From NCBI GenBank assembly GCA_000310025.1, contig FN648484.1, forward strand, positions 136,422 through 200,421: a stretch of 64,000 nt of DNA. The letters are read 5' to 3'. Made by a program: the position numbers and the translations under genes. The notes under the pieces were generated by a model. The model had not been told where the DNA came from, did not search any database, and saw only the letters and a program-made list of their open reading frames with translations. Shown here piece after piece: positions 1-64,000 of the stretch. How positions within the stretch are numbered: the stretch's first letter is position 1; each line of letters starts with the position of its first letter. Source of the stretch: Ectocarpus siliculosus. Taxonomy: Eukaryota; Sar; Phaeophyceae; Ectocarpales; Ectocarpaceae.

Positions 1-3000
1 GAAAACTCTGCTTTCCGTTCGGCAGCACCGACTCACTCAGTGCTGGATCGCAGGAGCGGCGAATTTGCTAAAAATCGCCTGCTGAACCTCGCCTTCGAGG
101 ACGGCAGCCCGGACCACCTCCGAGAAGATAACACCGAAGAGCCAAAGAGTGTCCCCGCCGATGTCTTCAAGCAAGGGTACGCTCGTTTTACCTTTGTTCT
201 ATCTCTGATTGCACCCACCACAGAGCTTCGTGATGTCTACCCTGCAAGCGGAAGTAGGGTTGCGGTTCCCGGACCTACCTGTCGCCTATATCCGTCGCCT
301 CACAGCACTATAGCAATACTGTGGCCACCAAAGCTCAATTTGACTTCGCTTTGCTGCTTCTTGTTGAAGGGTGCAAGAGCACGCAATTATGCTGGGCATG
401 CTTCTCCCAGAAGACGAGAACTTCCTGTGGATCGCGGAGGAATCTCTTCTGGCACCGCTCCCTGAAGGTTGGTCAGATCGACGTTGTTACTTGTACACCC
501 ACGCCACTGCAAGGCTAGGTCAGTAGACCACTGTACCGTTTTACACAGCAGTCCTACAAGTGGGTGTTAACGTGACACGGTACCTTCGTGCTTTCGTTTA
601 CGAAGTGTTTGTGTACAAGCTGCTAATACAAGACACAATCTACAGCATTCCTGTACTGCGGGGAAGTGTACCTTCAGCACTGCAACGAAAGCTCACTTGG
701 AAATCTGTGACTTGCACGTCTCCCGCAACCTGTGGAGTCACCGATGGAAAACATGGAGTCCTTTATGTACATAGGTCGTTTGTTCTAGCTTGTTTCACGG
801 TTGTTTTTTCGTGTGATCGTGTGATGGAAGGGTCTAGTCGCTCGTGTATTGACAGGCCAGGTTTGTATTCGGGGGGTGTCGCTGCAACGCTGTGTAGGTA
901 CCCCGCTGGGATAGAGTCTGTTTTGACTCACACGCCTTTAAGAAGTATGGTAGTATACAGCAATAGCTGGTTGTCACAAAAATCAATCTTTACACCATTT
1001 GGAATCAAACGCGATGCATCTCATGCACGCACATTCCCAATTCATCTCCCCGATTCCTCGAAAAGGTTGGCTCCAGCTTAAGGACGAACAGTCTGGTCAT
1101 CCCTACTACTACAATCAGGTAAACATAGCGGCACTCTGGTCAGATAAGTGTGGAGTAGTTCTGGGTGCCACACGGGCTGATCTGTGAGGGGCATGACCAA
1201 AGCGTGTAAAAAAATGTAGTCTGAACACCGCTGTATACGTTGTTTTCTTGGCCTAGTTCCACTTCGTTTTATTGAGTTTTGCTGGGCTAGTACCAGATGA
1301 CTTAGCTGCGGGTGTTGTCGTTTTCCTTCGTTCACACGAAACTACGCTAATTAGTAGTGAACGTGCTATCCTGCTATGCCGTGAGTACCCAAATATGAGC
1401 TTTGTTTTGTCTCCGGGACCAGATGCACCCAATGCCCTCCCGTTCTTGCTTGCAGGCATCTGGTGACAGTAGCTGGGAGCACCCACGAGACAGCTTCTAC
1501 AAGGAAATATACAGACAGAAGAAGGCGAGGCAGCAAGAGGATGCATTCACTCGCACATCTCGGCTCTAGAAAATCTCGTGTCGAGAGCATGAACCGCGAG
1601 CGGTACCATTCTAGAAGATGACATTCTTGCATCATTCAGCTTGGAGGTCCTCTGGTTCGAGTAGATTCCATCACAATAGGAGTCCTGGTTGTGCTGCTGC
1701 ATGTTTTGAACGTGAGATCGGTGTTGCAGCGCAGCTACGCGTCGGTCTAGAAGCAGCAGAAGACCAACTAGGCCCCTTTTTGCAATTTGATGGGCTGATC
1801 TCGGCACCCATGCAACCATCATGGCGATTATCTCGCCTTGCTTGAACCCAGGCTGCAACCGATGAGTTGGTGGAAGTGTCGTCTCTTATGCCTCCAGAGC
1901 CGCCATCTCCTTTTCGGGCGCGTGCGCCCATACTTCCCGCTCGTGCCAACAGCAAGAAAAGGGCCGACGAGAAGATCGTGAGGTAGGTCTGTTGTGAATC
2001 TGACCAAGTGTTTGAGTTCGATGCATACGTACGTTCACAACTTCATGGCGGGCACCCTCGCCCAGGTGTTCCGGTGAGGCGTGCCGTAGATGGGCATGAT
2101 GTGTGCCACCTCAAGTCGAAAAGACTTTACATATTGCTGTAGTCTGTGGTTCTTAGGTGCTGCAACAGAGGTAACATCGTACACGTACAGTTCGTGCCCT
2201 ATTGGACTAGCCTTTGCAATATGCCCTAGTGACACAGAATGCTCATCCCCTGAAAATGTTTACTCTCAGCATTGCTCTGACTGATTGCCGTCCGTCCTGA
2301 ATGTGTCCACGTGGCGGAATCATCGCCAAGGTACGGCAAAGGGGTTGAGGAACCACCAAGCGATGGCGATAGCGCTTGCGGGGAGGACACTCCGCCCGAT
2401 GTCACGTAAGCGCCACTGAAGTTGTGCACCGCATTTTCGTATGGTCACGAATAGTACAGTGGAATTCCTTAGGCCATTCGGGGGGGCGGACAGATCCTTT
2501 TCAAGACAATGAGTGTTTCTACAGTACCCATTTACTCGCCTGCAACTCCAAGTTACAGTAGATCCCGATGCACATGTACTTAGCACAGAAAGCTTTGGTG
2601 GTTCAACCAATGTTGGTGGTTTGCCGTCACTAGGGACAGGAGAGATACAAGCTCTGAGGAGGTGATTCGTCTCCGAAGACAGCTAAAGAAGACCAAGGAG
2701 TCAAGGCGGGCCATGGTGGAGCAGCACGATGAAGCGATCAATCAGTTGGAACGGGCCAAAGAGGTGCGTGTCGGCGCGATGAAACAAAAGTCGGGGTGTA
2801 GATGTTCAAGGAATGTAGAATGCGGTGAGTCGTGTCACCCTGATTGTGCAGTTACCAGCGAAATGTCGGTTGGGTCTCCTGTATACTAACAGCGTCTATG
2901 CTAACGAAGCGCGCGTGTCCTCAATAGGCGAGACTCCACGTAGAGTCTCATGAAAGAGTATATTCGAAGTTGGGACTCTGTTCGATGAACTCCTTGAACG

Positions 3001-6000
3001 ACAGGAGTTGGAAGAGAAGATTGAAGCGGCGGCAGACGAACTGAGGCAAGAAAGGAGACGATTCAACACAGCCACTCTAGAGCGAGAGAGAGTTGAAAAG
3101 TTATCCGCCAAGCTCAAGGAATCGACGCGGCAGCTTGAAGCCAGGCTGGAAAAAGAAAAGCATATTTCGGGTAGGCACTCTTCCGGATGAACGAAACAAG
3201 TATGCGGTGTGTGAGGATGTTAGTTCAAGGGGGGCAGATGTATCACAAGCAAAGAAGGTGTACTCTCATAGTGCGCCTGGTGAACCAACTGAAAACGAGT
3301 GTTTCTGTTTTGACAATCTAAGAAGCTTGGCAAAGCCATCTAGCTTGGGTCTGTTACAGTTACAAACGCAGCAAGTGTCACGCGTTTTATACATTTCTTC
3401 CTCTGACAGACTGCCAATGTCCCGTCTTCGATCGTTTACTTGATGTAGGCGAGCGAGCGTCCACCATGGATGATCTTCGAGCTGAAATGGAGACGTGTGA
3501 ACGCCAGCTAAGCGAGGCCAACGCTCAAGCGGTATGTGAACATCACCTACTATTTGATACCTGTTGTTGCTGCTGCATAATACCACTCCCAAGGTTATTC
3601 GGGGCTGGATTCCGATACAGTTCAAGTACATAAAAACGATAAACCTTATTATGTTCCATGCAGTACCTGGTGGTTTTGCCGATCATTTCAGAAACAGTCT
3701 CTCAGACGTGAACCTCTCTCTGTGGTTTGCGGATTCGGCACGTTGTAGGACGCAGGGTTTGTAAAGCAGGAGCAGGGCTTTCAGCGAAGGCTCGCGGAGG
3801 CTAGAGAGCAATCAAATAGAAGGTAAGGGGAGGACGACTCTCATGTGCAACAGGTGCGAATAACGAGAGGTCCACGTTCGGTGAAACATGCTGATAAGGT
3901 GCCGCATGTTTTCTTGGAACTTTCGTTTTTAGTGCAACCAATGGGATTTCAAACGATTTGAGTGGGACCTCCAAAAGCAAGCTGAGGGATTCGAAAGAGC
4001 CTGTCGTGAAGGTCAGGATTGCGCCTGTGAACCAAGGTACTATCTTCCACGACCGATTTACTTTATTCCACAAAAGTCGTGAAATACCAACAGCACTACG
4101 TGGCGAAACCCACAGCAATGGTTGCGGACATCAGAAGCTCTTTACTGGGTTGTTTTTTTGTTAGAGCGGAATCGTTCCCGAACTCGTACTTCCATTCCTC
4201 TTCAAGTTTTTCTTGCAAAACGTACCCATTGGCAGTCAGGTTTCTTGCTCGTGCTGCGACGATTATATGCATACCTATGCAATAGTTGTGTGCAAATCCA
4301 CTAAGGATGTCTACAACTGTGACCGGCAAGGTAGATTCTCGGGACAACCTCCGAATCACACGCACACTTAACCGAAAAATTGCCATCGTGGGTAGTTAAA
4401 ACGCAGGAAAGTGAAATGGCGTCTCGGTATCTTGCTGCCTGTTTACAGGGAATGAGGAAAGGGCGGCCCTTCTCGCGTGAAAATTGAAGGCACGCATCAT
4501 AAAAGGGATTATTCTGTGTGACCCCATACCGCAGGGTAATGTTTTTAGACTCGCGAGCAACGGGTTGTAAAAGCGGAAACACGATTCGGTAGTAACCTGG
4601 TGAACGCGAAGGGTTTTCTGAATGTCCCAGATTGTTCCGCCTCGCCCCTGTCTGCGCTCTTTTTAAGTTCTACCATGACTTTATCTAGGTTCTTAGTGAG
4701 GCTGTCCCCGCTACTTACGCTTGTTGCCGCAGGATTGAGGAAATGAAGCGGAAAGTTGAAGAAGATCGCCGAGCTCTTAGCGCAGAGAGCGAGCAGATGC
4801 GTGCTAAGATGGACTTCCAGGTACACCCTTCCTGTCTTCTCTCAGTTATCGGGCTATTGCTTCGCAAGTCTCTCAATCTCATGGACACTCGTGCTTGATA
4901 TTGACACCCTCACCACCGTGTTTTCCACTGTTTCCTGCGCAGAGTTTCTAATTCGAGGAATTTGTTCGACTCATGGGCTGAGGTGTAGAGCAAGTAGGGT
5001 CATGGTATTTAGTCGCTCAAGCCCCTGTCACGTCAGGGTTCTAATTGTAAATTCGAATTGACTCATTAGAGTACACATTCTATCACGGCTTCGTGTCAGC
5101 TCGGGTGTGTCATACATATCGCCTAGGGTCTTGCCATTATACAGTGCATGGGTCGCACTGCTATTTATCAGGTGGACGAGCGGGTACGAGAAGCCTTGGA
5201 GGAACACAACACACGCGAGCAAACACTGATCCAAGATATCGATGCACTACGGTGAGTCGGACCAGTGGTGTGTATTGGCTGCTACGGGTATTCTTAACAC
5301 GTGCCTGTTGCATTCTTCTCGTTCGTCTGGATGATACGACAAGGCGCCTCGGTTTGTTTCGAGTCCCATCTTTTTCTCAACACCCTGACACAGGCTCGCA
5401 TTGAGAGAATGCAAGCTGGAGCTAGCGAAGACCAAGAAAGAGGCAAGCGCTGCTGCCGCAGCGAACAGCACCAAGTGAGTATTAGATGCTGTTTCGGGGA
5501 GACCTAACATTTGTGCAGGTTTAATATGAGTGGCGGTACGGGTTCCTGGTTACCTTTGCTGGTTAGAGTAAGGAAGACGTGAGCGGTAAGTAGCCTAGCT
5601 CTCTACGGTATTCTGGAACCAAGAGCAGGGACGCCGGAAGTTGGGAAGAGCCTCACGCGATGGGAAACATTTAAGCGGCGAAAGAAAGAGACTACCGGTC
5701 ATGCCGACCACTGCTCGCCAATAGCGTTGCTACCAGAATCACCGGGGTACGTATTTGCCTGCGACGACTCCACTCTGCGGAAGAACCATTGGGGGGTAGC
5801 TCCCTTGGTGGGAGTTCAGGCTGATCGCTGCAGAGATGATGCATTGGTCCCATGGTAGTGTACGAATGAAGCGACAACGAGTATAACAACAACAATGTTG
5901 GCACCTCCGCAATCGTCCTGCCGTATTGCTTGTGTGCTTGTTTTTTTTTCGTTTTGTGCTTCGTTTTCCTTCCTGGTGCGTGGTGTGACGCGTTCCTCGA

Positions 6001-9000
6001 AGGCTGGCCGAGGCGGTTCATGCCTCAAAGGCTGTGGAACAGGATATCCTGTGTCGAAAGGACCTCGAGAAGGAGGTTGAAAGGCTTAAGGGCGACCTCA
6101 AACAGGTGCAAATGATGTGTATCAGGATATCATGTTTCGTATTTTGGCAAAAAGTACAGTCCTTGAGGGAATCTACAGAAAATAGCGTGCGGACGGGTAG
6201 TAATGACGCTTTGTACGTACCGCGTGTTCAGCTGGTGCTTCCACATAGCTTGATGCTGGAACCATGTAGTATTTTTCACGACATACATTCATACCTGCAC
6301 GGCCGATAATCCTACCCAAAGTTGCACTTGTGTACAGGGCAAAGGGCTTTTTCTGCTTTCGCCACCTCGGAAACGCAGAACTGTCAAGCGCTCGTTAGTC
6401 GTGGACAAACACTGACTTGCAGTTGATATTTCTCTACCCCATTTCCGGTACGTCTCATCCTGGAAAGGCTGACATCCGCTTGGATTCTCTGTCTGCCGAC
6501 TTGGCCCAAAAGAATAAGATGGTGGACAAGATCGCGGAACTGCAAAGAACGACGGGAGAGGTAAGGTGTAATTGGAGCCAGAATTTGCTCAATTTTAGCC
6601 TACACGAATACATTGCCGAGTGATGGTGCGCAGTATTTCTGCACGGTCCTTGTGCGTACATACCCAGCAAAGCTGGGTGTGATGAACACGAACCTACCTG
6701 ATACTCTGGGCGCAGACGAGACTGCAAAACCGTGTTAATCCGTGACCGGTCCGGCTGATCATTAGGCCCAAGAGGGGCTCCGTGCGGCAAACGATCGCTT
6801 CAACGAGGAGGTCATGCGCATGAACGCAGACGTAGCCAACGCGGAGGACGCGTTGGAGAAGAGCTCCAGAGAGTGCAGGTGAAACATGAGCTGCCGCTGC
6901 CCGTTTAAATAGTTCGATGTGACAGATCAAAGCACAAGTAGGGCACGGTGCGGTACGCACCTGGCCATCAAGAGCTCCCTCCTACCATGAAGTACTGGGG
7001 TGCTGAACGCCATTGTATGATCCGAAAGCAAGACCGAGCACTGTACGCTACAAACACATCCCCAAGGAACGCCAGCGCCAGAGATAGAGAAACTCCCATA
7101 TGGACAGGACTAAAGCCCGTGTTGCTTTTGTACAGCTGGACGTCGTCACTCGTTCAAAAAACAATCATTGGAGCTATTAATAGCTACGCACCCATATATA
7201 TTACTTCTAAGAAAACATACTTAACCTTACCTTCCCTTCCGCGCACAGGAGGTTAGAGGCTGCTGTGGATGATGCCATTGCCGACAAGGAGCAGGCTCAG
7301 GCATTAGTCGAGGCAGAAAGAACGGAGGTAGGTCAGCCCACCATTTGGCTCGCATGATTTCGTGCGTGTTTCCATGTGTGTCTTGTGTTCGTCTTCACGT
7401 TTGTCAACCGTCGCTAGTATGTTCTACCACCCTACGGCCTTGCCCCTCTGACTGAAGAGCCCCGATTCGGGGTCACACAGAACCATTCCTGTGCAACCAC
7501 CTAGACCGTCCGAGCGATAGATGAGGATGGTATGAGTTTGCTGTGAGAGGTGTAGTGCAACTGCAACGGGGCTTTCAGTCCGCGGGAAAGGGAGGCATCG
7601 CCGTTACCGTATCATTGGACAGGTCGGGCGCTCCATTCTTTTCAAAGTTGTGCGTGATCGGACTTTGTTGCTCTTGACTGTTCCGCTGATCTACCCAAGG
7701 CCTGCTTGGCACGCCCTTGGCTTTCTGGGGCACTGTCGGTGTTTCGTGCTGTTGGACGGATGTACGTGTGTTAACCGCAAGTGTCCTTAATGAATGCAAG
7801 GGTTTTGCAGAGGGGGAACTACCCCCGTTCCAGGCACTGCGTACACACCAACCTTTGGTTTTTGCTGGTGCTTCTCCCTCAGGTAAAGCGGCTATCTTTG
7901 GCGGCCGTGAGCACAGAGACGGCGCTCACAGAAGCTAAATCCAAGGTCGAGGGGTTAGCAAGGCAGCTGAAGAATGTTCAGCAACGTGTGGAGGCCTCAG
8001 AGGGCCTGGAGAGAGACCTTAAACGCCTTGGGCAGGAGGCGGAGGAAATGCATCAGAAGTCTCATCGAGTTCTAGACGAAAAAAAGGTAAGAGATATTTG
8101 TTGGAATGGTAGCCGTTTGCTTGGTTCGCAGCCAAAATGATGGTTCGACGAGGTTCCGTTTCATTGACAACGGTAAAGAACGCCTATTAATTTCAAGATT
8201 CCCTGCGCGGATGCCGAGCTTTAGCGCCTGAGTAAAGGAGAGGGCGCCCCCCATGGTAGTTAGTAAATTGCGTGTTTCATCGTTTAGGAATCAGGTCGTC
8301 ACAGCCGGCCCTTACCGCCGTACTATGAGTCCGATTGTGGATGTAAACCAAGCTGATTTCTGATGTTGTAGCTACGCTTATATCCGGACGTGCAACGTGC
8401 AAAGCTGTGATGCGTTCGCTTTACCGAGCGATATTGCGACGCTGTCCTTCTGGTATTGCTGCAATATGCTCGTTTGTACTTATATATCAGAGAGAGATGG
8501 AAGCGTACAGGAGTCGTGTGGAGGAGGGAGAAGCTCTGTCGAGGAAACTACGAGGAAGCCTAGCAGAAGCGGAAGGTCGAGCCCTGCAAGAGAAGGTAGT
8601 GCATCGTGCATGCATGCAGTATCTTTTCATGGTTGTCTCGCGCCGCCAGGCAGTATAGAAACCGAACGGCAGCCGCTGTATCGACTATAGCACACAACCC
8701 TGCAGGAGTCTGCCTCTCTGTTGTTGTCAAGACCAAGGTCTCATTTTGTTTTTTGGGGACTGTGCCGTCTTCATTCACAGGGGGCGGCAGAGCGGCTGAT
8801 GTTACGCGTGTCCTCTCTGGAAGGCCAAGTTTTGGAAGGTAAAGCTGCCCTTGCTTCTATCGAGGCTGATAGGAGCGCGATCCTCTCCGAGCTTACAGCG
8901 ACCAGGGAGGCAGCTGCTCGGGCGGAAGAGTTAAAGGCAGCCATCACGGAGTCGACGTCGAGGGAAGAGGCTTTGAGAGTGGAGATGGCAGCAACGAGAA

Positions 9001-12000
9001 ACGCCCTCGAGGTACGACAAAACAAAATCTCGGGTTCACACTAGTATACTGCATTGCCTCGTGACATTAGACGAAATGCTGCCCCCTCCTCCAATCTACG
9101 CCATGCTCAACCAGTATAGTAGGTAGCCTGACGCGTCATGCGTCACAAGTAGAGGGAGGTCTCCAAAGTAGCAACCAAGCTTTTGGAGACCACAGGCCTT
9201 ACTTTGTGTGTGGATTTCACAACGGTCGACGACAACATCAATCTGCGGCGACGTGGATCGACGTCTACTTGTGTTTGCATCAGTTACACGCATGTCCCAA
9301 CTCTTTTGTATTTTCGTTGGTAAATATAGGAACCGTCGCTCGCAGTTTCCACCTCGTATGCCCGGTGGTCTCTCCTACTGTTGAGCTCCGATCCGGGGCC
9401 ACGCGTATAGATGCTCCGCGAGCCACACTCCATTTATTTGATGCGACAACGGTTCAGCAGTTCCATTCCGTAGTTCCTTCTCCAAAAGGTACGAGTACTT
9501 CTAAAGTAGTGGTAGATCGATGATGCGATAGATCAATGAAGAAATCTTATGCCCAGGTTCAAACTCCAGATCGCGCCTAGTGAAGGGTATCGAAGTTACC
9601 AACTAGACCACCGGGATAAATGGTTGCTGCGAGGCAGATATCCAGCGTTCGGTCTGTAAAGGGTCGTGGGCGGGCAATTTATCCGCGCTGTGAACATGTG
9701 TGTGATAGGCGGTAGAAGCATCGCTTGAGCGAGAGAGACATGTTTCGAGTGAGACTAGGACGGATCTGGTCAAGCGTGCTGAAGGGGCCGAAACGAGATG
9801 CGAGAGCTTACAAAGTAGCACGAAGGAGGTCACGCAGAAACTCCGAGACACGGAACAACGATTCCACAAGGTGCGATACTGTATTTAGTTTCCCTTGGTT
9901 GGCGAACACCCATGAAAAGCGATATTCGCATCGATTGCTTTGGTGCTGTTCTAGAAATTGTATGATATGCTGTCGCGATTCTGTCGCCACAAGTAGACCT
10001 GCTCGCAGCGCTTCTTCAGACACCCGGAGTCCTTGATGTGTTGCACGTCGGTACCGCGGTGTTGGTCCCAAGAGATAGGTTCGTATTGAGTCGTACGCCG
10101 TAGGGTTTTACCATGGACTGTACAGGTGAATCTGTGCTATCGATGGCGGTATGACGGTGACCATGCTAATCACACGTGCACGGCATCCTTGAGAATGCCC
10201 TGGGAATTAAGGTTACCTGTGTAACAGGCGTGGTGTAGGTAGAGGAGCATCTGCGAGTGTGTCATACTGTATGCCAAGTTTTCATGTATTTTGTAGATAA
10301 ATGGACCGTACTTTACAATACACTTCGCATCAGGAAGACGAGCTGCGGGGAGCTGTTTCTAACGATACAGTAGAGCGTAACCACAGAAACCACACACACC
10401 CCAAGACCTTGCACTTTCGCACGTTGCAGGAGCTGGAAAAGTCCAAGGAGAGGGAAACCGAAATGTGGGCACAACTACAACAGGTGTGTGGACATTCTAG
10501 CCCTTCCGCAGTTTCAATCGGCTGAAGGAAAAACGGACGATGTGTTGCGCTTTTCTGTGGGTGTTGTTTGAGCTCCTGCTGGCACTGCTGTGACTTTTTC
10601 GCTTAACGCACCTGAGGTTTGCGATGTCTTGCAAATGGTCAAGTTCGTGTTTACAGGACCGATCTCACGGCCAGCACTGAACGAGAAAATATTTCCAGCC
10701 TCTTTTACCTGACACTCTGTTCAGCGGTAGTCCGCATGAGACCTGAAGTTGTGCTGCTACCCTCTCCCTAGATGCGGCACAAGTACCTTGATGGATGAAG
10801 ATCGAGGTATCGTTTTGTTGCGTTCCTCTGTGCTGAAGGTGTCCAGCAATTTCGCCGAGGCGGCAAATAGCAAGAAGGAGGGTGAGACCTCGTTCGATGC
10901 TAAACTCGGCGATCTGGAGAAACACCTTAACAAGACTGAGAAACAGCTTTTGGGGTCGCAGGTGAAATCATATAGAAGTACGTCAGCAAAATGTGATGGT
11001 TGGAAAGGGGTTGCCAGAACGACCCGTTCGGAGACAAGCGCTCCACCACTATATTTTGATCCAGCACTATCCCCTACAATGTACACTTTGAGGCTCCCAA
11101 CCCGGTGCCGAGAGGTCCACGTGCAGCTTGTCGCTTGTAACCTAAAATAAGGGTAGGATTACTGTCATTTTGTGCCAAGGAGGCCCAGGTGTGTGACACG
11201 AGCGGAGTATAGTATCCGCGATCGGCCATGTCATTGAAAACAAACCATGTACCTTTGCGACGTGCTGGTACTATTGTGCGAGGTAGTTGACGTTCAAATA
11301 CAAGTGAGCGCCTGTGCTTGGACAGCAGCTTGTATCGAATGAACGTGCTCGTATGCCAGATGGTTTAGTGCTTGTCCTCACGATGAGAGCTGTACTGCCC
11401 TCGTGGCGACGCCTAGGCGGAGTGTGTACGAATAAAGGAAGCTGCGCAGCGCGAGGTGAAAGAAAAGGAGGCGGAACTGGAAAGCCTCAGAGAACGACTT
11501 TCAAGGTGTGGAAGACGCCGCTGGTTTTGCACTGGAGCACAAAAGTGGCATTCAGCGTTGGTAGGGAAACACAATTCTGGCCACCAACCTTGTGACGTGT
11601 GACTCTTCAGAATGTGTCCTGCGCTTACACACACACTGGTGTTAGTCATTTCTATAAATTTTGCCTCCTGCAAATGCATGTCGTGTCTTGTTGGTGTGGT
11701 CAGAAAAAAGGACAAGTTCGCAGCCCAGAAATTGTCTTTGGAGCAGGAGATAAAGACGCTGACCGACAAGCTCTCGGAGGGACGGGTGGTGGAAGAGGGA
11801 ATCAGGTAATAATACGTGGTGGTGGTTTCGACGGTGGATGATGTGGTGGCACCAGCGGGACTATCGGCGTTCCTGCACGTTTCTGCTGAAAGGATGTCTT
11901 CGTAGCCCAATGTTTGCGGGGGTGGTGTAATTGTGGGGTAGCATGGTCCCGGGTGCCGTACCATGGCACCCCAAACATGCACCACGTGCATATGTCGCAT

Positions 12001-15000
12001 GTCAGTCTCTTGAGCACAACAGCATAACTTTTTATTGAGTACTGCCTGTTGGTTGAGAATGCTTGTCTGTTTCTCTTTCAGGGCTCGGTGCAGGGAGGTG
12101 TCGGAAAGGGAAGAGGAAGCCCGAAACAAGCTCACAGTGCTGCAGAACGCAAGAATTGCCGCCGAACAGGAGGTACTTTCACTTTTCAGTCAATGAAGGG
12201 GTAGCAGCCTTGTAGGACGAATATAAAACAATGAGGGGCCGGAACTGGAGAAATAAGACAGATCTTCAAAGCGATGCTCTCCACCACGCGCCCTATGCTG
12301 TTCGGCGTATGGTTAACTGGTTATATGCGTTTCCAGTTTTTGTTAGGCGCTGACAAAGGCTTGAATTACCTGATGGACGCAGTTTTCCGTGGCGTCGTAG
12401 GTGATGTCACACTCCCTTGTTTCTCTTCTCTAATACGCTGGCCGTCTCTTTCACTCTCGAATTCGATCGCTACCCGCAGATCGCAGCGGCCCGGGCAGAG
12501 GCCGCCGGTCTAAAGAACCAGCTTCACGACCTGCGCACTAGGTTTGACGACGAGTCTGCCCGACTGCGTGAGGACGTTGAAGTATCCCGAACGCGGTTCA
12601 CAGCGGCCGCCTCAAAGGTGAGGTTGGCCGGTGGATGTGATACAAAACTTCAACTGGGTCCGCTTCCAAGAAATCGAAAATCCTTCGTTTTTGGGGGCGG
12701 TATCTGTCACAATAGTAGGGTGGACCAACCCAGCAATCCATAACGTGTACATCGTTCACTGTCTGATAACCTATTAATGCTGGGATAGGTTGTATTCACA
12801 GGCCATCCGTCACGATTGGCACCACACCGTGGAGCGCGTATCATTCGTGCACTTGTGACAAAGTCCCCCCGCTAGCCGCATTCCTGCTTGTACAACATTG
12901 ACGATACTGCCGAAATCTGGTGTCGACCACACTGGTGACACCGGCAAAGGACGAGGCTGAACGGCGTGTACTGGAAGAGAGCAGGCAAGAAGCAGAGGCA
13001 AGGTGTGCTGTCCTGCAGGACACGACCAACCGACTGGAAGGCGACCTCGCTCGACTTACAGCACAGGTGAAGCCCTCTCACTGCAAATGACGACAAGCGG
13101 TTTGTTGGTGTGTGCACTCATACAGCGCAAGAATTCGAGACCGCTGCAAAGTTAAAATCGCCAACTCAACGGCCGAGCGCTGAGGAATACATTTGTGTGC
13201 ACCTATGCCTTCATCGTGGTAACCAGTATTGTGTTTTTACTCGTAGGGAAGAGGCGTGCCTGCGCAGAATTAGCCACAATGGGGCATGAATATCAGGTAA
13301 GACTTGTTCAATCCCTCAGTAACAAGCACTTGCTATGTCGCCCCATTATGGTATTGAATGTGACGGCGAGCGAGAAAATTGGGCCAGCTCATGAGAGGGC
13401 GTGTTCGTCACAACTTTGGCCATACCTACTCTCACGCTCAGCGCAAACCATCGGAAACCTACTCCAACTTCCGCACTTGGGGTGGCGGGGGTTGTTCCGT
13501 TGTGTCTGTCCGTTTTTTTTAAGCAGGTGGCGGCTGGCAGCATGGATCCTGATGCTCCTCGTGGGGGGGATTCACAAGAAATCACGGGGTTGAAGTTCAA
13601 GGTTGTTGAGTGCCAGGTAAATCTTGAGATGTATATTGTCAACATAATGCGGAGTATATTTTGTGGATATCGCTTCACTACGGGTCGGCGCGTTGGCTTG
13701 TGTTTGTTTCCTTGCGCATTGCAGTACCTACCTCGCTCAGCACACGTGAAGGAAGTTGGATGGCAATGACTACAGGGAATACAGAGTAGCCATCTAGCCG
13801 AGGTAGGTAAGAAGAAACGTTGATGTTGCCCGTCGATATCTTTCCCGGACTGCTGTGCAGGGAGAGATTCAGCAACTTTCATCCCGGGTGTCGTCCTTGA
13901 CGGAGGAGAAGAGCGAATTGGAAGAGCGACAAGAGCAGGAGAAGGTAAGGTATCCACGGGAAACCATCCAACATTCACACGTCAGTTAACAAGTCTTAAA
14001 GAATTAACCTGCTGTAGGAATGAGTACTACCGAATGTATTGTCCCTCTGTGCCGTACCGTTGTGTAAAGGTGCTACCGTACCGGTTTTGAGCGCTGCAAT
14101 GCACGTTCTCAAGGACAACAGGGTTTGGGGTACGGAATGTTCTTTATCCGTTTGCTCCGGGCGTGGTAGGGAGATCCTGGAGTACGCACGTTCGGGGCCC
14201 AAGTATCATGATCGGTCCACCCGCTGCAGATCAAGGCAGAGGTTGAGATGTTCGCCTGACCGCCGGATATCCCTCCTTGAATGGTTTCTGTTGCCGACTA
14301 CCAGCTACGGTATTCGCAGCTCGAAGCCGCCTCAATCCAGTCAAGACAGGGTTACGATCGCGTCAAGGTGATAACCAACGTTTGATGCTTGCTAATGATG
14401 CAAATCACTCACGAGCCTCGGCGGAGATTTTGCTGGACCGTCAAAGTACGATGTCGGTACTTACGATTCACATAGATATTCTGTTGACTACGTATCGTAC
14501 AAGCTTAAACATCTGATGGGGTGTTCATTGGTGTGCATTGCACCAGATGGGATATTGGATACTAACCGAATGAGTCTTAGTCTCATCGCGGTGCTGTTTG
14601 GAGCGGGAGCGATCTGGAACTTTGACCGTGGTTACCCTCTGTCCCTGCGTGTGTGAGAAACGTCAGTTCCTTCTGAAGCAGGGGCCCCACAGTCTTACTG
14701 CGTTAATTATTTTGGAACAGGAAGAGAATGAAGGAAATAAGAGGTTGGCTAGTGCTGCTCAAGAAGAGGCACAAGAGTGGAAGACGAAGTTTGAAGCCGA
14801 GAGGGTCCTCAGGCGAGAACTAAATGCCAAGATCTTGGATATGCAGGTGCGCCGAGAGATGTGCTTGAGGATCGTGGTGCGTTTGCGCCATCCAACCCGT
14901 GATGTTATGTGTACTCGTTCTGTTCGCGCCTATCCTCTGTTTGGGTGTGATACGTCAGTGCTATTAGTACGGCGTCCACAAATATAAATTCGGGAGCAAA

Positions 15001-18000
15001 CTCGATATGGGTGCCATGCGAGGCAAATTATGCAATTGTTTGAAACTTTGTATTTTTCGCTCTTTCACCCGTGGCGTGTCATGCTATCATTTCTTGTCAT
15101 CTCAGGGAAGCATACGGGTGTTGTGCAGGTTGCGGCCCTTGCAAGAGGCAGAGGTGAGCAACTAATGACCCCGATCGGCATAAAGCGAGCGGTCGAGTGC
15201 GGTGCCTAGTGGTTGGGTATGTTTCAGTTGTCCCTCCCGCGTCGATTCCGACCTTGGTAGATTTCTGGTGCGATGGGAGCCATCGCTGCTCCACGATGCC
15301 CGAGAAGTGCACAAGATATGTCGTTGTACTGTCAAGATGATGTATCCTATGTTACTAGATTTACGGTCTAATACGATGACTTACGCAATACAATGCCTAC
15401 CTTAAGAAATGTCACGTGCCACCAACCGGTGATACTAGTTGAGGGTTCAAAATACATATCACCGAGTGTGGTATTGGTTCAAAATACATCACCGAGTGTG
15501 GTATTCTGTGGGAGTTGGCCTCGCATGTCATCGTGTTACTTGATCAATGCTTCGTTTCCTCTTTGAGTCGGTTGCCCCGGTGATCTAGGTACAAATCTCA
15601 ACACCATTTTTGTGGCTAGGGTCAGGATTCCGATTCTCGGCGAGGTGTCTGTATTCCACATTGCGGACCTAGCTAGCTGTGAACAGCGTTTGTTCGTGAG
15701 TAAACTACCGTAGAAAGCGGAATGTCGGAACCCTTCTCGCGTTATGATTTTTTGCGCACCTAAGCATCTATTCTGTGTGACCTCGAAGCGCTAGAGAAAA
15801 GGCCGTAGGGTAGGTAGATGCCGTGAGCGACGTTATTTTGTTACGACATGAACAGCATATGGAGGAAAGTAATCTACGACCCGGCATCGTATAGTTTTAT
15901 CGTTCTTGCAGCGGGTGTGGTTTTTTACGTCACGTATTGCACAATGTATGACAAGGGGTGATGCATGCTTCTATACGACAAACAGTCGTGTAGCAAAAGA
16001 CTCGCAATTTGATAAGCTTACGCCAAGCGAGATGCTTGACCCGCCCATTTCACGCTCAAATGCCTCCACCCGCTCGCAATTGGGTTGTCGCACACGTGGT
16101 CACGCACGTTCTTCCTGGAAGGTCCTGGTGATCGAACGAGGCAAAGAGTACGAGGACCCGATGGCAAACATTACTTACCCCGACGTCGATCGACTAACTT
16201 TCTGGGGGGTGCCATACCAGTTCGACTACGTATTCGGGCCGGGCACGAAGCAAGCACAGGCAAGACTAGCTCAACCAATGCCAACCTATGCCAGACCTAG
16301 GGCATGACTGTAGTCGAGACAACAGCAGTACCCTCCACACAAGAATGGGAGGGTCACGGAACAAGAGGGCTTCGCACTGTGCGCATCACTGTGTGGCGGC
16401 ATTCACTCGTCCCCAAGAAAGCAGCCCTTACGCCTCACCGTTCATGGAAAAGAGACCCGTGTTGGTGCAATTCGCGCTGCCATAGACACGCCTTCGGAGG
16501 CTGGCGACTGATTAGTCAGCGAAAACTCGAGAGGGAGTGCTAACGTTTAGAGAATCAAGACTGTTTTGTGTTCCTGTTTGTTTCAAAACATGCTCCTCGT
16601 CCAACGGTGCATGTACTACAGGTGTTTGATGAAGTCCAACCTATGGTGGCCTCTGCTTTGGAAGGATACCGAGTCTGCGTCTTTGCGTACGGTCAGACCG
16701 GGTCGGGGAAAACTTACACGATGGAGGGACCAAAATCCGACAGGTGAGCAAGAGCGGACCCTGGAAGTGACGAACAAACATGTCCCCTTTGAACCGGCAT
16801 GCCTTCATATTCCTGTTTATGACCGACCACACCAAGAACGATACGCCGTCCGGTCTCTTTTCTACCTGCTCTCTTTCCCATGAAGGGGTGTCAACTTCCG
16901 AGCTCTGGGCGAGCTATTTAGTCTTTCAAACCAAGATCACACAAAGGAGTTCCAATTCCGCGTCAGCATGCTCGAGGTGAATTCCGGAGTACGTGCCGAG
17001 ATACTGCTAGTACCACGTCATGTGGCATATCTCTGCAATAATTAGAACTTCGAAGTGTCTCGAGAGATAGGCCTGAAGGTGCACAACAGTATATGTATGA
17101 GCCCTCACTTCGCTGCCGTCAGGTTGAACTGCGCGTTGGTGCTTGGGAAACCATTTTGTGGACGTTTGGAATTTGGCTCCGCAACTGACCACACCTACTG
17201 TGCACATATCCCTCCCCGCGGTGTGGTAGGTGTACAACGAGTCTATCAAGGATTTGTTCGTTGAGCCGGGGCGGCCTGCAGCAGCTGCAAATAAGCACGA
17301 CGTACGGCTGGATAAGAAGGGCCGGGTGTACGTGGAAGGGCTCGTTGAGTGCGAGGTTCGTACTGACCGGTAGTTTGACACGTGAATCTTGGGTTCAGCA
17401 GCGCGCATCCAGCGCGTTGGTGGAGCGTGTCAGGACTCGCAATATGCTGTCTTTTTATAGGTTGTTGCCTACGTCGCAGGCACGTGCCGTTGTTTCTATC
17501 GTCCGAAGATGTCGCTTAACTTCATGTAGTGCTGTTACCCACGAGTAGAACCCTGTGGCCCATGACAACAACTCCATATCACCGCCTTGCGAGCTTGCCA
17601 ACAAGACTAGATCAGTATTTGTGGATACTGCTGTAACCGGGAGCATTGAGGAGAGGGTGAATCCCGTTATGGTGTATTGTCGCTGGCGGTTTATGCTTGC
17701 TTTTGAATTCGACAGGTTGAGACGCTCGAAGAGGTTGAGGAGCTTGTCGTTCTAGGTGGGCGAAATCGCACTGTGGGCAACAACAACGTCAACGAGCACT
17801 CATCTAGAAGCCATCTAGTGCTCCAGGTGCATATCACGAGTACAGATGTGGCCACGGGATACGTACAACACGGCAAGCTGAACCTCATCGACTTAGCTGG
17901 CAGCGAGAGAATAAAGGTGAGGCCGAGCATGTACAACATCCTTATGTTTGTATGCAACATCATCCGTTGGAAGGACGACAGCGACAAGGACAGACGGTGG

Positions 18001-18786
18001 AAGTGTTAACGAGGAATAATACCCTTCCCCAAAATCGCGAAATGATTCCGCTACACAAATTTTCCGCGCAATGCCCGTACACGGAATATGCTACCCTCTC
18101 CTCTCCTGTTCGGTTTGCCTCGACCTTACGAAAACGACACAGTCTACTGCAGCAGAGGGGCAGCAACTCAAGGAAGCCCAAAACATCAACCGATCCCTTA
18201 GCGCGCTTGGTGATGTCATCAATTCCCTCGGATCCGGCAGTAAGCACGTCCCGTATAGGAACTCCAAGCTCACGTTCTTGCTACAGGACTCGCTGTCGTC
18301 AAATGCCAAGGTACAGTCTCAGATGCAGAGTTTGAGTTGTGTGTGACTCCCTCAAGGTAGACTTCCGTTTCCTCCAAGCTTTGCTGTTACCCATTCGATA
18401 AGTTTCCACATCGAAACAAGTGTGTTGTCGTACAGTTACAATTTATCATTAATAATCAAGGTATTTCGTTTGCCGCGCACGCCCACCGGATGCTGACCCG
18501 CGTGTGTGAGTCCGGCAAGAGCCCGGGCAAATAATGAAGCGCAGCGTCGGTGGCTCTGGGAGTTCTGGGTTGGATAAACCTCCAGCACAGCCTTCAACAG
18601 TATATCTCAACGTCTGATGCCACCCCCCGGGTGTCCTGTGCACATATGTTCGTCGACCAGGTGCTCATGTTTGTCAACATCAACCCGGCCCCACAGAGCC
18701 AAGGAGAGTCTTCGTGTAGCCTTAACTTTGCCAAGAGGTGTCGTTCGGTCCAATTGGGGACATCACGTCGTTTAGGGGGTCGGTGA
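1..18786 (+). CDS. Kinesin-14 (C-terminal motor kinesin) with N-terminal WW domain, 5' end outside the window
   Basis: Microtubule motor; the motor lies at the C-terminus behind a coiled-coil stalk, the layout of kinesin-14, whose members usually move toward microtubule minus ends. The reading frame is open from base 1, so the gene starts upstream. About 38 small exons with matching splice sites run from there, encoding roughly 1500 residues here: a leading exon (1-176), a WW domain, an acidic/proline linker (exon about 1850-1982), then charged heptad-rich exons. Examples are 3449-3531, 4733-4818, 5171-5251, 7883-8087, 8781-9011, 12480-12618 and about 14721-14847. The neck and motor follow (15106-18786). 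Stalk exons nearly always keep phase 0. The stop is TGA at 18784-18786, after the typical kinesin-14 tail CRSVQLG. The WW second exon has no GT donor before its in-frame stop, so its 3' boundary is uncertain. The family call is very secure; individual stalk exon edges are less so. Confidence 0.95.
1062..1566 (+). other. WW-domain exon pair of the kinesin gene
   Basis: Two exons split one WW domain. The first ends at 1118 (CAG before gtaaac) and encodes [18 protein letters not shown]; its first Trp codon is 1068-1070. The second begins at 1456 after a tgcag acceptor and encodes [15 protein letters not shown]; its second Trp is 1474-1476, followed by the conserved Pro. The Trp to aromatic YYY to Trp-x-x-Pro spacing fits the WW fold, which binds proline-rich or phospho-Ser/Thr-Pro peptides. 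Frames join in phase 0. In the second exon an in-frame TAG lies at 1567-1569 with no GT before it. A GC donor inside AAG-GCGAGG near 1521 is one possible exit; a sequence error is another. Confidence 0.8.
9551..9616 (-). repeat. tRNA-Glu-like sequence (SINE head or tRNA pseudogene) in a kinesin intron
   Basis: Read on the minus strand, the segment starts TCCCGGTGG and has an A-box-like TGGTCTAGTTGG, an anticodon-loop-like CCCTTCACTAGG (TTC would read Glu), and a B-box-like AGTTTGAACCT. This is the order and spacing of a tRNA. The 3' acceptor strand does not pair with the 5' TCCCGG, and the anticodon stem is weak, so it is not a functional tRNA. It lies between the kinesin exons ending at 9011 and starting near 9720. 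Confidence 0.4.
15106..18786 (+). other. Kinesin motor-domain exons
   Basis: Eight exons encode about 340 residues: 15106-15153 ([11 protein letters not shown], the neck-to-motor start), 16122-16259 (FDYVFGPGT), 16622-16743 (P-loop GQTGSGKT), 16886-16976, 17230-17355 ([10 protein letters not shown]), 17716-17916 (switch I NEHSSRSH and switch [13 protein letters not shown]), 18143-18310 ([13 protein letters not shown]) and 18661-18786 (VLMFVNINP through the stop). All phases agree. The exon ending at 16259 is followed by a GC donor (CACAG then gcaaga), a GC-AG intron. All nucleotide-binding motifs are intact, so an active ATPase is expected. Confidence 0.96.
15444..15505. repeat. Two-copy tandem duplication of about 31 bp
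   Basis: Two adjacent copies starting ggttcaaaatacat and ending gagtgtggtatt differ by a two-base insertion (catatcacc versus catcacc). They lie in the intron between the first two motor exons of the kinesin gene. No other role is visible. Confidence 0.85.
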
Positions 18787-21700
18787 TGACGCTCCTACGA
18801 GGCTTTTTGACATTGTGGATGGGCATAGACAGTATTCCTGTAGTGAGAGGATTTCTTTCGCACGCACCGTGACCGGTTCATGTGTGGGTGATGGATTGCA
18901 TCACACAACCACAGAAACCAACGTGTTGTGGTGACGACTAATAATCGGCTGCATCTCGAGCCGACTAGCGTAGCGTTCACTATGTCATTAAAAGTACTTG
19001 GGGTTCTTAGGTAAAAGCCATTCGTGGGTGATACAACTATTATTCAATAGAACCCATCGGCGCGCCATCATGATCTGTGCAGGGAGCGCGACTTCGAGCA
19101 TGATACACTTTGTTGAATCATATCCCTCACTGGCTGACCTCAGTCTAACCTTGAAGGTATATCGTTGAATGACTGCATGAACCGACGCAGTTCGTTACTG
19201 AGGATACGAAGCTAACCACCCCCTCCGTGGTGAGACGAGGTTTCACACGAAACGTTTTGCCTCGGGAGACGCAAGGGTTCCCTCCCCCTGTCACCGTTGT
19301 CGGGAGTGGGCTTAGACTGACAGAGGGGTTATTGTCGATGAAATTCCTCAGTTCAGTGACACAAGAGTATGCATTTATCCAACTATCTGTGACTGTTGTT
19401 GTTGTTGTAGTTGTTGCTCTTGACATTGCATTCCGTTCTGACGTGTTTTACTATACATTAATATCTTTCTAAGTACCCTTCAAGGCAAAACAGCAACATG
19501 ACATGAATGAACATACCCAGAATTTAACCACACGACGAAAGAACAAGGTCCTAGAGATAACAAGGCCATGCAATATGAAGAGGACACATGGCAGGGTGTG
19601 GGGGGAGAACAGGCCCAAAAAACTTCAGTACTACTCCGTAGTATATTTTTTTGTCGAGGGCCCATGCGTGTAACTCAGAGCTGACTGAATCAAAACGGAT
19701 GTGATCTTGAAGAGGAGCAATATTTGTTTATCCTTGCTAACCACCGAGGTAGAGTTCTTTGTCGGGTTCCCTTCCCGATCAGCCACTCTCTGTAAGGGTA
19801 CAATGTACTGCTGCAAGGGTACAATGTATTTTTGCAGCAGCAGTATAAGAATAGTCTCTCGCTGTCTATTTAGTGCCGATCGAATGTGGCGGTGCTCGGT
19901 ATACATGTAGTGCCCCGGTCAAATCTCTGGCCACGTCCACTCCTACACTAAAACCTACATAGATCTCCCTGTTTTCTGTTTTGAATGCTAGTAGTGCAGG
20001 TAGGTCCGTTTGTGTTCGGTATTTGCACACCTCGAAGTACATATTATTATTCGTAAACCCTTTGTAGCGATTGTAGTGCTTGATGATTAGATGTTTGTTA
20101 TCACTCGCACCTGGTTGTTTGTTATACGCACTCACACGAATGTAGTCTAGTCTATACACAAACTAGTGTCTTGGGCACAACCGGCATCACACTGAGAACT
20201 GAGAACAGGGACCTCTATCTACTACTGCTGCGTATGTATGTATGTAGACTGTCCTCTTTCCGAGCCCCTTGACTTAAAAGAAGCCCAGTCAGTAAGTCAG
20301 CGCTGATTAGATATCTAGAAGTAAATGGTTAGGTTTTGGTTGGATTTATCCCAGGGCCGAACGCTTCGGTGCATTCGCTTTGTTGGTAGGTTGCATGAGA
20401 TATCACACCCCCGGGACCAATTTTCAAAAAGCTCGATTACTCCACGACGAAGAGGATATCCAAATTGAAGAAGTATACATTTTCGGAAAGCTCTCGACGA
20501 GACGGTTCCAACGCCGTCATTTTCGGCACCGTTACGGCTTTTCCTGCCGAGATATCGAGCTTCGAAATCGGTCCACAGGGGGTGATATCTTTGCAACCTA
20601 CCGTTAATTAGGTGTGGTTTTTGGTTTTTCCTCCTGAGATGCTGGATAAAGCGCAACGTCTCTGCAACGTCTGAACTGATCTAAATTAGTTGAGAGGAAA
20701 TGCAGCGAATCCACACGGTCGCTGCTGGGTTACCCCACCACAGAATGATGATGCTGCATCTTCAGGGCGTCACGGGGGCGCCGCATGTAGTATGCATGCA
20801 TGAATGTAAAATGTATCATAAAGAACAAAGAGGTTTGTGTGTTTTCACCCCCCCATGCCCCCCGTATGCATATTTTTTCGTCTCAATTAACCTCCTTCCC
20901 TCAGCTTGTGCTTTATTTGCGTACCCCCCGCCTTCGGCGCACGCGTGCCCACCTCGTCCATTCCCTCGCCATCCCCACATCAAACACTTCTTCTTCTCAC
21001 AGGTGAGACTTAACAAAAGCTTCCCGATCCACGAGTGAAGCATGCAGCATCAGTACATACCGATTATTCTTCGTTGGATCTCTCCCCCTCTAATTCTGCA
21101 CGCACTACGCGAGCGTTGGACTCAGGAAACGGGCCGTTCATGTCACTTGGGTGAGTCTGTGGCACTCCGGTCTTACGGTTCACAACGCCCACAAGCTAAA
21201 CGCCCACGAGGTGTTCAGGACGTGCGTCCCCCTAACGCATTGTGTATGCACGGCGTTGTTCATGCGAATGGCTATGATGACCTCCGCTTTTGGCTTCCCT
21301 CGTGCCCCTGGGGTACAGTAGTCATCGGTCTCGTCCAGCAATTTTTTGAATTTTCGACCGTTAGGTTTTCACACCAGGTGTCAGGCGACCACACGGAGAT
21401 GAATGGAACCGATGCCTCATGTCACCAAGCCCCACACGGGCAAAGGCCTTGGCTTTCTCTTCAAGTCACTAGCCGCAAGCATGCTCTAGTGACTTTGCAC
21501 TCTGCTCGCTTGTCGATCTGCTGTGATGTGTGCCTTTCCGAAAGTAATGAAAATTGCTCGGCGGCGGTACAGGCCGCTTTTTCTTGTGTGCTCCTGCTCG
21601 TGCAAGGGAGCTGTGGAGCATGATCGATCGGGGTGATCGCTAACGGTACCCATGAAAACAGGTTTTTCGCCTGTCCTGCCGGCATGACGCTTTCATCAAA

Positions 21701-21956
21701 CGGCATCCTCTCTGGTTTCTTGGCCTGACATAACTTCCTCGGTTACAAACACCCGGTTTTGAATTGCGTCCGTTTGATTTTTAACGCCCAAATGGACTCA
21801 AGCCTGGGATGGGCCCTTCGTGTTCAACTACTGTCTGAATGCCTTTTGCATGTACCCTCACCGCCGCGATCATCTTCGGTGTAGCCCATCTGAAGTCTTT
21901 GTCTTCCGTTCACGTTCGTAAACGTTTGGGGATGTCGCAGTTCATATCCTCCAAAC
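18787..21956. other. Intergenic region between kinesin and histone H2A.X
   Basis: No coding exon was recognised in these 3.2 kb. Visible items are a GTT-rich tract near 19397-19420, a short direct repeat of aagggtacaatgta near 19795-19830, the foldback element at 20385-20602, and C/T-rich sequence at 20840-21000. The promoter of the H2A.X gene should lie at the right end, but no clear TATA box was found. Confidence 0.6.
20385..20602. mobile_element. 218-bp foldback / MITE-like element
   Basis: The left end reads ggtaggttgcatgagatatc and the right end gatatctttgcaacctacc, which are inverted complements. The pairing continues inward (caccccc...ggaccaattt against aaatcggtcc...gggggtg, then agctcgat against atcgagct), so the arms are about 50 nt with few mismatches. 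The element is flanked on both sides by GTT, a possible 3-bp target duplication. There is no coding capacity; the interior is about 100 bp. It fits a non-autonomous DNA transposon, but the family is unknown. Confidence 0.7.
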
Positions 21957-22603
21957 ATGTCCGGAAAAGGAAAGGGCGGACGCGGAAAGAAGAGCACCTC
22001 CAAGTGAGTCTGTTCCTGTTTCGTTTCTCGGTGACACCTGCCTGTGTAACTTGGTACTGCTGAAGCCGTCGTCCAGATGCATTCAAAATTAACGTGCTTT
22101 TCGCTAAACGTGACCACCAAAAGTCTCGGGACACACTTGCTTACACTAAATGTTGCGGGCAACATGGGGATTGACTGTTGGGTTAGCTAGGGGTACACAT
22201 ACCCGCGTGATCGTGCCTTCATTCACACGTTTTGTTACGCCACAGGTCCTCGAAGGCTGGTCTGCAGTTCCCGGTGGCGCGTATCGGTCGCTACCTCAAG
22301 AGGGGAAAGTACGCGACCAGGGTGGGTGCGGGCGCTCCGGTGTACCTGGCCGCTGTGCTGGAATACCTGACCGCCGAGGTGCTTGAGCTGGCGGGCAACG
22401 CCGCCCGCGACAACAAGAAGGCCCGCATCATCCCTCGCCACATTCAGCTGGCCGTTCGCAACGACGAGGAGCTCAACAAGCTGCTCGGCGAGGTGACCAT
22501 CGCTTCTGGCGGCGTGCTCCCCAACATCCACGCGGTGCTCCTGCCGAAAAAGTCCAGTGTCGGCAAGGCCAAGGCGTCGGCATCCGCTTCACAGGACTAC
22601 TAA
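21957..22603 (+). CDS. H2AX: Histone H2A.X, two exons
   Basis: Core nucleosome histone that packages DNA in the nucleus. Exon 1 (21957-22003) encodes [15 protein letters not shown] plus two bases. The intron starts gtgagt and ends ttacgccacag, and exon 2 is 22246-22603. The 134-residue product has the H2A fold: [17 protein letters not shown], the acidic-patch region ([19 protein letters not shown]) and [10 protein letters not shown]. The C-terminus is SQDY, the SQ-acidic-hydrophobic motif of H2A.X, whose Ser is phosphorylated by ATM/ATR-type kinases at double-strand breaks. The presence of an intron and of an AATAAA signal, and the absence of a recognisable histone 3' stem-loop, suggest a polyadenylated, replication-independent mRNA. 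No neighbouring histone gene is seen in the window, so this is not part of a compact histone cluster here. Confidence 0.97.
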
Positions 22604-22646
22604 GACTCTCATCTACCCCGACGGCATCTCTCCGCGGGCATCGTGA

Positions 22647-22652
22647 AATAAA
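22647..22652 (+). terminator. Polyadenylation signal of the H2A.X gene
   Basis: AATAAA lies 44 bases after the H2A.X stop codon, in an A-rich context. Its position suits a cleavage signal about 15-30 bases further on. Confidence 0.6.
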
Positions 22653-24021
22653 AACTCAAAAAAACTGGTGTTTCCTCAACACCACCCTTTCCATCTGAAG
22701 GAAAGCGCCGCGCCGGGCACCCCTACGTTGGACAAGAAGGATTCCATCATGTACACAAGGCTCTTGGCCATCGTACCGGACCCTTCCACCATTCCTGCGT
22801 GCCGTGTGTGCATGTTTTTTATTTCTAGCATCGACCGAGTAAACCGGCTGACCAATGAACAGACGTCAGTCTCAGTGCGATTGAAAACACTAACACTCTT
22901 ATCTGCCATGAACTGGGACCCCGCGTCTTTCGTTGTGGGGAAGGTCATCTGGCTCAAACCCTTTGCTCTATACCACTCCTTCATGTTTTCTTAATCCATC
23001 ATCGTCTTCGTCCTCCTTTCTTCCCTTTCCCCGTCCTTCGTCTCCGTCACTCCCAAAGCCGTGTGTGCATTTGTGTTCGTCCCATCTTTCTGAAGTCAGT
23101 CTACACCTTTCCGTGAGAAAAATAAGCATTTTGACACTTAAAATCGCAGTCAGTAAAATCGATGGAACTTGGTAACAAAATACCTACACCACCAAGATAC
23201 TATGTTGTCACCAATGGCCATCGCTATTTAAAAACACAACAGCTCCAAGGCCAACGTAACAGGGGACAGGACTGTACACCCCATTTACCTGGAAGAAATC
23301 CAACGAAATATTTTGTCGCCAACCATGTCTGTCGGAAGACCGCCAGCGAAATCTCTTGCTGTCTACAGCAGGATTTCTGAAAGAAATACCACAAAATCTA
23401 TCGTACCAACAAAAGTTATCGGAGGTAGCCTGGGATGGATCTGTTGTCCACTGCTTGTGGGCCATATAGCTCAAGCGTTAGCTTGAGGGCAATGAAGCAG
23501 CAGTGTCTAATTCCTTCTATGCATTTTTGTCCAGCGTATTAGTAGATCAATAACTCGCACAGCGTATCCGTCGCCTATTTGACGTCAATTGCACCTGAAA
23601 AGGATGTAAAGGAAACCCAGCTCGTGTCACTGACTAATGACGAGATTCGAACTCACGTCCAGAGGTCCGGAAGGCTTCTAAAACACACATGGAATACGAA
23701 GGAGACAACATTATGAAGACCCACACACGGTCTGTTTTGTAGCGATATGCATGCCGGCAGAAATACACACCGAAAAAGGAGACACAATAATGCAGAACAA
23801 AGGTCCAAAACATTTTGGATCGCTGCTATGTTCCCGTAGTGCACGAAACACCTGTCGTGCTGGCACCTTCAAACCAAGGAGTACATGAAAACTTTAGATC
23901 TTGAACGCCTTGCAGTCCCGATGTGTGAGTTATTGCACTAGTGAGCAATGCGAGCGGCGAGAACCACTGCAACCAGCTCTGTGCTTGACCCGTTTCCTGC
24001 CCAAAACCCATGGGTGTCGAG
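22653..24021. other. Intergenic region between convergent H2A.X and alanine aminotransferase genes
   Basis: The two genes converge here. No exon or RNA gene was recognised. A C/T-rich stretch covers 22985-23060. A minus-strand sequence near 23640-23665 resembles a tRNA B-box (GAGTTCGAATCTC) but has no A-box partner. Confidence 0.55.
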
Positions 24022-27000
24022 TCAGTCGCGGTGCTCATCCATGAACTTTCCGTGGGCCTTGGCCATGATCTTCATAGTTTCGTGCATCGTCTCCTCGGCG
24101 GGAAGGAACGTGGTGCGGAAGTGCAAGGTGCCCTCCTCCTGACCGAAACCGCTTCCCGGCACAAGCACAATGCCCGACTCATCCAGGATCTGGTCGGCAG
24201 CGGCGTTCAGTGCGCGTGGGGCAGGGGGGGGGCGAGGAAGTGCAGCGCCACCGCCCGTAAATACCATAGATACTTTCCCTGTACATGCAAGAACACACAT
24301 AAAAGTTGCACACCACCTGTTCGGCTAACAACCTTTTTTTGAATAGCCTAACAAGACAGCAGCCGGGTCCTTACCTTGAGGCAGTAGTACTCGTCAGCAG
24401 CCACCCCCTTGGCCTCGGCCACCTGCTTGGCCTTGTTCGACAAGCGGATGCGCGGGAAAGCATACAAGGCGCCATCCGCCTCGTTGCACGTGATTCCCTC
24501 AAGATCGTTTAGCGCCTTGTGTACCATAATGCTGCGCCTCTCCAGGGAAGATAGGATGTCGTCGCGTTCCTGCAACGTACCAGCGAAATCCACGTGTCAA
24601 GCGGCATCTTTTGTATCTTGGGTGCGTGTTCGTAGCAAGTACCATCATTCTCCACGACAAATAACCGCAAGACCGCTTTCTATAACACACACTCTACGGC
24701 TAAATGTTTTGCTGGAACCATGGGTGTGAATTTTGCATGCGTGCGGATTGCTTGTTTGCGCCAAGCCGAAATGATACATGACACTTTTATGTATACATAC
24801 ATCTGTTCGAAAGTTTCGCACGGCCGGTTTAACGTGTGTGCGAAAAGAAACGTCAGTCCGCTTTTCGTACCTCCAAATGCTTGACGTCAAAATCACGCTG
24901 CCCTACAAAATCATCGGTTGTGTACATCATCGGTCGACTCTTCCCGAAACTCTTCATAATTATCATTCCTTTGCGACAGCTTACTTGGGGATTAAATAGC
25001 CCAGTGTCGGGGTGATTTGCACGATATGTTGAACGCGTTTCATACCGACTTTTGTTCATAAACCTGGGACCCTCAGCAGCGGTACCGACCGGAGAACATG
25101 TATAGTCTCTTCATGTATGAATGCAATGTCAGTGCTTGTCATCCTGCTGAGCTACGCACGTTCACGAGGCATTAGGGTTATTATTGTGAAAAAATAATTT
25201 GAGTTGTGTCCATCGGGGACCGTACCACACCTCTCGCACGGTGGTTAGGCAACGAGTGTTTCATTTGCAAGTGATTAAGCTGAAACCATCTACGTGAGAG
25301 CCCCTCGATGTTTCGCTTTCAACCAGTCATTTCACTCCTTGCTTGCCTTTTGGAAAGTTTCGAACGACGGATCCCCCGCCTTGGGAGGGTTGATCATGAT
25401 GCCGGTGGCGAGTTGTCCGATCGTGTTGGAGCACAGGGACAACGAAGACAGCTTGTACAGTTCTGCTCGTACCTGAGATATGGTAGTGAGAGTACAACGC
25501 ACAAGGTTTAGGAGACGATACATGGGAGAAAAAGCCATGCTGACAGCTGTGGCACGACAATCCCATCGAGTGAGACAAAAGACCTTTGCGAGTTCATTCC
25601 AACATAATACGTAACAAGCAAGTCCATTGCACCGTAGCTACAAAGAGTCTCCTAAATAGTATCACCTCTGCGCCAATGCCGTGCACCTCCATGTAACCTC
25701 CACGCAACCCGCACTCGCCGAAGTAACCCTGCACCGAAAGCGATTATTGACGACCATGAAATGCATACATGTAGATCAGACCAATCTCATCATGCCATTT
25801 ACAATATTACCAGAGGGTAGCGAAGCAGCCGAGGTTGCAAACTACCGTTTCAAGCATTCGGTGTCTGCTTCTACACATTTTCAGGCTACTGAATTTCGTA
25901 GGGAATTAATCACGGTGGGGTCGCCCGCATAGGAGCATGTGAGTTTCGAAGGACATCAAACGCTACGCACGGAAGCATGCACACTGGACAAGGACGAGCA
26001 AGCGTACGGATGCATCATGGCACACCGTTCTACATGGCATCACCCAATATAGCAGCAAAACCAGCAAAACTCTGTACTTGACTTGTCACCTTTGACGTCG
26101 AATGGAAGGAGACCAGCTGCAACCGCTCGTCGCCATCCTTGCCAGTGTAGCCCATATCGCACGCCACCTGTTTCACCACGTGCCCGTGATAATCATCACG
26201 GGACCAGGACAGAAACATTTACCATGCCACACAAAAGAGAGAAAGATGCCAAGTCTGGTTGCGATGTAGGCCTTGGCGCCGGGTGCGGTCAGCAGGCCAG
26301 ATGCCATCGCTTGCCGGTGGCACATTGTCGCTGGTGAAAGTCTAACTAAACAACTACGATCCATGGCACATCTCCACACTGCGCACCTTCTTGAACGACG
26401 AGAACGAAGCGCCTTTCTTCCAGATGTTCGCTTGGTACACCTCGTCGGCCAGAATCACCAACTTTTCGTCCACGGCCATCTAGTTAGAATAATTGATGGA
26501 GAGATGCACATTCCGACAAACCCGATACAACGGAAAACGGGGTCAAGGTATCGCCGTGTCAAAAGCTTGGCGCGTGCGGAATGCAAATACGACGAAGACA
26601 GTCTCATGGACTCCCGTCACCACAGAGGGCCTATTTATCATACACGTGCCGACGGCAATGCGTGTGAAACACTCACTGGACGAAATCGATTTCGGTCACT
26701 TTTGTTGTAGTTTCGCCGGTGCTAGGTTTTCTTCTTGGCACATGTGTGTGTGGTTTTGTGTTTTCTCACCTGTTGCGGTTCATCCCTTGTAGTGTTTCGC
26801 GTCTGCAGGTTCACAAAGCGCAGCTGTCTTTCTGTACGTGATAGCGATGACCAACTGCATCGCCGTAGTAAGAGTTCACATCACGTCGTGGTCTATTAGC
26901 CGAAAGAACCGCTACCGTGCTTCTTCATATTGGGTACTGACCAATAAACAATGGTGGCATTGGTGGTGTTACAGCAGTAGGTGTATTCACCTTGATGATG

Positions 27001-30000
27001 TCCTTTATTTGCTCCTCGGCCAAGATATTTCCGGTAGGGTTGCCCGGGTTGATGATAGCGATACCTCGGACCTCGGTGCCATCAGCGCGGGCGGTCGCGA
27101 GGGTGCTGCGCAGGTTGTCCATCTGGTTTCATGGTTGGTTTGATGCAATGATTGGAACATAGTTTGAAGTCTTGAAATCAGTACCAGGTAATTTGCAGTG
27201 TCGGCCATAGTGCTCTGTAGCACTGCGCAGTAAACAGGAACAACAGCATGCATCAGTTCCACCACCCGCGTGTGACAAAGAGAGTAATTCAAATCAAACG
27301 ACGCCGGCAGCAGTGCCGACGCGGGGTCGTGCAAAGAGGTAGAAAAAGCAAGCGTAAAATGTCGTTTAGGGAACGAATACAATTCAACAACACTACACTG
27401 GAGAAGTACCTGGGTAAAGTTAAGAAGAGCAAACAATTGACCTTACCTCAACTCCCCAGCTCGAGCCTTCGTTGAGGTGGTATGGAACCAAAGCCCCTCC
27501 CAGCAGCGTTAAGGACGCCGAGTAGAGAGGGTACTGCGGGATAGGCGTCAACAGTCCGTCTTGTACCCCTCCAGATCTCAGAAGGCACGTCAGCAGTATC
27601 CGTACACCTGTTGCAAGGGGGGCAGCCAAGGAAAAATCACGTTGCAACAAAACTACCATGGGGATACGTGGATGGTGGAACAAACAGCAGTAGTGTCCTT
27701 TGCCGTGCTCCTCCTGCACGCTCAACATGGTCAACAACAGGCCCAGTCTCGAGGTATATACTCTTTCCAACAGAGACAAAGCCTATGGTGGCGATGGGAG
27801 CTACAATCTTCGCAGCACTTCCTTCCCCCTATGGGGCGCAAAACCGCAGGTTATAAGGAACCTAGTCCCGGCACGTCCTCCGTACGCGAACAAGCTCGCA
27901 AGAAAACGGTTGTCTTAATGTGCAGCCAGAGGCAGTACGTCATATTGTAGTAGTCGTTGCTGCCTAGGCCCGGCTGAAGGTGTACAAGACACACGCAGAG
28001 AGTCAAAGCGGGCGTCAAATGAAAGTGTTTCATCGAAAAAACACGACATGGACCCCAGGACCCGGGTCCCCCGGCGCCTAGATACTCAATCCGTGGCTGA
28101 CAGAAACACCGTACCTCTCGCCCGGACAATACAGATACCGTTACATGTAATTCGTGGTTTTGTGGCACATATGCACACACGAATTCTTGTGCGTATCCTA
28201 CGAAGTTCGACGAAGAGCAGTGAAAGGCAGGAGGGGTGGAACTGCGTGACGGGCCCTGCTACCACTAAACTGAACAAGACGGGGTAGAACCACCATGGGT
28301 AGGGGCTTTCACAAAAGCAAAAGTGGCTAAAAGCCGTTCGTACCTTCTGACGCCCCGTTGGTGAGGTAAATGCGGTCCGCGTGTGCCGGGTGCCCGTCCC
28401 TTTCGGCAATAAAAGCTGCGATCTCCTGCTCGACACTCAAACACAGCAGTCCAACCACACAACATTCCACCAGAGCGGATAGAACGCTAGTCACGGTCGG
28501 ACATGGTAGGCACAATCAAGGAGAATCGATGAGGCAACAAGCTTGCGGTAGTTCGCTCCTTGGAACAGGGCAGTCAGAGATGTCTAGATATTGATTGCAG
28601 CACCATTTTGAGCGACTTGACACACTTGATGGACATCGAGATAAGGGTCCGAGTTGGCACATTCAAGAAAAAGTGTTCAATACTACAACAATCTGCGGCA
28701 GCGAACAGTTGTCCACAATGGCCAAGACTCGAGAGAGCACGTGCAAGCAGGAAGTGTCCAAAGTACTTCACGTGCTGGAACGGAAGATCGCAGCACTTGT
28801 AAAATATGGTCTGATCTTTGGGTTAAATTGTCTCTCTTTGTACATGCTTGTCACAATACTTTCGCGGATGAAATCAAGCGTAGTCGCCCGTCACGGTCAT
28901 TTCATGTACATGAATAGGTCGCTGTACGACCCTGGAATGGGACCTTGTGTTGTGCGTATACGAGTATGCACTACGTCACGCTGGGAAAATGCTTTAAACC
29001 TTTTCGTTCAGTAATGATACCGACTTGGCTTGGCGTGGGTACCGTGCCTCGAGACCGAAGCGTTAGCAGCAGGACCAGCAGAAACAATGGCAACAACGAA
29101 GAGAGCTCCTGCCGTGTAGGCATGAATGTGCGTGATGTGTTTTGAGAAGCAATGACAGACCGACACAAGAGAGCGAAAGATTGCGCACCGTCAGGGGCGT
29201 CTAGAACCAGAACAGTATCATTAACTGTCACGGAATGGCGAAAGTGGCTGAAGGGTCGCTGGGGGGGTCCCCGAGAGTTGAGCGTGTTGTTGAGTACACC
29301 AGAAATTCAACTGTCAGAAATATGTGTAATAAAACCTGCACACATGCGTTGCTCTTCTCAGCTCACCAACCAGCACAACATTGAACTGTTCATACTGTGA
29401 ACATTGCTTTGCTCTTGTGATGCCTTCCTTGAGTCCTTCGGCCCTATACTCAATCTCCAACAAATCCAGCCGGGTAACCAAGCAAACAACAGAGTTCCAA
29501 CACGTGTATATTGACTTGATCGACAGCACGAGCCTCAGGACGTTTCCCATTCCAATATGGTTCGAAGGATGGCGATTCGCAAATGTGGAGTGACCCTTGG
29601 GCATGCTTGTGAAACCGTAAAGACCAAAATTAAGTTACCGGGGAGTGAGTGGGTTTCGGTGTTTTACAAGCCACCAGCTTGATCCACATGACGATGTGTC
29701 GAGACATGTAGATGACTAGCGAGCACTCGGTTCTCTTGCCACCCGACGTGGGGAGTAGTTGTATCGGGCGAGAACGCGAGTTGAGCATACAGCATTATAT
29801 TTTAGGGACAGCGCAGCATGCAAGGTGAGTCCAAGCGATGCTTTGCATTCTGTCCGAAAACACGCAAGAGTTGGGGCCAGCCGTTTAGCGGTGCCGACAG
29901 GCGAGGCCGGACAAGCTCGTGGGGTTCCGCCATGAAGATATCGCACGAAACCGTGACGGAAGTATCACTTGAGGTAATGATCGCGAAAAATTGCTTCATG

Positions 30001-32948
30001 AAGACACAACATGAAAAAAAAGGATGCTTAACTGTTGCAGTCGGAAACCGGTCTCGGAATCGATGTATCTACGAGAGGAACGACAGGCAGTATGTTGCAA
30101 AGCGAGACAGCGCCACTGGCAACCAGGCCGTTGAGGCGCAAAATTATCCCAAACAACCAGGCCCTTGGGGCACCTCTGTGAGGTCTATGGAGTGGTTGGA
30201 GCAAAGTTCCGATCGGAATATCGAGCCGAGTTCTGCATGTAGCTATATACGAATTCTCAAACACTGAGTTCAGCAGCCTCGCTTTCGGTTGTCCAGAGTT
30301 TCTCACCACGACTCGATACAATAACTAAAGTAACGAACTCCCGAAACGAATAAAACGCCATTGCAAAGGAAAGGCGCTATTGAACGGTCGCAATGATACC
30401 ACCGCAGTTGTCAACCCTTACGTGACCGGGATAATTTGATTTTTTTCGTTTTTTCCCCACAACTAGCTCTCTGCGGTCAAAGATCTTCCAAGCATGCGTG
30501 TACACCCTTAAATCACGGCGGCAAGGATGGTGCAGCAGTGGGTCCTTGTGTGGGGCTCACAGGGATGGGGACGTGGTATATGTAAGGGTGACGAACAGGA
30601 GTACAGTAGTACACTGCTGTACAGCAGTAGCACTTATGCGGAGAGAAATAGACTGTACAGCAGCAGTTGTTGCTGAGCAGGTGTGCATGCCTGTCTCCGA
30701 CAGCAACCGTCCGCACAGAGGATGTACCTGTGCAAGCAATACCTGGTGGCACATCTTCTCCACCTCATCCTTGGACAGAGCATACGGCAAGCTCATATGC
30801 TAGCGGCGCTAGATGCGAAGACGCTGACGGGAAACCGCCTCACAGAAGCGCCAGATCGACGAAAAAAACGGCCCGCTCATCAGAGAATCGAGACCATCAA
30901 CCACTATCGCACAAACTGCATAAAAATCGTGACAATTTTTACTATTATGTACTACAAATAGAGAGCTGTGATCAGAGCTGTAGTCCCGAAAACCCTTGCC
31001 TTTGAGCGAAATTTTGCCCACAGCAGACGAACCACCCTGCACTCCCAATACTGGGAACCACACGCACCGCAACCACAACATCAAGCACCGAGGCAGTACG
31101 CTAGCATCGGCTCCGGTGTGCGCTTTCTCTGCTCTCCCCCGCGGATGCGGCACCGGGTTGATCACATGTTCAGGGTGCTGTATGTACCCTCCGGTGGTAT
31201 TTTGCGTTTGAATCAGTAGCAGTAGGCAGTAGATTGGATCTGGAAAGGATATCTGTGCCCCCACGTCAGAGGGATTAGGCATGGGTGAATAGTATTGTAC
31301 TATGTGAGTCCTGTGCGCATTTGCTGATAAGCGTGCTTTTGGGGTGGGCTGCCTGTGTCTCCTTGCTGGTCTCTATATATGTTTTTTGCTCTTAGCCGAG
31401 GCACAACGACGATCTTTCGGCACGCAAAGTGATCGGAGCTGAGAACGGAGCTGCATCGGCCTGTTGTAGTCACGTAAGGGTTAAGTGTTGATGTCGTCGT
31501 CGTTCATGCTCACGACATACCTCGCGGACGGCGGGGATCCCCTGACTGTTGGTGTAGGCGCCAACGCCACCAGTGAGGCCAGCAGCATAGTGCTTCGCTC
31601 GCTCCACCACGTCCTTCTTGAAAATTTGCGGGTGGTCGCTGGCTAGGTTAGGGCTGTTCAACGGAAGGGACCGCACGCAGCACACGGTGTGTACGGATCA
31701 GCCACAGTTGCGAAGAGGAAATACTGAATGGACGTCGAACGCAACCTATTAATACGCACGACAAAGATAGTAACGATAGCATCCAACTGCAACCGACCGC
31801 ACAGCGATGCTGAAAATTAACCAAAAATATCCCACAGGGTGTGCAGCGTGCAGCTATCACGCTGTTCGTTCACCTGATGCACAGGGACAAAACCTCTCTG
31901 TGGAAGCTCAGTGGGACTTGAAGACAGGCGTGAGGGTTGCCGATATTGCACGGCACGATCTGCGCGTGGCAGTCATGGCATGCGGGGAGGAACAGAATGA
32001 TCGAACGGCGAGAATCAAAACGGCTATTAATAGAATGCAAACTTCCACTGGCGAAACTCGTCAAAGCGGTCCCATTTTTTTTGCGCACGGTGCAAGTGCA
32101 ACGTCTGGTATGCATCATTTTCAGAAGTACATGTCTACCCCGGCTACTGCAAAACGCAGTACAAGAGGACAACGCAAAACAAAGTGATACATAAACATCG
32201 GATAATGGAATGTCATTGCAGCAATTCGGGAAGTCGCGCTCGCCAGAATGCTCACAGTGTATGCGAACAGACACGTCCATGTTCATGACGCCAACGAGTA
32301 TCGGCAAGGCAATTGAACGCGTTCGTCTCCCTTTGGCTCCCCGCTATCAAATGCATACAATCTTTCTGCTACGTCAACCACTGCATGCGATATCAAGGGG
32401 TTTGCGGTATGCATTCCCACGAGGTCTTGACAAACGCAAAATGTGCCACATCGGTGAGCTCTCGGTGGTGAACGCCAAGATGATGGTCCTGGCCAGGTAC
32501 ATGTATTCACACTTGCAGTCCAACACCTGGAAACAAACGTCAACTTAGGTCCGTTGTGACGTTGTGACAGCAATGAGTAATTCGATCAAAATTCATGAGA
32601 CACGCTTAGCGCTCACACGAGGAGGATGATTGCTGCAATCTCACCGTGTCAAAGGGGAGCTTTTCCCCGGCTGCCATCTTGCGTTGGAGCTCCATTGAGC
32701 GTTCCAGCACAGCACCTCGGACAGCATACTGTGGTGGGTCGAAAAGGCACGAAAGGCGATGTAGGGGATATAACCTTACATACAGGTAGTGGTTCAATTG
32801 ACCTTCAGACATACAGGTTATCGTGCACGTTGCACACTGAGCACCGTACCTTGGCCTGTGTGACACTCTGGTTCATGGTAGCACCATTCAGCGGGAGGCC
32901 TGCGCGGGAGGCCGCGGAGAAGGCCCGAGGGAGCGTACGACGAAGCAT
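24022..32948 (-). CDS. GPT: Alanine aminotransferase (alanine transaminase), probably mitochondrial
   Basis: PLP-dependent enzyme that interconverts alanine plus 2-oxoglutarate with pyruvate plus glutamate. Exons in transcription order: 32948-32850, 32728-32645, 31959-31874, 31653-31521, about 28430-28344, 27607-27447, 27122-26991, 26479-26387, 26167-26090, 25728-25666, 25472-25347, 24569-24375, 24189-24022. Exon 1 encodes MLRRTLPRAFSAASRAG, an arginine/serine/alanine-rich presequence without acids, typical of mitochondrial import. Family motifs include NIGNPHACLQ, LTNGASEG, IPQYPLYSA, INPGNPTGN, LADEVYQANIW, SFHSTSKG (PLP-binding Lys codon 26092-26090), GECGLRGGYMEV and the C-terminal LVPGSGFGQEEGTLHFRTT. 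The intron after 25347 uses a GC donor. The junction between the exons ending 31521 and 28344 does not close in frame with canonical sites, and the 31653 start omits about six residues usual in the family, so those edges are uncertain. Confidence 0.95.
28445..31520 (-). other. Long intron of the alanine aminotransferase gene
   Basis: About 3.1 kb separates the exon with GAYTNSQGIPAVRE from the one with LTNGASEG, far more than the other introns (mostly 0.1-1.3 kb). Nothing coding was recognised inside. A small palindromic patch rich in gtacag/ctgtac lies near 30600-30660. ORFs here have no recognisable similarity and lack paired splice sites. Confidence 0.5.
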
Positions 32949-34554
32949 GCTTGTTTGGGGGTATTTCGTTTGTGTTGCGTCTACCAAAGGTAGGGTGTTG
33001 TCAGCAGCCTCAAGTAGAGTATTGCTGTTGTCGTGTGGCTTCACTTTTAGACGTAAGGTGACGTGGAAGCTACTACCTCCGGGAAAGGCTGACGAGAAAT
33101 GCTGATCGAACCACGGATACACTCAGCAGTATGATGTGTGCATTTGCGGCTCGGAAATACGTAGATCGAGGGGGGGGCGGCGGGATTTCACTCGGTTCTG
33201 CCAAAAAAAAAAAAGAGCTCGTATCTCACAAAAAAATAAATAAAACAGTTATCGAAAATCAGTTATCGAACGATCATGCGAAGGATGAAGGATTCAAGTT
33301 TGCAACATAGGCAAGACAAAGGATCCAGAGAGGGGAGACGATGGGTCGCCGGCAGGGGTCTCAACAGGGAGATCGAGGGGTCTTGTGGCAGTTGGGAACA
33401 GTTATTTGCTGCGCAGTTCTCTCTTCTGCTTCCAGGGGCAGCCCCGTCCAACTCCATTCTGCACATCCGCACGCCGTTGAACGGGCAGAGGTATGCACGT
33501 TCTGTAGTAGTCTCTTTACCGGTGGTTGAATCCTCGTTCCGTGTATCGATGCAGCCGCGAGAGGGAAAGGCCGTAAGCTGTACGTGTCTCCCTTGATCCA
33601 ACAATAAACGTCGTTGACGATGGATCAGTGCCCCTTTTCACATGCTTGCTCTTCGCGCATGCTTGCAGTTCGCGGTTCGTGAGCTCCAAGGACTTTCGGA
33701 TACGGGTATCTTTCGAACCCTGTCGCTCAAGAGCATCTCTGCTGCCGCAACGCAGGTGTGTGCAGTACAGCAGTAGTGTACACAAATGAGTATTCACGCG
33801 GAAACCGCCGGACATGATAACAAACAAGCAGCAGTTACGGTCGTTCTGAAACTATCATTTATCCTAATACCACGCATATATATATACCGTAAGGATGCCG
33901 GTCTTGGCACGGGTCGGCTACATGGCACAGGCCGGGGTCTACGGTATCGTTCACTTCGCGCAGGGGTGTGCGGAGACCCCGATAGCTTCGACCCCGATAC
34001 CTTCGGCGAGGTTGGGTGAAACCATGGTACCCAGCTGTTTTTGTCGCGGGCCACTAGTGTACCCAAGGTACATATATAGCTTGTATCATGGGCTCCACCG
34101 CTGTACTTTGGCATTGTAACGTTGCTCATGTGCAAGTGATGTTGTTCAACATTGTCGTTTTTTTGTCGGCATCGGCAAACGGTTTCTACTCAATCAACCA
34201 AGAACGCGTAAAAAAAAACGAGACCAAACGACCACAATCAACGACGGTACTACGAAAATTACAAGTAGGACCGGGAAACAATATAATTACGTGGCCAAGG
34301 ACTGGCAGGCAAAATGGTACATCCCCCGTTGGCCACTGCTGCTGTGTCCTTCTTCGTTCATGGCACCGAACCAAACCTCTCCTCCACTGGCCAATACCCC
34401 GCTGCAATTAAAACGTTCTAGCGCCAACCCGCTACCAACTGGTCCACATCAAATCTCAACCGGCAAACACGAAGCATGATAGTTCACAGCTCGGGCCCAT
34501 CTCCAAAAATGATACGATGCATGTCTACTTCTAGACTAGCAGCAGATTCTTGAT
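32949..34554. other. Upstream region of alanine aminotransferase, no gene seen
   Basis: This stretch begins with the 5' flank of the alanine aminotransferase gene. It contains A-rich runs (33207-33245) and an AT-rich TATATATA patch near 33880. No convincing exon was found. The promoter cannot be pinpointed by eye. Confidence 0.45.
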
Positions 34555-34555
34555 C

Positions 34556-35430
34556 TTTACACAACACGGGAGCTACAGAAGCTGTAATTAGGAAGGGAAC
34601 CAGCATGATGAGGCTCAAGAAACAATAAGGATGGGATCTCGCGGTCCAAGCTGCACCCTCCAGCTTTCTCTAGAACTTTTGATTGGCCTCTCTTTGCACA
34701 CGATTTTAAAAAGTTCTTGATTTTTTTTTTCGTCTTCACTTCAAATCAGGGCTCACAGCACAAGTGCCGTTTACTCCAACCCGTGGTCACACACGAGCCC
34801 CTCTCTACCCTCCCCTCCTGCGGTACTTTGCCTTTGAATTGTATTGCGAGAAGAGTTCAGCACTTTCTTCCCTCTGTGTACACGAACTAGCGCCATCCAC
34901 TAGGCCAGGAGCTGAAGCGAGAGAATGACTCACTTTGCAGTAAAAGCTCGCTTACGCCGGGATTCGAACCCCTGACCTGACCTTTAGAAGGTTTCGAGGA
35001 TACCATCTTGTTGCTCCACGTGGAACAAATTGTGGAAACAATTGTCGCAGCAGTGCACTTATCGTGAACGCTCGGCAACATGCATGCATACAATCACGGC
35101 AGCAGCACCCGCTCTTTCCCCACGGAAATGCGTGGACTGCATGGCTGGCCGCCTCTTTCTCTTTACAACACAGGAGCTACAGAAGCTGCAATTACGAAGG
35201 GAACCAGCACGAGGCTCAAGAAACAACAAGGGTGCTCGCGGTCCAAGCCGCACCCTCCGGCTTGCTCCAGAACTTTTGATTGGCCTCTCTTTGCACACGA
35301 TTAAGATTATATCTTGTTTCTCCACGTGGAACAAATTGTGGAAAAAACGCTTGGCACATGCATGCATAGAATCACGGCAGCAGCACCCGCTCTTTCCCCA
35401 CGGAAATGCGTGGACTGCATTGCTAGCCGT
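34556..35430. repeat. Two-copy tandem duplication, first copy interrupted
   Basis: Copy 1 is 34556-34706 plus 35005-35150. Copy 2 is continuous, 35160-35430. Shared landmarks are ggagctacagaagctg, gaacttttgattggcctctc, tctttgcacacgatt, ctccacgtggaacaaattg, and ctttccccacggaaatgcg. The copies differ by scattered substitutions and small indels. Copy 1 carries about 290 extra bases between its halves. No protein is apparent. Confidence 0.85.
34721..35004 (-). mobile_element. SINE-like insertion inside the tandem duplication
   Basis: This block is absent from the second repeat copy, so it is an insertion in copy 1 or a deletion in copy 2. On the minus strand its start resembles a tRNA 3' half, with a perfect B-box core GGTTCGAATCC (forward 34968-34978). 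Its far end is a run of ten T on the plus strand (34721-34730), which reads as a poly-A tail on the minus strand. This is SINE order: head, body, tail. Short similar flanks (ttcttga and atcttgt) may be target duplications. The A-box-like match TGGAGCAACAAGATGG spans the right junction, so tRNA similarity inside the insertion may be limited to the T-arm half. Confidence 0.45.
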
Positions 35431-37734
35431 CGTGCAAGACACTGTCGGTGCAAGCCGAACATGGAGGTCCGCTCGATTGGGGTTGTGATATTCAATTTTG
35501 ATACAATGCCATTGCAAAAATCAGCCCTTCCGGAGGTTGTCTTCTTCTTCGATGAAGGATAAACATGATGCTCAAGGTATAATATGGAGTTATTCCCGCC
35601 GCAGGGAGGGACATTTGGGCTCCTGTTGTCATGTCGTGATGGAGGAAACCGCGACCACGGTCACGGTTTATGGTTTCCGCTTTGTGAAATAGGAACTGCC
35701 ACCCACGGTTGTTGTAGACTCCCGTTTTGGCGGAGTGGGATTCACACATGTGTTATGTCGGTGAGATGGGGATAGGACCGGGGGCTCAGACCACTGGTTG
35801 ATGGGATGGGACGGGATCGGAGGGAATGAAAACGACGAGCAAACACGCAGTAGGGGGGATGGGCAATTACTATCTTGCTGAATGGGAGGAAAACGGAAAT
35901 GGCACAACAGGAGCCAACTTGGAACCCAACGGCGAGACAAGATATTGGCATATAATGGGGCATGATATCGGGACCAGGAGGAAAGCAAGCCCCTTGGAAT
36001 GCTCATGTGTGTTTGCGAGGGTGGCAAAGGTGGGGAAACTAAAAATATCCGCACCAAACGAATTTTTGAAAGGCCTCAACTCCTTTTCCTCCCTCTGAGG
36101 ATCCTTAACTGCTTGTTTTCAACCCTGGCTTTTGTCAGTCGAAAGCTTCCATACGTTTTTGTGTCATCCCTTGTTTAGAAGTTCATTTTATATCTGTCGG
36201 TATTGTTGACGCACAAAGCCGGGGTCAGAGGAACCCTAGATGAGATGTGTTTTTCGCCACCTACTTGCATTCTGAGGTAGGTGCTTGCCATTGTTATTGT
36301 CGCGAGAAAGATTCAGCCGTTCCTACCCGTCGTCGACTGTGGAAGTCAAATTCGTGTACTCACGAACTTGATCGTCATCCCCATTTGTGTAGTCTTACAG
36401 AAAGAAATCAAGTTCGCGTGATTGCGCCGAGATTCGCACCCATGTGTCCAAACGTCAAATTGTTGTGAGGTTTCTAGCTATACAACTGGGGCAACCTCTT
36501 TCAAAATCTATGTCTGTCGTTGACAGATGGCGTGAACTCAGTCAACCATTATGTTCTAAATGCATGAGCTCTGCTCTTTGTCCGAGCCCATGTACCCGAG
36601 CATGGTCACGCTTTGAACCTGCATCTTAATTGGCTGACTTGGCTCCGCCTGAGATGGATAATCGAGATTATTAGCGACATCCAGATCCGCCTTTGGGGTG
36701 TGTGCGCCGTGTGTGTGGGGTCTAGGCGAATGTAACGCATGCATTGTTCTTTCGGACCAAAACAAACAGCGAGGGGGATGTGGGCTGAATGGAGGAATGT
36801 GGGTTGAATAGGAGGGAGAAAGTGGAAAGATGGGAACCAAATGAGAAAAGGTGCTACAGGGATGGAAGCAAGTGCGAACTTCGTGGGCATCGGATGGGAG
36901 CAACGGCCAACAAGGTGGGACGGAAAAGAATGGGGAGAATTTTCGCTTTGGTCGAACGGGAGCAAGTGGGAGAAGGACACATGTCCCATCCGGTATACGA
37001 CGTAGGACTTACCGTCCCATTGTGTCCCTTTTTGTTTCTCGTTTTTTTTTCTCTTCACACAAAAGTCAGTTCCAGCCTCATCGACATACCTAGTTAATGG
37101 TGTAAGCACATCTTGGTTATGAAACAAACACATTCTTGGTGCAGTTGACACCCGAGACAAACTCTCTTGCAATATCAGACTATTAAAACATGGACTAAGT
37201 GTGAGGACGAGGGGGGGGAGAGAGGCAGGAAAGATGGCGGGATCTACTTACGTGTACAGGCGGCACTTTCCCGAGCACTCAGTGCCACGGAATATGCTAG
37301 CGTCTGGATCCCAGCAGGGCAAACCACCGCGGCGATAAGTCGAATCCACCGCATCACGTTGGTGAAGGGTTACATCGTGGACAGGACACGAAGCATCGCC
37401 ACCGGATGATGAAAAACTTCAACTTTGAATGACCAAAACTTGAGTTTTGTTGAAAGACCTATAGTAGAGTCCTTTTCGTGTCGGTGACCGAGTCCCTACC
37501 ACGCAAATGAATACGTGCACGAAACATACTCGCGGGGTTCTTGTTTTCGCCGATGTTATGGATGGTCGGTGTGGACCTACTGGAACACATACTACTTTGA
37601 AGTAGCTTAGCGATATGTTTTTGTCGCCACTACAAGAACTTGGCGTGGATCGTCGCATCCAAGCGCTCGAAATAACGGTCGGTCTCAGGTCAATGCTGCA
37701 GATCTGGTTGTGAGAGTAATTTTCTTTACCTCAG
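35431..37734. other. Intergenic, no gene seen
   Basis: The stretch is low in coding signal. Several ORFs over 70 codons exist on both strands (for example 36606-37172 minus), but they have low-complexity composition, lack splice-site support and resemble no family I recognise. Confidence 0.4.
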
Positions 37735-39387
37735 CAACCACGCCAAGATGGTGAGTGACGCAATTGGTGCTCGAGGCCATTGTGGAGTGGGGAAGAGAGC
37801 ATCGCTGGCTCTCACTCTCTCTCGAAACGGACTCCCGGCAGCAAAACTGACTAGGAGAGGAGCCAGAGAGAGTTGCTGAAAAGCACAGCCATGCACTGCT
37901 GCGGATAGAGTTCTCGATTGGTGGTCTCCTTATGAGAAGTCGTAGAGACGTGGTCTACCACCAAGACACACATGCAAACTCAGCGGATCGATCGGTAGGT
38001 GGTAACCCAAGCACGCAACGAAAACACACCGGACGCGAGGGTCGGCACGAATTTAGTGTTCGAGCCATGCTTTGGCGACATGCGCGTGTCGGAGGGGTGA
38101 AAACTGCTGTAAAGAGCGGGGAGAAGACTAGTTCTGACGATTAAGGTAGATTGGGAGGGAGAGACTCAACTAACACTTCGAAGTTATGCCGGGAAGTTGT
38201 GCCTCGGTTCCGCAATCTTTTTGTTGCGAGAAAGAAAGGCCGAGGCGGGTCCGAACGCGGCCTCCAGAAAGATGCCCGGACGTACACGAGAGAACGGATG
38301 AAACATTGCTACTCCGAGATGAGAAGAATGACACGAAACGTGACTTGAAATACACGGCGATAGAGAAATACACGCATGGTTTCACAATCGGCCTGTCTAG
38401 GCAAACAAAAGCAAAACGATCAAGACGGGCTACGATGTAGTTTGTGGACAACGGGCCCACGAAGGGTTCTGTCGCATGTTGAGAGATGAAGAGATAAATT
38501 CGCGTCCCTTATAGCACTTCGACAAATTGCTTATATCGACAGAAACCAACATTGACTTATTTCAACATTGCTTTGCAGCGGTTCAAGGCAGCGTATGCGA
38601 TCTCCCTTCGAACCAACCCTATTTTGTTCTTCCCAACATTCCGACACAACCTCTGAATATTTACTCCCATCGCAGGACGGGGTGTTCCACTATAACACTC
38701 TGCTTACTCTGGACTTGGCCAGCCCTTACTTCTCGAGCGGGCGGCAGGAAGAGCGGTTTGAAGTGGTCGTCATGGAGCACAAGGAAGACGGTCATATCAG
38801 GTTAGGCGATCGCAGGTTGTACTCGAAACTCGGCATAACTGCTGTGGGCGACAATTGTTTTTTAACTCTAAAGGCTTTCGCTCGCTGACGGCATGAGCTC
38901 GAGGCATCATGGCAATGCGGCTGATTTACGTTTGGCACTGCCTTGTTGACCTAGCTGGAACCTATTCAGCACACAGGGAAGCGATCGACCTCCAAGGTTA
39001 TTTTCCGAAACATGTGGCTTGGGGACCTGCTGAGACCTAACAGGTTCGGTAGAGCTGGTGTTGGCTCGTATGCCGTTTTCGAAGAGTGTCACATAGAGGT
39101 ATGGTGCCACCGCAGGTTGAACCGGGACTCTGGATTTATTTTTGTTTGAAACGAGAGTGTGAAGCTGTTGCCTTGGAGTGTCCATGCTCCTGTCGAAAAG
39201 GTGGTGATCACGCCGTGAGCTAGTTGTAGCACACGTTTCACTACCTCAGCAAAAACGACTGATGTCACAAAGGTTGGTACAGCTCAATCGCCAAGGCGAA
39301 CGCCAAAGTTGTAGTCATTAAAAGCGCCTTTCTCTCAGGTGTGTTGATGGAGGTGGAAACGTTCCCGATGGTGCCAAAGAAAACTAA
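37735..39387 (+). CDS. Candidate small spliced gene of unknown function
   Basis: I do not recognise this gene. Three segments have strong splice signals and compatible phases. A 16-base micro-exon at 37735-37750 is preceded by ttctttacctcag, ends in ATG and is followed by gtgagtga. An exon at 38676-38800 follows ccatcgcag and is followed by gttagg. A last segment, 39339-39387, follows tttctctcag and ends in TAA. Joined, they would read Met, then DGVFHYNTLLTLDLASPYF, an acidic stretch ending VVVMEHKEDGHI, then RCVDGGGNVPDGAKEN, about 58 residues. The middle exon has the codon-like character of a real exon. It could also be an internal piece of a larger or decayed gene. No domain was recognised. 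Confidence 0.35.
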
Positions 39388-42300
39388 CCCTCTGGAGGAA
39401 AAAGCTCTGTTGCGCTCCCGTTTTTTGTTTATATTCGATGTGGGGGGGGTGAGGACGGTGGTAAATTACGCGCATTCCAGCGATTTTGGACAATAGAACG
39501 GGAGATTACAAAGAGAACTGGGACACAAACACCCTGTTGTTTATAGACTGCTTGATCTTTGCAAGTCTGAGCCGAGGGCATTTTGTCTTCTATTCATTGT
39601 TTCTACTGAATTAATGTTCCTTGTCTCCATGTTTTGAAGAAGCATAATGAGCGGATTTGATGCACACGCTGTCACATTTATCCGAATCGACGAACGCATT
39701 CAAAAAGCTATGACAGGTCAAGTAGAAATCCTAGGACAACCCCTGGCAACATGAAGTTTCCGTCCCTCGAAACACAAGCGGGGTTTGCAAACAAGCGTGC
39801 CGAGAGAGCGGCGTGCCGAGATCAAATACCTTCCCGGCAACGCTCTCGACTCTGTTTTAATCACGAACGTGACCCGCTTTCCGTTTCAATACAAAAATAG
39901 CACCACACTACCGAATCCATCATGAATTGCTGTCACCCCACGGTCCTGTCAAGTCAGTTTCATAGACATCTGATGTCCCGCGACTGTTTTCGGCGTAAGC
40001 TCTCGACATGCTAAGGTTGACAAGCTACCACCACGTGCGTGAATATCTGTTCAATCTGACATCACATGCAACTCGTGTTTTTGGAAGGTGCTTTTAGATT
40101 TACGCAACGACATTCGCCCACTGGCACACGCTAGTCCCGAAGCCCTGGATTTCCGTTGGTGACTTTGGTACCCTCGAACGTGAATTCCAATCCCGGCCAA
40201 GCGAGCATTCTCGCAATCCGCATCAAGCAGAGCTTTGGCGGCTAACCCCTCCAAGCTCAGAAAGGAAGCCCAAGCATGTTATGAATATTCCGGCCGTGCG
40301 AGGCGTTTTTAGCGCATAGAACGTGGGGCATGGTACACGTTTGTGTGCTAGGATGGATGTTCGCCTACGATTGGGAGTGGCGATGTGCCATCCATCTTGT
40401 ATGATTCTGTCGGTGCAACAAGAGGAAAGCGTCATCCTGCAACGTTCACGTTCCAGGGCATGGGCAGAACGGACCTTGCCTGTATTTCGTCGTGGTGCAC
40501 TTGCTCAACACTCAATCGGAAACACTGATGTATTGTTCGGTCGATGATTTTCACCCTCACGACGAGATGGTCTACCAAAATGACCGATGCCGAGAACAAG
40601 GCAAGACCCCATAATTAGTAGATTCAACTGGGAATGATCCGCTCGAAACGAAAGAACGACGAGTAAAAACAAAATTAAAAATATGTTCCAATGATGGTTG
40701 TTTGGCCTACCCTAATATTCCTGACACGATATCCCCTTGTTGTTGACCGGGCCCTTCGAGGTCAACTGAGAAGTGAGGTAAGACAGACACCGAGGTGCGC
40801 AAGCGGGTAACCTCAACGGTGACTGAAAGAGGCACCCACTGGGAATCAAACCTCATTCATCACCGGATATTTGGGATGAGGCAAGACCGTGCACTCCGGG
40901 TATTGTTTCTTGGGGATCTTGAGGAAGCTACCTGTCTTTTGGGACAACTAATACCACACCTCACTCCTACTTATTGGGTCAGTCAAACCCTATAACCGTA
41001 CCTGCTGTTGCTGCGCGTGAAGAAGAAATGATTGTTACGGATTCCTCGTCTTTCCACCCCATATTTCTAATCTCTCGATGCCGATGTTGTCGTGTTTTGA
41101 CGACGTCTCTGCAGCTTCTCCATCGACTCTTTCCCAGACATGGACCCGGTGGCACTGGAACATTTTTACATTCAGAAGGTAGGTCTCTGTTCCAGTATGA
41201 CTCGAGTATTGTGATCACCTGAAAGAACGTGTAGACACGTTGAAATCTACAGGGCCTAGGACCAGAAACATCCCCTTTCCGTGGATGATCTAGAAGTAAT
41301 ATTTACGTCCTTGATGATGAGCGTAATTTTTTTATACGCGGGCTCTTTTCTCTCTCTCCCTGGCCAACATTTTTTCTATCCAGACAGTTAAAATCCCTTA
41401 CGTTGCCATCAATATGCAGATATCCAACGGCGGTCCCCGCCAAGAACTGCATTTCCCCAGGTACCCTAGATCCACAAATAGATGGGACAAAATACATGAA
41501 AAAATGCCGACATCTGTACATCTCCTGTCTCTTCTTCAGTTTGGAAGTCGTGCAAAAAAGGCTTGAAAAGGATAGCAGAAGCTATTAACAACGGCGCAAG
41601 CAAATACTGAGTTGATTCCGGATGCATGGTTATCCGACAAAGTTTGGAGCGCGTTGTTGCCGTGGACCAAATTCGAACACCCCCGGACCAAATATCGATT
41701 CACCCTGCTCGCGGTGCCAGACAATGGGCAGTCGTTCAGCTGGCGAACAGGGAATGTTTTAGAGAGTGTGGTGTAACAGTATTCAGTGTTCTACATAGAT
41801 TTCAACATGTCGATGAGACTCCAGAGTTCGAAAAATTTACCATGTTCGGTTTGAAGGTCAGACTGTGATCAGGGCTGTGTTGCCCATTCCTTGCCCACAT
41901 CATGCCAAGGTCGATCAGCATCGGCAAAGCCGAGATATGTTTTTTTCGAAGATCGACCGTGAGACCGACGAGATGGCGAACCCGGAAACATCAGATCCCG
42001 CTAAATTGGCGGTCGCCGTGATGGATTACGATCCCCATGAGTTGCTCGTTCTCCTCAACACAAGTGAGAGTCCAAGAAGAGTCCACACACCAGCTGCTAA
42101 CTTGGGATTATGCGTTGATCATTGTCGGACTATCTTTCCATTGAGCAACTAGGATACCTCGGAAACATAAATCTAGAGCAGTTGGACCGAGAACGCATCT
42201 TGTACAGCCTAGCCTAGACGTACACGAGCATGATGCGTGAAAGCGGAGGAAAGGTGGGAGACGTAGCTCGAGCACTTGGCGGGATTATGGTCACACCTCC

Positions 42301-43491
42301 AGTACACCCATTGATATCAGACGAACTAATGACAATCGTTTCGAAGGGAGTGGCGGTGACTGGGGGCAGAAACATAATTTAATATCTTGCCTTTGATTGC
42401 AAGAGAGGATGTTTGGACCCGCGCGATTTCAAGAGAAACTGGGTGTCACACTCAAAGGTTTGTGTTGGCTCTCCTACAATAGGTTCGGAGGTTCATTCAT
42501 TGAGTCAATGCCGCCTCTGATGAAGTCGAGTCATCATTACGTAGCCGCAAATGTGAGGCCTGTAGAGCATTGCGACATTTGTCCACTTTGATATTGATTT
42601 GTTGACACATGTTCGCACGCTTGGGTATTATTGCGTAGTTTAAGTGGGCTGGCTTTGGCACATGTGCGAGATACAGCAGTGTGTTGTCCTTGTTTGATAC
42701 GAATGGTTGTTGTTAGCGCAGCCATTTCACGGTTTGCCATTGTTACCTGTCAACACTTTCTGTGTAACGCACGCACAATAACATTCAAATATTCAGAGCA
42801 GAAGTATTTGGAAGAATGGTAAGATGTGACGCCTCGACAAGGCGTAGCTTTCCAAGCGAAGACGCAACTAACAATATCGATCCCACAACGCACCTCAGGT
42901 GAATCTCTCGAAGATCCGAGAAGGCAAGCCGTGGGTATTGAAGTCACCCGTCGATTGGAACGACAGAGAACGTAATTATGATGACCCAGTCAGCCAAAAC
43001 TCTTCGGCGAAGGGCCTCTTCGTTGAAGCGCACCTTAATGAGTTCGTGGATCTTGTCTTATCGAGTTCTTGGGAGTGGTGCAGCGGGAAGTACTTAAGTT
43101 ACCTGTATTACACACCAGAACCGATACGTTTTTTTAATGCTGTTATAAATAGTTGCATGCCTCCAAGGTTGCGAGATGACATCGGGAATTGTTTAGTTGT
43201 TGATTCTCCTAGCAGACAATGAGAGGGAGCTCAATTTTCGTTACTTGTGATTGGTCAATATATTATTACAAAGTATCCATCGATTTTTGAATGATGGAAA
43301 GCTCTGTGGCGACTCGTGTTGCCGTTCGTGGAATTTTTGTTGTCCAGGTACGATGGCTCACTGAACTTTTTGTACGTGGTGAGGATTGAATTTTTCTTTA
43401 TGCTTGGCACGAACACCGTCGAGTACCTACTTTTCGTGTATTTCAAACATCTCATGAAGGTGTTTGACACCCCGAGACGTCTGTCTATCAC
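39388..43491. other. Repeat-rich intergenic region with decayed coding-like fragments
   Basis: No intact gene was found. Plus-strand open stretches at 41626-41868, 41865-42152 and 42899-43222 have protein-like composition (for example KIDRETDEMANPETSD and VNLSKIREGKPWVLK) but are in different frames and interrupted by stops. They may be relics of a transposon or pseudogene. A minus-strand B-box-like sequence near 40840-40860 lacks other tRNA features. Confidence 0.4.
41330..41475 (+). repeat. Distant copy of the 46-kb dispersed repeat
   Basis: It shares with the copies near 45.9-46.9 kb a C/T run (tctctctctccctggccaac), a tagaaa/taaaa-type block after ccaaccagaca-like sequence, the core cagatatccaa, and the terminal ccaggt. 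It therefore belongs to the same dispersed family but is isolated by more than 4 kb. Confidence 0.5.
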
Positions 43492-43493
43492 TA

Positions 43494-44123
43494 CAGTCGA
43501 CGGTCCTCAATAGCGGTGCCCTCAATAGCGAGATGACCTCTATAACGGCAACAAAATCGCTTGGCACGAATGCATCCCTCAATAGCGGTACGGGTGCCAC
43601 CATTGAGGAATTAATCCTTTATAGTGGCATTGTGCCGCTATATATGCCGCTAGAGCAAAATATGCATATAATGCAAGAAAAAGGCAAGGGGACCATCAAA
43701 GGTCATTCAAGGGTGGCGGGGCTCACGGCTGCACTCAATGCGCTCAGTACGGGCGTGAAGGAGATAGCGGTGGGGGGAGGTGGTGAACAAGACTCAGAGA
43801 TGTGCGAGGTACTCTCATACCTCGGCATCGTCCCGGGTAAGCCCGCCACCCCGGCAGCCATCGAGGAGGTCGAGTCTTGGGTGCAGCTAGAGGAGCAGGA
43901 TGAGGTGGTCAAGGCTCTCGCCGCGGACGCGAAGGCGGCGCTCAATGAGAAGATAAATGACAACTTTACAGAGGACTCCGATTCCGATGAGGAGGAGCTG
44001 AACGACACGGGGGAGGTTGAGAGTGCAGGGGGTAGGAAATTGATGGCGCCGCCGACGTACTCGGATCTGTCGGAATTTTTCGGTCCACTACAGCAAGCAG
44101 TACGCACAGTCGGGTGGAAATGA
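43494..44123 (+). mobile_element. pogo/Tigger-like DNA transposon, internally deleted
   Basis: The left end reads TA then cagtcgacggtcctcaatag, followed by repeated ctcaatagcgg / ctataacggc motifs, typical of Tc1/mariner-superfamily pogo or Tigger termini, which insert at TA. The open frame continuing to 44123 ends in an acidic run (EDSDSDEEELND) and PPTYSDLSEFFGPLQQAV, resembling the transposase C-terminus of that group. The CENP-B DNA-binding and DDE catalytic regions are missing, so it cannot be autonomous. No matching right inverted repeat was found before 44460. The Met at 43464 lies outside the element, so it is not the true start. Family assignment is by motif and layout only. Confidence 0.45.
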
Positions 44124-45014
44124 CGAGGCTGAACATCTTCTCTTCGCAAGGCCAAGATGTCGTTCCTCGCAGCCCACGCCGCTAAACCAGTCTAACAGTC
44201 AGACATGAGACTGTTGCTTGAATCATAGGCGCGTCGGTCAAGCTCAGCAGCAGTAGCAGTGCCTGTTCTTTGTTTTTGCTCCAGTTGTCCAGTTTAACAT
44301 TTTTTGTGTACGCTGTTTGGGCTCTGTTTGCACCTGTGGTTCATTGATTTTACGTTGTGCTCATTTTCTGTTTTCTGTACGGTTCGTTGCTCTGCTATGA
44401 TACGACTAATGGGGGCGTAGTGTTGCAGAGTACAGTCTACACGATGATGATGATTTCTGATTGAGCCAACTCAATATTGCACAGCTGTAGTTCTCCACAT
44501 ATTCTCTTCAATAACAGGATCGCCTATTTCGAGGCCGGGATTGGCCTGCCAACGAGAGCTTTGGGGCACACCTCTGCCACTTGCCCCACCGAGGCTTATC
44601 ATTCCACCGGGTTTCTACGGTTACATTTGTTTTTCTGGTGCATATATGCGTGCACGCGCATATTTCGTTTTTTGTCGTTGACAATATTTGAACGGCTTTA
44701 TATCGATTCTCTACTTTTCTCTCGGTGTACCAACACGAACCGAGCGATTCCTTTGCTTTCAAATGGGATCCGCGGTTGTCCCCGTGGTACTGTTATTTTG
44801 GAGTGGCATCACAGTAGCAGTAATGTGCGTTGTGTGACTGACGTCCAAATGCGTTGAGGACTCGTTTTTCGGAACAATCATCATCGAAGATGCGTGTGGC
44901 GACGCATACTTTGGTTGCCTGCGAATCTTCATTTCGTCTGTGCTCTCCATACATCAGATTCAGTTTGTCCGTTTGTCTTTGGGTTCAAAACTATTGTCGT
45001 TGCGCATCGTCCCA
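44124..45014. other. Non-coding flank of the pogo-like remnant
   Basis: No exon, RNA gene or repeat was recognised apart from AT-rich sequence. The right terminal repeat expected for the element to the left was looked for and not seen. Confidence 0.4.
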
Positions 45015-45120
45015 CATCATAACAACGATGCCACCATATAGAAAACAGGTTCCCGAGATCTGTGAGAGGTTGCATATCATAACAACGTCGCCACCATATA
45101 GAAAACAGGTTCCCGAGATC
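45015..45120. repeat. 60-bp tandem duplication
   Basis: Bases 45015-45060 and 45075-45120 are nearly identical (catcataacaacg to caggttcccgagatc) with an exact 60-base period and only a few differences. The pair directly abuts a degenerate telomere-like tract. Confidence 0.9.
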
Positions 45121-45155
45121 CAACCTAACCCCAATCCTTACCCTAACCCTCACCC
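45121..45155. repeat. Degenerate interstitial telomeric tract (CCCTAA type)
   Basis: The tract reads as imperfect CCCTAA/CCTAAC units (caacctaacc, taccctaaccct). CCCTAA is the complement of TTAGGG, the telomere repeat of many stramenopiles. Confidence 0.55.
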
Positions 45156-45529
45156 ACGGCCAACATACGGCCTAGCAGCCGCGAACTGGGCGAAAATACG
45201 GCGGTGCCTCGTTGTCGGAATGCGGAATAGACAGAAGGCGCTGGGCAGGACTCAACCGCTTGAAGCAACGCTCGACCAATCAGAGGGCGTCAAGACCCGT
45301 ACATGGGAAGAGTCACTATAATAATAGACCGTGAAGTACTGAATAATGAACACTGAATACACGTGGCATCTTCAATCATCACTCCTGTGCTGTCTGTACC
45401 GCGCCTGCACCTCTACCACTACTTGCCCGCTGACCTACCTCTCTATCGGGAGGGGAATGTTGGCTATGTATGAGCAGCAGAGCCTATGCGCTATGGACTG
45501 GAGCGTCATAGGCTCTCAGCTGATGCCCC

Positions 45530-45700
45530 AAAGGTGCGGCCGCCCCACGGTGTGAGGGGAGTGGCCGAGCCGATAAGCCCCCACAGAGAGGGTAGAAGAA
45601 AATACATAGTGTTTGGGAGAAGAGAACCCCCGCCGATGCGACAACAAGCGGGTACCATCATCATCTCCACAATCTACGATCCAAGCCCCCAGCAGAGCCA
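45530..45700 (-). repeat. Inverted copy of the gap-flanking repeat
   Basis: The sequence with gggtaccatcatcatctcc preceded by gacaacaagc is the reverse complement of the block at 46950-46995 (gatgttgatggtaccccc...tgttgttcc). It is similar to the other inverted copy at 49905-50040. Confidence 0.6.
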
Positions 45701-45818
45701 GACGTGTGCCTGGTCTGCTACTGTTTCCTGGCTTATGGACGACAAGGCTGTACTGTACGCCCCCAGCTGATCTCGCAGGTGCGGCCTCTCCGAGGCCTAT
45801 ATCAGGAGAGGCTTGAGG

Positions 45819-46880
45819 ACACGCTTGAAATCAGGCAGGGTCTAGGACCAGAATCCTCCCCCCGTGGCCTCGGGTGGCTGGTCGATTCACCTCCTTGGCG
45901 ATGGTAAAACAGAGTATGTTAATTCACACGAGTGTCTCTCTCTCCATCTATCTCTCTCTCCTGCCAACATTCCAACCAGACGGATAGAAACCCTCTTCTA
46001 CCATTTATCTTAGACATGCAGATATCCAAAGGATGGTTTCCCACCATAAACTACTGCTACCCAGGTGCGATGCATCCACAATGACCCCAAGGCCTATTAC
46101 TATCGGAAATAGACAATAATCAGATCTCAGATGTAGACACCTGGTTATACTCAAGAAAAACGACAGCGCTGATCGTGAAAGATGAACACCTTTTTACACG
46201 GCGATATCATTCCGGACTAATGCCACTCCATTTTGTTAGTCAGCGCATGTGTTCAACCTCCCATACAAAGCGTAGAATGCCCGCATTCAACGGTGAAATG
46301 CACGTTGCCGTCACGAGAGTTTGTTTTTACTCTGACTGACTGACCCTGGTCGGTCAGCCTGATTTATCGATACCTGTAGACACGCCTGATATCAGGCAGG
46401 GCCTAGGACCAGCATCACCCCCCGTGCCCTCGAGGGGTTGGTCGATTCACCTCCTTGGCGATGGTAAACAGAGTGTATTATTTCAGACAAATCTCTCTCT
46501 CTCCATCTCTTTCTCTTTCTCTCATGCCAACATGCCAACCAGAGAGATAGAAACACTAATCTACCATATCTTAGACATACAGATATCCAAAGGGCGGCTT
46601 CTCACATGGAACTACTGCTACCCAGGTGCGCTGCGTCAGGCCGTGGCACCAAAAGCCCCCGTAGAAATCGGGGACCAGACACGTCCCTTCGTGGCCTCCG
46701 GGGGCTGGTTGAGTCAAACACTTGGCGATAGTAAAAATGGAAAAATCTCTCTCTCTCCTTTTCTCAATAAATCATCCCCCGTTCCCTTAGATTCCAACCA
46801 GACAGGTAGAAACTCTATGCTACCATAACTTAAACAGACAGAATCCAGAGACGGCGTCCCCACTATACCCAGGTGCGCAG
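45819..46880 (+). repeat. Three diverged copies of a ~260-bp repeat
   Basis: Copies run about 45819-46088, 46381-46640 and 46641-46880. Each has the same order: ggcagggtctaggacca, cctccttggcgatggtaaa, a TCTCTC run, a tagaaac block, cagatatccaaagg, and ctacccaggtgcg. Divergence is roughly 15-30 percent by eye, so these are old copies. No ORF is shared between them. Confidence 0.8.
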
Positions 46881-46920
46881 TGCACACCTGCCCGCTGTAG
46901 ACCTGGGCTATGCTATGGGC

Positions 46921-47225
46921 TTTGTGGACAGTTTTTTTTTGGTGGGGGCTTGGACTTGACGATGTTGATGGTACCCCCTTGTTGTTCCATCCGGGGGGCT
47001 TCTGTTGACTTCCGAACATAATATACTCCTCTCTTGTCTTCCCTTCTACCCCCCTCTATGGGGGGCCTAGCCTCCCTCCCCCCTCACACCCTGGGGAGGC
47101 TGCCCTTGGGGGATCAACTGAGGGCGTATTGACTCTCTTGACCATAGGTTGGATCGTACCATCTGGAGATGAAGATGGTACCTCCCTCTTGTTCCAGCTA
47201 GGTGGGGGGCCTTTAATCCTCTCTA
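46921..47225 (+). repeat. Gap-flanking dispersed repeat, direct copy
   Basis: Landmarks gttgatggtaccccc, ccggggggcttctgttgact, acttccgaacataatata, tgtcttcccttctaccccc and ccctggggaggctgccc recur at 49267-49445. The copy runs into the assembly gap, so its end is unknown. Confidence 0.7.
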
Positions 47226-47848
47226 NNNNNNNNNNNNNNNNNNNNNNNNNNNNNNNNNNNNNNNNNNNNNNNNNNNNNNNNNNNNNNNNNNNNNNNNNNN
47301 NNNNNNNNNNNNNNNNNNNNNNNNNNNNNNNNNNNNNNNNNNNNNNNNNNNNNNNNNNNNNNNNNNNNNNNNNNNNNNNNNNNNNNNNNNNNNNNNNNNN
47401 NNNNNNNNNNNNNNNNNNNNNNNNNNNNNNNNNNNNNNNNNNNNNNNNNNNNNNNNNNNNNNNNNNNNNNNNNNNNNNNNNNNNNNNNNNNNNNNNNNNN
47501 NNNNNNNNNNNNNNNNNNNNNNNNNNNNNNNNNNNNNNNNNNNNNNNNNNNNNNNNNNNNNNNNNNNNNNNNNNNNNNNNNNNNNNNNNNNNNNNNNNNN
47601 NNNNNNNNNNNNNNNNNNNNNNNNNNNNNNNNNNNNNNNNNNNNNNNNNNNNNNNNNNNNNNNNNNNNNNNNNNNNNNNNNNNNNNNNNNNNNNNNNNNN
47701 NNNNNNNNNNNNNNNNNNNNNNNNNNNNNNNNNNNNNNNNNNNNNNNNNNNNNNNNNNNNNNNNNNNNNNNNNNNNNNNNNNNNNNNNNNNNNNNNNNNN
47801 NNNNNNNNNNNNNNNNNNNNNNNNNNNNNNNNNNNNNNNNNNNNNNNN
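47226..47848. other. Assembly gap (623 N)
   Basis: Unknown bases. Any ORF drawn through them, such as minus-strand frames covering 47213-48361, is an artefact. Confidence 1.
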
Positions 47849-47855
47849 TGAATTT

Positions 47856-47878
47856 GGGGGGGGGGGGGGGGGGGGGGG
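47856..47878. repeat. Poly-G run at the gap edge
   Basis: Twenty-three consecutive G follow the gap almost directly. It may be a true homopolymer that stopped sequencing or assembly, or a base-calling artefact. Confidence 0.8.
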
Positions 47879-47941
47879 TATGCCAGTCCAAAAAAATCCG
47901 TCGGGCCAACTTTCGGTTGCCATAAGAGTCAACCTTAGGGA

Positions 47942-48695
47942 CTGTTTTAACGTTAAATTTTTGCACCTAAATTGAGGCCCTGCACAAAAATAGGTTTCGG
48001 GGGGGTGCCGGAGACGCCGATTGGTCAACAGGAAAAAACACGATGAGGCTTTCTCTGCCCGGAAAAGCGGGACTTCGATATTGGGTGCAGCGAAAAAAAA
48101 TTGCAAATTCAATTGTTTGCTGAATAGAAGTAAGTACCCGAGTTGCACGGCGCCCCTTTTGCACCCCCCGTGATGAGCTGAACTCGTGCTGGCGTTACCC
48201 CTGACGGGACTGCATGTGGCATACTGGCCGTGCGACACCCACACGCATCGCCCACTTCCCGCTGTAGGGAATAGTTGTTTTGCAATGAATCTGTGAGCGC
48301 GCCAACTTTTCGCGCTGGTTGTGTAGCTGTGGAAATTGCTTTCCAATAGGTGCGATGTCAAAAGTCAACGGCCGTCTGTGTGCAGCGAGTCAGTCCAAAC
48401 AAAAGCTGTAGAGCAAGCCTGAGGGTGAGGCTTGGATCGCTGGCACCGCCTGCTGATGCTTAGCTTCGTGTGTGTTCTGATATATTTATACAGCTCCCGT
48501 ATGGTGCACATGGTCTGTCGCTCTACCTGGTTGGGTCACCATGTCACCTCGCGGCAGCGATTCCGCCGCATTTGGGTGTTGCTGAACTTGAAGAATTGCG
48601 TTATAATGACGCAAGCCCTTTTTGGCCAAAAACCCAATTAGGTCCATCCAATTTGGGTCCTCAATTTAGGTGCAAATTTTTAACGTTGAAACCGG
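47942..48695. repeat. Inverted repeat pair about 0.7 kb apart
   Basis: The left arm (47942-47979) contains taacgttaaatttttgcacc and ctaaattgaggcc. The right arm (48657-48695) contains the complement, cctcaatttaggtgcaaa and tttttaacgttgaaac. About 38 bases pair with few mismatches. The interval has no recognisable gene, so this may be a non-autonomous element or two opposed copies of one repeat. Confidence 0.65.
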
Positions 48696-49266
48696 CCATT
48701 ACTCTTTACACCCTGGGGGATACCGCGCCTAGGGATCGGTCGTGGGCATGTGTACAAAAATTCTCAACGCAATATCGATTTTTGCGAGTCCGTATCCACC
48801 GTCAAATGATGACAGAGTGGGCAGTTACGTCGAAAATACCCGACTCAATTCCTTAATCTCAAGAGCGAGCGCGGCGTTTCAAACTATGGTTCAGATAAAA
48901 TGTGTGAGGCTGGCAAGGGTTTGTTTTGTGGTCGCGTGTGATCCTGCCTGCTACTTCCTGACATCACCAGCCACGTTTTCGGAAACATAGCGTGGTGTTT
49001 ACCATACACAGACGATAACTCTCTGCCTATGTCTTAGGCTATTGCTGTTGGACATCCGCCCCACTTGATGTGCAAGCGAAAAGGCGCGCCCATGTCGTGG
49101 GGGCCATGCATATCCGTATCAACGGCTGTTTTCAATCGAGTAAGTACTTCGTCTCGCGTTTTCTCGTACTAGTTGCGCCGCAAATTTAGCTGCGCCGCAT
49201 TGTGGATGCGTTCGAAAGAGTTGCTACTTGCGGAGCACCAAAAATGTAGACCGAGCTCTGCTGTGG

Positions 49267-49445
49267 CTTGGATATAGTTCCGAGAACTGTTGAGGGTACC
49301 CCTTGTACTTCGGCCGGGTCTCCGTTGACTTCCGGACATGATATAATACTCCTGTCTTGTCTTTCCTTTTACCTTCCCCATGGGGGCTTGCGGGTGCGGC
49401 TTCCTCCCTTGCATCCCGGGGAGGCCATGCCTGGGGGGTCAGCTG
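49267..49445 (+). repeat. Second direct copy of the gap-flanking repeat
   Basis: It matches 46960-47115: gttgagggtaccccttg, gggtctccgttgacttccgg, acatgatataatactcctgtc, tgtctttccttttacc, and tcccggggaggcc. It is shorter than the first copy and diverged from it. Confidence 0.65.
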
Positions 49446-49904
49446 CTTGTTTGTCGAAGCTGCTTTTTGGTGTGTCGTATCTGGTGTGCTTATGAGTGCC
49501 AATTCTCGCTTCAAGGGGGGTAAGTAAAGCGTGTTTTAACGAAATCAAGTTGCTCCAGCGAGCTTGTGTTTGCTTATTAAACAAGTGCCTAAAATGCGTG
49601 TTGCTTGATCTTTCTTACAGCAGTGGGTGTGCTTTTCCGAGCTCCCGGACACACATGTATCACACACATCCAGTGTGACGGTATGACGCCAAGTTTCTGT
49701 GTGGATATTGCGGTAGCAGGCATTCTTGTGCCGTCAGTGAAATCAAATGCGAGAGTATGCCGAGGCCACTATTCTGCAAACTGTCTCATCGTCTTTCCGT
49801 ATCAAGGGGGTGTTCTACTGCATGTGGCGTCTTATCGCGGGTGTAAGGCTACGGCCAATGGACAGAGGAAAGCCTCAATCAATGTTGCATCCATAGACCA
49901 GTTG

Positions 49905-50040
49905 ACCCCCTAGGGCGGCCTCCTACGGGTGTGAAAGGAGAGGCCAGACCCCTCAGTCCACTGTGTCGGGGAGTCAACGGACACCAAGGGGTACCGTCAA
50001 CATCTCCAAGTACGATGTCGCAGCCCACTGCAGAGCCCGA
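49905..50040 (-). repeat. Second inverted copy of the gap-flanking repeat
   Basis: It reads ggcggcctcctacgggtgtg, gagtcaacggacaccaagg and ggtaccgtcaacatctcc, the reverse complement of the direct copies at 46.95 and 49.3 kb. Direct and inverted copies therefore bracket the gap on both sides. Confidence 0.6.
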
Positions 50041-50883
50041 TGTCTACATATCGCAGAAATGCCATTGTTTGTGAGTCCCTATGCATAGTTGAACGAGTCG
50101 ATTGTTGACCATCACGAAAAAAATGCCCATGAATCAATTCACCAATATCAATTAGCAGCAGCGAGCGCGGCAACTCCATTTGTCTAGTTGATTACTCTGA
50201 ACAATGACAATGTTTTCCGACATGTAGAGTACGTTGAGAGTATGATAGCCGCATAGCGTGCAGTGTATATACCATAAACAGACAACAGTTGTCTGTATTA
50301 ACTACATGATGTTTAATTTGTTCGAGTGAAATCCTGATTTGAACCGTGTTTGCATTGGAGCACGTGTGACTGCTGGAATGCTTTTTCTGGTAAAGACCCC
50401 AAGGAGTTCTTTTAAAACCTACACTAGTTCGTGAAGTAGAATTCTTGCTGAATCTTTACAAATACCACACAGCAGTATCATATCCACGTTGTTCTCTATC
50501 TTGTGTTGGTCCAGACTGTTCCACTGCTTACTCAAGTATGCACAAATAGCGATCTTGCTGCCAGAACGATATCTACTCATTGTGCTGTCACGAGAAATAC
50601 TTCACGACTGTAAGACCTCAAGATCACGCCGTAAACGACAAAAAACGCCAGCGGACTGACCACTATTTTTTTTTTCTCACAACCTCGGTGGCCGATTTGG
50701 TCTAAATCAATCTCTGCCACTCACGTGACAGTCCCGTGAATGACCTACAAGATAAACGAAAATGTATGATTCCTACACTAAACTCAAGTAAAGCCCCTTG
50801 CCAACATCTACCGCATAAAGAATCTGAATTTTCGGCCATCTGGTGGCGTTTCGGGCCACTTTTAGTGGTGAAGAATGATTTTG
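50041..50883. other. Intergenic, nothing recognised
   Basis: AT-rich sequence without convincing exons, RNA genes or repeats. Confidence 0.4.
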
Positions 50884-50946
50884 AGGTTGGGTTTTTTAGG
50901 TTGGGTTTTCCCCATAACCCAACCTGAAAACCCGACCTCAAACTAA
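50884..50946. repeat. Palindrome built from the CCAACCTGAAAAC motif
   Basis: gaggttgggttttttaggtt and gggttttcccc are followed by ataacccaacctgaaaaccc and gacctcaaac. The right half is the inverted complement of the left, a hairpin of about 28 bp per arm. The unit is the one found about 25 times in the intron minisatellite at 52668-52998. A further single copy lies near 51090-51105. Confidence 0.8.
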
Positions 50947-51348
50947 TAATACTGCCTTTCCCTGACACCAAATCCTCGCAGCAGCCATCCAACTCATCAG
51001 CAAATCACTTGCAACTGCCACCGCCCACACTCGACCCCTCGACCACCCCACCTACTCCCTGGAAAGCAGTCACGGGGCACCTGTTACCTAAAAACCCAAC
51101 CTCAAAGTTTAAAGCTGGCTAAATCAATCTTCACGCCACCCATCTAACACATCATATCCCACCACCTCTTTCCATACCAACACTCAGACACACAAACTTT
51201 GTGACACCCACATTGCACTCATACACGTTGAATTTAACCCATCCATGTCTCACCAGGTAAAACATGGGCAGGAAAAGGGGGAGGCAGCGTGGCAAAAACA
51301 AGAAGCAGATGATGAGCAAGAAGGGGGGGAGGCAGCTCTGCAAAAAAC

Positions 51349-54300
51349 ATGAAGAACGTCCCGGCGACCCCGAAGCTTTGCGACAACAGCCGCGTGTACT
51401 TCACGACTAAGGGGGCGCAGTACATGGCGCTGGACGTCGGTGGCGGCGGTCTGTGTGCTCTTCTCGGCGTCATCGCTGTGGCGATGGACGACGTAGGAAC
51501 TCCTTGTGAGGAGATTTTCGAAGCCGTCAGCGGCGAGCTCACAGACGTCATGACGGAGTACGTCCAGTCCCTCCGAGCCAACATCGTCAGCACGTGCGGC
51601 GACCAGTTCGCCTTCAAGGACGGTGAAGAGCTGGCTAGCTTCGACGACATCGTCCACGACCCGATGTGGGTGATTGCGACGAGGGCGATGTGGGAGCTGG
51701 TGACACTTCATCCAACTGGATATCTCGACGGAAGGGCGGTGTGGCTGTTGGCGAAGTTCCTCGGGTTGCACGGATTTAGGATAGTCAAGCACGAAGACGG
51801 CCACTTGGTCTCATGTGATGCCGGGGGCCCCATCTCCTCCGAAGAGTGCCCCACGATGCTGCACGACGGCTACGGGCACTTCAAGGCCCTGATTCCACTT
51901 CGAAGAATGCCAGGTAAGTTTCGTCTGTTTTTAATTGTATGTGTGCGCGTACATGATATGATCCGTGATATTTTTGATTTGAATTTAAAAACATATTTGA
52001 AGTTCACACTGCTCACGTTTGGCCAACGCATGGTTTGTTTTGCCACCCCCCCTTCAGGAGTTCCAGATAAATCAAGAGTACCATTTGCTTCTCGAAGAGA
52101 GTTTCGTGGACGGCACCGATGAGGAGGAGGCCGTTCCGGGGACGTCGGATTTGGAGACTTCGGACGGCACCGACGAGGTCACTGAATCGGCTGTCGCGGT
52201 AGATGTAGCCGGCACGGAGGCGTCTGATGGTGGATCGATGCCGAGCGCCCAATCGTCTGATTCCGGTGGGGGCGACAGTGACCTGGGGGCACGTGGAGCG
52301 TTTGGCGAAGATGCTGAGGTGCGCCTTGTTCGTTAATTCTCCTTGTGTAAAATTCTCCATAAAAAATAGTCGTCTAGTGGTCCGAACCACCGCATCGTTG
52401 TTGACAGACAGCAGCCATAGCACTGAACATACAAATCCATGGTCTCATTTCGTTGATTGAAAAATAGGGAGAAGAGGTAAAAGCGGCTACCCGTGTGTCC
52501 AGCAAGAGGAGCCACCCATGGGACGACAACGAGTATTGGGATGACGACGCCAACTACTACTCGGGTTGCACCATAGTTGGCGAAGACGGGTGGACTCTCG
52601 TCGGCAAGGAAGGTCGGCGAATGGGGTTGGAGACAACCTTGGCCTTCGACGAAGTGAGTCCCTGATACCCCAACCTGAAATACCAACCTGAAATACCAAC
52701 CTGAAAACCAAACCTGAAAACCCAACCTGAAAACCCAACCTGAAAACCCAACCTGAAAGCCCAACCTGAAATACCAACCTGAAAACCCAACCTGAAAACC
52801 CAACCTGAAAACCCAACCTGAAATACCCACCTGAAATACCAACCTGAAAACCCAACCTGAAAACCCAACCTGAAATACCAACCTGAAAACCCAACCTGAA
52901 AACCCAACCTGAAAACCCAACCTGAAATACCAACCTGAAATACCAACCTGAAAACCCAACCTGAAAACCCAACCTGAAATACCAACCTGAAAACCCAATG
53001 CTTTTCGTGAACACAGGCCTCGGGTTTGTACGACCTCACCAGTCCGAACAAATGCCAGCCTTTGTTCCTAGACCACGATGACGAAACCGATGAGAACGAA
53101 GCAGCGGAGGTGGACGAGGCTGTGGACGAGGTGGGCGAAGATGAAGCCGCAGACGAGGTTGACGAGGACGAGGAGGCTGAGGCCGAGGCTGGAGAGGAGG
53201 TGCAGCAGACTATCGTCGTACACGAAGGAACCACGATTTCCCCCTGGATGCTGGCTTTCTTTCTGCCGCTTCTGCTCGCCGTTGGGGCCGCTCTTTTCCT
53301 GGTGTTTCAGGCAGCCGTGACCTCTACCACCGTACTCCTTCGCATCGGCGAGGCATTCGCGTCGGTCAGCAACAACGGCAGCAACTCTGCCAACAACAAC
53401 AAGTGCAGCTCTCGTCGGCGGCGTGCAGCTCGTCGTCGCAAGACTGGTCGCACGGGGATCGCGGGGATCGGCAGGATTCTGAAATGCAGATTTGCAGGAG
53501 GGAGACGCTTCCGTCCTGCAAGGAGTCGTCGCAACGGAAGAGGTTTCTGGGCACGTGGTCAGAGGAGGAGTGAAGGCGAGCTTCTTGTGATGGACGATGA
53601 TTCTGCACGCATCTTCGGAATGGTGCTGGCGTTTCTGCGGGGAGGAGCGAAGTCGGGTGACCAACAACAGGTGTGTGCGTGTACCAGTTGATTTGTATTT
53701 TCATCACGCGACAAAACGGCAAGTCAAACAAGACACTTAATTTCTCCGAATGCTTGCTTGGTCGTTCCATCCCCGTCGTCCCATCCTTATCCTTTCTCGC
53801 AGACACAGGGGAGGCCAAAAAGGGACAGGCGTCCAGCAGGGGGGGTATTTGCCCCCGGTTGGGCACCCGATCCTGCCCCAAACGCGCGCAACGACAGCGC
53901 GAGAGAGTCCGAGGAGGATGGTGAAGATAGTGAAGACTCCGGGGATGCAGATGATGCCGCGTCTCTGGATGGAGTCAGCGATGGCAAAGAGTCTGAAGAA
54001 GATGAAGAGGACTCCGATGAAGACTCCGGTAAAGGACCTCGTGGTGCTGGTGGGGGAGCGGGTGGTGTGGCGTCAGCGGGTGATAAAAACTCCGATTTAG
54101 AGGACTCCGGGTATGCTCCCAGCGAGGCCGGCGACACCGATGGAGACAACGACGAAGATACCACCAGCGACGAGTGTTCCTCCACCGGCGGGGAAACTCG
54201 CTGCGAGGGGTGCGAAGAAGACTTCTATTGTGAACTGGTGGAGTGCCCCACGTACAATGCGCAGTATTGTCAGGACTGCGAGAACGACTTGTCTTCTGAC

Positions 54301-57300
54301 AAAGAGGTGAGCTGAACTCGTGGTAGTAATGAGCAGGTGAGGGCCGAAACCAAACTATATGCGCACAAAAGCTTCAAAGAAAACCCCGACCAAGCTTGTT
54401 TTTTCCTGTTTTGTTTTTCCTTGTTTTTTCACCGAACCACAGCGAACGTGTTCTAGGTGTCAGCGAGCGGACGATGATGGTGTTGGTGATTTTTCGACTG
54501 GGGGGGTCACCGATGGACCGGATGAGTACACCGACACAGAAAGTGGTAGCGTCTCTGGAAACTCCAAGCGACGTCGTCGATCTGCGGGGAAGAAAGATAA
54601 TTGCATTCCAAGAACTTCTAGCCCGAGAGAGTTGTTGATGGTGCCTAAAGACGACCAGCAGGCGAAACTTATGTTAAGTCTATACCGCAAAGCCCGCGAG
54701 ATGGAACGGAAACTTGCAGGAGAAAACAAGAGAATCAAGGAGGTAAGGAACCTCACCCTCCTCGACCTCACGGAAGCAGCAAGCTGCTTGGCCAAGGGCA
54801 GTCCCGTAAGAGAAGAGATCTGGCGGAAGTGCGAAAAGGAGAACTACGCCCTGTACGGTATCACCGTGCGTCGAGCCGGGCCAACCGGTGAGACGATTCC
54901 GGGGACCAAGGTTACATCAGACAAGGGTAGGCGGGGAGAGGTCGTGGAGGCAAAGATGGATGAAGGATACACCGTGTTCACCGTCGAGTGGTCGGAAGGC
55001 AAGAGCAACAGACGCAGCGCATATTCTACGGAGGACGTGCTTCGTACTCGCGATGATAACCAGGGCGTGGCGACACTTGAGGAGGCGAAGGAGAAAATGG
55101 GGGTGTTTCTACTTGCAACCTTGTGTGTTGTCAACGTCCAGGTTTACCGATTCATTACCAAGAACACCAAGTTGGAGACTGTGTCAGTGTCAAGTGAGAC
55201 ACGCCCCCTGTCCCGGGATATAAAAGTTGATATAATAAAAGGCCGGAATCACGCCTGGGAGGAGACGAAGAAAGCTCGTGCGGTGGACATGCTCATGGAC
55301 AATGAAGTCACGTTCTTGGACTCCTCTGTGGACAAAGGCTTGCGGGTGGAGATGGAAGAATCATCGTGCTTCGAAATGATGGGATTGATCAACGACGCCA
55401 GAGCTCACTTCACGGGTCTCGTGAGAAGCACGGAAGGTTTCCAAGACAAGCATCTAGCTTTCGTCAACCACTTTGTGAGGGGGGCGCAGGCGTCCTTTCG
55501 GCTGGGTCGACCCACCAACATGGCGTCGTCCATGATCCATCTTTCGGTGAACGAGCTTCCTCCCGGAGTCCAGGCCAAAACATTGAAGGAACAAGACACT
55601 CAGTTGTATCAACCCGGTGAGCCGACGTCTTTTGGCCTGGGGATGAGGTGTGTCTTGGCGAGGGCACGGGTGAAGGATTCAGAAGAGTTTGGTGACGGGG
55701 GATCTTCGACCTGCCAGTTTCTGATGAGGTATCCGTTGTACAGGCTTCTGGATCTTTCCCGGGCTGATAACCTTCCTCTGTGTCCGACAACGGAGCATTC
55801 GAATCATGTTTCACCAACACTTCGCCACAGAGATGCGTACAGTCAAGCGTTTTCTTCGCACAGTAAGCGGAAAGCGGATTTGGACGTGTTTGACATAATC
55901 AAGGGGGGATATCATTCTGTGTCGCAAGAGAAGCGGTCCGAAAAAAGTGTGATAGAGAATGAAAACGAGAGGATCGCATTTGGTGCGAAGTTCAATAAAG
56001 GCAGGACGCACTTGGTGGGAAGCGATGAATGTCTGCTAGGGTTTCTTTTACTTGAAGAACTCGTGTCTCGCAATGGGATAGACTCGTTCATGGAGAAGTT
56101 ACCCAACAAGGATGATATTGTCAAGATGTGCAATGAAGTACTTGAGATGAACCCACGCAAGCGCGAGAACGAGGATCATCTTTGTCCACCGAAGTTCAAA
56201 CTGAGGATTGAAGCGATCGTCGATGAACTGGTAGAAGGAAACAAGGTTACCAGATCGGATATTTCGTTGCTAAGTTGCTCTTTAACGGTGTTGGATTCTC
56301 TGCTTACCGCTGCCCTTCGAAAGCAAGACATTTTGGGACAGCTTGCAAAAGATTTGTACCGAATGAAGTGTAAGGACGTTCATGGCAACGACATTGCTAT
56401 TACCCGATGTCTTCTTCCCCGTTACTTCAAAAACAAGAAGGCACTCGAGAATTCCACATGTGGAGTAGTTGTGAACCATACAAAACATGAGAAGTGTGAG
56501 GGGGCGTATGCGGTTATGGCAGTCATTGGGAGGAAGGTGATGCGAAGGCTTCTTGAGAAGGAGGCGGAAAAGGACTTGGCAGAGCTCAGAAAGAAAGGGG
56601 GGTGTACCGAGAAAGACTTCGAGAGGGTGGCCGAGTCGTATTCTCTTACACCCCATTTGGGTCCCTTTGACGACAAAGGTCGTGTCTTCACACCCAGTCA
56701 AGTGACGGGTATGTACAAATGGTTGGGGCAGCGCACAATGGGCCTTTCGCATTTTGGCACTCACATCATCCGCAGTAATCACGCGACGGCGGTGGCGATG
56801 TACTGTGTGAGGACAGGGCTGTCGCACGATGACCAGGCGGTGAAGGATTTGTTTGCTTTGGCGAGACACGGTGATAAGCAGAGGATTCGGTTTTATACGA
56901 AAGTCAAAGGTAATACGCCAAATTCGTGTGATTTCCTGACTAATTTAAGTGGTGCCCTTCCCTCACTTCGTCGCCTCGGGGAGGGGGGGGGAGTCAAGAC
57001 TTCTGAGAAAAAGGTGGCGTCACTGAGTGATGTTGAAGTAGGTCTTTCGGGTCTCTTTGCCTTCGAGGATGCTGAGTTCGACAAATCCGGGGCGTTGGCA
57101 CGTGGGAAACCGGTGATGGGTGACGGGGCATATAGAAAGTTGGATGTGGTCGAGATGGATGATGAAGAGAAGGACTTGGTTAGGCAGGAGCGAAAGGCTA
57201 CCAGGAAAGCTAATATTGCGATTGAAGAAAAACGGAGAAAGAGGCCAAGACGGCCCTGTATGAAAATAAGGTGGACACCGGTGCGAAGTCGGGTGGTCGG

Positions 57301-57439
57301 AAGAAGGGGGGAGTTCGCGCTGACAAGCTTGAGTATCGCAAGAGTGCGTTTGCCAAAAAATTATCAGTTGGTTTTGAACGCAAGTAAGCTGAAAAGGTTG
57401 GAAAAGGGCAAGAAGCCCAAGCGGATGACGTTGGAGTAG
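51349..57439 (+). CDS. Composite tyrosine recombinase: OTU-like domain, TM segment, PHD-like finger, YR domain; probable Crypton-like element
   Basis: Exons with compatible phases: 51349-51913, 52077-52318, 52468-52653, 53017-53670, 53803-54306, 54443-57439 (about 1715 residues). The Met at 51349 is the first usable one in frame. Residues 1-190 resemble an OTU cysteine protease, with candidate Cys36 in GGLCALL and His177 in GYGHFKAL, but lack the usual DGNC. Exon 4 encodes an acidic run, a hydrophobic helix (about 404-438), then an Arg-rich stretch. A Cys8 PHD-like finger (from 683) spans the exon 5/6 junction: CEGC, then CQDC, then CSRC. The C-terminal half has tyrosine-recombinase boxes: Arg1343 in LLTAALRKQDIL, His1491-x-x-Arg1494 in THIIRS, His1526 in ARHGDK and Tyr1535 in FYTK. 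Such enzymes cut and rejoin DNA through the Tyr. There is no reverse transcriptase, so Crypton-like rather than DIRS-like. One product or several is unknown. The first donor/acceptor pair is the least certain. Confidence 0.85.
52668..52998. repeat. Intronic 13-bp minisatellite
   Basis: About 25 head-to-tail copies of ccaacctgaaaac or ccaacctgaaata fill the intron between the exons ending at 52653 and starting at 53017. Only two or three unit variants occur, in irregular order. Because 13 is not a multiple of 3 and stops are absent, the minus strand shows three long spurious repetitive ORFs here. Confidence 0.97.
57228..57232 (+). other. Possible one-base frameshift in the recombinase 3' end
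   Basis: In the A5 run the annotated frame continues with a strongly basic, unstructured sequence to 57439. The other frame, reached if the run were A6, continues as acidic/basic codon-like sequence (TEKEAKTALYENK, then RADKLEYRKSAFAKKL) to a TAA at 57385-57387. Either one base is missing here, through sequence error or mutation, or the annotated frame is genuine. Confidence 0.4.
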
Positions 57440-57440
57440 T

Positions 57441-57719
57441 TTGAAGAATGATCAAAAGACTGTTAGAGTTGCGTTCCACGACAACGTCAAGCGATTTTTA
57501 CACTCGGCGAATCCTGGGGAGAAGGACTTTTTGGATGGATTTTATTTGAATTTGATCGACGGGAAAAGTAGGCCCGGGAGTAAAGCAGTTGCTTACGCGA
57601 GGGAACATCGGATTGAGTGGAGTTACCACGATTGGTCTACTGGGAATGTTTGTGTTAGCGTACCACAGGAGAAAAAGGGTGGTAAGAAGAGGAAGTTGGT
57701 TGAGGAGGGGGAGGGTTAG
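57441..57719 (+). CDS. Small basic-tailed ORF after the recombinase, unknown function
   Basis: I do not recognise this ORF. It is open from TTG 57441 to TAG 57717-57719, in a third frame relative to the upstream gene, with the tail KKGGKKRKLVEEGEG, a nuclear-localisation-like basic cluster. Composition is protein-like (VRVAFHDNVKRFLHSANPG, RIEWSYHDWSTGNVCVSV). With no ATG near the start, it may be a downstream exon or frameshifted continuation of the recombinase rather than a separate gene. The polyadenylation signal at 57798 lies beyond it, which favours one transcript. Confidence 0.35.
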   Translation: MKNDQKTVRVAFHDNVKRFLHSANPGEKDFLDGFYLNLIDGKSRPGSKAVAYAREHRIEWSYHDWSTGNVCVSVPQEKKGGKKRKLVEEGEG

Positions 57720-57797
57720 TGATGGCGAGGACCGTTCTTTTACGTACGTTCAGGTTTGAAATTTAACCTGTGTTCCTTGGTCATTGTGACACAGCAC

Positions 57798-57803
57798 AAT
57801 AAA
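57798..57803 (+). terminator. Candidate polyadenylation signal for the recombinase transcript
   Basis: AATAAA lies 359 bases after the long ORF's stop and 79 bases after the small ORF's stop. No gene on the plus strand lies between. Confidence 0.45.
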
Positions 57804-59783
57804 GAAGAGTGCCAAACATTTTCAATTTCAGCTTTAATTCAAGTTTGAAACCAGTTCCGGGTGATACAGCAGTACTGCACGCACACGAATCCTTTTCTAA
57901 ATGGCGTTCTCGGCCCGCACGCAAAGTTCAGGTATAGGTGTATCGCCTGGCAAATATTGTGCACCTCGTTAGTGTTCGTTTGCCAGAAAGTGACGAGCTC
58001 GGCGTCGGAGATTTTTTTTTTTGTTTCTTGGTAGATCTCAACTTTACCCCACGTTCAATGCACCGCAAGACGTCTCTACCCCTTTCGTGGGCTACCTCTG
58101 CGCTGCCACCTCGGCCGCTACATATCAGTTCTCGCAGTTAGAACCCAAATCAATTGGTTCGCCCGCCTTAGTCTGCGTCTCCGGTTCAAACCGCAATGTA
58201 GGAACACACCTGTTGATAGAACGCGATGAGCGAGTGGGACAAAGAGAGGGCTACAAGGCACCCGCTCGGGCGGTGGGCGGTGGGTGCGGTGTGACTGAAT
58301 CCCACCCCAGTACCAGTACGGATCAGTATCAATCGTTTCCTTCGCTTCTAGACGTGGATCTCTCACAGCACCTGTCGCCTTTCCGACATTTGCAGCAGGT
58401 CCCACATAACCGTGCAGGTGAGTGAGCCCCCTTCTTGGTGTGAGTATGTTGACACGGGCTGATGGTCTGTCTATAAGGGAAGGACGTCGTTGAAAAATGG
58501 AGAGATGAAACACCGCGCATCTTAGTCAATTTTGTTGCGAGACTATGTTCAGTTCCCTCTTTGGGTAGCCTTCGTGTTGGGTGCCTGGGGTTTCATTGGA
58601 AACATCGATGCCTTGGGACGCGGAATATCCCATTTCGCGGGTGAGATTTGGTCATTAGCAGCACCGGTGTACACATGTATGTCACGGGGTTACGCGTAGA
58701 CAATCTCTTGAAGCCTGAAGACCCTTGTTGAAGACCCACTTGGTTTATTAATGCGGGCAGCAGCTTGTTGTAGCTCTCGCAGCGTGGATGGCATGGACCG
58801 AAGTATGGACCCGCAACAAAAAAATCAGCCGGCAGTACGAGTGGTGCTCACGTGCTCACACCTCATACCACAACTCGAATGGCTCTTCATTTGAAAGTTC
58901 AGCCGTTTAGGGCTTTTCCGGAAAAAAAATTGTCGTTAGGTACTACAGCAAGCCGTCGACGTAGCATACAGGAAGAAGGTGCGGGTGCTTGGGGCGCGGG
59001 GCTAGGCAGGTGTTTTGGGATTGCCTGCCCCGTCAACGCCAATCTACAGCAGATATCGCGTTGCGGGAAATAAGCTGTAGACTAGATCTATCTGAATAGT
59101 CCAGAATCTTAAAAGAGAGGAATAAATAAAAAAAGAGGGAGAATTATTTGTTCCTCAAGTCTCCCATAAGCTTGTATCGAACAACAAGGAGCACACACAT
59201 TGCGTTAGTTCCCTGCAGACGATTGTCGTCCACTTCACAACTCCACATCCCGTTCTTCTCCATTTTCAGACTGCCCGCCACACCATCCGGATTTCCATCG
59301 TAGAGAACTGCGGTGAGAATAGCTGTAGGGACCGCGTAATTAGCTGTGGGGACGGTTGCCTGACTTTCTTTTCGTATGATATGTGGCACAAACACCCTTT
59401 CGCGATGGCCAGGACAATGGGCTGGCTGCGTCTACTTCTCCGACGGAGTATAGTTGCCTTGGCCGCGTACCTCAGGGATTACGCAGCCAGCAGCCGCAGG
59501 CGAAAATGTCCGGTGTCGGGGCAAAATTTCAGGCATTTGGCTGATACCACCAGATCGCATGCTCTTCATGCTTGTTTGGATGCCTGACATGCCTAGCCTG
59601 GATAAGGTAACATATCTGCCACATGCCTGAGACTTGCCTGATATCTTCCCTCAACGGAAATTACACTCGTTAGTCCCCCGTTAGTCCAAGGGTCGGTTCG
59701 ATGATGTCGGGATCTGTGTGAACACACCACACACCACACACCAACCAACCAACCAACAAATAACATGTACAGGGCCGTTCTAG
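57804..59783. other. Intergenic, mostly non-coding
   Basis: No exon was convincingly recognised. A run of T (58010-58021) and an AATAAATAAA string (59121-59130) are present. A minus-strand open stretch at 59144-59395 is described separately. Confidence 0.4.
59144..59395 (-). CDS. Possible terminal exon or remnant, unknown product
   Basis: I do not recognise it. The minus-strand frame ends VRYKLMGDLRNK then a stop; upstream are VLYDGNPDGVAGSLKMEKNG and MWSCEVDDNRLQGTNAM, which look like genuine coding sequence with balanced composition. AG acceptors occur just upstream (ctacag and caccgcag on the minus strand). No further exons were linked, so it is either the last exon of a gene I could not trace or a fragment. 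Confidence 0.25.
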   Translation of the reverse strand: MFVPHIIRKESQATVPTANYAVPTAILTAVLYDGNPDGVAGSLKMEKNGMWSCEVDDNRLQGTNAMCVLLVVRYKLMGDLRNK

Positions 59784-59825
59784 AGGGCCGTTCTAAGCGA
59801 ACGAAAAAATTCCCGGATTTCCGTT

Positions 59826-59847
59826 GAGGGTTAGGGTTAGGGTTAGG
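59826..59847. repeat. Interstitial telomeric repeat (TTAGGG)3
   Basis: gagggttagggttagggttagg lies four bases inside the left terminal repeat of the element. It is an exact TTAGGG tract of about 3.5 units. Confidence 0.85.
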
Positions 59848-60602
59848 TGCTACAGCACGCCCACCCGAGTGAGAGACGTAGAAGGAGGACACGTCCTTGA
59901 AGGTTTCAGCTTCGGAGGTGGTCTATGAAGCAAGGAGTGGAAAACGTTGTGCGCTGATGTGTGTTCGTTGATATGCTCTTTTTTCATCCGTCTATCTGAT
60001 CGGGAACCGATCTCCGCGGCGCTTCCCATTGTCGATCATGGACTTTGAACAAGTCCGGGGCCGGCTCGTATATGTCATGGTATCCGTACATCTGGGTATC
60101 ATATCCTGCGTGCACAGTCAGTCATATCCTTGCCAAAGGATGTGACCCTTGCTTCAAGAGTCTTTAGGCACGTGTTACCATATCTTAGCAAGCAATAGAG
60201 CGGTACAGTGTATGAAGCCGCTTCGTTAGGCATATCTTTGTTCAAAGATATGGCTCTGATTTATAAGGTTCTCAGAATAGAAAGCCAACGGACATTCGTA
60301 GGTCGGAGGATCTTTAGTGAAGGGATCGGCATGGCTTATGCCGCCCTTCCCCGTCACTCTCTTCCCTTTCCCCTTTGTTCCTTGAGCGAGTGGAGCGAGC
60401 GAGAGAAAAGAATAAGCAACAGATTCATATCAACTGGACAGGAACTCACAGCCTGCTTACAGTGGTCGGGCCTGGACCCACACTGCACATCAAAACACAC
60501 CACACTGGCTTCGATCGGTTGCGACACACGTGAGTCAGCTTCAGCTCCGTTTGAATACATACTGCTTTTCGTCTTTATTTCTCCCAGTGATCGTTTTCCC
60601 TC

Positions 60603-61832
60603 ATGGTTCGCACCACGGATGGCTGCGTCGACTCAGCGGCCGCCAGCCCATCACTAAGCACGGATACGCAAGACAGTAAGCAGGATGCTTCTGGTAGCTC
60701 TCATGCATCAAGCGCAGCCGGACACATAGGTAGTGCAACTTCATCGGACAACTTGCGCGATCACGGATCGCTCACGCACCACAACCTAGAGAGCAGCGCA
60801 GACATTGAAACCTCTGCACTGCGCCTTGCATCCACGTCACCGTTGAGACTGCTCCACCTTGGTACCACTACTCGTAGTACTGCTACCTCACCGCATGGCA
60901 CCCTGCCTAGGAGGCCCACGTCGTGCCCGACATCTATTCATTCGACAATTTTCACCCTCGGGGAATCTGTAGCCAATAATGTCCCGCCGCCCGGCGTGTC
61001 GCCAAAAAGCGAACCGGCCGCCGGCACTTCGTCTCTCTACGAAACTCTACTGCTTGCACTAGAGGGGGAGCTGAGTGCATCACCCTCGCCACCATTGCAC
61101 CACGACGACACCAATTTGAAACGCGAGGACACCAGGGGTAGCGTGACACCTCACACTCCGCCATCACCAACCGCCGAAACTCAGAACATGCCTGCACACA
61201 ATGTCTGCAATTCACCGAGGGGGCCCGAAAGGCTGCGCATCGCTCGCTCATCACCTGCCATGGCCTCACCCACTATTCGTTCTCACGAACGACTACTGGC
61301 CGGCCGAAACGCTGTATCCACTGTACCATCCATTTCTACCCCGGTGCCGTGCACCGTAAGCACTCCATCACCCACCGCCACCGCTGGCATTTCACATCAG
61401 TTCCAAGTTGTTGGGCGCGTCACATCCATCACCGCAGCGCTCCAAGATGCATCGCCCGACGACACTGCACGAGATGAACCGCGCACCAATCCCTCCTACC
61501 ATCACGCTGGCAATGCTCTAAACCCCTTTGCCACGCCACAGCGCCCCATCAACTCCCACCCTTCGCTCTCCAACGTGTCAAGAGACCGCTTCCGCTCTTC
61601 CCGACACGACCTGTCAAAATCAGAACAACGACAGCGAACGGGCTACAAGCTACGGCGCGACAAAACCGACACTCTTCGCGCACATCACACGACACTCAGC
61701 GACACAGTGCTGCAATCGACACACCTGCCAAGACAGCAACTGAGAATGCTCTGTGGAGGGCGATACGGGTGCCCGCGGTTGATTAGAGTGAAGTTGCCCG
61801 GTGTGGTGGTGTTGTTCGGTGATACATCCTGA
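60603..61832 (+). CDS. Ser/Thr/Pro-rich 409-residue protein inside the TIR element, unknown function
   Basis: A single uninterrupted 409-codon frame starts at ATG 60603, the first in-frame Met. It is dominated by Ser, Thr, Pro, Ala and His, with few hydrophobic residues until the tail (LPGVVVLFGDTS), and a basic stretch near residues 330-360 (RDRFRSSRHDLSKSEQRQR). This predicts a largely disordered, possibly nucleic-acid-binding protein. No signal peptide, membrane helix, zinc finger or catalytic motif is visible. Its confinement between the terminal repeats suggests an element-encoded accessory protein. Being open for 1.2 kb in compositionally biased DNA could also be partly chance. Confidence 0.45.
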   Translation: MVRTTDGCVDSAAASPSLSTDTQDSKQDASGSSHASSAAGHIGSATSSDNLRDHGSLTHHNLESSADIETSALRLASTSPLRLLHLGTTTRSTATSPHGTLPRRPTSCPTSIHSTIFTLGESVANNVPPPGVSPKSEPAAGTSSLYETLLLALEGELSASPSPPLHHDDTNLKREDTRGSVTPHTPPSPTAETQNMPAHNVCNSPRGPERLRIARSSPAMASPTIRSHERLLAGRNAVSTVPSISTPVPCTVSTPSPTATAGISHQFQVVGRVTSITAALQDASPDDTARDEPRTNPSYHHAGNALNPFATPQRPINSHPSLSNVSRDRFRSSRHDLSKSEQRQRTGYKLRRDKTDTLRAHHTTLSDTVLQSTHLPRQQLRMLCGGRYGCPRLIRVKLPGVVVLFGDTS

Positions 61833-61988
61833 GATGCGAGAATTTCCTACGGATCGGTGAAAACTAGAGAGCCTTCACCAACAGCCCTCTCGGTTTTGGT
61901 GATTTCCGGGAAATGTGGTTCCATGAGTTCGAAAAAATCGGGGAAAACTGGGAAATCCGGGATTCTTTTGTTCGTTTAGAAGGGCCCA

Positions 61989-62553
61989 ATATAACAAGGA
62001 CGCAACCACACCCATTGTTCGTCCTTACGTACACGTCCTGAGAGCTAGAAAAGAGGCCAAATCAATGGACATGCCAGGTACAGCAGTAGACTTCAAGTAG
62101 TCTAGTTGCAATGGCAAAGACTTTCTTCAGTTCAACAAAAATCCTGGGCAGAAAACTGCTTGCGAATATAGATTAAACTATTGAGGTTTGTTTGCTGCTC
62201 ATCTCGTGGAAAGTCGTTGGTTGTGTGATGAACATTGGTGTTGGCACAGGATTTTTTTTGCTTCTCTTCATCACACTAAAACCGTCCCGATCTCTCTACC
62301 CAGTACCTTCATATATCCGTACTCATCCAGCGCATGATGCGGTCAATCCCATGGTCGCAGGCTAACTCACCTATAAAAAGGTAACTAAAATGAAAAGAAC
62401 CTACATAAGAGGGTCAGCAAAGCGACATGCAGTATATCAAAACAACATGTGTCCCCGACCGACAAAAAAAAACAGATATAGTCTAGTCCGGCATCGACAC
62501 GCGATGTGAGGTAAAAAACTAAAAGTCGAAACCCAAATATCACCAACCGGGGG
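61989..62553. other. Intergenic upstream of the WSC gene
   Basis: AT-rich flank of the TIR element; no exon recognised. Confidence 0.45.
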
Positions 62554-62561
62554 TATAAATA
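62554..62561 (+). promoter_or_regulatory. Candidate TATA box upstream of the WSC-domain gene
   Basis: TATAAATA sits in the small palindrome gggggtataaatacaccccc, 322 bases before the predicted ATG. The distance would require a long 5' leader, so this is tentative. Confidence 0.3.
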
Positions 62562-62882
62562 CACCCCCTGATTCTATATTCGTACCCCTGTTGTGCCGTG
62601 GTGTTCCTTGCCGGATTCTTACCAGCCAGGGGCCGGGGGTTCGTTACCGACCCTACTTCTATATCCCAAATTTACTCTACTCGTCTGTAGTAGTGGTACG
62701 TCGCAGGTATCCAAACTCAAAATCAAATAAAAATAGTTGCAAACAGGGTCCAGATCTCGTGCACGGCTTCACCTCGAGCCGAAGTAACATCGGCAGCTCT
62801 CGAAGTCGATTCCGCCCCCTCGATGCCATTTTTCATTGTCCGCAGGATCTGTCGGCATTTCAGTGCTGCTGTCGTGACAGTA

Positions 62883-64000
62883 ATGCGTGAGTTCACCCTC
62901 GTCGTGGTGCTCGGCGCTGCCCTAGTGGGCACATCATCTGGTGAGGGCCTGGAAGTGCGAAGATTATCGTAAATGTAGTTGTTGTCCGGGTAGACAATCT
63001 AGCAGGGAGGGTTGCTACGACTTCTGTGCGCACGTAAGGGTCCACCGATCGGTTTGCGAAGAGGGGTAGCCAGTTTCCTTGCCGAAGGTTTCGCTTCGTT
63101 TCGACGGTGGCTGGCTCAACTTTGCAATACTCGCAACCCCTCCCTAATTTGTTCTCGCCACGTCAATCACACGCCACAAAGTATTTGGTCACTGGAACCT
63201 GAGCACTGGCTCCTTGTCTTCTCGATATTATTCGTCATTGTAGAGTCATACCCAAACGTTTCCTCGCTAGCCTCATTTCGCTGTTCTTACGGCACACCCC
63301 ATTTTCTGCCGTCTGACATATCAATCGCGCTTGTTTGCATTCTGCATGTGCTTTCACCAGCTCAACCGGGTTCTATCGGCTGTTTCGGTGATGATCGGTC
63401 GGACCGGGTTCTGTTGGCCAAATTGTCGAGCAGGGTGATGACTCCAACGGTGAGCATAGGCTGCTCGCGCAGGCTTCCATCAGAATTTTTGGTTGGCGTT
63501 TGCCTGGTGTTATCTTGACCTATCCACGTATTGCGTTGGCCTCGACCTTGAGCGACAAGGCCGAACACTGGAGCGCTTGAATCCTAAACTCTTCCCGTTC
63601 ACTTCTGGTTAGAATTTTGCGGCAGCGCTGCGTGGCGTTCGAGTATGTTAGAGGAACATGGAAGTAGATCTGAGCAAAGTCGGAGCTTGGACAGCATATG
63701 CCAAGACCGCCGTTGTTGATGGGTCGACGATGAGTTTGGCTCAACCCTCGGCGCACGCCATTCGCATTGATGCAGAGTCGGCGCGCGCCATGGTCGGTGA
63801 GGTGTCATGGGTCCACAAAACTTACATTGCGACGTGGTTCCTACTTTCGTTGCACCTCTTGATTTTGCCTGGCACTGTTTTGATGCTCCTTGTCCAGGTC
63901 TGCGCCGACTACTGCCGCACGGAGTCTTCCCGTTTCACGTACTACGCGACACAGTACGGCCAGGAATGCTGGTGCCAGGAGGAAAACATCGACCTCAGGC
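62883..64000 (+). CDS. Secreted WSC-domain protein, 3' end outside the window
   Basis: Exon 1 (62883-62940) encodes MREFTLVVVLGAALVGTSS, a classic signal peptide, and ends in phase 1 before gtgagg. Exon 2 (63361-63449) follows ctttcaccag and encodes QPGSIGCFGDDRSDRVLL. Exon 3 begins at 63898 after ccttgtccag and reads VCADYCRTESSRFTYYATQ then YGQECWCQEENIDLR to the edge. All phases agree. GCF-x-D, MT-x-x-VCADYC and ATQYGQECWC are the conserved cysteine blocks of the WSC domain, a carbohydrate-binding module known from yeast wall-stress sensors and abundant in brown-algal extracellular proteins. The product should act outside the cell or on its surface, likely binding wall polysaccharide; any attached enzyme domain lies beyond the window. 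An ATG at 63658 in an intron also reads through to the edge but is not needed. Confidence 0.85.

Follow-up and report, generated by a model that had tools for sequence, protein, structure and literature searches.

The window analysed here, a stretch of 64,000 nucleotides of the 189-Mb Ectocarpus siliculosus genome, covers positions 136422 to 200421 of contig C84, which stops at the window's end; names of the form C11, C16, C23, C24, C25 or C27 denote contigs of the same genome. On the plus strand it carries one copy of a dispersed element whose 5′ end (GGTCTAAATC...) lies at 50699 and is followed by a leader up to 51348. The copies on C23, C25 and C16 have the same start, and that on C27 starts no more than about a base away; the flanks differ from copy to copy. 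The leader contains an inverted repeat (hairpin) at about 50880-50942, which is an inverted match to the same place of other copies. Downstream, and on the same strand, six coding blocks are matched in homology comparisons by predicted proteins from other Ectocarpus strains: exon 1 (51349-51912), with an OTU-like, cysteine-protease-like domain (Cys36 at 51454-51456 and His177, in a GHF motif, at 51877-51879); exon 2 (52058-52318), an acidic linker; exon 3 (52468-52653), placed by homology to proteins of those strains; exon 4 (53017-53670), with an acidic linker, a membrane-like segment (53242-53307) and a basic stretch; exon 5 (53803-54306), with an acidic linker and, from 54202, the first part of a Cys-rich finger; and exon 6 (54443-57439), with the end of the finger (last Cys to 54460) and a tyrosine recombinase (YR). 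A conserved C-terminal tail occupies 57240-57719. Intron 3 holds a tandem array with a 13-bp unit (CCTGAAAACCCAA, 26 copies) at 52661-52998, which resembles, inverted, positions 50879-50910 near the left end, and a run of 623 N lies outside the element at 47226-47848. The homologue searches, each of which scored about 8000 candidates, had 14 and 19 proteins among the matches listed, and the named homologues among these come from brown algae only, the closest being from Ectocarpus, Pylaiella and Laminaria. One of the proteins, Esi_0102_0084 (P0013), is probably the product of the C23 copy rather than of the window copy.

An earlier, sequence-only reading of this DNA had proposed a chain of phase-compatible exons continuing as one gene through 57719, and this proposal stands in part. 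Blocks 2 to 5 have lengths divisible by three and are compatible, but the junction of exons 1 and 2, in phase in C23, C16 and C25, is out of phase in the window copy when a GT donor is used, as it is in C27. Nor does the gene continue as one frame through 57719: the frame is kept only to 57439, and the conserved C-terminus of 57439-57719 is spread over several other frames, whereas P0001, an open reading frame at 92% identity, keeps a single frame as far as the position corresponding to 57719. In blocks 1 to 5, the codons compared, with gapped codons left out, contain no stops in the window, C23, C25 or C16; a separate count on the genome match found one TGA in the OTU-like region of C25, in codons omitted from the codon comparison. 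Block 6 has one stop in C16 (first part) and two in C23 (YR part). On the evidence of its sequence, the window copy is damaged, by the phase of junction 1-2, the loss of a finger Cys described below and the broken frame of the C-terminus.

A single reading frame stays open across the whole of exon 6 and links the finger to the YR. Two gene models, P0013 and P0014, begin with the OTU-like domain, cross the finger and end some 100 codons into exon 6; part of exon 4 is skipped in P0013 and retained in P0014. Two others extend to about 55645, P0005 starting where the OTU-like domain ends and P0011 (from Pylaiella) where it starts. No model among these four reaches from the OTU-like domain to the end of the YR catalytic region, as all of them stop short. 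Given the single frame of exon 6 and the gene models that join the upstream parts, a fusion is likely, that is, the OTU-like block, the finger and the YR likely form one gene and one protein.

The sequence-only reading had claimed a recombinase with all catalytic boxes, and we find the full R...HxxR...H...Y set, with R626 at 56318-56320, H774 and R777 within 56762-56773, H809 at 56867-56869 and Y818 at 56894-56896. The recombinase fold, whose presence in the C-terminal half had been set as a test, was found by structure comparison of the model, where rows 1-33 of 50 are YR/TopoIB proteins and the best row is XerH (5jjv). The proposed profile searches of the exons gave neither an OTU nor a YR family in Pfam: for the window proteins, no YR family was matched in Pfam (E ≤ 1), NCBIfam or PHROGs, and the exon 6 protein had zero matches among phage records and no YR by sequence in the PDB, where polycystin-2 and a ribosomal protein appeared at E values of 0.02-0.73. 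Relatives of P0001, sought by peptide patterns, were found neither in IMG/VR nor in prokaryote genomes. Within the Ectocarpus genome, YR matches lie in at least about 16 places. Among the relatives, HxxR is replaced by NxxR in P0007, C11 and C15, and P0008 has Q for H809; the second R and the Tyr are conserved in every alignment row that covers them. Between the window and C24, dN/dS is 0.16 for the OTU exon (where dS, at 2.5, is saturated) and 0.29 and 0.18 for two parts of exon 6, the lower value being that of the YR part; these are the parts covered; exons 2-5, like the end of exon 6, had fewer than 15 comparable codons. The C24 YR part has two stops in the codon comparison and zero inside the C24 match of the genome search. 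Among young copies dN/dS is noisy, with few changes and values between 0.10 and 1.60 depending on the exon and the copies paired, and does not by itself show selection; the window-C24 values alone were relied on. Convergent with the C24 YR gene is an open reading frame of 799 residues (C24:1305354-1307750) that by eye resembles a second, different tyrosine recombinase; profiles gave phrog_1 integrase at E 0.05 and nothing in Pfam or the PDB. Its relatives occupy six places including its own, two of which (C24 and C11) are less than 20 kb from an OTU-YR gene, both in convergent orientation.

At the other end of the predicted protein, Cys36 and Gly-His177-Phe are invariant in the five aligned loci, namely, the window, C24, C11, C15 and C13, whose OTU-like domains are 46% (C24), 27% (C11), 24% (C15) and 50% (C13) identical to that of the window. 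The C15 sequence GRGDCWW resembles the OTU motif (a DGxC-like Cys with a C-terminal HY or HF). The OTU-like protease of the sequence-only reading is an assignment at the level of motifs (Cys and GHF): the Pfam, NCBIfam and PHROGs scans of the window proteins gave zero matches to an OTU family, and a PDB profile search with the OTU-like alignment gave a single relevant and weak match, to the pseudo-deubiquitinase 6k6l (E 0.023), whose motif is closer to MINDY than to OTU. An AlphaFold model of the domain built from four sequences was unusable (pLDDT 38.6). A safe name is predicted papain-fold deubiquitinase-like domain. Queried with the C24 OTU-like open reading frame, the genome has nine matching places; at six of them (C24, C16, C84, C23, C25 and C11) a YR match follows downstream in the same orientation. 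Of the others, C27 runs into an assembly gap ahead of the YR, and C13 and C14 are without a YR match. By reading, C15 adds a seventh locus with the OTU-like domain upstream of a YR.

The Cys-rich finger between these two domains (54202-54460) spans exons 5 and 6. Its description as PHD-like suits the relatives on C11 and C15, in which C4HC3 patterns of the PHD type can be seen by eye, but not the window family, where the finger is by eye Cys-only and where the window copy has a Tyr in place of a Cys present in P0005, P0013 and P0014. In Pfam, the C15 finger gave PHD at E 0.11 and Prok-RING_1 at 4e-4, and the C11 finger only LRRNT at 1e-3, all below the cut-off. The single transmembrane segment proposed for the gene corresponds to the one membrane-like segment at 53242-53307, but as a feature of the gene it is inconstant among relatives: it is strong in the window family (mean hydropathy of 2.96 in P0014), the best value in the C11 interval is 2.35, and a 19-residue stretch with a mean hydropathy of at least 1.6 is absent from the linkers of P0011, P0020 and P0010, from the C24 linker open reading frame and from three C15 open reading frames.

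Counting copies and comparing their flanks, a check that the sequence-only reading had proposed, revealed a multi-copy element with one left end and different 5′ flanks. Five full 5′ ends (C84, C23, C27, C25 and C16), 89-99% identical over the first 650 bases, lie in five different flanks, the left end in the window being at 50699 (GG...). Partial 5′ ends on C112, C15, C19 and at 2.70 Mb of C23 bring the places found by DNA to nine, with C24 as a tenth, and the upstream flanks differ among the nine places displayed. GG occupies the aligned first base in seven of the nine (in C19 after extending the alignment by four bases); the C27 start is GT unless shifted by one base, and the start at C23:2.70 Mb is ambiguous. 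Immediately to the left of the element, window positions 50607-50698 are the left half of a dispersed repeat that the element has split. Uninterrupted copies of this repeat lie at C26:5011514, C24:3599084 and C23:600345, and their junction reads CCGATTT-GG-AATTG in two of the three and CCGATTT-GA-TATTG in the third. The right half of the split repeat was not found on the rest of C84, and comparison of the C25 5′ flank with C274 gave no clean empty site, the match ending four bases before the junction and entering another repeat. The element is mobile and multi-copy. An ordinary host gene is ruled out because the dispersed copies share one fixed left end, and a domesticated recombinase, which the sequence-only reading had also considered, is unlikely, since the copies are 92-99% identical, have different 5′ flanks and are in several cases broken. 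A repeat of about 540-670 bases sits inside two copies at different points, just before exon 2 in C25 (C25:3375537-3376083) and near the gene end in C23 (C23:3478122-3478805), and occurs also near C27 and C16.

On the right side, the 3′ part extends from 57720 to the point where the block common to the window, C25 and C422 ends; these three are alike up to 57932/57933 and then diverge; the C16 copy is interrupted at 57853. Beyond 57933, two pairs of copies, window/C23 and C25/C422, have different shared tails. The window tail (57934-59059) is shared with C23 only, at 97-99% identity with two insertions in C23, and ends where C23 reaches a 100-N assembly gap, at the position matching 59059. The other tail measures about 3.9 kb in C25 coordinates and stops at about C25:3385655; a section of 1.1 kb, including tandem units of about 355 bases, is missing from C422. 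No third place has more than a short part of it (235 bases in C284), so the pair could derive from a single segmental duplication. The window and C23 share the right but not the left flank, which implies that DNA beyond 57933 moved or was copied with the element, so that 57934-59059 is either a passenger or a true 3′ part of the window/C23 lineage. The core of the element probably spans 50699-57933, and the DNA beyond would be passenger sequence that varies between copies. An inverted copy of the 20-base 5′ end, allowing up to five mismatches, was absent from the 11 stretches scanned.

What the sequence shows is a sharply defined left end, copies dispersed in the genome, coding blocks for an OTU-like domain, a finger and a YR in this order on one strand, and a recombinase model with a YR fold. 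The best explanation, and in our view a probable one, is an inactivated copy of a brown-algal YR DNA transposon with a fused protease-like domain. Past YR-mediated mobility itself, we infer a mechanism in which the YR, acting through R626, H774/R777, H809 and Y818, would excise the element as a circle and reinsert it, with strands exchanged across a GG core of two bases. Targeting of the recombinase to DNA or chromatin may come from the finger and the basic linker, and the N-terminal OTU-like domain, as a deubiquitinase or protease, could shield the recombinase or bring in repair during transposition; the membrane-like segment would be an optional, lineage-specific insert.

The sequence-only reading had suggested a large Crypton-like element with accessory functions. 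The element is indeed multi-copy and mobile, with a YR, no inverted copy of its 5′ end in the 11 stretches scanned and no reverse transcriptase in the open reading frames tested; Crypton membership is the part of that suggestion that does not follow. That the element is a member or a close branch of the Crypton superfamily, CryptonS-like with a peptidase fused to the YR, is possible but, we think, doubtful. As far as described in the available text of PMC3212892, stramenopile CryptonS elements encode a YR, and some an extra protein bearing a C48 (Ulp1-related) peptidase, and the missing inverted copy of the 5′ end in the stretches scanned agrees with such a placement; against it, the same text gives CryptonS 5-6-bp terminal direct repeats and mostly TATGG termini, whereas the element here starts with GGT. 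Cryptons in general are marked by direct repeats of 4-6 bp at their two ends, of which the left is the one located here. A gene that is merely an accessory of a giant DDE transposon of Ectocarpus (KDZ, EnSpm or Sola-1), and not the mobilising enzyme, seems unlikely. Giant elements with additional genes and 51 'DNA/Unknown' families are reported for this genome in the text available from PMC12477816, and the tails vary among copies, but no DDE transposase is present in the exons or in 10 further open reading frames (seven from the window and three from the C25 tail), no inverted 5′ end appears in the 11 stretches, and the gene begins 650 bp from a fixed left end and has the YR catalytic set.

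Slightly less probable still is a part of an endogenous giant virus or virus-like element related to phaeoviruses. Phaeoviral elements have a YR of their own and integrate at CC, which is GG on the other strand, and XerH 5jjv, the best structure row here, is also aligned with the phaeoviral YR (PMC13236599, as far as its available text goes); near the C24 copy, moreover, lies a DUF6940 open reading frame (L018:3711-4307, Pfam E 7e-33), adjoined by a 362-bp tandem array. This reading has to contend with the absence of P0001 relatives, by peptide patterns, from IMG/VR and with the fact that no viral gene was recognised in the open reading frames tested. The reading to which we give the least credence is a YR retrotransposon (DIRS, Ngaro or PAT) whose reverse transcriptase was lost or lies outside the DNA examined: Ngaro and PAT-like elements are described as common in the Ectocarpus genome in the accessible part of PMC12477816, but reverse transcriptase and RNase H are absent from the exons and from the same 10 further open reading frames. 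The main text of that 2025 study of Ectocarpus transposable elements, in the portion available, names DIRS elements (Ngaro and PAT-like) as the only YR elements and does not contain the word "Crypton"; its 51 'DNA/Unknown' families could include the family of the window element. An ALOG DIRS-like element of Ectocarpus, which according to the published text available has a reverse transcriptase and an ALOG domain, is taken as different.

Returning to a brown-algal YR transposon, a bolder and tentative extension, which we hold to be rather improbable as a whole, is that brown algae have their own class of YR elements, in which a deubiquitinase-like protease and a chromatin-reading finger are fused to the recombinase, integration is at GG/CC as in the phaeoviruses of the same hosts, the left end is fixed and the right passenger DNA variable, the C24 and C11 families perhaps having a second recombinase gene. 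If true, such a class would be to stramenopiles what Starships are to fungi, the habit of integration in phaeoviruses might have come from it, and the GG/CC site held in common with phaeoviruses would offer a clue to the way in which giant viruses gained integration. Starships have a YR gene at the left end and a variable tail, a layout that the element here resembles; their captain family is DUF3435. The element differs from them in that no captain-family match occurs among its Pfam hits at E ≤ 1 and that it has no verified cargo. The phaeoviral integrase system is likewise similar in combining a YR with a two-base CC/GG site, as described in the available text of PMC13236599, and differs in that no viral genome is recognised at the element here, the likeness being one of description only.

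In the literature searched we found no description of a gene that combines a recombinase with a zinc finger and a protease-like domain; for a published transposon joining OTU, Ulp1 or PHD to a tyrosine recombinase, the Ginger paper alone matched, and the window family may already be catalogued in Repbase, preprints or the many subscription journals outside that search. Protease-bearing transposons are known from other classes, namely, the DDE element Ginger1 and some animal Helitrons (PMC2836005, available text). Close in enzyme and host are CryptonS and the oomycete CryptonF, YR DNA elements of stramenopiles that sometimes encode a ubiquitin/SUMO-type cysteine peptidase (PMC3212892, available text). 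In CryptonS the C48 peptidase belongs to an additional protein, whereas here one set of exons holds the OTU-like block, N-terminally, followed by the finger and the YR; the termini differ as far as known, having been compared by description only. Ginger1 is close in domain content, its transposase carrying a fused protease domain of the OTU or Ulp1 type and in one case a PHD finger, but it is built on a DDE integrase, with terminal inverted repeats and C-terminal extra domains (PMC2836005, available text), while the seven open reading frames of the gene here have no Pfam match to an integrase of that type at E ≤ 1 and combine a YR with an N-terminal protease-like domain. If a YR gene does include a deubiquitinase-like domain, a further class of transposase would be tied to the ubiquitin pathway, and the help that such proteases might give to transposition would become testable.
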